Positions 1 to 47,306 of a DNA stretch of 47,306 bases are shown one piece after another. The stretch spans positions 1 to 47,306 of the forward strand of contig ONHW01000019.1 of the NCBI GenBank assembly GCA_900317745.1, in the 5' to 3' direction. Position numbers and translations under genes: made by a program. Position 1 is the first letter of the stretch, and the number at the start of each line of letters is the position of its first letter. The notes under the pieces were generated by a model. That model searched no databases and was not told the DNA's origin. It saw only the letters and a list, made by a program, of their open reading frames with translations. This DNA comes from an uncultured Bacteroidales bacterium (lineage in GTDB: Bacteria; Bacteroidota; Bacteroidia; Bacteroidales; Paludibacteraceae).

Positions 1-96
1 TGTCTACTATTTTAGGACAATGTCTATTTTCTTAGGACGAATGTCTATATATTTAGGAAAAATTAATCAAAAACTGTCTACTAATTTTAGGAAAAG
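1..96. repeat. Array of four terminal-type repeats, possible IS21-family element end
   Basis: Four copies of a unit of the form TGTCTA, three to four variable bases, (T)TTAGGA start at 1, 21, 42 and 75. Several repeated units of about 20 bases beginning with TGT are typical of the ends of IS21-family insertion sequences, where the transposase IstA binds several sites. No istA or istB gene lies in the window, so this would be either the end of an element continuing to the left or a leftover terminus. The repeat array is directly visible; the IS21 assignment is inference. Confidence 0.45.
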
Positions 97-122
97 TCAT
101 CGACAATTACCAACCATTTGTG

Positions 123-210
123 TGAGACAGTTAAGACTCTTGAGACACTTTGTGCGTAATTCTCTAAATTTGTGGACACTACAACTGTATCAAGTGTCTC
201 AACTGTCTCA
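123..210. repeat. Imperfect inverted repeat
   Basis: TGAGACAGTT plus TGAGACAC (123-132 and 141-148) is matched on the opposite strand by GTGTCTCAACTGTCTCA at 194-210. The left arm carries eight extra bases between its two halves. It lies just inside the TGTCTA repeat array and may belong to the same element. No convincing gene covers it. Confidence 0.5.
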
Positions 211-289
211 TGATATTTTTTGTAGTGTGTCAACTTATGACAAGACAGCCGCGAACACAAGACACCAATCATACTCGCTCATAGAAATC

Positions 290-412
290 GCGAGCACAGG
301 ACAGTGCTCCTGCGTTAGAAGCGCAGGACGCGGGACACACAGGCGGCTCAAAGAGCCGTGCCAGAATCAAATTCCGGCGCAATGAACGAAGCATGGACGG
401 CGGAATACCGCC
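290..412. other. Cluster of short GC-rich hairpins, no gene
   Basis: Perfect stems follow one another: GAGCAC/GTGCTC (292-297 with 304-309), TCCTGCG/CGCAGGA (308-314 with 322-328), GGCTC/GAGCC (345-349 with 353-357), GAAT/ATTC (near 364-373) and GGCGG/CCGCC (399-403 with 408-412). The first two share bases and could be alternative folds. I see no credible coding region between 97 and 470. This could be a structured RNA or worn palindromic repeats; the sequence alone does not decide. Confidence 0.4.
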
Positions 413-472
413 TGAAACAGAACACCGCTGCGCTTACATAGTGGAAAGGTGATGCGCTTAATGGAATATAGC

Positions 473-508
473 AAAATCAAGGCAAGGATTGCTCCCTGCC
501 TTGATTTT
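473..508 (-). terminator. Intrinsic terminator of the BspA-like gene
   Basis: A perfect 12-base stem (AAAATCAAGGCA at 473-484, TGCCTTGATTTT at 497-508) with a 12-base loop lies about 25 bases past the stop codon of the minus-strand gene ending at 531. The stem ends in a T-run when read on the minus strand. Confidence 0.8.
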
Positions 509-530
509 GGATTGGTTGGACAAATGTCGG

Positions 531-3119
531 TTACTTCACCTCTACGCCTTGGATGGTGTAGGTCTTTCCTCCACGCATAATCAACACTTGATTGTCGCGG
601 ATGAACTTGCGCGGAGCAAGGTCGGATTGCTGTGCATTAATACCCGTGGCAATTTCTCCCGTAGTAGTGAAGGTGCCGGTGTAGGAGGCCACCTCTGTAT
701 CTTCCGCATCTTTGGCGGTGATCGTATAGCCGTACTCGGTGTTGCTGCTCAGACCAGTTACGGTGAACTGCAAGCCATTGGCGGTCATTACGGCTGCCGG
801 TGCCATTGATTGTCCGTCGCGCCCAGGCGCAAAGGCTATACCTGTCAGCTGACCGTTGGCATTGAACGTGAGGCGGCAGAACACTACGCCGTCTTTTGTA
901 ATATCTATGGTATATGAGGCGGCTTCGTTCGATACAGGCCAAGTAACGGTTGCCGAGTTGTCAGAAGGTTCAACGGTGGCTTTTTTATCGGTTACCGTTG
1001 TTTCGGTCGCACCGATGGTGAGGATGGAATAGAAATCCTTCCAGCCTGTCGCACTGCGGAACATCTCTTCCGAACCTGCCAAGACATATATCGTACAAGC
1101 GTACTTGTCAACCTCCTCAAAGGTGTTGCTTGTAGCCGAAGCCGGTGTCTTGCGGTAGTTGTAGATAGCCGTAAGGTTGTAGCAGTTGTAGAACACGCGT
1201 TCCTGCAACTTACGCACATCCTTGCCCAGTGTAATCGTATTCAGCGTCTTGATATTGGCAAACGCTTCGTTGCCAATCACGCCTACGCCATCTTCAATCA
1301 CCAATTCTCTCATCTCCTTAACGGCTTCGACACCATAACGCATGTTTGTCGTCAGGTCGCCCTCACCGCTGATAGTTAGCGTCTGATTGCCGGTGTCGTA
1401 ACGCCATGTAAGTTGCAGGTTGTCACCGCACGTACCGTACTTGTCCACAGCAAAGATTGCTTCAAAAGCTGTATCCTGACGTAGCTCAATGGTTCGCGGG
1501 TTATCGGTGTTGCCGTCGGACCATTGCTTGAAGTGATAGCCATAATTCGAAGTGGCCTCAATTGTTCGGTTAGAAAGATAAGTATATGAGCCGCTTCCTT
1601 TTACGCTGCCTTGCTCGGCATTGCAGGACACGTTGAGCGCATATTTGTTAAGAGCAAAGTTGGCGGTCAGTGTAACGTCTTTTGTTAAGGTAATTGTTCG
1701 CGGGTTAGCCGTGTTTCCGTCACTCCAGGACGAGAAGTGATAGCCATACGCAGGCGTTGCGGATATCTGTACTTCAGCAAGATAATCAAACACACCTGCG
1801 CCTTCAACTGAACCTTGGTTTTCATCGCATTGCAGGCTGAGCGTGCATTGGATATGCTCAAAAAGAGCAGTAAATATCGTGTCACACGTCAGTTCAATGG
1901 TTCGCGGGTTATCGGTGTTGCCATCCGACCATTTAACGAAGTGATAGCCGTTATAAGGTGTTGCTGTTAACTGCATATCATCACACGTTGTTTGCGGATA
2001 GGCAACAGTCCCGTTTATAGCATTTATGGTTATTGTATATGGAAGAGGCGCATGATCATTAATTCTGCTATCGTTATTCAGCATTTGTTTGAATCGCTCC
2101 ATTTCTCCGCACGGCACATATATAGCAGTCAAACCGCTGCAACCTTCGAAAGCATCATATCCAATGCTTGTGACGCCATTGGGAATCGTCACAGAGGTCA
2201 AACTGCGGCAATCTTGGAAAGCCCACTCTCCAATGCTTGTGACGCTATTGGGAATAGTCACAGAGGTCAAACTGCTGCAACCATTGAAAGCACCCCTTCC
2301 AATGCTTGTGACGCTATTGGGAATCGTTACAGAGGTCAAACTGCTGCAACCAGAGAATGCACTACCTCCAATGCTTGTGACGCTATTGGGAATGGCATAA
2401 GCACCTTGCATGCTTCCTGGACATTGAACGAGTTTTGTTTGTTGCTTATCGAACAACACTCCGTCTTTTGAACTATAATTCTGATTATTTGTGGCGACAC
2501 TAATAGAGGTCAAACTGCTGCAACCAGCGAAAGCTGCATCTTCAATGCTTGTGACGCTATTGGGAATCGTCACAGAGGTCAAACTGCGGCAACCATAGAA
2601 AGCACCCATTCCAATGCTTGTGACGCTATTGGGAATAGTCACAGAGGTCAAACCGCTGCAACCTTGGAAAGCAGCCATTTCAATGCTTGTGACGCTATTC
2701 GGAATCGTCACAGAGGTCAAACCGCTGCAACCATTGAAAGCCAAAGATCCAATGCTTGTGACGCTATTGCCAATCGTCACAGAGGTCAAACTGCTGCAAC
2801 CCTCGAAAGCAGACCCTCCAATGCTTGTGACGCTATTGGGAATCGTCACAAAAGTCAAACTGCTGCAATCTTCGAAAGCACTTCTTCCAATGCTTGTGAC
2901 GCTATAGGTTGTGCCATTATACGTCACAGATACAGGGATATTGGCTGTGGTGAGACCCTTGTAGTTGTTCTCATCCCAATTCAATTCATACGTCACCTCA
3001 GCGGATTTTTGTGTCTCGTTGAGATTGTAGTACAACTCGCCAATCTTTGTTCCTTCGGCGAACATGGTTCCTACGCTTGCTGCTACAGCGAGCAATAGGG
3101 TAAAAAGTTTTTGTTTCAT
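531..3119 (-). CDS. BspA-like leucine-rich repeat surface protein with InlB-type repeats
   Basis: An 862-residue secreted protein of the BspA/LRR_5 type, a family of cell-surface adhesin-like proteins in Bacteroidales. Residues 1-21 are a signal peptide (MKQKLFTLLLA, cut after TMFA). Ten leucine-rich units of 23 residues with the core SVTSIG..AF.GCSSLTSVTIPN run from about 73 to 336, broken once by a 35-residue island (about 210-245). Three Listeria/Bacteroides (InlB_B-like) repeats follow at about 355-560, each with a YGYHF..WSDGNT.NPRTI core. Then come another LRR-like stretch (VIGNEAFANI) and a fibronectin-III-like domain (about 700-815). The last 27 residues (RKFIRDNQVLIMRGGKTY onward) match the tail of the GH53 enzyme at 21754 and probably act in sorting or anchoring. 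A terminator follows. The ligand is unknown. Confidence 0.9.
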   Translation of the reverse strand: MKQKLFTLLLAVAASVGTMFAEGTKIGELYYNLNETQKSAEVTYELNWDENNYKGLTTANIPVSVTYNGTTYSVTSIGRSAFEDCSSLTFVTIPNSVTSIGGSAFEGCSSLTSVTIGNSVTSIGSLAFNGCSGLTSVTIPNSVTSIEMAAFQGCSGLTSVTIPNSVTSIGMGAFYGCRSLTSVTIPNSVTSIEDAAFAGCSSLTSISVATNNQNYSSKDGVLFDKQQTKLVQCPGSMQGAYAIPNSVTSIGGSAFSGCSSLTSVTIPNSVTSIGRGAFNGCSSLTSVTIPNSVTSIGEWAFQDCRSLTSVTIPNGVTSIGYDAFEGCSGLTAIYVPCGEMERFKQMLNNDSRINDHAPLPYTITINAINGTVAYPQTTCDDMQLTATPYNGYHFVKWSDGNTDNPRTIELTCDTIFTALFEHIQCTLSLQCDENQGSVEGAGVFDYLAEVQISATPAYGYHFSSWSDGNTANPRTITLTKDVTLTANFALNKYALNVSCNAEQGSVKGSGSYTYLSNRTIEATSNYGYHFKQWSDGNTDNPRTIELRQDTAFEAIFAVDKYGTCGDNLQLTWRYDTGNQTLTISGEGDLTTNMRYGVEAVKEMRELVIEDGVGVIGNEAFANIKTLNTITLGKDVRKLQERVFYNCYNLTAIYNYRKTPASATSNTFEEVDKYACTIYVLAGSEEMFRSATGWKDFYSILTIGATETTVTDKKATVEPSDNSATVTWPVSNEAASYTIDITKDGVVFCRLTFNANGQLTGIAFAPGRDGQSMAPAAVMTANGLQFTVTGLSSNTEYGYTITAKDAEDTEVASYTGTFTTTGEIATGINAQQSDLAPRKFIRDNQVLIMRGGKTYTIQGVEVK
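2112..2903 (-). repeat. 69-bp coding tandem repeat (LRR units)
   Basis: DNA of the ten LRR units, period 69 bases with one interruption near 2385-2510. Units are almost identical at DNA level, including silent positions: the words CTTGTGACGCTATTGGGAAT and CACAGAGGTCAAACTGCTGC recur. This suggests recent expansion or homogenisation. Because 69 is divisible by three, the opposite strand also stays open over long stretches; I treat those openings as artefacts. Confidence 0.9.
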
Positions 3120-3133
3120 GATTTAAAATTAAA

Positions 3134-4078
3134 TTATAAGTCCTTAGTTGTTTTAGCTTGCTTTATAGCTTCGATACTTGTGTATCTTTGTTTTTGAACA
3201 TATGCATATATTTCTTCATGCGAAATCTCAGGATTAATCTCCATTACTTTTTCTAGCTCAAAAAATTGCCTCTTTCTCTCTGTTAGTGATCCGTTAAAAT
3301 ATGCTGGCTCTTTGCTCTGAAAATAATCTTTAAAATCAAATCCGAATCTCTTTGTGGCAATCTCAAGACTCTCTAATTTAGCATGATTTATTATCCTAAA
3401 TACATATTTAATACGTTTCTGATGGTAAAAGGCTATATATGATGAAGATTGAAATTTACGATCGTATTGGCAAGCATAAAAGCCATAGTTTAGTGCAACC
3501 TCTTCTCCCCAACTTCCGCCGACAATAACTACACGTTGATCCTGCGGAATGGTTTTCCATGAAGGAGATTTTGTAGGATTACGCTTTATTAACAATTTGA
3601 GTTGGTCTATTAAATAATTCATTAGTTCTTTATTAAAATATGCGCGCTGTGTATTGAACTCCTTTAACCGTTTAATGACATCATCCCAGGTAGTCGACAA
3701 GCAACCATTTGCTTGTATTATATTGGGTATATCTGTCTGGTTAAGGATATATACTAAAATGGCATTTGATTTTTTTGCATTATTAAGATGGTTCGTAAGT
3801 TGCTTCATATTATGATCATTAACGCGCCACTCGTCAATTTTACTTTCAATAAGCAAGTGATAGTCTGCTAAAATCTCACCATCGGGTCTGGAAGTCCCGT
3901 GATCTGTTTGAGATGAAATTATATATCCATCAAAATTGCCTGACGATAGAGAGTCCTCAAAAACATATTCTACCATATGAGGACCGCCCATATCTAAAAT
4001 ATGTAACAAGGCCGCAGTAGCCTGATCTTCCAACCTTTTGTATCCCCCAAAAATAGATTTCTCATGAATGGGTATCAT
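3134..4078 (-). CDS. PD-(D/E)XK nuclease-like protein
   Basis: A 314-residue cytosolic protein without signal peptide or membrane segments. Residues 64-97 read RPDGEI, then LLIESKIDEW, then QL, matching the PD-(D/E)XK nuclease core: D66, E78-x-K80 after a hydrophobic strand, and a helix with Q93. The early LEDQATAALLHIL helix (16-28) also resembles nuclease-superfamily proteins of defence or repair type. The C-terminal half has no motif I recognise. It begins 14 bases above the BspA-like gene and is AT-rich compared with the housekeeping genes to its right, which fits acquired DNA. No methylase partner lies nearby, so a classical restriction system is not supported. The nuclease fold is a motif-based inference. 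Confidence 0.6.
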   Translation of the reverse strand: MIPIHEKSIFGGYKRLEDQATAALLHILDMGGPHMVEYVFEDSLSSGNFDGYIISSQTDHGTSRPDGEILADYHLLIESKIDEWRVNDHNMKQLTNHLNNAKKSNAILVYILNQTDIPNIIQANGCLSTTWDDVIKRLKEFNTQRAYFNKELMNYLIDQLKLLIKRNPTKSPSWKTIPQDQRVVIVGGSWGEEVALNYGFYACQYDRKFQSSSYIAFYHQKRIKYVFRIINHAKLESLEIATKRFGFDFKDYFQSKEPAYFNGSLTERKRQFFELEKVMEINPEISHEEIYAYVQKQRYTSIEAIKQAKTTKDL

Positions 4079-4289
4079 AATACTTAGATTTTTAGTATAT
4101 GCCTACTCTTTATTGGATTTTCGGCATTCTCCGTTATCTTTTATAATTGTTTCTATATCTATCTTATCCGTCTTTCGCACTTGTTTCGATGCATTATCGG
4201 GGGCTTATCGCATCCCACTGCACCTTATATATACTATGTATATATCTCGTGATTTCCAAATCCAATCTTTTCAACATATATATACACGC

Positions 4290-4525
4290 AAAAAGCGCAG
4301 ACCCCATTTGTTGCTTATCGCAAATCGAGGTCTTCGCTAACCTATCAGACTATAAACAACAATGAAACCTACGCCGATATGACAAACTATCTGCTAAGAA
4401 ATAGCAGGATAATATGAATAGTCATACCCGTAGGCATCTATTGTTACTTTGAAGTGGTCTGATTGGTAAAAGTTTGCGAAGCTTTCGATTTGCCAACAAC
4501 AAAGCGTCAATAAACGCCTTTTCAA
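4290..4525. repeat. Long imperfect inverted repeat in a gene-free stretch
   Basis: The left arm (about 4290-4396) and right arm (about 4402-4525) are diverged inverted copies. Shared blocks in order are TTGTTG, GCAAATCGA, CTTCGC, ATCAGAC, AACAAT, CCTACG and TATGAC. The centre is a clean hairpin, CTGCTA-AGAAA-TAGCAG at 4391-4407. Read outside-in, both arms encode similar peptide scraps (CC..QIE.FAN), as if a coding fragment had been duplicated head to head. The surrounding 4079-4885 holds no intact gene that I can support, only short openings that look degenerate. Confidence 0.55.
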
Positions 4526-4638
4526 TATGTAATGAATCCCTCTAACCCTCTCCTGATACAGGAGCACGGCGTAGATCGGATCCGAAGAAAAGGACCATTC
4601 GCTATACAAAGTATAGAGCACTAATCCAATTCCGAGCA

Positions 4639-4670
4639 CAAAGATACGAAAAATATTTGAATTATGCAAA
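4639..4670 (-). promoter_or_regulatory. Bacteroidetes-type promoter, minus strand
   Basis: On the minus strand TTTG (4670-4667), 20 bases, TATCTTTG (4646-4639). It points left into the inverted repeat and lies about 560 bases above the nuclease-like gene. It may give that gene a long leader, drive a small RNA, or be a leftover. Its sequence is almost the same as the promoter at 6233-6264. Confidence 0.65.
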
Positions 4671-4885
4671 TGAAAATGCTAAAAATGTACGAAAAATATG
4701 CAAGAAAGTACAAATTTTAACGAGAAGCGCAATAAAGGTGGGAAGCCAGCCACAAAAATGCGACAGAAAGGAACAACGAATATTATCTGTTACGATTATT
4801 ATTGGTGCAATATACGAATACTGAGTAGCAACATATCCGCCCATTAGAATCGACAAAATCAAGAAATAGAACTCTCTATGAAAGA

Positions 4886-4922
4886 AAAAATCATCTTGAA
4901 GTTGTTCTGCAAGATGATTTTT
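4886..4922 (-). terminator. Intrinsic terminator of the AAA_14 ATPase gene
   Basis: A perfect 13-base stem (AAAAATCATCTTG at 4886-4898, CAAGATGATTTTT at 4910-4922) lies 25 bases beyond the stop codon of the minus-strand gene ending at 4948. It is A/T-flanked on both sides, so it may work in both directions. Confidence 0.8.
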
Positions 4923-4947
4923 GATATAGACAAAAAGATTAACAAAA

Positions 4948-6135
4948 TCAATACATCATTCCGAATAACCAAAGCGGTATCTTGTTACCAATGCCAACAT
5001 CTATCCCATCTGCAATAATGTAACTATCGGGGATGTTTGCTATCTGGGAATAGTTTTTGTTTTTGCCTCCAACCTCGAACAGATAACGGTTATCAACCTG
5101 CAAGTCTCCGGCTTGAGGCATTGCCAACGGATGTGAACAAAGCATATTCGATACAAACGTCTCCCGCAGCGTGCCCATATCAACATTCGGAGATAGTGCA
5201 TACATTAAGTTTGTGTTGTCAAACAAGATCTTTTCAGGCTTTTGCAGAATCTTCATGCCTGTGGATTTCTGATACAGACGTCTGATCAATCCCGCTTTTT
5301 GCATCAAATCCAGCATCTTATACACACTATCTCTGGAGGACTCTAACTTATTTGCCAGATCTGACACGTTGAGCGTATAAGGATTGAGCTCTGCCAAGAT
5401 ACCCAATAGAATCTTGATTTTATACACCAGCTCGTATGAAACATTTGCTATTGCAGGCATTTCTACCTGAATGATGGAATTGACAACATTCTCCAAGCGA
5501 TTGGCAAAACCATCTCCTTCTTCCTGATAAAACGGATAGTAACCATGTTCAAGATATGCTTCAAAATACTTAAAAACTGGCAGGTGGTTCGTTATGTGCG
5601 CAGCAATAGAAGGGTGATTATGAAGTATCTCATCCAATGTTACGGGTGACAGATTAGCCACTTTTTCTAACCCCAGAAACTCGCGAAAACTTAATCCCTG
5701 CATCGTATATACTCTGCATCTGCGGGATAGATCAGCTTCCGTTTCGCTGAGTTGTAACATCGACGAGCCGGTAACTACAACATGCAGCTTGCTATAAGCA
5801 TCATAAATCTCCTTTATCTGTTTATCCCAACCTTGGTATTTATGCACCTCATCCAGAAATAAATGCGTTACACCATGTGTAACACAATACTCTGCCAAAT
5901 CAACTATCGTATGCGTAGCAAACCATGATTTGTCCACGGATGCATAGAACGCTTTGGAGGTATCACCAAACGTGCGCTTGATATGCTGGATAAGCATCGT
6001 CGTCTTACCTACTCCTTTCGGACCTTTCAGAAGAATAAGACGATTATCCCAATTGATTTGGGAATATAAATACCTTGTAAAATCTAATGACACCTCATCC
6101 AGCAGATGCAGGTACATGGCATGTAGTCTTTGCAT
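4948..6135 (-). CDS. AAA_14/DUF4143-family ATPase
   Basis: A 395-residue P-loop ATPase of the group with an N-terminal AAA_14 domain and a C-terminal DUF4143 domain, common as multiple copies in Bacteroidetes; cellular role not established. Visible motifs are Walker A GPKGVGKTT (38-46), Walker B LFLDEVH (92-98), a sensor-like VVVTGSS (about 118-124) and SFREFLGLE, typical of the family. A winged-helix-like region (DLANKLESSRDSVYKML) joins to the C-terminal FEVGGKNK motif, the remnant nuclease-like fold of DUF4143. Length is normal. It stands alone between its own promoter (6233-6264) and terminator (4886-4922). A second in-frame ATG six codons downstream is a possible start. Confidence 0.88.
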   Translation of the reverse strand: MQRLHAMYLHLLDEVSLDFTRYLYSQINWDNRLILLKGPKGVGKTTMLIQHIKRTFGDTSKAFYASVDKSWFATHTIVDLAEYCVTHGVTHLFLDEVHKYQGWDKQIKEIYDAYSKLHVVVTGSSMLQLSETEADLSRRCRVYTMQGLSFREFLGLEKVANLSPVTLDEILHNHPSIAAHITNHLPVFKYFEAYLEHGYYPFYQEEGDGFANRLENVVNSIIQVEMPAIANVSYELVYKIKILLGILAELNPYTLNVSDLANKLESSRDSVYKMLDLMQKAGLIRRLYQKSTGMKILQKPEKILFDNTNLMYALSPNVDMGTLRETFVSNMLCSHPLAMPQAGDLQVDNRYLFEVGGKNKNYSQIANIPDSYIIADGIDVGIGNKIPLWLFGMMY

Positions 6136-6232
6136 GATTGTCGCTTTAATAAGTTAATTTGCTATTCTGTTTGTCGAATACAAAAGGCAAAATGTTTACC
6201 GGATTGTCTTTTCTAAAAGTCAAAATTCGCCG

Positions 6233-6264
6233 CAAAGATACAAAAATATTTTGAATTATGCAAA
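6233..6264 (-). promoter_or_regulatory. Promoter of the AAA_14 ATPase gene
   Basis: On the minus strand TTTG (6264-6261), 20 bases, TATCTTTG (6240-6233), about 100 bases above the ATPase start. The spacer CATAATTCAAAATATTTTTG is nearly that of the promoter at 4639-4670, and the similarity extends upstream of the -33 element. Confidence 0.8.
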
Positions 6265-6644
6265 TAAAAACATGAAAAAGTGCGAAATTTTCGATAATTG
6301 ACGACATAGAGTACCTGCACTACCGGCGAAACGACGAAATAAAGAACAAGAGAAGCCGAACACTGAGGCGCAAAACTGCCAATTTGGCAGAGACCATGGC
6401 AGAGAAACTGACAGATTTCAGACAGATTTCAGACAGATTCGTGCAGATGGCAGGCAAACGGACATCTGGCACAGATTTTGCACCGAGAATAATAGACCGC
6501 TGGCGCTGAAAGATAAAAGACCGCTACGCTGAGAGACCGCTGCCTGCGGCTGCTGACAGACTCACGGATCAATCTGTCAGTGAGTGAAATGAACGGTCTT
6601 TCGACTAAATCACAAATCGCAAATAACTAAAAACACAATATACT
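6265..6644. other. Intergenic region upstream of groES, made of short repeats
   Basis: I see no gene here. It contains a hairpin CTGCCAA/TTTGGCAG near 6377-6391, a near-perfect 11-base tandem repeat of CAGATTTCAGA (about 6412-6437), three copies of an AGACCGCT..GCTGA word (6494-6556) that also appears around queA, and a stem CTGACAGA/TCTGTCAG (6553-6560 with 6573-6580). No CIRCE operator and no clear TAnnTTTG promoter for groESL is visible. How the heat-shock operon is controlled is therefore not shown. Confidence 0.6.
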
Positions 6645-6920
6645 ATGTCAAAAATTCAACCTTTAGCAGACCGCGTGCTCGTTCAGCCGGCGGCTGCAGA
6701 AGAAAAGACTGTAGGCGGAATAATCATCCCCGACAGCGCTAAAGAGAAACCACTGCGCGGCACAGTACTCGCAGTTGGTAACGGTACAAAAGACGAACCG
6801 ATGATCCTCAAGCAGGGCGACCAGGTCCTCTACGGCAAATACGCCGGCACAGAACTGGAGTTCGAGGGAGAGAAGTACCTGATCATCAAGCAACAGGATG
6901 TGCTGGCGGTTATTCAATAG
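6645..6920 (+). CDS. groES: Co-chaperonin GroES
   Basis: A 91-residue GroES, the heptameric lid of the GroEL chaperonin in the cytosol. It starts [20 protein letters not shown] and has the mobile loop ([18 protein letters not shown], about 20-37), the GTVLAVGNG strand and the closing strand [17 protein letters not shown]. Length is typical. It is followed 88 bases later by groEL and is surely co-transcribed with it. The start ATG follows an A-rich leader without a Shine-Dalgarno sequence, as is usual in this phylum. Confidence 0.98.
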
Positions 6921-8637
<1,717 letters not shown>

Positions 8638-8664
8638 TCCGTCATCAAGAGATAGCACTTAATC

Positions 8665-8697
8665 AAAAGAAACGGCAGTTTGTCGTTTCTTTTTTTT
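8665..8697 (+). terminator. Intrinsic terminator of groESL
   Basis: Stem AAAAGAAACG (8665-8674) with CGTTTCTTTT (8684-8693), nine-base loop, then a T-run. It lies 28 bases after the groEL stop. Confidence 0.9.
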
Positions 8698-8737
8698 GAG
8701 AAAAATGTAACTATACTCTATTTTTTCTGCGCGAAAG

Positions 8738-8769
8738 TTTGCAAATATCAAAATATTTTTGTATCTTTG
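8738..8769 (+). promoter_or_regulatory. Promoter of the RND efflux operon
   Basis: TTTG (8738-8741), 20 bases, TATCTTTG (8762-8769). Transcription should begin near 8775, about 20 bases before the ATG at 8796. This rules out the upstream in-frame ATG at 8739, which lies within the promoter itself. Confidence 0.85.
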
Positions 8770-8795
8770 CAGGCGCAAAGATTTATCAAAAACTC

Positions 8796-9821
8796 ATGAA
8801 ACAGAATATCGTTATTTTGATGCTGCTGACAGGGCTGATGACTCTAACCGGTTGCACGAAGAAATCCAAGTACAGCTATCTGACGGACAAACCTCTGCCT
8901 GTAGAGATCGAGGTTGTGGGCGAAAGCAACAGGCTGGTCGAAGATACCTATGTCGGCGTGATCAAGCCGCAGACGGACATCGCGCTGGTGTTTCCGTGGG
9001 GCGGTCAGATCACGGGCATCTATGTCAAGAGCGGCGAGCGCGTCAAGGCCGGTCAGCTCATAGCCAGCGTGGACAGCACCCAAGCCCGATCGCTGCTGGA
9101 GAGTGCCGAGGCGATGTACGCGCAGGCAAAAGACGCCTACTGCCGTTTGCAGCCGCTGCACGAGAAAGGCGGCATCAGCGATGTCAAGTGGGTGGAGATG
9201 GAGACGAACCTGGGGAAAGCCCGTTCGATGCTTATATCATCGCGCAAGCGCTTCGAGGACTGCTCACTGCGCGCCTCGCAAGACGGCATAGTCTCGATAC
9301 GCAACGTGGATGTCGGGCAACATGTGAGCATCAACCAGCCCATCGGTCAGCTGATGGATCTGTCGGCATACAGCGTGGAGTTCACGGTGCCCGAGAGCGA
9401 GATCGGAGCACTGCGTATAGGGCAAACGATCACCGTGAACATGCCTGCCTTAGCCCATATGTATGAGGCGAAGATAAGCGAGAAAGCGCTGAGCTCCACC
9501 CACGTAGCCCACACCTACCGCGTCAAGGCGGATATCACCTCCCATGATGCGGCGCGTGATCTGCTGCCCGGGATGGTCTGCCGCGCTATCGTCAAGCAGC
9601 GCGAGCATAACGGATTCATCATCAGCGCGGGCTGCATCCAGACGCAGCAACGCGGCCACAGCGTCTGGCTGCTGCGTGGCGGACACGCTGAGCGGCAGAT
9701 GGTGAAGATCGGCGCCTTCGTCGAGAACGGCGTGCTGATCAGCGAGGGTATAGAGCTGGGCGACACAGTGATAGCCAAAGGTTACCAGAAGATGTACAAA
9801 GGAGCGACGGTAACGTTTTAG
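8796..9821 (+). CDS. RND efflux periplasmic adaptor lipoprotein (HlyD/AcrA family)
   Basis: A 341-residue membrane-fusion protein linking the inner-membrane RND pump to the outer-membrane channel. The N-terminus MKQNIVILMLLTGLMTLTGC is a lipoprotein signal with Cys20 as the lipid-bearing residue. The order is typical of the family: a first lipoyl half (VFPWGGQITGIYVKSGERVKAGQLIASVD), an alpha-hairpin coiled coil (SLLESAEAMYAQAKDAY to about 150), a second lipoyl half (ASQDGIVSIRNVDVGQHV), a beta-barrel and a membrane-proximal domain. It is the first gene of a three-gene operon, with 24 bases to the pump gene. The start is chosen from the promoter position and the lipobox. The exported substrate cannot be inferred. 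Confidence 0.93.
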   Translation: MKQNIVILMLLTGLMTLTGCTKKSKYSYLTDKPLPVEIEVVGESNRLVEDTYVGVIKPQTDIALVFPWGGQITGIYVKSGERVKAGQLIASVDSTQARSLLESAEAMYAQAKDAYCRLQPLHEKGGISDVKWVEMETNLGKARSMLISSRKRFEDCSLRASQDGIVSIRNVDVGQHVSINQPIGQLMDLSAYSVEFTVPESEIGALRIGQTITVNMPALAHMYEAKISEKALSSTHVAHTYRVKADITSHDAARDLLPGMVCRAIVKQREHNGFIISAGCIQTQQRGHSVWLLRGGHAERQMVKIGAFVENGVLISEGIELGDTVIAKGYQKMYKGATVTF

Positions 9822-9840
9822 TTGACAGTTGATAGTTGAA
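9820..9840. repeat. 7-base tandem repeat in operon spacer
   Basis: AGTTGAC, AGTTGAT, AGTTGAA: three imperfect heptamers that overlap the stop codon of the adaptor gene and fill most of the gap to the pump gene. Confidence 0.7.
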
Positions 9841-9845
9841 CGTTT

Positions 9846-12800
9846 ATGGCTGAACGAAATCATATAGAAGCCGCTATGCGCAGCAGCAAGATCATCTATG
9901 CGGTGGTTGCGGTGCTGGTGGTGTTTGGCATCTTTGCCTTGGGCAGGATGAACAAGGATGAGTTCCCGCAAGTGACGATCCGTCTGGGACTGGTTGTGGG
10001 AGTCTATCCGGGTGCCACGGCGCAAGAGGTGGAGGAGCAGGTGGCCAAACCTCTTGAGCAATACCTGTTCACCTTCCCGGAGATAGACAAACGCAAGACG
10101 TACAGTCTGAGCAAGGATGGTATATGCTACGTGTTTGCCGCCCTTACTCCCGAGGTGGATAACGCCAACGAAGCCTGGGCGAAGGTTCGCGGCGGACTGA
10201 GTCTGCTCAAGCAGGTGCAGATGCCCACGGGACTGCTGGCAGTGGTGGTGATCGACGATTTCGGCAACACGAGCAGTATATTGTTGGCTCTCGAGAGTGA
10301 CGAACGCTCGCCGCACGAGCTGGAGGATTATGCCAAGTTAGTTGCCGACCGCTTACGCGAGATACGCGAGATGGGCAGCATCAAACTGATCGGGCTGCAA
10401 CACGAGGAGATAGCCATCACGCTGGATGTAGAGCGTCTCACCAAGTACGGCATTGACCAGAACATCATCCTCGCGCGCCTCGCCACGCAGGGCTTCCGCA
10501 CGATGACCGGTGAGGTCGCCAACGATGCCGGCGCGGCACTGATACACGTGGATGTGCCCTATCAGACCGAGTACGAGGTGGGCGAACAGATAGTCTTCTT
10601 CGACCCGCTCACCAACCAGACCGTCCGCCTGAAGGACGTAGCAACCATCGAGCGGCGGTTTGAGGATCCAAAGCAATACATCGAGCGCTACGACGAGCGG
10701 GGCAAGGGGCAATGTCTGCTGCTGGACATCACCATGCAGCCCGACAATAACATCGTCGCCTTCGGCGAGAAGGTCGATGAAGCCCTGCAGCAGATGGCAG
10801 CCGCCCTGCCGCCGGACGTACAGATCCACAAGGTCACCGACCAGCCGCGCGTGGTTGATGAGAGTGTGAAGTCGTTCCTGAAAGACCTGGTTATCTCCGT
10901 GCTGATCGTGATAGCCGTGATGCTGGTGCTCTTCCCTATCCGCACCGCGCTGGTCAGCTCGACCGGTCTGCCTATATGTATCGCCATCACCTTAGGCATC
11001 ATGTACCTGGCGGGCATCGAGCTGAACACCGTCACCCTGGCGGCATTGATTGTGGTGCTGGGTATGGTGGTGGATGACTCGGTGATCGTCATCGACGGCT
11101 ACAGCGAGCTGCTGGAGAAAGGGCACTCGCGCTGGTACTCGGCAGCGGTATCGACGCACGATCTGTTCGTGCCGATGCTCATCGCCACAACGTCGATATC
11201 GGGTATGTTCTTCCCGATGCTCGGACTGATGACAGGCCCTTTGGCGGACTTCATCAAGCTATTCCCGTGGGCAATCTTCATCGCCCTGTCGTGCAGTATA
11301 TTGTACGCCATATGGATCATCCCGTACATGGCAGCGAGCTTCATCCGTCCCAAGCCTGCCGACGCAAAGCCGTCCGTCATTGAGCGCATACAGAACAGGT
11401 TCTTCGCCGCGTTGCAGAACGGCTATCAGAAGTTGCTCGATCTGTGCTTCCGGCATCCTTGGGCAACGATCACGGTAGGCTTAGCCTCTGTGCTCGTGGG
11501 CGCGTATATCCTTATCAACCTCAACATCCAGCTGATGCCTAAAGCTAACCGCGACAGTTTTGCTGTGGAGATTCACCTCACCGAAGGCTCATCGCTTGAG
11601 CAGACGCAAGCCGTGGCAGACAGCCTCGCCGCGGTGCTCACGGCTGACGAACGGGTGGAGAGTGTTACTGCCTTCGTGGGCACATCCAGCCCGCGTTTCC
11701 ACGCCACCTACGCGCCGCAGATCAGCGGCGAGAACTACGCACAGTTCATCGTGAACACCGTCTCCTCCGATGCCACCGTAGCCGTTGTCGAACAGTACCA
11801 GCCACTGTACGAAGATGCGTTCCCGAACGCGTTCTGCCGGTTCAAGCGCCTGGATTACCAGTCGGTGGCTAACCCTGTTGAGATCAACGTACAAGGCTCG
11901 GACTTCGGGCAGCTGGAGATAGTTGCCGACTCGCTCAAAGCGTTCATGGCAGGTCTGCCGGATCTGTCGTGGGTGCACTCGGATTACGACGAGACGGTGC
12001 AGACCATCCGTCTGCGTCTGAAGGACGACGAAGCCAGCCGCTTGGGCGTAACGCAAGCCACGCTGTCGTTGTACCTGAACGGCGTGCTGCGCGGACGGAA
12101 GATGACGGCTATCTGGAACGACGGCTACAAGACGCCTGTCGTGCTCTATACCGAGGGAGCCGACTCGCTCGACTACTCGGACATAGGCAACCTGATGATT
12201 CCCACCATGCTGCCCGGCGTGTGGGTGCCGCTGCGGCAAGTGGTGGATATCGAGCCGGACTTCCACCACGCACAGATCAAACGGCGTAACAGTATCCGTA
12301 CGATCACCGTAGCAGCCGACACACGCGGCAACGTAGCTGCCATAGGTGCTATGAAACCTATCTTCCGCTACGTATATGAGTTGGAGAAGAAGCTGCCCGA
12401 CGGCGTGCGTATCACCTACGGCGGAGCGATGGAGCAGACTCTCGAGACAGTGCCCGGACTGGTGCTGTCCGTACTGGCTGCACTGCTCGTGCTGCTCGTG
12501 CTGCTCGTCTATCACTTCAAGAAACTGAACATCGCGTTCCTCTCGCTCAGTTCAAGTCTGCTCTGTCTGTTCGGCGCGGCGTTCGGACTGTGGATGTTCG
12601 GTCAGGACTTCTCGATCACCGCTATCCTGGGTATCATCTCCCTGATCGGTATCATCGTGCGCAACGCGATCATCATGTACGAGTACGCCGACCTGCTCGT
12701 CACGACCGAACACATAACAGCCCGTGAGGCGGCGTACCTCGCCGGCCAACGAAGGATGCGACCGATCTTCCTCACCACAGCCACCACCGCACTCGGCGTC

Positions 12801-12953
12801 GTGCCGATGATCCTGGCGGCAACCGACCTGTGGATGCCGATGGGCGTGGTCATCTGCTTCGGAGCAATCATCACCATGCCGATGGTGGTTACGCTGCTGC
12901 CTGTTGCATACTGGAAACTGTTCGAAAAATCCACTCGCAAATATGAGAAATAG
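9846..12953 (+). CDS. RND efflux pump, inner-membrane permease (AcrB family)
   Basis: A 1035-residue proton-driven RND transporter, the engine of the tripartite pump. The topology is the family's two-fold repeat: TM1 near residues 13-33, a large periplasmic loop, six TM helices (about 340-520), TM7 (about 555-575), a second large loop and TM8-12 (about 865-1025). The TM4 proton-relay Asp pair is seen in GMVVDDSVIVIDGY (about 408-421), and the second half has the matching ISLIGIIVRNAIIMYEYADL. Length is normal for the family. It follows the adaptor by 24 bases, and its last 11 bases overlap the TolC-like gene. The closest functional type (drug or metabolite) is undetermined. Confidence 0.96.
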   Translation: MAERNHIEAAMRSSKIIYAVVAVLVVFGIFALGRMNKDEFPQVTIRLGLVVGVYPGATAQEVEEQVAKPLEQYLFTFPEIDKRKTYSLSKDGICYVFAALTPEVDNANEAWAKVRGGLSLLKQVQMPTGLLAVVVIDDFGNTSSILLALESDERSPHELEDYAKLVADRLREIREMGSIKLIGLQHEEIAITLDVERLTKYGIDQNIILARLATQGFRTMTGEVANDAGAALIHVDVPYQTEYEVGEQIVFFDPLTNQTVRLKDVATIERRFEDPKQYIERYDERGKGQCLLLDITMQPDNNIVAFGEKVDEALQQMAAALPPDVQIHKVTDQPRVVDESVKSFLKDLVISVLIVIAVMLVLFPIRTALVSSTGLPICIAITLGIMYLAGIELNTVTLAALIVVLGMVVDDSVIVIDGYSELLEKGHSRWYSAAVSTHDLFVPMLIATTSISGMFFPMLGLMTGPLADFIKLFPWAIFIALSCSILYAIWIIPYMAASFIRPKPADAKPSVIERIQNRFFAALQNGYQKLLDLCFRHPWATITVGLASVLVGAYILINLNIQLMPKANRDSFAVEIHLTEGSSLEQTQAVADSLAAVLTADERVESVTAFVGTSSPRFHATYAPQISGENYAQFIVNTVSSDATVAVVEQYQPLYEDAFPNAFCRFKRLDYQSVANPVEINVQGSDFGQLEIVADSLKAFMAGLPDLSWVHSDYDETVQTIRLRLKDDEASRLGVTQATLSLYLNGVLRGRKMTAIWNDGYKTPVVLYTEGADSLDYSDIGNLMIPTMLPGVWVPLRQVVDIEPDFHHAQIKRRNSIRTITVAADTRGNVAAIGAMKPIFRYVYELEKKLPDGVRITYGGAMEQTLETVPGLVLSVLAALLVLLVLLVYHFKKLNIAFLSLSSSLLCLFGAAFGLWMFGQDFSITAILGIISLIGIIVRNAIIMYEYADLLVTTEHITAREAAYLAGQRRMRPIFLTTATTALGVVPMILAATDLWMPMGVVICFGAIITMPMVVTLLPVAYWKLFEKSTRKYEK

Positions 12954-14307
12954 ACTAATACTGATCATAGCGCTGCTCCTTTCGCCACTCGTCCTTCGCC
13001 ATTCGCCATTGATGGCGCAATACGAAGTGCTGACGCTCGACTCCTGTCTGAGCAGCGCACGGCAGCATAACTGCACGATCCGCTCCGCAGCATTGGAAGT
13101 AGCGATATCGCAAGAGCTGAAGAAACAGATGCTCTGGAAGTACTTCCCGCAAGTGTCGCTGCAGGGGTTCGCCTTCGGCGCGGTGAATCCGATCATAGAT
13201 ATTGATGTGTCGAACCTCGATATGGGCGGAGGCTTAGGCACGTTCCTCTCGGATATATCGAAAGCTGTCCGTGAAGGTTTGGGAAACGATACACTTGACT
13301 CGAGCATAAAGATGGTGCGTTGGGGTGCCACCGCCCAGGCGCAAGCGGTGCAACCCGTCTTTTGGGGCGGGCAGATCGTCACGGCTAACCAACTCGCCAA
13401 ACTCGGTATCGACGCCTCGCGGCTCAAGCAACAGGTCAGCGAACGCGACGTGCTGCAAGAGGTGGCTGACACCTACTGGATGATCGCCGGACTGATGAGC
13501 AAACGTCAGACCGTGGCGAAAGTCGTCAGCCTGCTCGACACCATTCAGGGCGTAGCCGAGGTGGCGTATAACCACGGCTTAGCGACAAGCAACGATCTGC
13601 TCAGGGTGCAACTCAAGCAGAACGAGCTACGAACCAAATCCCTGCAACTCGAGAACGGCATCCAGCTCGCCTCGCGGCTGCTGTGTCACATGATAGGTCA
13701 GCCGTACGACCACGAGCTGCTGCTCGAGCCGCTGCCCGAACAGCCGGTGACGACCCTGTCCGAACAGCCCGACACGATCCGCGTCAGTCAGCGACCGGAG
13801 ATGCAACTGCTCGAGATGAACATCCGCTACAACCAACTCAACCGGCGCCTCACACTCGGCGAGTCGCTGCCACACCTCGGCATAGGTATCACGGGCGGTT
13901 ACAACAACTTCTTCAACCAGCACCGATGGAACGCCATCGCCTTCATGAGCTTGTCGATACCGCTCACCGGTTGGGGCGAGACAGCCCACAAGCTCCGTCA
14001 GCATGACTTGAAGATTCAGCAGGCGGAACTCATGCAACAGGATCTGGGCGAGAAGATGAGCCTGCAGAACCGCCAGATATACGACCAGCTCATCGAAGCG
14101 CTCAAACTCATGGAGCAGCACCGCTCCAGCTGCGTACTGGCGCAAGACAACTACCGCATATCGCTCATGAACTACGAGGCAGGCGTGGGCACGATGACCG
14201 AACTGATGGAGTCCGAAGCACTGCTCATGCAGGCCGAGAACGCCTACACCGACGCACGGATCACCTACCTATCGGCACAACGTAAGTTCGAAGAGTATAA
14301 CAAGTAA
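12943..14307 (+). CDS. TolC-family outer-membrane efflux channel
   Basis: A 454-residue outer-membrane factor that completes the RND pump. Residues 1-23 (MRNRLILIIALLLSPLVLRH onward) are a signal peptide ending near LMAQ. The mature protein starts with the family pattern YEVLTLDSCLSSARQHN and shows two related halves rich in long helices, ending in the characteristic YEAGVGTMTELMESEALLMQ and RITYLSAQRKFEEY. The ATG at 12943 overlaps the pump gene by 11 bases; an earlier in-frame ATG at 12904 would remove the signal peptide and is rejected. The signal-peptide DNA carries a small tandem repeat (TTCGCCATTCGCCATT), unusual for coding sequence. The adaptor, pump and channel form one transcription unit. 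Confidence 0.92.
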   Translation: MRNRLILIIALLLSPLVLRHSPLMAQYEVLTLDSCLSSARQHNCTIRSAALEVAISQELKKQMLWKYFPQVSLQGFAFGAVNPIIDIDVSNLDMGGGLGTFLSDISKAVREGLGNDTLDSSIKMVRWGATAQAQAVQPVFWGGQIVTANQLAKLGIDASRLKQQVSERDVLQEVADTYWMIAGLMSKRQTVAKVVSLLDTIQGVAEVAYNHGLATSNDLLRVQLKQNELRTKSLQLENGIQLASRLLCHMIGQPYDHELLLEPLPEQPVTTLSEQPDTIRVSQRPEMQLLEMNIRYNQLNRRLTLGESLPHLGIGITGGYNNFFNQHRWNAIAFMSLSIPLTGWGETAHKLRQHDLKIQQAELMQQDLGEKMSLQNRQIYDQLIEALKLMEQHRSSCVLAQDNYRISLMNYEAGVGTMTELMESEALLMQAENAYTDARITYLSAQRKFEEYNK

Positions 14308-14332
14308 TCAACACTAATAAATTATATCCCAT

Positions 14333-15196
14333 ATGGAAAAAGAAAGACTGCGTAAGCTTATCGCTATCTGGTTTGACGAAGATATACGCGACGGTGACCA
14401 CACCTCGCTCAGTTGTATCCCCGCTGACGCCGAGGGCTGCCAACAGCTGATCATCAAGGAGGAGGGTATCCTCGCCGGCGTGGAGGTAGCCAAGGAGATC
14501 ATCAACTACTTCGACCCCACGTGCCGGTTCGAGCAGTTCTTGCACGACGGCGATCACGTGAAGAAAGGCGACATCGCCTTCCGCGTCTATGGCAAGGAGC
14601 TCAGTCTGCTGCAGATCGAGCGCACGATGCTCAATGTCATGCAGCGGATGTCCGGCGTAGCCACCACGGCGCACCGTTACCAGAGTCTGATTGCCGATAC
14701 CCAGTGCCACGTGCTCGACACGCGTAAGACGACTCCCGGATTGCGTTATCTCGAGAAAGAAGCCGTAGCCCTTGGCGGCGGTATGAACCACCGCATCGGG
14801 CTGTTCGATATGATCCTACTCAAGGACAACCACGTGGACTTCGCCGGAGGCATCACCGCCGCGCTGACCCGCGCTCGCGACTACTGCAAAGCCAAAGGCA
14901 AGAACCTGAAGATCGAGATCGAGGTGCGCAATGATGTTGAGCTGCAAGAGGCGCTCGACACCTGCATCCCCGACCGCATCATGCTCGACAACTACACGCC
15001 GGAGCACACCGTCGAGGCGGTGAAGACCATCCGCAACTGGGAGCAATCGCACAGGAAGATGGAGATCGAGAGCTCGGGCGGCATCACCATCGACACGCTG
15101 CGCAATTACGCCCTGACAGGCGTGGATTTTGTGAGCGTTGGCGCACTGACGCACTCGTATAAATCGCTCGACATGAGCTTCAAGGCTGTTCGATAG
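14333..15196 (+). CDS. nadC: Nicotinate-nucleotide pyrophosphorylase (carboxylating)
   Basis: A 287-residue quinolinate phosphoribosyltransferase that converts quinolinate and PRPP to nicotinate mononucleotide, CO2 and PPi in NAD synthesis. Recognised blocks are DEDIRDGDHTS near the N-terminus, ERTMLNVMQRMSGVATTA (about 96-113), the PRPP/quinolinate-binding DTRKTTPGLR (about 129-138), HRIGLFDMILLKDNH (153-167), KIEIEVRN and the phosphate-binding ESSGGI (about 248-253). Length is usual. It begins 25 bases after the TolC-like gene on the same strand with no visible promoter, so it may be read from the efflux operon. nadA and nadB are not in the window. Confidence 0.97.
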   Translation: MEKERLRKLIAIWFDEDIRDGDHTSLSCIPADAEGCQQLIIKEEGILAGVEVAKEIINYFDPTCRFEQFLHDGDHVKKGDIAFRVYGKELSLLQIERTMLNVMQRMSGVATTAHRYQSLIADTQCHVLDTRKTTPGLRYLEKEAVALGGGMNHRIGLFDMILLKDNHVDFAGGITAALTRARDYCKAKGKNLKIEIEVRNDVELQEALDTCIPDRIMLDNYTPEHTVEAVKTIRNWEQSHRKMEIESSGGITIDTLRNYALTGVDFVSVGALTHSYKSLDMSFKAVR

Positions 15197-15334
15197 CGTG
15201 TTTCTTCGGCATCTTTGTGTTTTTTGCTCGGTCATTATGGTCACCATAACTTCCTTACAAGAAAACGCAAATCTGCCCAAAGAAACATCACTATCCATAG
15301 AATCAATACCATAGACAAACAAAACGAACAAAAA

Positions 15335-17182
15335 ATGACAACACAAGATAAACTTACCGCATTACGCGGATTGATGCAGAAAGAGGGACTCAGCGCATAT
15401 ATCGTGCCGAGCACCGACCCGCACGCATCAGAATATATGGCAAGCCACTGGGCAGAAGTACACTGGCTTACATCGTTCACCGGCGAAGCCGGAACGGCCG
15501 TTGTAACCATGGATCAGGCATTGCTCTGGACCGACAGCCGCTACTACCTGCAGGCTGGTATCCAACTGGAGGGCACTACCGTCAGCCTGATGCGCGAATC
15601 GGACATCGACTGCCCGAAGATCGCCGATTGGCTGATTTCAGCAATCAGCAATCAGCCAAAGATGGCTGATACATCATGCGTGGGAGTAAATCCCGAGATG
15701 TGGAGCGTGAACGAATACAAGAAGCTCAAGGAGCAACTGGCAGAAGCAGGCATAAGACTGAAATCCGTTGATCTGATTCGCCCGCTGTGGACCACTGATC
15801 GTCCGGCTATACCGACCCACCGATTCTTTGAGTTCGACACCCGGTATGCAGGCGAGAGCGTTCATAGCAAGCTGGAGCGCATGCGCTCGAAGATGCGCGA
15901 GAAGAAAGCCGATGCCATGGTAGTCAGTGCCCTGGACGAGATAGCCTGGGTACTGAACATCCGAGGCAATGATGTGGAGTACAACCCCGTAGTGATCAGT
16001 TACCTGGTACTGGAGCAGGAGAAATGCACACTGTTCGTAGGCAACGAAAAAGTCACTCGCGAAGTGTCCGCCTACCTGCGCGCCAACGATATAGACATAC
16101 GCGGCTACAACGAGGTGTTCGGATACCTGAGTGGTCTGGAGTGTACTATCCTGTACGACGGAGCAAAAGTCAACGAGGCACTGTACGAAGCCATCAGCAC
16201 CGCAGCCAAAACGGTGAACGCACAATCGCCTATACAGATTGCCAAATCCCACAAGAACGACATTGAGCTTGCCGGTGTACGCCGCGCCATGGAGCAGGAT
16301 GCTGTAGCGTTGGTACGGTTCTTCCGCTGGCTGGAGAGCAATGACACACGCGAGAAGATGGCTGACGGCAAACTCACCGAGTGGGATCTGATGGAGCAGC
16401 TGCACACCTTCCGCACGATGGGCAAACGTTTCATCGAAGAGAGTTTCGGCACTATTGCCGGCTACCAGGGCAACGGTGCCATTGTGCATTACGCGGCTAA
16501 CGAAGATACGGCTGCTACCGTCTATCCCCAAGGAATGTTGCTGCTTGATAGCGGCGGGCAGTATCTGGACGGCACAACGGATATAACCCGTACAGTCTGG
16601 TTGGGCGGAAAGATACCGGCACAAGCCAAGCGCGACTACACCTACGTGCTGAAGGGACATCTGATGCTCGGACATATACGCTGGCCGCGAGGCACACGGG
16701 GTAACCAGCTCGACGCACTCGCCAAGCAGTACATGTGGCAGGCGGGCATAACCTACGGACACGGTACAGGTCACGGAGTAGGACACTTCCTCGGCTGCCA
16801 CGAGGGACCGCAGAACATACGCACGGATATGAACCCGACCGTACTCGAGCCCGGACAGATATGCTCCAACGAGCCGGGTATATACCGCACCGGCAAATGG
16901 GGTATCCGCACTGAGAACCTCGTAGCTGTCACGCCTGTTGACAGCACACCGGAAGCCACCACCGAGGACGAATGGCTGACATGGGAAACTCTGACACTCT
17001 GCCCGTACGACACCAAGCTCATAGACCTCAGCCTGCTTACCGAGCAGGAACGCCAATGGCTGAACGACTATCATGCCGAGGTCTATCGCCGCATCAGCCC
17101 GCTGCTTGATACAGAGGAAGAAAAGTGGTTGAAGAAAAAGACCCTCCCCCTACCCCTCCCTCATAGGGCGGGGAGTAAATAG
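15335..17182 (+). CDS. Xaa-Pro aminopeptidase (aminopeptidase P, M24 family)
   Basis: A 615-residue dinuclear-metal peptidase removing N-terminal residues before proline; no signal peptide, so cytosolic. It has the three-domain long form of eukaryotic and Bacteroidetes aminopeptidase P: two creatinase-like N-terminal domains and a catalytic C-terminal domain with metal ligands in LLLDSGGQYLDGTTDITRT, the His of GHGTGHGVGHFLGCHEGP, the Glu of SNEPGIY and the Glu of IRTENL. The start ATG at 15335 opens MTTQDKLTALRGLMQKEGL, the family's beginning; an upstream frame extension is not homologous in character. The expected end EEKWLKKKT is followed by about a dozen extra residues (LPLPLPHRAGSK) encoded by a palindromic repeat that also supplies the stop codon. 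Confidence 0.95.
   Translation: MTTQDKLTALRGLMQKEGLSAYIVPSTDPHASEYMASHWAEVHWLTSFTGEAGTAVVTMDQALLWTDSRYYLQAGIQLEGTTVSLMRESDIDCPKIADWLISAISNQPKMADTSCVGVNPEMWSVNEYKKLKEQLAEAGIRLKSVDLIRPLWTTDRPAIPTHRFFEFDTRYAGESVHSKLERMRSKMREKKADAMVVSALDEIAWVLNIRGNDVEYNPVVISYLVLEQEKCTLFVGNEKVTREVSAYLRANDIDIRGYNEVFGYLSGLECTILYDGAKVNEALYEAISTAAKTVNAQSPIQIAKSHKNDIELAGVRRAMEQDAVALVRFFRWLESNDTREKMADGKLTEWDLMEQLHTFRTMGKRFIEESFGTIAGYQGNGAIVHYAANEDTAATVYPQGMLLLDSGGQYLDGTTDITRTVWLGGKIPAQAKRDYTYVLKGHLMLGHIRWPRGTRGNQLDALAKQYMWQAGITYGHGTGHGVGHFLGCHEGPQNIRTDMNPTVLEPGQICSNEPGIYRTGKWGIRTENLVAVTPVDSTPEATTEDEWLTWETLTLCPYDTKLIDLSLLTEQERQWLNDYHAEVYRRISPLLDTEEEKWLKKKTLPLPLPHRAGSK
17140..17182 (+). repeat. GC-rich palindromic repeat, family 1, copy A (end of aminopeptidase gene)
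   Basis: Core CCCCTCCCTCATAGGG followed by CGGGGAGTAAATAG. It is read as the C-terminal LPLPLPHRAGSK of the aminopeptidase, and its own TAG is the stop. Two more copies lie in argS (17363 and 18877). Confidence 0.85.
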
Positions 17183-17341
17183 CCTTGTAGAGCAATTGCC
17201 ATAGTATATGTAGCAACAATCATTAACGAATATCACTTTATGCGTTTTACAAATGAAGAGATACTATTCGATACAGAAAATGTACTTGCACAAATAGAAA
17301 AATATTTTGAATAAAAACCCGTTAAGCAAAACACACCTAAC
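17183..17341. other. Spacer before argS
   Basis: A 159-base AT-rich gap. It contains one possible 24-codon open frame (17240-17314, MRFTNEEILF onward) that I cannot support as a gene. No clear promoter is visible, so argS may be read from upstream. Confidence 0.5.
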
Positions 17342-19201
17342 ATGTCAGATATTAATCATACTACTTCCCTCCCTATGAGGGAGGGGCAGGGAGTGGGTCT
17401 TGAAGAGATCCTCAAGCAACAAGTGAAGGCAGCGGTAAAAGCGCTGTACGGCATTGACGCAGATGACAAACAGATACAACTGCAAAAGACCCGCCCGGAG
17501 TTTGAAGGAAACATTACACTCGTAGTGTTCCCGTTCGTCAAACTTGCCCGCAAAGCACCGGCACAGGTTGCCGAAGAGATAGGCAAAGCAATGACGGACA
17601 GCGCCATTGTAGGCGAACCGGTTATTGAGAAGTTCAATGCCGTGCAAGGCTTCCTGAACATGAGCATCGCACCCTCGTTCTGGATTGAGCAACTCGAGGC
17701 TATTGCCGCCAACCCGCAATACGGCGAGCAGCCCGACCGCAACCAACTTATGATGGTTGAGTATTCGTCGCCGAACACCAATAAGCCATTGCACCTCGGG
17801 CACGTGAGGAACAACCTGCTCGGCTCGAGCATAGCCCGTATCCAGGAGGCTAACGGCTGGAAGGTGGTAAAGACGAACATTGTGAACGACCGTGGCATAC
17901 ACATCTGCAAATCGATGCTCGCATGGCTGAAGTTCGGCAACGGCGAGACACCCGAGTCGTCCGGCAAGAAAGGCGACCACCTGATTGGCGATTACTATGT
18001 ACGTTTCGACAAGGAGTACCGCAAGCAGATAGCCGAACTGATGGCAGGCGGCATGAGCGAGGACGACGCCAAGCGTGAAGCACCGCTGATGAAAGAAGCC
18101 CAGGCTATGCTGCTCAAGTGGGAGCAAGGCGACAAAGAGGTGCGCGAGCTTTGGGCAAAGATGAACAGTTGGGTCTATGCAGGCTTTGACGAAACATACA
18201 AAATGATGGGCGTCAGTTTCGACAAGATCTACTACGAGTCGAACACCTATCTGGAAGGCAAGAAAGAAGTGGAGCGCGGCTTGCAGGAAGGCTTGTTCTA
18301 CCGCCGCGAGGACGGTTCGGTTTGGGCAGACCTGACAGGCGACGGACTCGACGAGAAACTGCTACTCCGTTCGGACGGCACATCCGTATATATGACGCAG
18401 GATATAGGTACAGCCAAGCTTCGCTACCAGGATTATCCCATCGACAAGATGGTGTACGTGGTAGGCAACGAACAGGAGTACCACTTCAAGGTGCTGTCGC
18501 TGCTGCTGGATAAGCTCGGCTTCCCCTTCGGCAAGGAGCTGGTACACTTCTCCTACGGTATGGTTGAGCTGCCCAACGGCAAGATGAAAAGCCGCGAAGG
18601 CACGGTGGTCGATGCCGATGATCTGATGGAGCAGATGATCAAAGATGCCAAGGAAATAAGCAAGGATAAGGTGAATACCCTACCCGACATCACCGAGGCG
18701 GAAGCCAACGAGATTGCAAGGAAGGTGGGATTGGGTGCACTCAAATACTTCATCCTGAAGGTTGACCCGCGTAAGAACATGCTATTCAACCCCGAAGAGA
18801 GTATCGACTTCAACGGCAACACCGGTCCCTTTATACAATATACATACGCGCGCATACAGAGTGTGCTGAGGAAAGGAAGACCCACCTCCAGCCCCTCCCT
18901 CATAGGGAGAGGGGTAAATAGTCCCGATACATTGAACGACAAGGAAGTTGCCCTTATCCAACGACTGACCGATTATCCGGCAACGGTGAAGCAGGCAGGC
19001 GAGGAGTTCAGTCCCGCCGTACTGTGCAACTACGCATACGCTCTGGCGCAGGAGTTCAACTCGTTCTATCACGACTATTCGATTCTGAACGAAGCCGACG
19101 AACAGAAGAAGAACCTCCGTCTGCTGCTGAGCGCCGAAGTAGCCAAGGTACTGAAGCACGCTATGGCTCTACTCGGTATAGAAATGCCAGCACGCATGTA
19201 A
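17342..19201 (+). CDS. argS: Arginyl-tRNA synthetase
   Basis: A 619-residue class I aminoacyl-tRNA synthetase charging tRNA-Arg. Seen are the N-terminal tRNA-binding domain (QLQKTRPEFEGNITLVVFPF, about 47-66), the HIGH-type motif SPNTNKPLHLGHVRNN (HLGH 151-154), a KMSK-like region GKMKSREGTVVDADDL (about 414-429) and the DALR anticodon domain (FIQYTYARIQSVL to the C-terminus). Two short stretches are repeat-derived: residues about 7-21 (TTSLPMREGQGVGLE) before the normal N-terminus, and about 512-530 (GRPTSSPSLIGRGVNSP) in the linker after LRK where relatives carry a variable loop. Both insertions keep the frame. Initiation could also occur at the ATG inside the first repeat (17375). Confidence 0.97.
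   Translation: MSDINHTTSLPMREGQGVGLEEILKQQVKAAVKALYGIDADDKQIQLQKTRPEFEGNITLVVFPFVKLARKAPAQVAEEIGKAMTDSAIVGEPVIEKFNAVQGFLNMSIAPSFWIEQLEAIAANPQYGEQPDRNQLMMVEYSSPNTNKPLHLGHVRNNLLGSSIARIQEANGWKVVKTNIVNDRGIHICKSMLAWLKFGNGETPESSGKKGDHLIGDYYVRFDKEYRKQIAELMAGGMSEDDAKREAPLMKEAQAMLLKWEQGDKEVRELWAKMNSWVYAGFDETYKMMGVSFDKIYYESNTYLEGKKEVERGLQEGLFYRREDGSVWADLTGDGLDEKLLLRSDGTSVYMTQDIGTAKLRYQDYPIDKMVYVVGNEQEYHFKVLSLLLDKLGFPFGKELVHFSYGMVELPNGKMKSREGTVVDADDLMEQMIKDAKEISKDKVNTLPDITEAEANEIARKVGLGALKYFILKVDPRKNMLFNPEESIDFNGNTGPFIQYTYARIQSVLRKGRPTSSPSLIGRGVNSPDTLNDKEVALIQRLTDYPATVKQAGEEFSPAVLCNYAYALAQEFNSFYHDYSILNEADEQKKNLRLLLSAEVAKVLKHAMALLGIEMPARM
17363..17402 (-). repeat. GC-rich palindromic repeat, family 1, copy B (5' end of argS)
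   Basis: The reverse complement reads AAGACCCACTCCCTGCCCC then TCCCTCATAGGGAGGGAAGT, so it is inverted relative to copies A and C. It encodes TTSLPMREGQGVGLE at the ArgRS N-terminus. Confidence 0.85.
18877..18931 (+). repeat. GC-rich palindromic repeat, family 1, copy C (inside argS)
   Basis: AAGACCCACCTCCAGCCCC then TCCCTCATAGGGAGAGGGG and GTAAATAG, in the same orientation as copy A but in another reading frame, so its TAG is bypassed. It encodes GRPTSSPSLIGRGVNSP in the ArgRS linker. Confidence 0.85.
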
Positions 19202-19248
19202 TCCTGACATTACGTTACAGAGATATTTGCAACAAAAAACGCACAAGG

Positions 19249-19280
19249 TTTGGAAATATGAAAAGATTTTCGTAACTTTG
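19249..19280 (+). promoter_or_regulatory. Promoter of rpsA
   Basis: TTTG (19249-19252), 20 bases, TAACTTTG (19273-19280), 82 bases before the rpsA start. Confidence 0.8.
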
Positions 19281-19362
19281 TGCGCTTTTTGTGCGAGTGC
19301 GCCATCGAGGGCACACTGCACACCACAAGTTTAACCATTAAAACAACTTATTTTCTACCATT

Positions 19363-21177
19363 ATGGCAGAGAATTTAACAATCGGCAATTTCGATTGGGA
19401 TGCTTACGAAGCTAATGCCAAAGGCGCCAAGAACGAAGCCGAGATTGCAAAGTACGATGGCAGTCTGAGTGCCATCAAAGAGAACGAGGTAGTTGAAGGT
19501 ACCGTCGTTTCAGTTAACAAACGCGAAGTAGAAGTAAACGTTGGCTTCAAGAGCAACGGATTTATTGCTGCATCGGAGTTCCGCTACAATCCTGACCTGA
19601 AGGCAGGTGACAAGGTGGAAGTGTATATCCAGAGTCAAGAGGACAAGGACGGTCAACTCGTTCTGTCGCACAAAGAGGCTCGCGCTGCCCAAGCTTGGGA
19701 TCGCGTTAACGAGGCTTGCGAGAAAGAGGAGATCGTACAAGGCTACATCAAGTGCCGCACGAAGGGTGGCATGATCGTTGATGTACTCGGTATGGAAGCC
19801 TTCCTGCCGGGCAGCCAGATTGATATCCGTCCGATTCGTGACTACGACCAGTTTGTAGGCAAGACGATGGAGTTCAAGATTGTGAAGATCAATCCTGAGT
19901 TCCGCAATGTTGTTGTTTCGCACAAGGCTCTCATCGAGGCCGAGCTCGAGGCACAGAAGAAAGAGATTGTCAGCAAGCTTGAGAAGGGTCAAGTACTCGA
20001 GGGTACAGTTAAGAACATCACCAACTACGGTGTATTCATCGACCTGGGCGGCGTAGACGGTTTGATTCACATCACCGACCTGAGCTGGGGCCGCGTAAGC
20101 GATCCGAAAGAGATCGTACAACTCGACCAGAAAATCAACGTTGTTATCCTTGATTTCGACGAGGACAAGAAGCGTATCGCTCTCGGCTTGAAGCAACTCA
20201 CCCCGCATCCTTGGGATGCACTGGACTCTAACCTGAAGGTAGGCGACCACATCAAGGGCAAAGTAGTTGTTATGACCGACTACGGAGCATTCGTTGAGGT
20301 TGCAGAGGGCGTTGAGGGGCTCGTTCACGTAAGTGAGATGAGCTGGAGCCAGCACCTGCGTTCGGCTAACGACTATCTGAAGGTTGGCCAGGAGGTTGAG
20401 TGCGTTATCCTGACGCTCGACCGCGCTGATCGCAAGATGAGCCTCGGTATCAAGCAGCTCAAACCCGATCCATGGGAGACCATCGAGACGAAGTATGCTG
20501 TTGGTACACGTCACTTCGCAAAGGTACGCAACTTCACCGGATTCGGCGTATTCGTTGAACTGGAAGAGGGCGTAGAAGGTCTGATCCACATCAGCGACCT
20601 GAGCTGGACCAAGAAGATCAAACACCCGAACGAGTTCACACAGATTGGTGCGCAGATCGAGGTTATCGTTCTGGACATCGACAAGGAGAACCGCCGTTTG
20701 AGCCTTGGTCACAAGCAACTCGAGGAGAATCCTTGGGAGGAGCTTGAGGCTAAGTTCGGTGTTGACACCATCGTTACCGGCAAGGTACTGGAGATCACCG
20801 ACAAGGGCGCAACCATCCTGCTTGACGAAGGCGTAGAAGGCTTCTGCCCGACACGTCACCTGCAGAAGGAAGACAAGAGCCCTGTAGCCGTTGGCGACGA
20901 GCTCGACGTTAAGGTTCTGGAGTTCAACCGCGATGCTAAGCGTATCCTCGTTTCGCACCTCCGCACATGGGAGGAGCGCAAAGAGGCTCCTGCAAAGGAG
21001 GCTAAGGCTGAGAAGAAAGAGGCTGCTCCTGAGATGCCGAAGGTTGAGAAGACCACTCTCGGTGACCTGGACGTTCTTGCTAATCTCAAAGCTTCGATGG
21101 AAGCTGAGGCTAAGCCTGCAAAGAAGGCTCCTGCCAAGAAAGCTGCCAAGAAGGACGCTGAGAAAGAAGCTGAATAA
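19363..21177 (+). CDS. rpsA: 30S ribosomal protein S1
   Basis: A 604-residue S1 protein that binds mRNA on the small ribosomal subunit. Six S1/OB-fold domains can be followed at about residues 36-105, 122-190, 205-275, 292-362, 379-449 and 466-533; domains 3-6 show the typical G.V..I..YG.F(I/V) and EGL.H.S.(L/M)SW patterns. The C-terminus is a Lys/Ala/Glu-rich tail (PAKKAPAKKAAKKDAEK), common in Bacteroidetes S1. Codon use looks strongly biased, fitting high expression. It has its own promoter and a clear terminator, so it is a single-gene unit. Confidence 0.98.
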   Translation: MAENLTIGNFDWDAYEANAKGAKNEAEIAKYDGSLSAIKENEVVEGTVVSVNKREVEVNVGFKSNGFIAASEFRYNPDLKAGDKVEVYIQSQEDKDGQLVLSHKEARAAQAWDRVNEACEKEEIVQGYIKCRTKGGMIVDVLGMEAFLPGSQIDIRPIRDYDQFVGKTMEFKIVKINPEFRNVVVSHKALIEAELEAQKKEIVSKLEKGQVLEGTVKNITNYGVFIDLGGVDGLIHITDLSWGRVSDPKEIVQLDQKINVVILDFDEDKKRIALGLKQLTPHPWDALDSNLKVGDHIKGKVVVMTDYGAFVEVAEGVEGLVHVSEMSWSQHLRSANDYLKVGQEVECVILTLDRADRKMSLGIKQLKPDPWETIETKYAVGTRHFAKVRNFTGFGVFVELEEGVEGLIHISDLSWTKKIKHPNEFTQIGAQIEVIVLDIDKENRRLSLGHKQLEENPWEELEAKFGVDTIVTGKVLEITDKGATILLDEGVEGFCPTRHLQKEDKSPVAVGDELDVKVLEFNRDAKRILVSHLRTWEERKEAPAKEAKAEKKEAAPEMPKVEKTTLGDLDVLANLKASMEAEAKPAKKAPAKKAAKKDAEKEAE

Positions 21178-21198
21178 GCAACAGCCGACTACCAAACG

Positions 21199-21233
21199 AA
21201 TAGAGGAATCCGCAAGGGTTCCTCTATTTTTTT
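21199..21233 (+). terminator. Intrinsic terminator of rpsA
   Basis: Stem AATAGAGGAA (21199-21208) with TTCCTCTATT (21219-21228), ten-base loop, then T residues. It starts 22 bases after the stop. Confidence 0.9.
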
Positions 21234-21236
21234 ATG

Positions 21237-21285
21237 GAAAGGGATTCGAGGACACCGGCCGAGCTGCGCTCACCCACCTCGAAAA
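21237..21285 (+). repeat. 49-base direct repeat, family 3, copy 1
   Basis: Begins GAAAGGGATTCGAGGACACC and ends CACCTCGAAAA. It matches 21339-21387 at all but one base. TTCGAGG near one end pairs with CCTCGAA near the other. Confidence 0.85.
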
Positions 21286-21290
21286 AGAAG

Positions 21291-21331
21291 AGAGGGATTT
21301 CTACGTAATCCCTAAAGTCTGCCACGGCATC
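21291..21331 (-). repeat. Palindromic repeat, family 2, single copy
   Basis: The minus strand reads GATGCCGTGGCAGACTTTAG then GGATTACGTAGAAATCCCT. It belongs to the same family as the three tandem copies at 26820-26952. It lies 170 bases beyond the 3' end of the minus-strand tRNA-Ser and in the same direction as that tRNA. Confidence 0.8.
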
Positions 21332-21338
21332 AACAATA

Positions 21339-21387
21339 GAAAGGGATTCGAGGACACCGGCCGAGCTGCGCTCGCCCACCTCGAAAA
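21339..21387 (+). repeat. 49-base direct repeat, family 3, copy 2
   Basis: Second copy of the element at 21237-21285, 102 bases downstream. The family 2 palindrome is enclosed between the two copies. Confidence 0.85.
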
Positions 21388-21390
21388 CCC

Positions 21391-21421
21391 AAGCCTTGCC
21401 AGGAGCATCCTTGCAAGGCTT
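21391..21421. other. Hairpin between rpsA and tRNA-Ser
   Basis: Perfect nine-base stem AAGCCTTGC (21391-21399) with GCAAGGCTT (21413-21421) and a 13-base loop. Function unknown; possibly a second stop signal for the minus-strand tRNA transcript. Confidence 0.5.
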
Positions 21422-21442
21422 GTTCGTCAATATCCGTAAAAC

Positions 21443-21471
21443 AAAAAGAAGGAGCAGAGGCTTCTTCTTTT
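21443..21471 (-). terminator. Probable terminator of tRNA-Ser(TGA)
   Basis: On the minus strand an AAAAGAAG arm pairs with CTTCTTTT across a loop of about 12 bases, followed by T residues. It lies about 30 bases past the tRNA 3' end. The stem is short and A/T-rich, so the call is moderate. Confidence 0.55.
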
Positions 21472-21501
21472 CATTTTTCGGCTATTCCCGAATCTTTCTT
21501 G

Positions 21502-21586
21502 CGGAAAGAGAGGGATTCGAACCCCCGGACCCTCGCAGGTCAACGGTTTTCAAGACCGCCGCGATCGACCACTCCGCCATCTTTCC
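21502..21586 (-). tRNA. tRNA-Ser (anticodon TGA)
   Basis: The 85-base minus-strand gene has acceptor pairing GGAAAGA with TCTTTCC, a long class II variable arm, the T-loop GGTTCGAATCC and the anticodon loop CTTGAAA, giving anticodon TGA (complement of 21550-21552). It reads serine codons of the UCN type. CCA is not encoded. It has its own promoter (21638-21669) and lies opposite to rpsA and the GH53 gene. Confidence 0.95.
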
Positions 21587-21637
21587 TTGCTAACGGACAA
21601 CAAGCGTAATTTACGCCATTTTGACCTTAAAAGCATG

Positions 21638-21669
21638 CAAAGATACATTATTTTTTTGAAAAATACAAA
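21638..21669 (-). promoter_or_regulatory. Promoter of tRNA-Ser(TGA)
   Basis: On the minus strand TTTG (21669-21666), 20 bases, TATCTTTG (21645-21638), about 50 bases above the tRNA. It is back to back with the GH53 promoter. Confidence 0.8.
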
Positions 21670-21684
21670 TTTATGTTCAGTTTT

Positions 21685-21716
21685 TTTGCATATTTGCGAA
21701 AAATTATGTATCTTTG
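21685..21716 (+). promoter_or_regulatory. Promoter of the GH53 gene
   Basis: TTTG (21685-21688), 20 bases, TATCTTTG (21709-21716), 37 bases before the ATG at 21754. It is divergent from the tRNA-Ser promoter, with 15 bases between the two -33 elements. Confidence 0.85.
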
Positions 21717-21753
21717 TAAAGTCATTTTTGAATAATCACTAAAAACATACATC

Positions 21754-23091
21754 ATGAAAAAGCGTATTTTACTATCACTCTGTCTCTGCGCAGGACTGCT
21801 CGGAATGAATGCCCGTGCTGCCGAACAGCGTTATGTAGGCGGTGACATCTCGCTGCTTCCGCAGTATGAAGCACATAACTCCTACTACAAGGATGCTAAT
21901 GGCAAAAAGATTAACGACATGGTTACTTGGTTCGTTGAATCCTGCGGCTGGAACACGTTCCGCGTACGCATCTTCGTTCAGCCCGACGGAACGGATCCTG
22001 CAGTATGCCAGACAACCGAATATGTAGCCGCATTAGGCAAGCGTATCAAGGATGCCGGCGCATACTTCATGCTTGATTTACACTACTCCGACACATGGAT
22101 GGACGCCACACATATACAGGCTCCTGCCGCCTGGAAAGGCTCGTCGGACGCCGAGATGGCTGAACACGTAGGCACTTACACCCATCAGGTACTGCAAGCG
22201 ATGAAGCAAGCAGGTGCCACGCCCGACCTTGTGCAGGTTGGCAATGAGATCATGTACGGAATGTGCGGAATAAAAGTGGCTCCGTATGACAAGCAGGACA
22301 GCAACTGGAGCGGTTACCTCGGCCTGCTGAAAGCCGGATGTGATGCTGTACGTGACGAACTGCCCGAGGCAAAAATCATCATTCACACCGACCGCCCCAC
22401 CAACACCGGATACAACAAATACTACTATCAGAAACTGATAGACGGCGGCGTGGACTTTGACATCATAGGACTGAGTTACTACCCGTTCTGGCACGGCTAT
22501 CTGACTGACGAACAGGTAAAAGCGAAAGCCGACAAGAACAATCTGGTAAAAGCCGTCAAGCAGTTGGCTACCGATTTCCCGGAGAAGAGCGTACACATCG
22601 TGGAGTGCGCGTACAACTTCCAATACTGGCCTGCTGAAAAAACATACAACTACGACACCCGCGACGTTTGGGCAAACACCGTACAGGGACAATACGATTT
22701 TGTAAAAGACCTGGTAGATGCGCTCAAGCCGCTGGAGAACGTGGACGGAATCAATTACTGGTTCCCCGAGGAAGCCGGCAACGGTGACGACACCAACTGG
22801 AACACCAGCAAGGGTACAGTCATCGAGAGTTGGCTCAACCGTGGATTCTGGAACGAAGCCGCCACACAATCTGGGCACGCAATCAACCGCACGGCAGCAC
22901 CTACTGCTGACAAACCGGCAGAGGCTGTTTGTGCACCGTACTATATGAAATATTTCGTGCAGGACTATCCTTCGGGCATACAATCCGTTGCTGAGGGGCA
23001 AGTTCCCGCAACACGCAAGATCTTCCGCAACGGACAGATTATGATTGTCAAAGGCGACAAGATGTTCGACCTGCTCGGGCAAGAGCAATAA
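21754..23091 (+). CDS. GH53 arabinogalactan endo-beta-1,4-galactanase, secreted
   Basis: A 445-residue exported glycoside hydrolase that should cut beta-1,4-galactan side chains of pectin. The signal peptide MKKRILLSLCLCAGLLGMNARA is followed by GH53 hallmarks: GGDISLLPQYE (29-39), FRVRIF (69-74), DLHYSDTW (108-115), QVGNEI with the likely acid/base Glu165, LSYYPFWHG (240-248) and VECAYNF with the likely nucleophile Glu284. The last 27 residues (TRKIFRNGQIMIVKGDKMF onward) are not part of the GH fold and match the tail of the BspA-like protein, suggesting a shared export or anchoring signal. It stands alone behind its own promoter; no SusC/SusD pair is nearby. Confidence 0.92.
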   Translation: MKKRILLSLCLCAGLLGMNARAAEQRYVGGDISLLPQYEAHNSYYKDANGKKINDMVTWFVESCGWNTFRVRIFVQPDGTDPAVCQTTEYVAALGKRIKDAGAYFMLDLHYSDTWMDATHIQAPAAWKGSSDAEMAEHVGTYTHQVLQAMKQAGATPDLVQVGNEIMYGMCGIKVAPYDKQDSNWSGYLGLLKAGCDAVRDELPEAKIIIHTDRPTNTGYNKYYYQKLIDGGVDFDIIGLSYYPFWHGYLTDEQVKAKADKNNLVKAVKQLATDFPEKSVHIVECAYNFQYWPAEKTYNYDTRDVWANTVQGQYDFVKDLVDALKPLENVDGINYWFPEEAGNGDDTNWNTSKGTVIESWLNRGFWNEAATQSGHAINRTAAPTADKPAEAVCAPYYMKYFVQDYPSGIQSVAEGQVPATRKIFRNGQIMIVKGDKMFDLLGQEQ

Positions 23092-23127
23092 GTTCGCCAC
23101 AAATTTCCTTATATATTCCTTACACGT

Positions 23128-24498
23128 ATGGGCACAGAGTTTACAATGATAGCCAAGACCTTCAAAGGTCTGGAGGAGGTACTGGCGGGCGAGATTACCG
23201 CATTGGGCGGCAACGACATAGAGATTGGTCGCCGCGCCGTGTCGTTCACCGGCGACAAGGGTCTGCTGTACCGCGCCAACCTGTGGCTCAGAACAGCCTC
23301 GCGTGTGCTCGTGCCGATAGCCACGTTCCGTGCCAATGATGCGGATGAGGTTTATGCCGAGGTCAAGAAGATTGATTGGGAACAATACATGGACCTCACG
23401 ACAACATTCAGCATTGACGCGACGGTCTATTCGGAAACCTTCAAACACTCGCGATACGTGACATACAAGGTTAAGGATGCTATAGCCGACCTGTTCAACG
23501 AGAAGTACGGCAAGCGGCCGAGCGTACGCATCACTGATCCCGACCTGTACATCAACGTGCACATCGCAGCCGAGACGGTCACCATCTCGCTGGATAGCAG
23601 TGGTGAGAGCCTGCACAAGCGCGGTTGGCGTGTAGCACAGACCGACGCGCCTATCAACGAAGCACTGGCAGCTGGAATGTTGCTGATGGCAGGCTGGCAA
23701 GGACAGTCGGATCTGTATGACCCGATGTGCGGCTCCGGCACATTGCTGATAGAGGCGGCACTTATCGCGCTGAACATACCGCCCGGCATCTTCCGCAAGC
23801 ATTTTGCATTTGAGAACTGGAAGGACTTCAACAAAGATTTGTTTGCTACCATCAGCGAGGACGACAGTGACGAGCGTGAGTTCACGCACCACATCTACGG
23901 TTCGGATGCCGGTTTCTATGCCGTACAAGCCGCAATGAAGAACATCCGCTCGGCAGGCGTGCAGCGTTACGTGGACATCAAGCAGATACGCATCGAAGAG
24001 CTGAAAGGCGAAAAACTGAAAGAAGAAGGATTTGATTCGAACGGTGCCCTGGTAATCATTAATCCGCCTTATGGCGAGCGATTGGCGCAGGACAAGGATG
24101 TGCTCCGTCTGTACAGCGATATGGGCAAGGCTCTGAAGTTCCAGTTCACCGGTGCCACAGCGTGGGTGATATCCAGCAACGCGGAAGCACTGAAGTGCAT
24201 CGGTCTCAAGCCGTCGAAGAAGATTCATCTGCTCAACGGTGAACTGGATTGCCTGTACAACCAATACGAACTGTTCCAAGGAGAGCACAAGGAGTGGAAG
24301 AAGACTGCTCCGCAGAAAGACAAAAGACCGCAGCCGGACACGGCTGTCCAAAGCAAAAAACATTATGACAGAAAGCCCCATACTGATAGCCGAGTACGAC
24401 TATCCTCTACCCGACGAGAAGATCGCCAAGTACCCGCTCGCACAAAGAGACCACAGCAAACTGCTCGTGTACCGCGAAGGGACAGTAAGCGAGGATAA
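23128..24498 (+). CDS. THUMP-domain class I SAM-dependent RNA methyltransferase (RlmL/YcbY N-domain type)
   Basis: A 456-residue predicted 23S rRNA guanine-N2 methyltransferase. An N-terminal ferredoxin-like and THUMP region (about 1-160, with RITDPDLYINVHIAAE) is followed by a Rossmann methyltransferase domain with DPMCGSGTLLIEAALIA (about 199-215) and the catalytic NPPYGERL (about 311-318). Relatives end soon after YELFQGEHKEW. Here the frame continues about 60 residues through a repeat (KKTAPQKDKRPQ..) and then through 134 bases of the next gene, giving a basic, unstructured tail. The tail looks accidental: the repeat seems to have removed the stop codon. The gene is probably still functional. 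Confidence 0.88.
   Translation: MGTEFTMIAKTFKGLEEVLAGEITALGGNDIEIGRRAVSFTGDKGLLYRANLWLRTASRVLVPIATFRANDADEVYAEVKKIDWEQYMDLTTTFSIDATVYSETFKHSRYVTYKVKDAIADLFNEKYGKRPSVRITDPDLYINVHIAAETVTISLDSSGESLHKRGWRVAQTDAPINEALAAGMLLMAGWQGQSDLYDPMCGSGTLLIEAALIALNIPPGIFRKHFAFENWKDFNKDLFATISEDDSDEREFTHHIYGSDAGFYAVQAAMKNIRSAGVQRYVDIKQIRIEELKGEKLKEEGFDSNGALVIINPPYGERLAQDKDVLRLYSDMGKALKFQFTGATAWVISSNAEALKCIGLKPSKKIHLLNGELDCLYNQYELFQGEHKEWKKTAPQKDKRPQPDTAVQSKKHYDRKPHTDSRVRLSSTRREDRQVPARTKRPQQTARVPRRDSKRG
24301..24364 (+). repeat. Family 4 repeat, copy between RNA methyltransferase and queA
   Basis: AAGACTGCTCCGCAGAAAGA then CAAAAGACCGCAGCC..GGCTGTC and AAAGCAAAA, ending one base before the queA ATG. It aligns with the copy at 25595-25652 and, more weakly, with 6494-6556. 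It is translated as part of the methyltransferase tail. Confidence 0.75.
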
Positions 24499-25612
24499 GT
24501 TCTACCACATAGGCGAATATATCCCCGGCGGCTCGCTGCTGGTGTATAACAACACCCGCGTCATTCAGGCGCGGTTGGTTTTTCATAAGTCCACAGGAGC
24601 ACGTATCGAAGTCTTCTGTCTGGCTCCTATAGAGCCGTACGACTACCAGTTATCCCTCAGTTCGACTTCAGGCTGCGTATGGAAATGTATGTTGGGCAAT
24701 GCAAAGAAGTTCAACACGGAGTACATAGAGTTACCCGTTACAATAGGTACGCGCGACGTGCACCTGCGCGCGTATAAAGGCGCCCAACAGGGTAACACCT
24801 ATTCGGTGCACTTCACCTGGGATGATGAGAGTGTCGCCTTCTCCGAGATTCTGGAGGCAATAGGCGAACTGCCTATCCCGCCCTACCTCAACCGCAAAAC
24901 AGAGGAGAGCGACAAGACAACATATCAGACCGTCTATTCGCGCATCAAAGGTTCGGTGGCAGCACCTACAGCCGGTTTGCACTTCACGCAAGAGGTACTG
25001 AACGACCTCAAGCAACGCGGCATACAGACTACAGAGGTGACACTGCACGTAGGCGCCGGCACCTTTCAGCCGGTGAAAGTAGAGGATGCCAACAAACACC
25101 CGATGCACACGGAGATCATTGCTGTACCGCGCCGGGCAATTGCAGATATACAGGCAGGACTCGGACATATTGTAGCCGTAGGTACGACCTCAATGCGTAC
25201 GCTGGAATCGTTGTACTTTATGGGAGTAAGGCTCAGGAACACCGACCCATTGACGTTCGGTGACATTGATACCCTGCATATCAACCAGCACGAGCCGTAC
25301 GAGCGCGAATACACACTGAGTGCACACGATGCCTTGCAGGCAATACTGGACTACCTGGATGCAACAGGTCAGGACACTTTGCATGCGGAAACACAGATTA
25401 TGATACGCCCCGGATACACTTTCCGCATCGTGGATCAGCTGATTACAAACTTCCATCAGCCCAAATCCACCCTGCTGTTGCTGGTTTCGGCATTTGTGGA
25501 CGGCAACTGGCATCAGATATACGACTACGCATTAAACCATGACTTCCGATTCCTGAGCTACGGCGACTCGTCTATATTGTTTAGACAAAAGACCGCTGCG
25601 CTGAAAGAATAA
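24365..25612 (+). CDS. queA: S-adenosylmethionine:tRNA ribosyltransferase-isomerase
   Basis: A 415-residue enzyme that transfers the ribosyl part of SAM to preQ1 in tRNA, making epoxyqueuosine. Family blocks seen are YDYPLPDEKIAKYPLAQRDHSKLL (close to the N-terminus), VYNNTRVIQARL, YSRIKGSVAAPTAGLHFT (about 192-209), HVGAGTFQPV and TNFHQPKSTLLLLVSAF near the end. The ATG at 24365 gives the family's normal start, 134 bases inside the tail of the methyltransferase frame. The usual end FRFLSYGDSSILF is followed by RQKTAALKE, encoded by a family 4 repeat that also carries the stop codon. The gene is 40 bases before tatD and likely co-transcribed. Confidence 0.97.
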   Translation: MTESPILIAEYDYPLPDEKIAKYPLAQRDHSKLLVYREGTVSEDKFYHIGEYIPGGSLLVYNNTRVIQARLVFHKSTGARIEVFCLAPIEPYDYQLSLSSTSGCVWKCMLGNAKKFNTEYIELPVTIGTRDVHLRAYKGAQQGNTYSVHFTWDDESVAFSEILEAIGELPIPPYLNRKTEESDKTTYQTVYSRIKGSVAAPTAGLHFTQEVLNDLKQRGIQTTEVTLHVGAGTFQPVKVEDANKHPMHTEIIAVPRRAIADIQAGLGHIVAVGTTSMRTLESLYFMGVRLRNTDPLTFGDIDTLHINQHEPYEREYTLSAHDALQAILDYLDATGQDTLHAETQIMIRPGYTFRIVDQLITNFHQPKSTLLLLVSAFVDGNWHQIYDYALNHDFRFLSYGDSSILFRQKTAALKE

Positions 25613-25652
25613 AGACCGCAGCCAATATTGGCTGCTAAAAGACAAAAGACTT
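25595..25652 (+). repeat. Family 4 repeat, copy between queA and tatD
   Basis: AAAAGACCGCTGCGCTGAAA then GAATAAAGACC, a perfect 18-base palindrome GCAGCCAATATTGGCTGC (25618-25635), then TAAAAGACAAAAGACTT up to the tatD ATG. The first part encodes the last residues and the stop of QueA. Confidence 0.85.
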
Positions 25653-26480
25653 ATGATTGACAGCCATTGCCATATAGATGAAGAAGCATACGCAGCCGAC
25701 CGCGACGAAATGCTTCAGCGCCAGAAAGACGGAGGGATAGAAGCCATCGTTATTCCCGGAGTGGACAAATCTTCGATAGAAGGAATATTTGATGTCTGCC
25801 GCCGCTGGCGCGGATTCTGCTATCCCGTGTTGGGGCTGCATCCGCAAAACGTAGCGGACGACTGGCAGGAGCAGTTGGATATACTGCATCAGGCAATGCT
25901 CGCGCACATCGGTGACGAACTGGATATAAGCGAACGGATAGTAGCGATTGGAGAGATCGGACTTGATTACCATTACAACCGCGAGTTTGACCGGGCGCAA
26001 CACGAAGTGCTACGCACACAACTACGCTGGGCGCGGGAATTGGATATGCCGGTAATTATCCACTCACGCGATGCCACAGCCGACTGCCTGAATATCGTAG
26101 GAGAAGAAATCCGCCGGTCGGTAACGGGCAACACAGGGACAGAGCCCGGTCTGAGAGGTGTTATACACTGCTACAGCGGCAGTGCCGAAGTAGCACAACA
26201 GTGGATAAAAATGGGAATGTATTTGGGCATAGGCGGTGTGCTGACGTTCAAGAACAGCCATCTGGCAGAAAACATTGCCAACGTGCCATTGGACAGAATT
26301 CTGCTTGAGACAGACGGACCATACCTGGCACCGACACCACATCGCGGAGAGAGGAACGAACCGATACTGATGCGTTTTGTTGTCACGCGTCTGGCTGAGA
26401 TATACGATTGCACCCCGGAGGAGATCATTCGGGTGACATCAGCCAATAGCAGAAAACTGTTCCGGCTGCCGCAATTTTGA
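25653..26480 (+). CDS. tatD: TatD-family metal-dependent hydrolase
   Basis: A 275-residue TIM-barrel hydrolase of the TatD family; members act as 3'-5' DNA exonucleases in repair or as D-aminoacyl-tRNA deacylase-like enzymes. The metal-binding pattern is complete: IDSHCHID at the N-terminus (the HxH pair), GEIGLDYH with its Glu (about residue 91), PVIIHSRDA, VIHCYSGS and LETDGPYLAPTPHRGERNEP with the metal-ligand Asp. Length is usual. It begins directly after the family 4 repeat that follows queA, in the same direction. Confidence 0.95.
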   Translation: MIDSHCHIDEEAYAADRDEMLQRQKDGGIEAIVIPGVDKSSIEGIFDVCRRWRGFCYPVLGLHPQNVADDWQEQLDILHQAMLAHIGDELDISERIVAIGEIGLDYHYNREFDRAQHEVLRTQLRWARELDMPVIIHSRDATADCLNIVGEEIRRSVTGNTGTEPGLRGVIHCYSGSAEVAQQWIKMGMYLGIGGVLTFKNSHLAENIANVPLDRILLETDGPYLAPTPHRGERNEPILMRFVVTRLAEIYDCTPEEIIRVTSANSRKLFRLPQF

Positions 26481-26572
26481 CAAAAAAATGGCACTCAACA
26501 GACGCAAATCGGCGTAATTTGGCGTAAATTAGAAAAAAAATACACGAAAATGTAATTTTTTTTACAAAACGT

Positions 26573-26603
26573 TTTGTTTTTTCAATTATTTTTTGTACCT
26601 TTG
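26573..26603 (+). promoter_or_regulatory. Promoter of tRNA-Ser(GGA)
   Basis: TTTG (26573-26576), 19 bases, TACCTTTG (26596-26603), 60 bases before the tRNA. As no other promoter is visible before 27018, it may also feed the exbB operon. Confidence 0.75.
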
Positions 26604-26662
26604 TAGTCGGTTATGTGCCAAAGCCCGATTTCGGGTTGTTTGGAGTAAAAATAATTTAACAA

Positions 26663-26750
26663 GGAGAGATGCTCGAGTGGTTGAAGAGGCACGCCTGGAA
26701 AGCGTGTAAACTCCAAAAGGGTTTCCGGGGTTCGAATCCCCGTCTCTCCG
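26663..26750 (+). tRNA. tRNA-Ser (anticodon GGA)
   Basis: An 88-base class II tRNA: acceptor GGAGAGA with TCTCTCC, anticodon loop CTGGAAA giving anticodon GGA (26697-26699), long variable arm, T-loop GGTTCGAATCC. It reads UCC/UCU codons. CCA is not encoded. It is followed by small hairpins (ACCTT/AAGGT; GCTTGC/GCAAGC at 26780-26795) and then by three family 2 repeats. Confidence 0.95.
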
Positions 26751-26819
26751 CAAGACCTTGACAAGGTTTGTCTGTCCAAGCTTGCTTGAGCAAGCAAACA
26801 TTGGCAAAGGATTGTACAG

Positions 26820-26952
26820 GATGCCCGTGGCAGACTGTGGGGATTACGAAGGAATCCCCGGTGAAGATGCCCGTGGCAGACTGTGGGAATTACGAAGAAA
26901 TCCCCGTGCGGAGATGCCAGCGGCAGACTGTGGGGATTACGAAGAAATCCCC
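26820..26952 (+). repeat. Palindromic repeat, family 2, three tandem copies
   Basis: Three units of about 40 bases start at 26820, 26866 and 26913 (period 46-47). Each begins GATGCC, has GGCAGACTGTGGG and ends with a stem GGGGATT/AATCCCC around ACGAAGA. The single copy at 21291-21331 is the same family. In both places the units lie 3' of a tRNA-Ser gene and in the tRNA direction. Confidence 0.85.
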
Positions 26953-27017
26953 GTCTATCCGCAATACTTAAAAAGGAAAAACTGAAAAACATTACTAATT
27001 CAACAAATAACAATCTC

Positions 27018-27827
27018 ATGAAAAAACTTTTTGCAACCTTTACGGTAATCGCAATGCTGGCCTTTGGCGGTGTTGCAGTCGCTCAAGAGGCTGAAGCAGC
27101 TCCCGCTGCAGAACCTGCTGTAGAGCAAGTTGATGAAAACGCTCCCGTTGAGGAGGTAGCTGCTCCCGCTGAGGAAGCTACAGGTATGGTAGCTCTTCAC
27201 AAGACGCTGAAGACAAAGTTCATCGAAGGTGGTGCCGGCTTCATGGCTCTGACCCTCGTAACTCTCGTATTCGGTTTGGCACTCTGCATTGAGCGTATTA
27301 TCTATCTGTCGCTTAGCAAGACGAACACCAAGGTGCTTCTGGCTAAGATTGAAGAGGCACTGAACAGCAAAGGCATTGACGCTGCTCTCGAGGTTTGCCG
27401 CGAGACACGCGGTCCGGTAGCAAGTATCTTCTACCAGGGCTTGAGCCGTTACAACGAAGGTATCGACGTTGTTGAGAAGACTGTTGCCAGCTACGGTGGC
27501 GTTCAGCTCGGTCTGCTCGAGAAGAACCTGTCATGGATCACACTGTTCATCGCCATTGCTCCGTCTCTCGGATTCTTGGGTACGATCATCGGTATGATCG
27601 AGGCCTTCGATAAGATCCAGCAGGTAGGTGATATCTCGGCTACCGTTGTTGCCGGTGGTATCAAGGTCGCTCTTTTGACCACCTTGCTCGGTTTGATCAT
27701 CGCCGTTATTCTCCAGTTGTTCTACAATTACATCCTCAGCCTCATCGAGGGTCTGGTTAACGAGATGGAAGACAGCTCGATCAGCCTGCTCGATATCGTA
27801 GTTGCATACGACAAGAAACAGAAGTAA
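27018..27827 (+). CDS. exbB: MotA/TolQ/ExbB-family proton channel protein
   Basis: A 269-residue inner-membrane protein of the ExbB/TolQ family, which forms the pentameric stator of proton-driven energy transducers. The N-terminus MKKLFATFTVIAMLAFGGVAVAQ looks like a signal peptide or first helix, followed by an acidic Ala/Glu/Pro-rich periplasmic stretch (about 24-58), longer than in E. coli ExbB. Then come TM helices at about 75-95 (FMALTLVTLVFGLALCIERIIYL), 174-196 (including APSLGFLGTIIGMI, the family signature) and 215-240. The ATG at 27018 is taken because it starts the hydrophobic leader. First gene of exbB-hypothetical-exbD-exbD. Confidence 0.92.
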   Translation: MKKLFATFTVIAMLAFGGVAVAQEAEAAPAAEPAVEQVDENAPVEEVAAPAEEATGMVALHKTLKTKFIEGGAGFMALTLVTLVFGLALCIERIIYLSLSKTNTKVLLAKIEEALNSKGIDAALEVCRETRGPVASIFYQGLSRYNEGIDVVEKTVASYGGVQLGLLEKNLSWITLFIAIAPSLGFLGTIIGMIEAFDKIQQVGDISATVVAGGIKVALLTTLLGLIIAVILQLFYNYILSLIEGLVNEMEDSSISLLDIVVAYDKKQK

Positions 27828-27876
27828 TCGGCATAACTGCTCAACTATTCGTATTAACCTTCAAAAAGAGTAAGTT

Positions 27877-28353
27877 ATGAAGAACTATAAATTGATTCCG
27901 AAGATTACATTGTGGACATTGCTCGCATTGGGAATCGTAGTGATTGCTATGTTCTTCCTGGGCGGTTCACAAGGTAGCTTGGAGGTTGCAGGTGACTTCC
28001 TGGACATCCCCAAGTACACTGATCTGTTCCTGACATGGATTTACATCCTCGTAGGCTTGGCAGTACTGATTACCTTGTGCGTATTGGTAGTCAAGCTTGG
28101 CAGCGACTTCAAGTACAACCCCAAACGTGCTATCCGCAGTCTGTGCGTTGTAGCAGGCGCAGTAGTGCTGTGCATCATCTGCTGGATGATGGGTAGTCCT
28201 GAAGAATTGCACATCGTCGGCTACGAAGGAACAGACAACGTAGGATTCTGGGCTCAGATGGCTGACGCCGTTATGTACCTCGTATATATCCTGTTTGCCG
28301 CCACAATTATCACGGTGATTGTCGGTGCATGTATTTCTCGTTCACGCAAATAA
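27877..28353 (+). CDS. Hypothetical four-helix membrane protein in the exbB-exbD operon
   Basis: A 158-residue integral membrane protein with four predicted helices at about 10-30, 50-75, 88-110 and 130-152, and no motif that I recognise. The loop after helix 1 (GGSQGSLEVAGDFLDIPKYTDLF) and the basic end SRSRK suggest a cytoplasmic C-terminus. It sits between exbB (49 bases upstream) and exbD (14 bases downstream), a place where other Bacteroidales also carry a small membrane protein, so it is probably a subunit or assembly factor of this ExbBD motor. That role is inferred only from position. Confidence 0.8.
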   Translation: MKNYKLIPKITLWTLLALGIVVIAMFFLGGSQGSLEVAGDFLDIPKYTDLFLTWIYILVGLAVLITLCVLVVKLGSDFKYNPKRAIRSLCVVAGAVVLCIICWMMGSPEELHIVGYEGTDNVGFWAQMADAVMYLVYILFAATIITVIVGACISRSRK

Positions 28354-28367
28354 ATCAATGAACAACT

Positions 28368-28949
28368 ATGGCTAAGAAAGTCCCACAGATTAACGCCAGT
28401 TCCATGGCTGACATCTCATTCTTGCTGCTCATCTTCTTCTTGGTGACCACTTCAATGGATGTCAATCAGGGTCTGACTCGCCGTCTGCCTGCGCCTATCC
28501 CGCCCGATCAGAAGATTGAGGACACGGATATCAACAAGCGTAACCTGTTGGTTGTAAAGATCAACTCTGTCAACCAATTGATGGTACAAGGCCAGGAGAT
28601 GAGTGTCAAGCAACTACGGGAGAAAGCCAAAGAGTTCATTGCCAATGTCAACGACGATGCCAACCTGCCGAAGCTCTATGAAGAGGATTTCGGTGCACCG
28701 TTTGGTGTTGTCAAATATGCCAAGAACCACGTTATCTCCGTTCAGAACGACGTAGATACGCAGTATCAGGCATATCTCGATGTACAGAATGAACTCGTAG
28801 CGGCTTACAACGAGTTGCGTGACGAGTGCGCTCACAAGTATTTCCACAAGGCTTTCAACGAACTGGAGGAAGATCAGCAGAAGCAGATTCAGAAGATCTA
28901 TCCCCAGAAGATTTCGGAGGCAGAGCCTAAAAACTATGGAGGGAACTAA
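28368..28949 (+). CDS. exbD: ExbD/TolR-family biopolymer transport protein, long form
   Basis: A 193-residue ExbD-type protein with one N-terminal helix. The motif PQINASSMADISFLLLIFFLVTTSMD (residues 5-30) holds the Asp needed for proton conduction (ADISFLLLIFF), followed by a periplasmic domain. The domain has an inserted, charged and helical middle part (about 85-170: VKYAKNHVISVQNDVDTQYQ and further), which makes it about 50 residues longer than a standard ExbD. It starts 14 bases after the hypothetical membrane protein and is two bases from the next exbD. Confidence 0.92.
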   Translation: MAKKVPQINASSMADISFLLLIFFLVTTSMDVNQGLTRRLPAPIPPDQKIEDTDINKRNLLVVKINSVNQLMVQGQEMSVKQLREKAKEFIANVNDDANLPKLYEEDFGAPFGVVKYAKNHVISVQNDVDTQYQAYLDVQNELVAAYNELRDECAHKYFHKAFNELEEDQQKQIQKIYPQKISEAEPKNYGGN

Positions 28950-28951
28950 GT

Positions 28952-29422
28952 ATGGCAAAGATTCGCAGAAACGACAAACGCGAGATGCCGGCACTGAACA
29001 CTTCTTCACTGCCTGATATCATCTTCATGCTGCTGTTCTTCTTCATGTCCGTAACGTCGATGAAGGAGGTGACCTACAAGGTACAGATCCAGAACCCGGC
29101 AGCCACGGAGCTCACCAAGCTTGAGAAGAAATCACTTGTTCGATACATTTATGTTGGTACACCTACCAAGGAGTTCCAGAAGCAGTTCGGTTCAGAGACA
29201 CGTATCCAACTGGACGACGCCTTTGCCGACAAGTCGGAGATTGCTGACTATATCATCAACGAGCGTTCGGCTATGAACGAGTCGGAGCAAGGTTTGATGA
29301 CCGTTAGTATCAAGGCTGACAAGGAAACCCGAATGGGTATCATTGCGGATATCAAGCAGGAACTGAGAAAGGCGTATGCCCTGAAGATCAGCTATGCTGC
29401 AACGCAACGTACGAACTACTAA
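28952..29422 (+). CDS. exbD: ExbD/TolR-family biopolymer transport protein, second copy
   Basis: A 156-residue ExbD-type protein. The N-terminus carries EMPALNTSSLPDIIFMLLFFFMSVTSMKE (residues 10-38) with the membrane Asp of LPDIIFMLLFF, then a periplasmic TolR-like domain. It overlaps nothing upstream (two-base gap). With the preceding exbD it could form a hetero-oligomeric rod subunit, since two different ExbDs belong to one ExbB here. Its last codons overlap the start of the following lipoprotein gene, and a terminator comes right after its stop. Confidence 0.92.
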   Translation: MAKIRRNDKREMPALNTSSLPDIIFMLLFFFMSVTSMKEVTYKVQIQNPAATELTKLEKKSLVRYIYVGTPTKEFQKQFGSETRIQLDDAFADKSEIADYIINERSAMNESEQGLMTVSIKADKETRMGIIADIKQELRKAYALKISYAATQRTNY

Positions 29423-30056
29423 TCGTAACAAAAAGAGCCGCTACATCGCGGCTCTTTTTGTATTCATTTGTGTCGCTTTATCGGCTTGCAGCGGCAAGCA
29501 GGGGCATGTTGAGATCATTGATCTAAGTGACAGTACCGAGTGGCGCGACGGTGACATTGCACTACGGTGCGGCTGGGGTATGGAGAGCCGTGCTGTTACG
29601 GTTAAGGGGCAATCGACGTACTCACACTCGGGCTTGTTGCATTATAATAACCGGAACCGGACGTGGGAGGTTATACATGCCGTGCCCGGAGAAGATGATC
29701 CCGAATACCTGAAAGCAGAGCAGCTGTCAGCATTCTACAGCAAGGAGCGCGCACGAAGCGGTGCGTGGCTACGGGTAGATTGCAGTGACAGCATTGCTAA
29801 ACAAGCCGTGGAATATGCGCTTCTGAAGGTTGATGAGAAAGTCCTGTTTGACAATGACTACCTGCTGGAAGACACCACGAAGCTCTACTGCACCGAACTG
29901 ATATGGCGTAGTTTCCTCACAGTCGGCATAGATGTATCAAGCGGCAACAGACATAGTGCACCACGACTTGTATGTGCGGAAGAAGAATGTATCTTCCCAA
30001 ACGATTTAGAAAAGAGTGTAACTACTCTATATGTTAAACCTTTAAAATTTAAATGA
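29394..30056 (+). CDS. YiiX/YebB-like papain-fold (NlpC/P60 superfamily) lipoprotein
   Basis: A 220-residue predicted lipoprotein with a circularly permuted NlpC/P60 cysteine hydrolase domain. The signal RYIAALFVFICVALSAC ends in a lipobox (LSAC). The domain starts with WRDGDIALRCG, contains the catalytic His in YSHSGLLHY and the catalytic Cys in KLYCTELIWRSF, the order expected for the YiiX/YebB group. The substrate (peptide or acyl amide) is unknown. The only in-frame start that keeps the signal peptide is the ATG at 29394, inside the end of exbD. The frame then crosses a strong intrinsic terminator (29430-29459), so expression from the operon may be limited. Confidence 0.75.
   Translation: MLQRNVRTTNRNKKSRYIAALFVFICVALSACSGKQGHVEIIDLSDSTEWRDGDIALRCGWGMESRAVTVKGQSTYSHSGLLHYNNRNRTWEVIHAVPGEDDPEYLKAEQLSAFYSKERARSGAWLRVDCSDSIAKQAVEYALLKVDEKVLFDNDYLLEDTTKLYCTELIWRSFLTVGIDVSSGNRHSAPRLVCAEEECIFPNDLEKSVTTLYVKPLKFK
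29430..29459 (+). terminator. Intrinsic terminator of the exbBDD operon, inside the next gene
   Basis: Perfect 12-base stem AAAAAGAGCCGC (29430-29441) with GCGGCTCTTTTT (29448-29459), six-base loop, T-rich end, starting eight bases after the exbD stop. It lies in the signal-peptide codons of the lipoprotein gene at 29394-30056. Confidence 0.88.
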
Positions 30057-30058
30057 TT

Positions 30059-30436
30059 ATGAAAAAACTATTTCGATTGATGAGCGTTGCCATCTTGGCT
30101 ATGCTGTTTGCAGCTTGCTCTTCCAACACCCCGGAAGCAGTTGTTAAATCCTACATCAAGAGCATGCAAAAAGGCGACTATGCTACCGCTGTTAAGCTGA
30201 TGGGCATAGACGACAAGGAAGGACAATTTACTGCTATGATGGAAGAAAAGGGCAAAGAGGCCATTGAGAAAGATGGCGGTATTACATCGTTTGAGGTGGG
30301 CAAAGCTGAGATCGCAGAAGACGGTCAGAGCGCTATTGTTCCCTACACCGTAACTTTCGGCAACGGAGAGAAGAAAGAAGACACACAGAAAGTGAAACTC
30401 GTTGAGGGTAAATGGCTTATTGATATAGGCAAATAA
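30059..30436 (+). CDS. DUF4878-family lipoprotein
   Basis: A 125-residue small lipoprotein. MKKLFRLMSVAILAMLFAAC is a lipoprotein signal with the acylated Cys at position 20, and the mature part (NTPEAVVKSYIKSMQKGDYATAVKLM and on to VKLVEGKWLIDIGK) is the NTF2-like fold of DUF4878, frequent in Bacteroides. Function unknown. An ATG two codons upstream (30053) overlaps the stop of the previous gene (ATGA); either start is possible, and the lipobox is unaffected. A terminator follows. Confidence 0.87.
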   Translation: MKKLFRLMSVAILAMLFAACSSNTPEAVVKSYIKSMQKGDYATAVKLMGIDDKEGQFTAMMEEKGKEAIEKDGGITSFEVGKAEIAEDGQSAIVPYTVTFGNGEKKEDTQKVKLVEGKWLIDIGK

Positions 30437-30463
30437 GACCTGATCAATCATCCGAATTTATAC

Positions 30464-30503
30464 GATGAGAGGTGGCATGCAATATGCCACCTCTCTCATT
30501 TTT
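30464..30503. terminator. Bidirectional terminator between converging units
   Basis: GATGAGAGGTGGCAT (30464-30478) pairs with ATGCCACCTCTCTCAT (30484-30499), with one small bulge, and T-runs fit both directions. It separates the plus-strand lipoprotein gene from the end of the minus-strand rnf operon. Confidence 0.85.
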
Positions 30504-30519
30504 GTCTATACACTTCGGA

Positions 30520-31113
30520 TTAGATAACACCGCTGAAGCCCATGAACGCCATAGCGAGGATACCTGCGGTGATGAGAGCTATAGGAGTACCCTCCATAGC
30601 CTTGGGTACATCATTGCGGCGGAGTTGCTCGCGCAGACCGGCAAACAAGACGAGTGCGATAGCAAAGCCAAGCGCAGTTGCCAGCGCAAACAACGTTCCG
30701 GTCAGCAAGTTGTGATCAAGACCTTCCGGCAGTTTGTTCGTGCCGTTGGCTACGAGGATTGCTACACCCAGAATGCAGCAGTTCGTTGTGATAAGCGGCA
30801 GGAACACACCCAGAGCCTGGTATAACGACGGAGAGATCTTCTTCAGAATAATCTCAATCATCTGCACCAACGTGGCAATCACAAGGATGAACAGAATGGT
30901 CTGCAAGAATCCCAGGCCGAAGGCATCCAGCAACATTTGCAGCAGGTAGGTTACGATGGTAGCCAGCACAAGCACAAACGTAACGGCTGCACCCATACCC
31001 AGAGCGGTATCGATCTTCTTGCTGACGCCCAGGAACGGGCAAATACCCAAGAACTGACTCAATACGATATTATTAACGAATATCGCTGATACAAATATTA
31101 AGAAGTATAACAT
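30520..31113 (-). CDS. rnfA: Rnf electron transport complex subunit A
   Basis: A 197-residue integral membrane subunit with six helices, part of the ion-translocating ferredoxin:NAD oxidoreductase Rnf. The family marks are FVNNIVLSQFLGICPFLGVS (13-32), an IEIILKKISPSLYQALGVFLPLITTNCCILG stretch with the conserved Cys pair (TTNCC) and the C-terminal hydrophobic end. RnfA and RnfE are inverted-topology homologues that share the channel and an iron-sulfur site between them. It is the last gene of the operon. Length is normal. Confidence 0.97.
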   Translation of the reverse strand: MLYFLIFVSAIFVNNIVLSQFLGICPFLGVSKKIDTALGMGAAVTFVLVLATIVTYLLQMLLDAFGLGFLQTILFILVIATLVQMIEIILKKISPSLYQALGVFLPLITTNCCILGVAILVANGTNKLPEGLDHNLLTGTLFALATALGFAIALVLFAGLREQLRRNDVPKAMEGTPIALITAGILAMAFMGFSGVI

Positions 31114-31153
31114 AAGGCGATTTACGATTTAGTCATTTTACTCATTTAGTCAT

Positions 31154-31741
31154 TTACTTCTTGACGTACTTTTGGAACAAGCCCATGAGCAACCCGAGCA
31201 CGATGAAAGCACCCGGAGCGAGCACAAAGAGCAACATACCATAGTTGTCAGGGAAGATGTGCAGTCCGAAGCATGAGCCCGTACCGATCAGTTCGCGAAT
31301 ACAACCGATAACCGTAAGCGAGAGGGTAAAACCCAATCCCATGCCTAGACCGTCCAGTGCAGACAGGCCGACGGTGTTCTTGGCAGCAAAAGCCTCAGCA
31401 CGTCCGAGGACGATACAGTTAACCACGATCAGAGGGATGAACAATCCCAGCACGTCGTAGATAGCCGGTGTGTACGCCTTCATCAGCATCTCAACGATCG
31501 TCACAAACGTAGCGATAACAACGATGAATGCAGGAATACGCACCTTGTCGGGAATAAGATTCTTGAGCAACGATATAACCGTATTGGAGCATAGGAGCAC
31601 AAACGTGGTAGCCAAGCCCATCGACATACCGTTGATAGCAGAAGTGGTAGTGGCCAGCGTAGGGCACATACCCAACACCAAGGCGAAAGTAGGATTCTCC
31701 TTGAATATGCCGTTCAGCAATGTTTTCGATGAATTATTCAT
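31154..31741 (-). CDS. rnfE: Rnf electron transport complex subunit E
   Basis: A 195-residue membrane subunit homologous to RnfA. It opens MNNSSKTLLNGIFKENPTFALVLGMCPTLA and has TLATTTSAINGMSMG, the conserved IPLIVVNCIVLGRAEAFA and FGLHIFPDNYG. The ATG at 31741 is the family start; the frame is open further upstream, but that part overlaps rnfG and has no resemblance. rnfA follows 40 bases later across a spacer of ATTTAGTCATTT-type tandem repeats (about 31124-31155). Confidence 0.97.
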   Translation of the reverse strand: MNNSSKTLLNGIFKENPTFALVLGMCPTLATTTSAINGMSMGLATTFVLLCSNTVISLLKNLIPDKVRIPAFIVVIATFVTIVEMLMKAYTPAIYDVLGLFIPLIVVNCIVLGRAEAFAAKNTVGLSALDGLGMGLGFTLSLTVIGCIRELIGTGSCFGLHIFPDNYGMLLFVLAPGAFIVLGLLMGLFQKYVKK

Positions 31742-31751
31742 AACAATACTA

Positions 31752-32426
31752 TTATTCGGGTGAAACATTCGGGTTTGGCTCTGCAGTAACCTCTTCGGCT
31801 TGATTTTCGAGCTCAACATTTTGCTCAGCCTCCGGTGCAGGCAGTTGTTTGGTGGCACCGCTCACAGCATCTTGTTCGTGCAATGTCGCATAAGCTGCAT
31901 TCACTGCCGTAAGGAACGCACGCGAGGATATTGTAGCAGCCGTGATAGCATCTACATCTCCACCGTCCTTGCTCACTTTCATGGCTCCGTCGGCTATACG
32001 GCCGATGATGTTTTGTCCGGGTTTGTCGGCATTCTTGAACCACTCAACGATATGCGTACCTAATCCCGGGGTCTCTGTCTGCTCAAGGATAGCGTAATCT
32101 ACGATCTTGCTTTCTGCATCGAAGCCGACCATCAGTTTGATCTTGCCACCGAAGCCGTCGGTCTCTGTTTGTACGGCAGCACCTACAAACTGCTCGTCTA
32201 CATCGTAAGCACGATAGATAACCAACCCGTTAACCTCATCGGCATCCGCAACACGGGCGTGTGCAGGCAGAACAGCGGATATGGCAGCCTGTTTCTGCGC
32301 TTCTTTCTGGGCATTGATGGTCTCCTCTGTCAGCATGTTCACACCGGCAAGAGCTGCCGCTGCTACCACGGTAATGCACGTGAGAGAGAGCATCATATTT
32401 TTGAGAGTACTTTCTAACTTCTTCAT
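31752..32426 (-). CDS. rnfG: Rnf electron transport complex subunit G (flavoprotein)
   Basis: A 224-residue single-pass subunit (helix about 10-32) with a periplasmic FMN-binding domain. FMN is normally bound covalently to the last Thr of a D-x-x-(S/T)-(G/A)-A-T motif by the ApbE transferase. Here DAITAAT (159-165, followed by ISSRAF) is the expected site. A second match, DAVSGAT (186-192), follows near the C-terminus, which then ends in a Glu/Pro-rich tail. ETPGLGTHI is the other conserved block. No apbE lies in the window. It is 10 bases from rnfE. Confidence 0.95.
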   Translation of the reverse strand: MKKLESTLKNMMLSLTCITVVAAAALAGVNMLTEETINAQKEAQKQAAISAVLPAHARVADADEVNGLVIYRAYDVDEQFVGAAVQTETDGFGGKIKLMVGFDAESKIVDYAILEQTETPGLGTHIVEWFKNADKPGQNIIGRIADGAMKVSKDGGDVDAITAATISSRAFLTAVNAAYATLHEQDAVSGATKQLPAPEAEQNVELENQAEEVTAEPNPNVSPE

Positions 32427-32439
32427 AACTGTACCTATT

Positions 32440-33429
32440 TTATTTCTTAACCACTTCGCCGAAACGCTTCGGACCTACGTAGGCGTCCAACAATGGTACA
32501 CAAGCGTTCATGATCAGGATAGCAAACGACATACCTTCGGGATACGAACCCCAGGTACGAATCACTACAACTATCACGCCTATGCCTATACCGTAAATAA
32601 TCTTTCCCCAAGCAGCCATCGGGCTGGTCACATAGTCCGTTGCCATAAAGATAGCACCCAACATGATACCGCCGGTGAGCAAGTGAGTCAACGGACCCGA
32701 TCCTATACCGAACGCACTCAGGATAGCTGAGAACACAGCCACTGTACCAAGGATGGATACAGGTATATGCCAACTGATCACGCGGGTGCACAACAGGAAT
32801 ATACCGCCGATGAGCAGAGCCAATGCACTGATCTCACCCATCGAGCCGCCCATGATATGATCAGGCACGCAACTGAGGAATGAGTCAAGCCAACTGTCCA
32901 GTTCAAACTGCTGGTGTCCGGCTACAGCCTGCTTCATGTACGACAACGGTGTTGCGGCTGTCTCGGCATCCAGATACTTCGTCGCAAATCCCTTGGCTAC
33001 AGGCCATGTGGTCATGGCTGCCGGGAACGAGATAAGCAGGAACACGCGTCCTACCAGCGCGGGGTTGAACACGTTCTGTCCCAACCCGCCGAACACCATC
33101 TTGCCTATGCCAATCGCAAACACACTACCCAGAACGACCATCCACCAGGGCAGGTTGCTCGGCAGGTTCATTGCCAACAGCAGACCGGTCAGCACGGCGC
33201 TCAAGTCCAGCAACGACGGTTCGCGCTTGAGCATGTATTTGGTTATACACCACTCGGTTAGCACGCATGCTACGATGCTGATGCAGGTGGTGATAAGGGC
33301 TCCCCAGCCAAAGGCTATCACGCTGACTACAAAAGCAGGCAGCAACGCCAAAATGACCAGAAGCATGTTTTTCTGCACACTGTCTCCGCTATGTACATGC
33401 GGAGCGGCAGAGGTAATTAATTGAGCCAT
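32440..33429 (-). CDS. rnfD: Rnf electron transport complex subunit D
   Basis: A 329-residue membrane subunit with about nine helices, covalently binding FMN at Thr of DAETAAT (about 154-160, followed by PLSYMK). It also shows PHVHSGDSVQKNM at the N-terminus, GLLLAMNLPSNLPWW and FGGLGQNVFNPALVGRVFLL, all family-typical. The ATG at 33429 (MAQLITSAAP) is preferred; the five codons above it begin with TTG and add nothing conserved. The spacer to rnfC is an eight-base CAAATCTT tandem repeat. Confidence 0.96.
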   Translation of the reverse strand: MAQLITSAAPHVHSGDSVQKNMLLVILALLPAFVVSVIAFGWGALITTCISIVACVLTEWCITKYMLKREPSLLDLSAVLTGLLLAMNLPSNLPWWMVVLGSVFAIGIGKMVFGGLGQNVFNPALVGRVFLLISFPAAMTTWPVAKGFATKYLDAETAATPLSYMKQAVAGHQQFELDSWLDSFLSCVPDHIMGGSMGEISALALLIGGIFLLCTRVISWHIPVSILGTVAVFSAILSAFGIGSGPLTHLLTGGIMLGAIFMATDYVTSPMAAWGKIIYGIGIGVIVVVIRTWGSYPEGMSFAILIMNACVPLLDAYVGPKRFGEVVKK

Positions 33430-33433
33430 ATTC

Positions 33434-33475
33434 TTAATCTTCAAATTATCAAATCTTCAAATCTTCAAATAACCG
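33434..33475. repeat. 8-base tandem repeat between rnfC and rnfD
   Basis: CAAATTAT, CAAATCTT, CAAATCTT and CAAATAAC follow each other, preceded by a TAATCTT fragment. It fills the rnfC-rnfD spacer. Confidence 0.7.
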
Positions 33476-33487
33476 AAGGCATGCAAA

Positions 33488-34837
33488 TCATTTCTTCGCT
33501 GCAGCCTGACGTTCGCGGATCATTGCGCCTACCTTGCCTTTGCCAAGGCGTATACCGTCAAGCAGCGGACGATGAGCCGGACAGGTGAATACGCACGAAC
33601 CGCAATCGATGCAATCCATTACGCGGTGTTTCTCCATTCCCTCCCATTCTTCACCTTTCGCCATGCTCGACAGCAGGTAAGGCTCCAGGCCCATCGGGCA
33701 GGCATCCACGCACTTGGCGCAACGGATACACGGCGAAGGATTCGGACGATAGCACTCATCCTCGGGCATGAACAGCAAGGCGCTCATACGCTTGTTCGCA
33801 GGCATCGTGTCGATGTTCGACATCGAGCGACCCATCATCGGACCACCGGCAATAACCTCGCCTGTGCCTGCCGGCAAACCGCCTACCATCTCTACGAGTT
33901 GCGAAGTCGGCGTTCCGAAGCGGACAAGGTAGTTACCCGGCTTGGATACGTTCTTTCCGGTGATGGTCATTACGCGGGAGATGAGCGGCTTGTTCTTCTG
34001 CACAGCCTCGTATATGGCATACAGCGTAGCCACATTATCTACCACCGCACCGGTCTCTATAGGCAGCGCACCTGACGGTACCTGACGACCGATGCATGCG
34101 TCTATCAGTTGCTTCTCGCCACCTTGCGGATACTTGACTTTCAGCGCACGGACCTCTATACCCAGAACCTTGGATACCAGATCTTGCATGTGCTCGATGG
34201 CGTCAGGTTTGTTCGCCTCTATTCCTATTATCGCGCGCGTTACGCCCAACGCTTTCATCACAATACGAATACCTACTATGATCTCCTCGCCATGCTCAAG
34301 CATCAACTGGTGGTCGTTGGTCAGGTACGGCTCGCACTCTACTCCGTTGACAATCAGCACTTCGGCTTTCTTGCCCGGAGGAGGCATCAGCTTGACATGC
34401 GTCGGGAAGCACGCACCGCCCAGACCTACTATACCTGCATCTTGAATCTTCTGGATGATCTCTTTCGGCTCGAGTGTGCACTCATGAACGAGACCTTTCG
34501 AGCGGTCAATCTCCGGCAGCCACTCGTCACCTTCCACATCAATGTAAATTGCCGGTGCAGGCTGACCCTGACCGTCAAGCACGTTGTCAATCTTTGCTAC
34601 CGTGCCGCTTACCGACGAGTGAACGGGAGCGCTGACAAATCCTCCGGCCTTGGCGAGCAATGTGCCTACTTTCACCTTGTCACCTACCGCTACCACAGGC
34701 TGCGCCGGAGCGCCAATATGCTGCGAAAGCAGGATCACCGCCTGCTTGGGCAACGGAGCCTCTACGATGGGCTTATGCGCGGAGTACGATTTGTTGTCAT
34801 GCGGATGAACTCCGCCTATACAAAATGTATTCTTCAT
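33488..34837 (-). CDS. rnfC: Rnf electron transport complex subunit C
   Basis: A 449-residue peripheral NADH- and FMN-binding subunit. It begins MKNTFCIGGVHPHDNK and has an N-terminal lipoyl-like fold, GIVGLGGACFPTHVKL (NADH/FMN region), NGVECEPYLTNDHQ and two 4Fe-4S motifs, CIRCAKCVDACP and CIDCGSCVFTCP, near the C-terminus. The long Ala-rich C-terminal extension seen in proteobacterial RnfC is absent, as usual in Bacteroidetes. The ATG at 34837 fits the family; the frame upstream begins only with TTG. With RnfB truncated (see there), these are the only bacterial-ferredoxin-type clusters in the operon. Confidence 0.97.
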   Translation of the reverse strand: MKNTFCIGGVHPHDNKSYSAHKPIVEAPLPKQAVILLSQHIGAPAQPVVAVGDKVKVGTLLAKAGGFVSAPVHSSVSGTVAKIDNVLDGQGQPAPAIYIDVEGDEWLPEIDRSKGLVHECTLEPKEIIQKIQDAGIVGLGGACFPTHVKLMPPPGKKAEVLIVNGVECEPYLTNDHQLMLEHGEEIIVGIRIVMKALGVTRAIIGIEANKPDAIEHMQDLVSKVLGIEVRALKVKYPQGGEKQLIDACIGRQVPSGALPIETGAVVDNVATLYAIYEAVQKNKPLISRVMTITGKNVSKPGNYLVRFGTPTSQLVEMVGGLPAGTGEVIAGGPMMGRSMSNIDTMPANKRMSALLFMPEDECYRPNPSPCIRCAKCVDACPMGLEPYLLSSMAKGEEWEGMEKHRVMDCIDCGSCVFTCPAHRPLLDGIRLGKGKVGAMIRERQAAAKK

Positions 34838-34849
34838 AACATTCTTCAA

Positions 34850-34892
34850 ATTTTCAAATCTTCAAATTTTCAAATCATCAAATCTTCATTAG
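34850..34892. repeat. 8-base tandem repeat between rnfB and rnfC
   Basis: CAAATTTT, CAAATCTT, CAAATTTT, CAAATCAT, CAAATCTT: five imperfect copies in the rnfB-rnfC spacer, related to the repeat in the next spacer of the operon. Confidence 0.75.
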
Positions 34893-34906
34893 GCTCGCAG
34901 AGCATT

Positions 34907-35356
34907 TTACGCCAGATGCCCTAACAGATTTGGGAATACGGCACGAGGTGTCGGCAGCGATTTGATGATCTCTGCGCACTTCGGGTCGCTTACCAGCACA
35001 TCCGGAGCACCGAGTGCTACCGCACGTTGCGGTGTGAACGCACCTGCTGCAGCCTCCTGAGCAGGAACTTCGGCCTCAGCCGCCGGCACAAGGATGGCAG
35101 CCACCTGCTCCATTACAGGCTCACCGCCTACGGGACAACTCAATCCCTGAATCGAACCTGCCTTGACACAAGCCTCAGCAAAGTTTCGGCAACCGGCAAA
35201 ACCGCAGCCGCCGCAGTTGGCACCCGGCAACACGGCCTGTACCAAATCGATCCGCGGATCCTCTTCCACCGCAAACTTACGAGCCACCACATACAACAGG
35301 ACAGATGAGATGAGTCCTGTCAGTCCTAAAACGAGTAGTGATAAAAGTATTGACAT
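34907..35356 (-). CDS. rnfB: Rnf electron transport complex subunit B, short form without ferredoxin domain
   Basis: A 149-residue RnfB. Present are the N-terminal helix (MSILLSLLVLGLTGLISSVLLY) and the 4Fe-4S domain with NCGGCGFAGC..FAEAC and LSCPVGG (about 47-80). RnfB of Bacteroidales and other phyla normally continues for 100 to 200 residues with two or more CxxCxxCxxxCP ferredoxin motifs that take electrons from soluble ferredoxin. Here the protein instead runs through an Ala/Glu/Pro linker (AEAEVPAQEAAAGAF) into about 45 residues with a single Cys and no such motif, then stops. Only about 70 bases separate it from rnfC, so no frameshifted remainder can be hiding there. The upstream part is certain; the missing module is the oddity. 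Confidence 0.88.
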   Translation of the reverse strand: MSILLSLLVLGLTGLISSVLLYVVARKFAVEEDPRIDLVQAVLPGANCGGCGFAGCRNFAEACVKAGSIQGLSCPVGGEPVMEQVAAILVPAAEAEVPAQEAAAGAFTPQRAVALGAPDVLVSDPKCAEIIKSLPTPRAVFPNLLGHLA

Positions 35357-35380
35357 ATCAGATTTAATTATTTATTCTTG

Positions 35381-35794
35381 TTATTCTAATTTTCTCGCCC
35401 AGAAGGTGAACTTCCGCTGCAACTTGTCGCGAAACAGCCGCAGCACAACGTAATACACCGCCACGCTCACCAAGGCAGCCGTGCCGGCTTTCGCCTCGCT
35501 CCAACCCAGGTAATCAAACGCCGCCACAAATACTACCAGCAGCACAAACGGCACCACATACGCCAGACATACTGCCAACCAGCCGGCTCGCTCGCGCACA
35601 AGCACTTCCACCTCTTCGCCTACATGCAGCGGTTCGATCATACGCGCCTCTATGCGCTTGTCGCGACTCTCCGACGCCACGCACATACCCGCAGCATGAC
35701 AAGCTGCACAGGCACTCGTCTGGGCAATTCGCACTATCGCCAAATCGCCCTCTATACGCTCGACTACGCCGTTATGTCGGATAGCTTCTTCCAA
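35381..35794 (-). CDS. rseC: RseC/SoxR-reducing system protein
   Basis: A 137-residue inner-membrane protein of the RseC/MucC family, found in front of rnf genes in many bacteria and linked in E. coli to reduction of SoxR and control of sigma-E. The N-terminal part has the cysteine cluster TSACAACHAAGMC (about 26-38); two helices follow (AVCLAYVVPFVLLVVFVAAF and the AALVSVAVYYVVLRLF region). There is no ATG: the best start is the TTG at 35794 (MEEAIRHNGVVERIEG), which matches the family's short N-terminus and lies only a few bases after the expected transcription start. First gene of the rseC-rnf unit, 24 bases before rnfB. Confidence 0.85.
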   Translation of the reverse strand: MEEAIRHNGVVERIEGDLAIVRIAQTSACAACHAAGMCVASESRDKRIEARMIEPLHVGEEVEVLVRERAGWLAVCLAYVVPFVLLVVFVAAFDYLGWSEAKAGTAALVSVAVYYVVLRLFRDKLQRKFTFWARKLE

Positions 35795-35801
35795 AACGGC
35801 A

Positions 35802-35833
35802 CAAAGATACAAAAAAAAAATGAAAATTCCAAA
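35802..35833 (-). promoter_or_regulatory. Promoter of the rseC-rnfBCDGEA operon
   Basis: On the minus strand TTTG (35833-35830), 20 bases, TATCTTTG (35809-35802). Transcription should start near 35796, almost on the TTG start codon of rseC (35794), so the message is leaderless or nearly so. Confidence 0.8.
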
Positions 35834-35930
35834 TCTTTATTAAAAATCATTTGCATATGATGGCAAAATGTAAACACCGACTAACATTTTCGAAAAAGTT
35901 ACAACATTTGCTGCGAATTTGACGCAAATA

Positions 35931-35962
35931 TTTGCAAATACAAAATTATTTTTGTACCTTTG
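35931..35962 (+). promoter_or_regulatory. Promoter of the yceD-rpmF unit
   Basis: TTTG (35931-35934), 20 bases, TACCTTTG (35955-35962), 30 bases before the ATG at 35993. It is divergent from the rnf promoter about 100 bases away. Confidence 0.85.
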
Positions 35963-35992
35963 CGCCCGCTTTCCGCAACAACGACAACTGAA

Positions 35993-36445
35993 ATGGCACA
36001 ACTCAACGACATACAACTCCACCTCAACGAGTTGGAACAGGGCAAGCACCATTTCTCTTTCCGTTTGGACGACCTGTTTATTCAGGGCTTGCCGGCAAAC
36101 TACGGAGTTGACAAGAGCGAGATCACAGGCTGCCTGATTGATGCCGAAGCCGATCTCAACCTGCGCGAAAACGACTACAGCCTGCACATCGCGGCGAAAG
36201 GCAGCGTGCAACTTGTTTGCGACCGTTGCCTCGCTACTATGAGCTACCCCGTTGATGTAGCGGACGACATTTGGCCCGACGAGGACGAACAATCCACAGA
36301 CACACTCGACCTCGCATGGCTCACATACGAAATGATAATTATCAATCTTCCGCTCGTGCACAGTCACCCGGATGGTGAATGCAATCCCGATATGCAACCG
36401 CTTCTCCACGCATACGGGGTCGACGCCAAAAACAGCGACGACTGA
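35993..36445 (+). CDS. yceD: YceD/DUF177-family protein
   Basis: A 150-residue protein of the DUF177 family, which in most bacteria lies directly before rpmF, as here. Its role in E. coli and plants concerns 23S rRNA processing or accumulation. The conserved CDRCLATMSYPVDV (about 77-90) is present, and the acidic DDIWPDEDEQSTD stretch follows. The later CNPDMQPLL replaces the second Cys motif of some relatives. The ATG at 35993 follows the promoter by 30 bases; the frame is open upstream into the promoter and is not used. Confidence 0.9.
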   Translation: MAQLNDIQLHLNELEQGKHHFSFRLDDLFIQGLPANYGVDKSEITGCLIDAEADLNLRENDYSLHIAAKGSVQLVCDRCLATMSYPVDVADDIWPDEDEQSTDTLDLAWLTYEMIIINLPLVHSHPDGECNPDMQPLLHAYGVDAKNSDD

Positions 36446-36529
36446 CAATCACATCCGAAGCATAGCGAAAGCCCGAATTGATCTAATTATAAACAAACCA
36501 TACGGCGAAGCAAATCCTTCGACCGATGG

Positions 36530-36566
36530 AATTTAAAAAATTGTAAATGATTAAATTGTAAATAAT
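36530..36566. repeat. 15-base tandem repeat before rpmF
   Basis: AAATTGTAAATGATT and AAATTGTAAATAATT lie end to end directly before the rpmF ATG. Confidence 0.65.
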
Positions 36567-36567
36567 T

Positions 36568-36750
36568 ATGGCACATCCTAAAAGAAGACAATCACACACT
36601 CGCCAAGCCAAGCGCCGTACTCATGACGTGGCTAAGATGCCTGCACTGGCTATCTGCCCTAACTGCGGTGCGCACTACATCTACCACACCGTATGCCCCA
36701 GCTGTGGCTACTATCGTGGCAAATTGGCGGTTGAGCAGGCTGCTGAATAA
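36568..36750 (+). CDS. rpmF: 50S ribosomal protein L32
   Basis: A 60-residue ribosomal protein of the zinc-ribbon type. The N-terminus MAHPKRRQSHTRQAKRRTHD is the family signature, and a full Cys4 site is present in CPNCGAHYIYHTVCPSCG (30-47), so this is the zinc-binding form. It lies 122 bases after yceD with no separate promoter visible, the usual arrangement. Confidence 0.97.
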   Translation: MAHPKRRQSHTRQAKRRTHDVAKMPALAICPNCGAHYIYHTVCPSCGYYRGKLAVEQAAE

Positions 36751-36903
36751 CGCCGGCTGAAGTTGACGAGAGGGCGACGGCTCGTCCTCTCGTTAACTCG
36801 ATTTAACTACCATTACACCTACAACCTTACAAACTGTCAGCAATCAGGCGCAGCTACCCGATTAGGTGACAGTCCACCAATAACTTTCTTACACAAATAC
36901 ATT

Positions 36904-38016
36904 ATGTACGACAACAACAGGTCGAACGACAATCGAAGACCAGCGTTCCGTCCGGATGCGAATCCCGGCGACTACGCCAGCAACACACAACGTGCGCCAC
37001 GTCAGCGCACACGAATAGTCCGTAACGGTGGATCGGTTTACAGCCGCTCCGCGGACGCATACGCACCTAATGGTGAACAACACTACTCGCGTACATCTTC
37101 GGATGGCGCACGCGTACAACGTTCAGCCAACAGCTACCAGCGCCCGGGAAGCAACTACCAGCGTACTGCCGGTAGCAGCCAGGCATACGGCAGCAACCGG
37201 CCGCAACAACGCAACAACCGAAACGCGCAACCAAAGCACCACAGCAGCGTGTACTCCCAGCGCAAACAGGTGGAGTACCGCGAGCGATACGAGGATCCGA
37301 CCAAACCCATCCGTCTGAACAAGTACCTCGCCAACGCCGGCTTCTGCAGCCGACGCGAAGCGGACGACTTTATCCAGGCTGGCGTGGTTACAGTCAACGG
37401 AGAGGTCGTGGACAGCCTCGGAGCTAAAGTGCTGCCTACCGACAAGGTAATGTTCCACCACCAGCCGGTCAAACGCGAGCGTAAAGTATATATACTCCTC
37501 AACAAACCCAAGAACTGCGTCACCACAACCGACGATCCCGAGGAACGCCGTACTGTGATGGATATTGTCAAGAACGCCTGCTCCGAGCGCATCTACCCCG
37601 TAGGACGCCTCGACCGCAACACAACAGGCGTGCTTCTGCTCACCAACGACGGCGACCTCGCTGCCAAACTGACTCACCCCAAGTTCGGCAAGAAGAAGAT
37701 CTACGCCGTAGTTCTTGACCGCGACCTGGAAGAGGAGGACGAAGTAACGATCCGCCACGGTATAACTCTGGACGACGAAGAGATCATCCCCGATGCTCTG
37801 GAGTTCACCGACAAGGACCGCAAGCACATCGGTCTGGAGATTCACTCCGGACAGAACCGTGTTGTGCGCCGCATATTTGAGAAAGTGGGCTACAAGGTTG
37901 TCACACTCGACCGCGTAAGTTTCGCCGGACTGACCAAGCGCAACGTTCCGCGCGGACGTTACCGCTTCCTCACAGAGCGAGAAGTAGCCATGCTCCAAAT
38001 GGGTGCATTCGAATAG
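36904..38016 (+). CDS. rluB: 23S rRNA pseudouridine synthase, RluB/RsuA family
   Basis: A 370-residue pseudouridine synthase. Residues 1-135 are a low-complexity basic region rich in Asn, Arg, Gln and Ser (RSNDNRRPAFRPDANPGD to QPKHHSSVYSQRKQ), probably disordered and RNA-binding. An S4 domain follows (IRLNKYLANAGFCSRREADDFI, about 137-158), then the catalytic domain with the nucleophilic Asp in VGRLDRNTTGVLLLTNDGDLA (about 236-256) and the C-terminal HSGQNRVVRRIFEKVGYKV. RluB acts on U2605 of E. coli 23S rRNA; RluF or RsuA specificity cannot be excluded. The frame is open 47 codons upstream, but the ATG at 36904 starts the usual protein. Confidence 0.9.
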   Translation: MYDNNRSNDNRRPAFRPDANPGDYASNTQRAPRQRTRIVRNGGSVYSRSADAYAPNGEQHYSRTSSDGARVQRSANSYQRPGSNYQRTAGSSQAYGSNRPQQRNNRNAQPKHHSSVYSQRKQVEYRERYEDPTKPIRLNKYLANAGFCSRREADDFIQAGVVTVNGEVVDSLGAKVLPTDKVMFHHQPVKRERKVYILLNKPKNCVTTTDDPEERRTVMDIVKNACSERIYPVGRLDRNTTGVLLLTNDGDLAAKLTHPKFGKKKIYAVVLDRDLEEEDEVTIRHGITLDDEEIIPDALEFTDKDRKHIGLEIHSGQNRVVRRIFEKVGYKVVTLDRVSFAGLTKRNVPRGRYRFLTEREVAMLQMGAFE

Positions 38017-38052
38017 CGATTTCAACTTTTTTTGAAAAAAAAGTCTCAAATA

Positions 38053-38084
38053 TTTGCATATTTGGGATTTTTTTTGTAACTTTG
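38053..38084 (+). promoter_or_regulatory. Promoter of the pdxJ-exbB-exbD-tonB unit
   Basis: TTTG (38053-38056), 20 bases, TAACTTTG (38077-38084), 70 bases before pdxJ. An A/T-only stem (ACTTTTTTT/AAAAAAAGT, 38025-38044) just upstream may end the rluB transcript. Confidence 0.8.
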
Positions 38085-38153
38085 TGGCGGATTTTGTGCG
38101 TGGTGCGCCAAGCGCGCGCGAACATGCACAAAACATATAAAAATTGTTTCTGA

Positions 38154-38867
38154 ATGACACGCTTAAGTGTAAATATCAATAAGATCGCCACGCTACGTAA
38201 CGCGCGAGGAGGAAACGTACCCGATGTCGAGCAGTTCGCCATCGATTGCGAGCGATTCGGCGCACAGGGCATAACCGTCCATCCGCGCCCCGACGAGCGG
38301 CACATCCGCCGTAGCGATGTGTATGCACTCAAAAACTGCATAACTACCGAACTGAACATCGAGGGAAACCCCGAACCGGAGTTCGTAAACATGGTCTGCG
38401 AAGTCAAACCGGCACAGGTGACACTCGTTCCCGACGGACATGACCAACTCACATCCAACCACGGCTGGGACACAATCGCTCATCGCGACTTCCTGACTGA
38501 GGTTACAAAACGTTTTCACGAGGCGGGCATACGCGTTTCTATCTTTGTCAACCCGATCCCTGAGATGGTGGCTGGTGCCAAAGCCGTTGGAGCAGACCGC
38601 GTCGAACTTTATACCGGCCCGTATGCCGAACTGTTTGACACGGATCCCGAAGCCGCCATTGCGATGTACCGCGCCGCTGCCGAGAAAGCCCGCGAACTCG
38701 GATTGGGACTGAATGCCGGACACGACCTGTCAACGACCAACCTCCCCGCCCTACTCCATGCCTTCCCGTGGATTGACGAAGTGAGCATTGGGCACCAACT
38801 GATCGCCGACGCTTTATACTGGGGCATTCAGGAAACAATCAGGCGTTACCTCGCCTGCTGCAAATGA
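38154..38867 (+). CDS. pdxJ: Pyridoxine 5'-phosphate synthase
   Basis: A 237-residue TIM-barrel enzyme that condenses 1-deoxyxylulose 5-phosphate with 3-amino-2-oxopropyl phosphate, the last ring-forming step of DXP-dependent vitamin B6 synthesis. It has [17 protein letters not shown] (4-20), [13 protein letters not shown] (about 39-51), [10 protein letters not shown] with its Gln/Thr substrate contacts, [13 protein letters not shown] and [13 protein letters not shown] (about 182-194). Length is normal. It leads into exbB 22 bases later. PdxJ next to exbB-exbD-tonB is a common Bacteroidales neighbourhood. Confidence 0.97.
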
Positions 38868-38889
38868 ATAATCAAAAACAACGAATAAT

Positions 38890-39579
38890 ATGCTTTTACA
38901 AATCGACACAACGGCTTTTACCGAGCCTATGCTCCCGGCTGAAGAGCCCGTACAGGAATCTATCAATCTGCTTACTATGGCGCAATACGGCGGCTGGATC
39001 ATGGTTATCCTCGCCCTGCTGCTGGCGTGGGCAATCTACATCTTTATCGAACGACTGATCGTGCTCCACAAGGCTACGAAGGAAGACAGCTCGTTCATGG
39101 ACCGCATCAAGGATTATATCCACGATGGCAAGATTGATTCTGCCCTCAACCTCTGCAAGCAGGCCGGCACGCCTTCCGCACGCATGATTGAGAAAGGTAT
39201 CAGCCGTATCGGCCGCCCGATGCAAGACGTACAAGTGGCTGTCGAGAATGTTGGTAACCTGGAGGTTTCCATTCTCGAGAAAGGACTCGTAATCATGGCT
39301 ACCATCGCTGCAGGCGCACCGATGTTAGGCTTCCTCGGTACTGTGCTCGGTATGGTACAGACCTTCTTCAACATGGCGCAAAACGCCAGCGGAGTAATTG
39401 AGATGTCTGCACTTAGCGAAGGTATGTACCAAGCCATGGTAACAACTATCGGAGGTCTGATCGTAGGTATCATTGCCATGTTCATGTACAACTTCCTCGT
39501 TTCGCGTATCGACCGCGTCGTACGCCAACTCGAGGGACGCACACTCGAGTTCATGGATCTGCTCAACGAACCCGCATAA
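38890..39579 (+). CDS. exbB: MotA/TolQ/ExbB-family proton channel protein, TonB-linked copy
   Basis: A 229-residue ExbB. Three helices are visible: about 34-54 (YGGWIMVILALLLAWAIYIF), 135-160 (including APMLGFLGTVLGMVQTFF, the family signature) and 178-200 (TTIGGLIVGIIAMFMYNFL). A short acidic N-terminus precedes helix 1. It is the ordinary ExbB length, unlike the copy at 27018. Followed by exbD and tonB, it forms the motor that drives TonB-dependent outer-membrane transport. Confidence 0.95.
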   Translation: MLLQIDTTAFTEPMLPAEEPVQESINLLTMAQYGGWIMVILALLLAWAIYIFIERLIVLHKATKEDSSFMDRIKDYIHDGKIDSALNLCKQAGTPSARMIEKGISRIGRPMQDVQVAVENVGNLEVSILEKGLVIMATIAAGAPMLGFLGTVLGMVQTFFNMAQNASGVIEMSALSEGMYQAMVTTIGGLIVGIIAMFMYNFLVSRIDRVVRQLEGRTLEFMDLLNEPA

Positions 39580-39588
39580 TCTCTAATT

Positions 39589-39628
39589 AGAAATCTTCAA
39601 ATCAGAAATCTTCAAATCAGAAATCTTC
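39589..39628. repeat. 15-base tandem repeat between exbB and exbD
   Basis: AGAAATCTTCAAATC occurs twice in perfect tandem, with a third partial copy, ending two bases before the exbD ATG. Confidence 0.85.
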
Positions 39629-39630
39629 CT

Positions 39631-40044
39631 ATGGGTTTAAAGAGACGAAATAAAGTTGAAGCCACGTTCGCCATGTCGTCAATGACGGACTTGATCTTCC
39701 TGTTGCTGCTGTTCTTCGTAATGGCAAGCACCATGTCGTCGCCTAACGACATCAAGATCAATCTGCCGCAGGCTAAGGCGAAAACAAACACCAAGCAGGT
39801 CGTGGCGAAAGTCAGCATTGACGAATTGGGCAATTACTTTGTAGCCCTGGGCAAGGAGAAACCTATCGCCATCGATGCCGAGGACCTGGAGCCCTATCTG
39901 GCTTCGGTGCAGCAACAGGACTCAACGGCTTATATTGCCCTGCATGCCGACGAAGATATTGCGTACAAAGAGGTTGTACGCGTACTTGACATAGCCAACC
40001 AGCACAAAATGAAACTGGTTGTGGCAACAAGGAACAAAAAATAA
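39631..40044 (+). CDS. exbD: ExbD/TolR-family biopolymer transport protein, TonB-linked copy
   Basis: A 137-residue ExbD with the N-terminal helix SSMTDLIFLLLLFFVMAST (about 16-34) holding the proton-conducting Asp, then a compact periplasmic domain ending HKMKLVVATRNK. The stop codon shares one base with the start of tonB (TAATG), indicating translational coupling. Confidence 0.95.
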   Translation: MGLKRRNKVEATFAMSSMTDLIFLLLLFFVMASTMSSPNDIKINLPQAKAKTNTKQVVAKVSIDELGNYFVALGKEKPIAIDAEDLEPYLASVQQQDSTAYIALHADEDIAYKEVVRVLDIANQHKMKLVVATRNKK

Positions 40045-40874
40045 TGAACAACGAACAAAAAGCAAAAATAGAATCCGGCTTTCTGACCACGCTTACCATG
40101 GCGATGATTCTTCTGTTGCTGTGGTACGTATCGATTGATGCGCCGCGTGAGACGGAAGAGGACGGTGTGGAAATAGCGTTCGGCGACAGCGAGAACGGCG
40201 GCGGTGCAGAACCCGAAGCCGTGCCTATGCCCGCCGAGCCGGTCACACAGGCTCCGCCGCCCACTCCGCAGGCACCCTCCGAGAACGACCTCGTAGTCCA
40301 GGACGACGAGGAGTCGCTGGCTCTTGCCAAACAACGTGAGGAGGAGCGCAAGCGCCGTGCCGAACAACAGGAACTCATCCGCAAGCAACGCGAGGAGCAA
40401 GCACGGCTGGAAGCCGAACGACGCGCTGAAGAGCAACGCCTCGCCGAGGAACGTGCACGGCAGGCTGCTATCGAACAGGAGAAACGTGACAAAGCCAATG
40501 CACTTGCAGGCCTGTTCGGCAACAACCAGCAGGGCGCACAAGGCAGCGGAACAACACAGGGCGCGTCGCAGCAAGGCTCGCAGAACCCTGTCGGACACGG
40601 CTCGGTTGGCGGTAACAGTTGGAGTCTCGCCGGACGAAATATCAAAACGCTGCCCAAACCGTCCACACAGTTCAACCAGGCAGGAAAAGTGGTTGTAACG
40701 ATCCAGGTGAACAGCGAAGGAAAGGTTATTTCCGCCACAATCGGTGAAGGCACAACCGTCAGCGACTACCAGACCAAACAAGTGGCTCTGGAAGCGGCAC
40801 GAAAAGCCGAGTTCTCACCGTCTGACAACAAGATTCAAGTAGGAACAATTACATATACTTTCAAATTGAACTAA
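40044..40874 (+). CDS. tonB: TonB-family energy transducer
   Basis: A 276-residue TonB-like protein. An N-terminal helix (FLTTLTMAMILLLLWYVSID, about 13-32) anchors it in the inner membrane. A Pro/Glu-rich part (about 55-85) and a long charged coiled coil (about 95-155: QREEERKRRAEQQELIRK and further) span the periplasm. A Gly/Gln/Ser-rich linker leads to a C-terminal TonB domain with GKVVVTIQVNSEGKVISATI and AARKAEFSPSD. The charged middle resembles TolA more than the Pro-Lys repeats of E. coli TonB. Coupled to exbD by a one-base overlap. Confidence 0.9.
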   Translation: MNNEQKAKIESGFLTTLTMAMILLLLWYVSIDAPRETEEDGVEIAFGDSENGGGAEPEAVPMPAEPVTQAPPPTPQAPSENDLVVQDDEESLALAKQREEERKRRAEQQELIRKQREEQARLEAERRAEEQRLAEERARQAAIEQEKRDKANALAGLFGNNQQGAQGSGTTQGASQQGSQNPVGHGSVGGNSWSLAGRNIKTLPKPSTQFNQAGKVVVTIQVNSEGKVISATIGEGTTVSDYQTKQVALEAARKAEFSPSDNKIQVGTITYTFKLN

Positions 40875-40876
40875 GT

Positions 40877-41404
40877 ATGAACTATCTCTTTCTTGACAAC
40901 GGCTTCGAGGAGATCGAGGCACTGACCACAGTTGATCTGTTGCGCCGTGCTGGCGTAGAACTGACCACAGTTGCCATACGCGGCGAGATTCAGGTGACAG
41001 GCGCACATCAAATAATCGTGCACGCCGACCGTCTGTTTGACGATTGCGACTTCGCGGATGCCGAAATGCTTATCCTCCCCGGCGGAGCAGCTCATCTGGA
41101 GAACCATGAAGCGCTATGCAACCTGCTCAAAAAGCACAACGCGGACGACAAACTCATCGCAGCCATCTGCTACGCACCTTCCGTACTCGGACGTTTGGGT
41201 ATTCTTGAAGGCAAGCAGGCCACCTGCTACCCGGGATTCGAATCCTACCTCGGCGAGAGTTATATCGGCGGATTGGTTGTAGAGAGCAAGAACGTTATTA
41301 CAGCCAAAGGACCGGGACTGAGCAGCGACTTCGCGTTCTGCATCATTGAGAAACTCAAAGGCTCGGAGGTTGCAGACGCAGTGTACGATGCAGCACAATA
41401 CTGA
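40877..41404 (+). CDS. DJ-1/PfpI-family protein (YajL-like)
   Basis: A 175-residue DJ-1 superfamily protein. It has the family start YLFLDNGFEEIEALTTVDLLRRAG with the conserved Glu, the LILPGG loop and the nucleophile elbow AAICYAPSVLGRLGIL with the reactive Cys (about residue 97). YajL-type members act as redox chaperones or protect against glyoxal damage; the exact activity is debated. It starts two bases after tonB, so it is part of the same operon. Confidence 0.92.
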   Translation: MNYLFLDNGFEEIEALTTVDLLRRAGVELTTVAIRGEIQVTGAHQIIVHADRLFDDCDFADAEMLILPGGAAHLENHEALCNLLKKHNADDKLIAAICYAPSVLGRLGILEGKQATCYPGFESYLGESYIGGLVVESKNVITAKGPGLSSDFAFCIIEKLKGSEVADAVYDAAQY

Positions 41405-41446
41405 TCAACCGATACAAAACAAAAATAACAACAAATAACAACAACA

Positions 41447-42601
41447 ATGAAAAAAATCTTTACTATTGCAGCATTGTTCCTGCTGAGCGCAGGGATGTTT
41501 GCTCAAGACGTTAACAAAGCTACCGTTGAAGGTCAGGCTGCTGCCGCACAGAACGCAGCAGGCGATCTCAAAGCTATTGACACCGGCGAGAAAGCCTGGA
41601 AGTTCGATGGCGTAGTTGGTCTGAATGCAGCTGCCACTGGTCTCGTGAACTGGGCTGCCGGCGGTAATAACAACGTCAACGGCGTAGCTTACGCCAAGTT
41701 GCACCTACTCTACCACAAGGATGCTATCGCGTGGGAGACGAACTTCGACACCGATTTCGGACTCTCATACATCGAACAACCCGAAGACCCCTTCCAGAAG
41801 TCAAGCGATAATATCAAACTCGCTACCAAGTTCGGTTGGGAGTTCAAGGAGAGCTGGTACCTCACCGCTCTCGGAAGTTTCCAGAGCCAATACGCTTTAG
41901 GTCGCAGTTACGAGGCCGGGTACAATCCCGCCATATCCAAGTGGCTCGCTCCTTCGTACACCGATATCTCGGTCGGTATCGACTGGAAGAAGAGTGTCAA
42001 CGGCGCTGACTTCTCGGTTTATCTGTCACCTATCGCCGGACGAATCTCTACCGCTTGGGTTAGCAATGCTATGAACACCAAGATCAACAACGAGTATGCT
42101 GCCGAATTTGGCGCTCTCGGTGCTTACGACTTCCGCAATGACCTGCAGCAGCGTTATGGCACCTACACCTACGACAAGACTTCAGGCGACAAGATCTACC
42201 GCGACTTCCGCGCTGAGCTGGGTCTGTCACTTAAGGGCGCTATCGCTTACAAGTACGAGAACCTCACTCTGAGCACTACGCTCGGCTTGTTCACACCATA
42301 CCAGGGCAAAGGTTTCGACCTCAAGGCACTCTACGATGCAGCCAACGGTGCAGGCGCATGGGACGCACAGGCTGATGCCGACAAGTATTTCCAGTACTCC
42401 AACAACAACCGCCAGTTCGGTCACTTCGATGTCGATTGGGACGTCGCTGTCAGCTATCAGTTCCTCAAGGTGCTCAATGTCACCCTGTCCACCAGCATGA
42501 AGTATTACCCCGGTGTACTCATTGCTAACAAGAACGGCGACCTCAAAGAGCGCGTACAGTTCAAGTCCGTACTCGGTCTGGGTATTGGTTACAGTTTCTA
42601 A
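41447..42601 (+). CDS. DUF3078-family outer-membrane beta-barrel protein
   Basis: A 384-residue exported protein with signal peptide MKKIFTIAALFLLSAGMFAQ. The mature part shows the DUF3078 features: WKFDGVVGLNAAATGLVNWAAGGNNNVNG near residues 50-78 and alternating amphipathic strands to a C-terminal Phe (VLGLGIGYSF), the signature of an outer-membrane barrel inserted by BamA. Function is unknown; such genes are conserved across Bacteroidales. No own promoter is visible in the 42-base gap, so it may be read with the pdxJ operon. Confidence 0.87.
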   Translation: MKKIFTIAALFLLSAGMFAQDVNKATVEGQAAAAQNAAGDLKAIDTGEKAWKFDGVVGLNAAATGLVNWAAGGNNNVNGVAYAKLHLLYHKDAIAWETNFDTDFGLSYIEQPEDPFQKSSDNIKLATKFGWEFKESWYLTALGSFQSQYALGRSYEAGYNPAISKWLAPSYTDISVGIDWKKSVNGADFSVYLSPIAGRISTAWVSNAMNTKINNEYAAEFGALGAYDFRNDLQQRYGTYTYDKTSGDKIYRDFRAELGLSLKGAIAYKYENLTLSTTLGLFTPYQGKGFDLKALYDAANGAGAWDAQADADKYFQYSNNNRQFGHFDVDWDVAVSYQFLKVLNVTLSTSMKYYPGVLIANKNGDLKERVQFKSVLGLGIGYSF

Positions 42602-42626
42602 AGCCGGAAGACTCAACTATTCATTC

Positions 42627-42905
42627 GTGGAATATTTGCAGCAGATAGAGCAGAACGTATCACGTCTCGTCAGTGCCTACGAGCAGGCGAGACGTGATAA
42701 CGACGCTCTCCAAAAGCAAGTCAGGCAACAATCGGAGGAACTCTTTGCCTTGCGAACACAACTCAAGCAGACACAGGACGAACTCAGAAACCTGCAAATA
42801 GCACACGCACTGACTGTTGACTCACCGCAACGCGTTAAAGCTAAAAATCATATCAGGTCTATTATCACCGACATCGACCGGACAATTGAAGTATTGAAAC
42901 ATTAG
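42627..42905 (+). CDS. Small coiled-coil protein upstream of zapA (ZapB-like)
   Basis: A 92-residue, almost entirely helical protein. It starts with GTG at 42627 (VEYLQQIEQNVSRLVSAY), continues as a heptad-rich coiled coil (NDALQKQVRQQSEELFALRT, TQDELRNLQ) and ends IRSIITDIDRTIEVLKH. Size, shape and its place directly before zapA suggest a cell-division partner like ZapB, but sequence likeness alone would not prove it. The GTG is preferred because it starts after the DUF3078 stop; the in-frame ATG at 42513 lies inside that gene. Confidence 0.75.
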   Translation: MEYLQQIEQNVSRLVSAYEQARRDNDALQKQVRQQSEELFALRTQLKQTQDELRNLQIAHALTVDSPQRVKAKNHIRSIITDIDRTIEVLKH

Positions 42906-42947
42906 CACACATGCGACCATCTTTGGGCGCATCACAAACAATCCACC

Positions 42948-43262
42948 ATGGCTGAGCAGACACAGGGCACACTGAAGATTACCTTGCAGATTGGTGACCA
43001 CACCATGCAGTTTCCCGTCGCGTGGAACGAAGAGAAGTTCTACCGCGACGCCGCGGCTCACCTCAACCAAAGGTTTCAATACTATAGTTCGCACATGAAA
43101 AACAAGTCTGCAGAGCAGATTTGGGTATATGTAGCCTTGGAGGCAGCCATCAATCTGCAACGTGAAAACGCAAGATACGACTTCGAACCGGTTATGGAAC
43201 GTATCAATGCTATCAACAAAATAATCACTGAAGCGTTGGATAACAACGCCGATAAAGAATAA
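42948..43262 (+). CDS. zapA: Cell division protein ZapA
   Basis: A 104-residue ZapA, which cross-links FtsZ filaments at the division ring. The N-terminal strand pair KITLQIGDHTMQFPVAWNEE leads to a dimerisation helix (KFYRDAAAHLNQRFQYY) and a C-terminal coiled coil (VYVALEAAINLQREN). It is followed nine bases later by rny, a pairing usual in Bacteroidetes. Confidence 0.92.
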   Translation: MAEQTQGTLKITLQIGDHTMQFPVAWNEEKFYRDAAAHLNQRFQYYSSHMKNKSAEQIWVYVALEAAINLQRENARYDFEPVMERINAINKIITEALDNNADKE

Positions 43263-43271
43263 TAAACAACT

Positions 43272-44801
43272 ATGAACCCAACAATGATTATACTCATTGC
43301 TACAGCAGCTTTCATTCTTGGAGCTACTCTCTGTTTTTTCGTATGCCGTTTTGCACGTAACGGACTTTTCAAAAAAGCCTTGGCTGAAGCAGAGATTATC
43401 AAGAAGAACAAAATTGTAGAAGCTAAAGAGAAATTTATTGCTCTCAAAACAGAGCACGAGAATATGGTTCGTCAGCAAGAGCAGAAACGCCAACAGGCTG
43501 ACCAACGACTCCAACAGCGCGAACAGCAACTCAACCAACGTCAGGGCGAGTTGCAACGCCAGCAAAACGAGCTCAAGAACCGCACACAACAAATTGAAAA
43601 ACAACAGCAAGTTATCGATTATAAGACCTCCGAGGCAGAGAAACTCCACCAGCAGGCACAACAGCAACTGGAGGCTTTGTCCGGACTGTCTGCTGCTGAG
43701 GCAAAGAAGCAACTCGTGGACAGCCTGAAGGACGAAGCACGCACCGAAGCACTCTCGTTCATCAACGAGACCATGGACGAAGCACGACTCAACGCCAACA
43801 TGGAGGCTAAGAAGGTAATCATCAAAACCATCCAGCGCGTTGCCTCCGAGGCTACAGTCGAGAACGCCGTGAGCATCTTCCGCATCGAGAATGATGAGGT
43901 CAAAGGTCGTATCATCGGTCGCGAGGGACGTAACATCCGCGCTCTGGAGGCTGCTACCGGCGTAGAAATCGTTGTGGACGATACGCCCGAGTGTATCACA
44001 CTCAGCGCTTTCGACCCCGTACGCCGGGAGATAGCACGACTCAGTCTGCACCAGCTCGTGCAGGACGGACGTATTCACCCCGCACGTATCGAGGAAGTTG
44101 TAGCCAAGGTTACCGAGCAGATCGAGGAAGAGATCATCGAGATCGGCAAACGCACAACCATCGACCTGGGTATTCACGGACTGCACCCCGAACTCATTCG
44201 TCTCGTAGGAAAGATGAAGTACCGCTCGTCGTATGGTCAGAACCTGCTGCAACACTCACGCGAGACGGCAAACCTCTGCGCTACCATGGCTTCCGAACTC
44301 GGACTGAACCCCAAGACGGCACGTCGCGCAGGTCTGCTGCACGATATAGGCAAAGTGGCTGACGAGGATTACGAACTGCCGCATGCCGAGGTGGGTATGA
44401 AACTCTGCGAGAAGTATGGCGAGAAACCTGAGATCTGCAACGCCGTAGGCGCTCACCACGACGAGATTGAGATGGAAACGCTCATCGCTCCTATCGTGCA
44501 GGCGTGCGATGCCATATCCGGTGCACGCCCGGGCGCACGACGCGAGATTGTAGAGACGTACATCAAACGTCTTAACGACCTCGAGAACATTGCTATGGCG
44601 CACGAGGGCGTGATCAAGACCTACGCACTCCAGGCAGGACGCGAACTGCGCGTTATCGTTGGAGCCGACAAGATCAGCGACAAGGATACCGAACTCCTCT
44701 CGTACGACATCGCAAAAAAGATTCAGGACGAAATGACCTACCCGGGACAAATCAAGATCACCGTCATTCGCGAGACGCGAGCTATATCATTTGCCAAGTA
44801 G
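43272..44801 (+). CDS. rny: Ribonuclease Y
   Basis: A 509-residue membrane-anchored endoribonuclease that starts mRNA decay. The N-terminal helix ([20 protein letters not shown]) is followed by a long coiled coil (about 30-170, rich in QQR repeats), the KH domain ([21 protein letters not shown], about 210-230) and the HD domain with [13 protein letters not shown] (about 348-360; His355 and Asp356 region) and HHDEIE. All family landmarks are present, and the length is normal. Confidence 0.97.
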
Positions 44802-44822
44802 AATAAGACGCGACAGCCGAAC

Positions 44823-44857
44823 GCTGAATGCTGAATGCTGACTGCTGATCGCTCAAA
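44823..44857. repeat. 7-base tandem repeat between rny and the DUF349 gene
   Basis: GCTGAAT, GCTGAAT, GCTGACT, GCTGATC, GCTCAAA: five heptamers that drift along the array, filling nearly half of the spacer. Confidence 0.8.
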
Positions 44858-44878
44858 CAATACAACAACAGACCCTAT

Positions 44879-46339
44879 ATGGAAAACGAAAAACAATCTA
44901 TCGTAGAACAACTGCGCACCTTGCTTAGCGAAGGTGACGTTACTGCTATCAAGGAGCAGGTTGCCGAACTCAAGAACCACTTCTACCGCATCGTGCACCA
45001 GGAACAGGAAAACCTGCGCAAAGCTGCCGAAGACGCGGGCGAGGCGTATGAGGCGGTTGCCGACGAAACGGAGCAAGCCTTCCGCCAACTGCTCAACGAC
45101 TACAAGGCACGGCGTGATCAACTCCTACAAAAGCAAAACGCTGAACTCGAGCAGAACCTGCTGCGCAAGGAGAATATCATTGCGCAGATGAAGAATCTTG
45201 CCAACCCCGAGACCGCCGATGTCATGGGCGACCTGCAGAAGATGCGCGACCTGCAAGCCGAGTGGAAAACCATCGGACCGGTGCCCGCACCCAAAGTACA
45301 GGAGTTGTGGCGCGAGTACAACCGCTATCAGGAGCAGTTCTACGATCTCGTAAAAATCAATATCGAACTGCGCGACCTGGACTTCAAGCGCAACCTGGAG
45401 GCTAAAACCGCTCTGTGCGAACGTGCCGAGGCACTTGACGCCAACACCAATATCGTAGAGGCGAACCGCATACTGCAGCAACTGCACAACGAGTGGGCAG
45501 AGATCGGTCCCGTGGCTCGCGACCAGCGCGAGGCTCTATGGGAGCGATTCAAAGCCGCTTCGGCTGTCGTTAACAAGAAGCATCAGGCATACTTCGATGC
45601 TATCCATCAGCGCGAGGAGGAGAACCTGAAGAACAAACAAGCGCTTATCGAGCAACTCAAGAGCATCGACCTCGCCAAACTCAAGTCCAACAAGGCGTGG
45701 GACGAAGCAGGCGAACGCATTCAGGCTATTCAACAGCAGTGGCGAACCATCGGCTATGCACCCAAGAAGTTCAACCAGGCTGTGTACGACGAGTACCGCG
45801 CTCTGTGCGAACAGTTCTACAAAGCCAAAGCTGCGTACTACAAGACCACACGAGACATGTTCTCCGAGAACCTGAAACTCAAGCGCGAACTGCTCGCCAA
45901 GGCGGAGGAACTCAAGTCCAGCCAGGAGTGGCAGGAAACGACACAGGCGTTCATCGAACTGCAAGAGCAGTGGAAGAAGATCGGACCCGTGGCACGCAAG
46001 TATTCCGACGATATCTGGAAGCAGTTCACCGCTGCCTGCGACTCATTCTTCGAGGCAAAACGCGAAGCCGGCAAACAAGAGCGTGAAGCATTCCGCCAGC
46101 GCAGAGAGAAGGCAAGCGAGAAGTGGCACAAGAACCTCGACAACCTCACCGACCGCAACCGGCTCATTCGTATGTACGAATCGCTGCAAGCAGAGATCCG
46201 CACCGCGGAGAACAATATCATGTTCTTCACATCCAAGAGCGGCAACGCACTGGTCAACAGCCTGCAGAAGAAGATCGACGACCTGAAGAAGCAAGCCGAA
46301 GATATCGAGAACAAAATCAACGAATTGGATCATGAGTAA
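44879..46339 (+). CDS. DUF349 repeat protein
   Basis: A 486-residue, almost all-helical cytosolic protein made of about five DUF349 units of some 70 residues. The recurring core is LQ..WK.IGPV and is seen as LQAEWKTIGPVPAPKVQELW, LHNEWAEIGPVARDQREALW, IQQQWRTIGYAPKKFNQAVY and LQEQWKKIGPVARKYSDDIW, each followed by a stretch like F...CD.FF. The end is a coiled coil (LQKKIDDLKKQAEDIENKI). The family's function is poorly known. Its last eight bases overlap the FtsE-like gene, so the two are translationally coupled. Confidence 0.9.
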   Translation: MENEKQSIVEQLRTLLSEGDVTAIKEQVAELKNHFYRIVHQEQENLRKAAEDAGEAYEAVADETEQAFRQLLNDYKARRDQLLQKQNAELEQNLLRKENIIAQMKNLANPETADVMGDLQKMRDLQAEWKTIGPVPAPKVQELWREYNRYQEQFYDLVKINIELRDLDFKRNLEAKTALCERAEALDANTNIVEANRILQQLHNEWAEIGPVARDQREALWERFKAASAVVNKKHQAYFDAIHQREEENLKNKQALIEQLKSIDLAKLKSNKAWDEAGERIQAIQQQWRTIGYAPKKFNQAVYDEYRALCEQFYKAKAAYYKTTRDMFSENLKLKRELLAKAEELKSSQEWQETTQAFIELQEQWKKIGPVARKYSDDIWKQFTAACDSFFEAKREAGKQEREAFRQRREKASEKWHKNLDNLTDRNRLIRMYESLQAEIRTAENNIMFFTSKSGNALVNSLQKKIDDLKKQAEDIENKINELDHE

Positions 46340-46997
46340 GATCATCAGTTATCACAACGTATCCATCAACCAGTCGGAGCAGATCGTGCTGCACGATGTC
46401 AATCTGGAGATTGGCGAGGGCGAGTTTGTGTACCTGCTCGGACGCGTCGGCTCAGGCAAATCATCGCTGATGAAAACGATGTACGGCGAACTGCCTATCG
46501 CTTCCGGCGAGGCACAGATCCTCGACTACGATATTGCCCGACTCAAACGCAAACAGGTGCCCTATCTGAGACGTAAACTGGGCGTTGTGTTCCAGGATTT
46601 CCAGTTGCTCACCGACCGTAACGTCGAGGAGAACCTGCTCTTCGTGCTCCGTGCAACAGGCTGGCGCGACAAGAACGCTATGAAGTCGCACGTCATGGAT
46701 GTGCTCGACCAGGTGGGAATGGCTAACAAGGCATACAAAATGCCCTACCAACTCTCCGGAGGCGAGCAGCAACGTGTCGTTATTGCACGAGCACTGCTGA
46801 ATATGCCATCGCTTATACTCGCCGACGAGCCTACAGGTAATCTCGACCACGAGACCGGCAAGGAGATCATGGATCTGCTCTATAGTATATCCAAGGCGGG
46901 AATAACAATTATCATGTCAACGCACAATATCATCTGGCCCGAGCAGTACCCCGGACGCAAACTCTACTTCGCAGCCGGAAAGATTAGTGAAGAATAA
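46332..46997 (+). CDS. ftsE: FtsE-like ABC transporter ATP-binding protein
   Basis: A 221-residue ABC ATPase of the FtsE group, which with FtsX links cell division to peptidoglycan hydrolases. Motifs are Walker [10 protein letters not shown] (about 37-45), the Q-loop VFQDFQLL (about 86-93), the signature LSGGEQQRV (about 141-149), Walker [13 protein letters not shown] (about 160-171) and the H-loop THN. No ftsX follows; the next 300 bases hold only a promoter and a non-coding leader. In Bacteroidetes ftsX often lies elsewhere. A LolD-type role is possible but less likely. Confidence 0.88.
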
Positions 46998-47019
46998 TTG
47001 ACTGTTTTTGAGCGGATAT

Positions 47020-47051
47020 TTGCAAATGTTACAAATATTTTGTACCTTTGC
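47020..47051 (+). promoter_or_regulatory. Bacteroidetes-type promoter after ftsE
   Basis: TTTG (47020-47023), 20 bases, TACCTTTG (47044-47051). It should start a transcript near 47057 that leaves the window. Confidence 0.85.
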
Positions 47052-47306
47052 ACGCTTTTTCGGCATAACACATGTATCGACCATATATGGGCGATCATAC
47101 AAAAACAATAACGAACTATATTAAAATGTAGTCAAAAAATGTTAGATTTTAATGTTTACCTGCCAAGTGTCTCGTCGGGAGTGTTCCGACACTCCCTTGC
47201 CGACAGAGCTCCCAGCGGGAAAACAAATAAAATATATTTATGGTAATGCTGATACATACCCATCAACGTAGGGACGATTGTTAGCGACGACAGCGAAAGC
47301 TTGACG
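47052..47306 (+). other. Untranslated leader or small RNA with hairpin, no supported gene
   Basis: At least 250 transcribed bases without a convincing gene. A perfect stem GGGAGTGT/ACACTCCC (47177-47184 with 47189-47196, loop TCCG) is enclosed by an outer GTCGG/CCGAC pairing, and CTCCCAGCGGGA follows. One 35-codon frame (47139-47246, MLDFNVYLPS onward) spans the hairpin; it could be a leader peptide but nothing else supports it. The downstream gene lies outside the window. Confidence 0.5.

Follow-up and report, generated by a model that had tools for sequence, protein, structure and literature searches.

How did copies of a short palindrome come to be translated as parts of two conserved enzymes in an uncultured gut member of the Bacteroidales, and what carried them there? 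The locus lies in a window of 47,306 nucleotides, the whole stretch of DNA analysed here (contig ONHW01000019.1, assembly GCA_900317745.1). The core CCCCTCCCTCATAGGG occurs exactly at 17153-17168 and 18892-18907 on the forward strand and at 17371-17386 on the reverse strand; with up to three mismatches allowed the window holds three matches against 0.17 expected, and none of 100 shuffles reached three. A covariance model, built from a set that included all three window copies, extends them to the full-length copies A, B and C (Table 1). Copy A encodes the aminopeptidase C-terminus ...KTLPLPLPHRAGSK*, so that the final residues of the protein (TLPLPLPHRAGSK) and its stop codon come from the element. 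The ArgRS start MSDINHTTSLPMREGQGVGLEE, on the forward strand, is copy B read on its opposite strand, and the ArgRS linker RPTSSPSLIGRGVNS derives from copy C, where the TAAATAG of the element falls out of frame. The three copies, their frames and their peptides are thus as the first-pass annotation had described them. It had placed the copies inside two genes, which holds for copy C, internal to ArgRS, whereas A and B sit at gene ends.

Table 1. Features of the palindrome locus, in window coordinates
Feature	Position	Strand	Remarks
Xaa-Pro aminopeptidase	15335..17182	+	Name from the first-pass annotation; end supplied by copy A
Copy A	17138..17185	+	Left palindrome of the proposed unit; AAGACCC tail outward, hairpin inward
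Nuclease-gene scrap NEYHFMRFTNEEILFDTENVLAQIEKYFE*	17225..17314	+	Resembles the C-terminal end of a longer, likewise broken DUF559-like frame at locus L031
Arginyl-tRNA synthetase (ArgRS, argS)	17342..19201	+	Pfam tRNA-synt_1d, DALR_1 and Arg_tRNA_synt_N; holds copies B and C
Copy B	17354..17401	-	Right palindrome of the proposed unit, inverted relative to A
Copy C	18877..18924	+	Solo palindrome, in frame, in a hypervariable ArgRS linker

The scrap between A and B had been overlooked in the first-pass annotation. At 29 aa it is too short for a profile search, and it is absent from the DUF559 (PF04480) profile matches of its own genome; the DUF559 loci used elsewhere in this work pass the curated profile cut-off. 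We propose that A and B, first taken for two separate insertions, are better read as one DUF559 unit: they are probably the inverted ends of a small mobile element around a decayed nuclease gene, homing-like, unspliced and translated. Such a unit would have its C-rich tails outward, its hairpins inward and a DUF559 gene (Vsr-like, PD-(D/E)XK) in the middle. Here it would sit between the aminopeptidase and argS genes, giving one protein its tail and the other its head, and its nuclease gene appears to have decayed. The DUF559 nuclease would cut an unoccupied target and repair would then copy the unit into the cut, while the palindromes would provide ends readable as stop-free peptides, so that the host gene survives without splicing. 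On this view the unit would home with neither intron nor intein, and the solo copies would represent its remnants or non-autonomous relatives.

The site in relatives bears on this reading. We compared 109 ArgRS homologue loci, some genomes being represented twice and four unreadable loci (L044, L058, L064 and L101) being dropped. Among these, a B-like peptide was found only in L031 and a C-like peptide, decayed, only in L047, so that neither peptide B nor peptide C is a conserved part of ArgRS. In L031 the positions of A and B are unchanged, and a longer part of the DUF559 frame is preserved in between. L047, whose ArgRS is 97% identical to that of the window, is without the A-B unit, and A and B are likewise missing in L032 and L033; at the window's own site the insertion is shared only by L031. 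On either flank of the unit, identity between the window and L047 is about 96%. This continuity makes it scarcely credible that the repeats are artefacts of assembly or binning, a concern raised by the 38-contig assembly of the window's genome and by near relatives that are all metagenome-assembled genomes (MAGs): L031, a separate MAG, has the same junctions, and the single-contig genomes G105, G179 and G312 show the same architecture. Recent transfer of the unit between the window and L031 was considered and found unsupported, because the identities of the unit (46/50, 79/99 and 56/70) and of its flanks (82-84%) are not clearly different. Just left of copy A (17110-17136) the window and L047 mismatch at 12 of 27 positions, compared with 10 of 318 further left, which is suggestive, though only that, of a conversion tract.

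The palindrome is not confined to this locus. The 2.6-Mb genome, a Paludibacteraceae-type MAG of a gut bacterium, holds 24 dispersed copies (E<1e-3) of a family of about 48 nt, rather than lacking the element elsewhere. Genes confirmed by Pfam, including those for ArgRS, LigA, PolA and ABC-F, span 13 of the 24 in frame, on either strand, and two further copies make up protein ends. The consensus runs from AAGACCC to AGTAATTA, its true ends being approximate, and inspection by eye of this consensus with unfixed ends revealed neither a GTAG nor a CGTC tag. Copy C and 21 other copies are palindromes occurring solo or in close pairs, for which we detected no nuclease gene of their own. The mobility and the reading-through that had been suggested at first are good inferences: the copies are dispersed, most relatives lack them at these sites, and in many genes the reading frame passes through them without a stop. 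The same observations make it very unlikely that the hairpins are functional terminators or RNA-stabilising structures of the host and DUF559 genes rather than mobile ends, a reading favoured by the position of copy A at a gene end and by an account that places many prokaryotic REPs near gene 3' ends (PMC3733652). Terminators would require position to be conserved across species, which was not seen at the window's sites; A and B are missing from L047, L032 and L033, so many copies lie in frame within genes, and palindrome pairs also bound DUF559 within host enzymes.

Is DUF559 commonly associated with such palindromes? Eighty-five loci entered a flank test, of which six with short or masked flanks were left out (L158, L159, L163, L181, L199 and L224); the 79 scored comprised 74 Bacteroidota loci of DUF559 type and five of other types. 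Inverted palindromes flank 51/74 DUF559 loci at a score of at least 30 and 35/74 at 38 or more; the inverted pair went undetected at the other 23. Random-window controls gave 13/948 and 4/948 for other loci of the phylum and 11/948 and 1/948 for the family at the same thresholds, and no pair was found at the five loci of other types. Within the window's genus, pairs were inverted at 12 of 17 DUF559 loci and direct at one, and among plasmid loci of other phyla 5/12 were clear (Deinococcus, Pseudanabaena, Sphingomonas, Azospirillum and Qipengyuania). Part of the flank signal comes from palindrome arrays, since in the 18 short-frame loci of the phylum direct matches are no rarer than inverted ones (17 against 14). 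Direct matches of at least 30 occurred at 30/74 DUF559 loci (control, 30/948), and in 16 of the 51 inverted-pair loci the direct score exceeded the inverted one. A control with mismatched upstream and downstream pairs reached 30 in 58/600 cases, but is not a clean null because related genomes have palindrome families in common. In the window's genome, the intact DUF559 gene shows this layout too, lying between two palindromes, of which the following gene carries the second in frame; the palindrome of this one strong match differs from the A/B family, and no intact unit with the exact A/B palindrome was found there. DUF559 matches are absent from 38 of the 61 genomes of the genus.

In other Bacteroidota the association extends into the coding sequence of conserved enzymes. 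Of the 150 DUF559 matches listed, 41 fall within open reading frames that reach 350 aa or more, many of them inside LeuRS, RecG, MetH, HsdR or DegT and at recurring sites; the long frame of L199 crosses a masked stretch. All 16 long frames scanned with Pfam contained DUF559 together with a host domain, and among their Pfam hits there was no splicing domain, nor was an intron or intein recognised. Insertion at the same site recurs in four and three genomes for the two LeuRS sites and in four each for RecG, MetH and HsdR, and where checked, no second LeuRS, RecG or MetH above the cut-off accompanies the insert-bearing one. The MetH insert is present in 4/19 genomes, falls in one DUF559 group and requires four changes on the MetH tree. 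A DUF559 tree of 71 domains and few columns, with the L145 domain slightly short, clusters by host label (13 changes versus 26.4 when shuffled), the labels being assigned by hand with 16 hosts scanned by Pfam; the label helX combines two proteins from a single genome that may in fact be separate hosts, and the Pfam scan covered only one of the pair. Dropped from this tree were L155, L156, L172, L181, L185 and L192, along with two duplicates (L175=L232 and L176=L233). LeuRS site 1, LeuRS site 2, HsdR, DegT and ISP did not form single groups in it. These patterns are consistent with a widespread mobile element of a new kind, in which a DUF559 gene and translated palindromes would home in frame into LeuRS, RecG, MetH and restriction subunits, persist as an unspliced domain and seed solo coding palindromes; we put this broader proposal forward tentatively, at a little short of even. 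Footprints of lost units in MetH were rejected, as alignment scores of 20-28 were near background (27-30 in clean relatives) and G208 gave no support. The MetH of G158 retains GGGTTTGGGTGAGGC, resembling the right end of an inserted copy. Counting against the in-frame insertion reading, four LeuRS proteins are long (1024-1127 aa) although they have no DUF559.

A different enzyme could have moved the palindromes. In RAYT-REP units (REPtrons), the gene of a DNA-cutting enzyme lies between REPs, with more REPs elsewhere in the genome (PMC3733652), and on that precedent the copies would be REP- or MITE-like palindromes mobilised by an HUH transposase of the RAYT type or by some unknown enzyme, with DUF559 genes as captured passengers or homing into palindromes. 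The excess of 24 palindromes over one strong DUF559 match in the window's genome, Y1_Tnp matches above the cut-off in 12 of 41 genus genomes and the palindrome arrays around many DUF559 genes all fit such a scheme. It is nevertheless an unlikely one, if deserving of some weight: the two palindromes of one DUF559 locus match each other and differ between loci, and DUF559 clusters overall by host. As mobiliser in the window's genome itself a RAYT was rejected, the single Y1_Tnp match there being below the cut-off and no palindromes being seen in the 300 nt upstream and downstream of its ORF.

The DUF559 unit that we favour nonetheless shares with RAYT-REP units a gene between inverted palindromes, at A/B as at the 51 loci above, which makes a nuclease gene with inverted REPs at its two ends a closer parallel in layout than the Rickettsia elements. 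It differs in that the enzyme is DUF559 and not an HUH tyrosine (Y1) transposase, and in that units of other Bacteroidota also lie in frame inside host enzymes. The likeness to Rickettsia drawn in the first-pass annotation holds for palindromes in frame in genes, but as an analogy only. Intragenic REPs are described as short dispersed palindromes in conserved genes, including those for DNA polymerase I, DNA ligase and tRNA synthetases, and stop codons are supplied by the ends of certain REPs (PMC3733652). The present family resembles these REPs and RPE in being short, dispersed and within conserved genes, and departs from them in its Bacteroidales host, its GC-run palindromes and the pairing of A and B around a nuclease scrap.

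In-frame palindromes are already known, and the mover of those without RAYTs is an open question (Di Nocera et al.); for the GC-run kind, a direct and testable candidate is DUF559, a nuclease family that frequently has such palindromes around it. Our literature searches found no paper linking DUF559 with palindromes. If in-frame homing without splicing is real, it would give homing nucleases a further lifestyle in conserved genes, besides introns and inteins, and would explain odd insert domains of LeuRS, RecG, MetH and restriction enzymes. One DUF559 gene has been assigned to EDxHD (PMC9403480), and phage intron homing genes are reported to contain EDxHD/Vsr-like domains (PMC12350094). DUF559 units resemble these homing endonucleases in their Vsr-related nuclease and in repeatedly occupying fixed positions within conserved genes, the same-site, patchy recurrence in orthologues being present in MetH, LeuRS and RecG; unlike them, the insert is kept in frame between translated palindromes, with no recognised intron or intein. 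Legionella has DUF559 in repeated segments resembling recombination hotspots, which differ from the window unit in including a transposase, and palindromes go unmentioned in that account of the segments (PMC12308824). Caulobacter VsrA (CCNA_02930) is also a DUF559 protein, of the PD-(D/E)XK superfamily; it is responsible for an SOS response seen when cells lack the methyltransferase ScmA and is itself interpreted there as a repair-type nuclease (PMC12907096). Outside the window, the DUF559 domain of L145 matches the solved structure 3hrl_A, Endonuclease-Like Protein (E 4e-17).

Three copies of a GC-rich palindrome, each with an exact core, lie in the window against 0.17 expected, and none of 100 shuffles reached three (up to 3 mismatches allowed). 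A and C match in direct orientation (84% over 45 nt), while B is inverted relative to both A (88% over 40 nt) and C (85% over 40 nt). The frames and peptides that the first-pass annotation had assigned to them, at the aminopeptidase end, the ArgRS start and an ArgRS linker, held on re-reading the sequence. As originally stated, this finding is a new case of an already described phenomenon: Di Nocera et al. 2013 (PMC3733652) report dispersed palindromes (REPs) within genes, often those that serve DNA synthesis and repair, and RAYT transposase genes with REPs on their flanks. No link of palindromes to genes of DUF559 (PF04480, a Vsr-like PD-(D/E)XK nuclease family) was found in the accessible part of the open-access literature.

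Coordinates of palindromes and associated features (in the window unless a contig is named)
Feature	Position	Strand	Context
Copy A	17138-17185	+	aminopeptidase end
Copy B	17354-17401	-	ArgRS start
Copy C	18877-18924	+	ArgRS linker
End of DUF559-like frame	17225-17314		between A and B
CAGCAATCAGCAATCAGCC repeat	15637-15670		in frame in aminopeptidase
Hypervariable linker	18868-18932		ArgRS
Second palindrome family, two copies	C20:6805 and 6844		39 nt apart

The family extends across the source genome (2.60 Mb in 38 contigs, the window being contig 32), where the core occurs 33 times within 3 mismatches versus 12 for the reversed pattern. A covariance model built from 14 copies recovered 24 at E<1e-3, those 14 included, and 51 matches at E<=1; these include both palindromes flanking the genome's intact DUF559 gene (E 0.08 and 0.4). 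Of the 24 copies, 13 are spanned in frame by Pfam-confirmed genes, encoding ArgRS (2 copies, one at the gene start), RmlD, a pyridine-nucleotide oxidoreductase, MBOAT, an S9 peptidase, LigA, ABC-F, an HflX-like GTPase, an HU-like protein, PolA and a polysaccharide deacetylase (2 copies, a close inverted pair). Two form protein ends (the putative aminopeptidase and GcpE/IspG), nine lie outside genes or are of unclear placement, and reading frames cross the copies on either strand. In four copies (L327, L333, L336, L337) the hairpin loop is longer by an apparently nested 36 nt (around CACCCCACTTCCGTTGGTCGCGGGG), and three of these copies are spanned by conserved-gene open frames. This genome also has dispersed copies of a second palindromic family, with a sequence of about AAAGCCTACCCCCAACCCCTCCCTGAAAGGAGGGG (L012-L014, L020, L021, L027, L030).

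Paludibacteraceae or uncultured Bacteroidales are the names on the nearest ArgRS records, many of which derive from gut samples. In the alignment of these relatives, locus L047 (ArgRS 97% identical) lacks A and B, starts its ArgRS with MTLEETL and retains copy C in decayed form; L032 and L033 have none of the three at these sites. DNA on both sides of the A-B unit is ~96% identical between the window and L047, and the difference may reflect either gain in the window lineage or loss in that of L047. Locus L031 holds A and B at equivalent positions with a longer, broken DUF559-like frame between them, of which the window retains only the end; A and B are therefore best read as a pair, and comparison with L031 makes the window's unit, two palindromes around a DUF559 remnant, a well-supported reading. 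The ArgRS linker is hypervariable, and in L032, L033, L066, L068 and L074 it carries other repeats: CAGCAAT runs, AAAAGTC runs and, in L066, LTPTLYQGEGASPLVGDG, perhaps another palindrome; the window's aminopeptidase repeat resembles the linker repeat of L032.

That DUF559 genes pair with inverted palindromes is well supported beyond this locus. PF04480 matched in 23 of 61 genus genomes, our own included (25 loci). Scored by the match between palindromes on the two flanks, 17 DUF559-type loci gave 12 inverted pairs at >=30 and 11 at >=38, with direct matches in one; another five loci, of helicase-fusion and Vsr-like types, gave no inverted pairs. In the phylum sample, DUF559 matched in 124 of 296 genomes (E<=1e-20), and of 57 loci, 39 had inverted pairs and 29 had direct matches, bringing inverted pairs to 51 of 74 DUF559 loci overall. 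Random windows of other phylum loci gave 13/948 inverted and 30/948 direct, and those in the family 11/948 inverted. Since a hairpin matches itself and arrays make up some of the flanks, direct matches are also expected; they nonetheless show that a simple pair is not present at every locus. In the pairs viewed in detail, the tail usually lies on the outer side and the hairpin on the inner. Beyond Bacteroidota, 12 of 37 plasmid records were checked for such pairs, which were clear in 5, weak in 2 and absent in 5. On a Synechocystis plasmid (L304), a DUF559 gene with weak palindromes has a DUF1156 gene on one side and a hypothetical gene on the other, an arrangement that may represent an interrupted methylase.

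In-frame DUF559 units inside host enzymes are likewise well supported. Among the 150 DUF559 matches listed, at least 41 lie in frames of >=350 aa; 40 loci, 39 of them long-frame, were fetched with wide flanks, and all 16 proteins scanned combined DUF559 with a host domain in Pfam. Hosts were MetH, LeuRS (two sites), RecG, HsdM, HsdR, DegT (two), a methylmalonyl-CoA mutase-type protein, UvrD helicases (two), an Eco57I-type methylase and a type ISP methylase; HemF, HisF and an M23 peptidase were also hosts, and in these DUF559 lies to one side of the host domain. Many inserts are bounded by palindrome-like peptides, e.g. SPLPLGEGLGEG. Uninserted RecG of the same family (n=7) measured 701-713 aa versus 853-869 aa inserted, and uninserted LeuRS (n=5) 931-949 aa versus 1078-1206 aa, four further LeuRS without DUF559 reaching 1024-1127 aa owing to other extra sequence. 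WKKN.(I/L)PPH occurs in 5 of 7 uninserted RecG, the insert falling between the tryptophan segment and PPH. The inserted gene was the sole match over the family cut-off in 7 LeuRS, 4 RecG and 4 MetH genomes. The LeuRS of genome G198 (L250) has a different site-2 insert, KRFSTLSKGPESS...YRFDFFVEENNVGIAFELAF, which by eye resembles another or degenerate PD-(D/E)XK domain.

DUF559 domains group according to host label: mapping the labels on the DUF559 tree, built on 108 columns and with many weak forks, required 13 changes (shuffled mean 26.4; 0 of 200 shuffles as low). RecG (94), HemF and HsdM (both 99) each formed a single group; LeuRS sites 1 and 2, HsdR, DegT and ISP did not. MetH inserts from three families formed one group (91), and on a quick MetH tree of 19 genomes the four inserted ones require four changes, so a single DUF559 lineage occupies one MetH site in non-neighbouring host lineages. 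This pattern fits horizontal homing of the insert; one old gain followed by many losses is a possible source of the same distribution. For homing, we infer both the enzymatic step by which the unit would move and the role that its palindromes would play.
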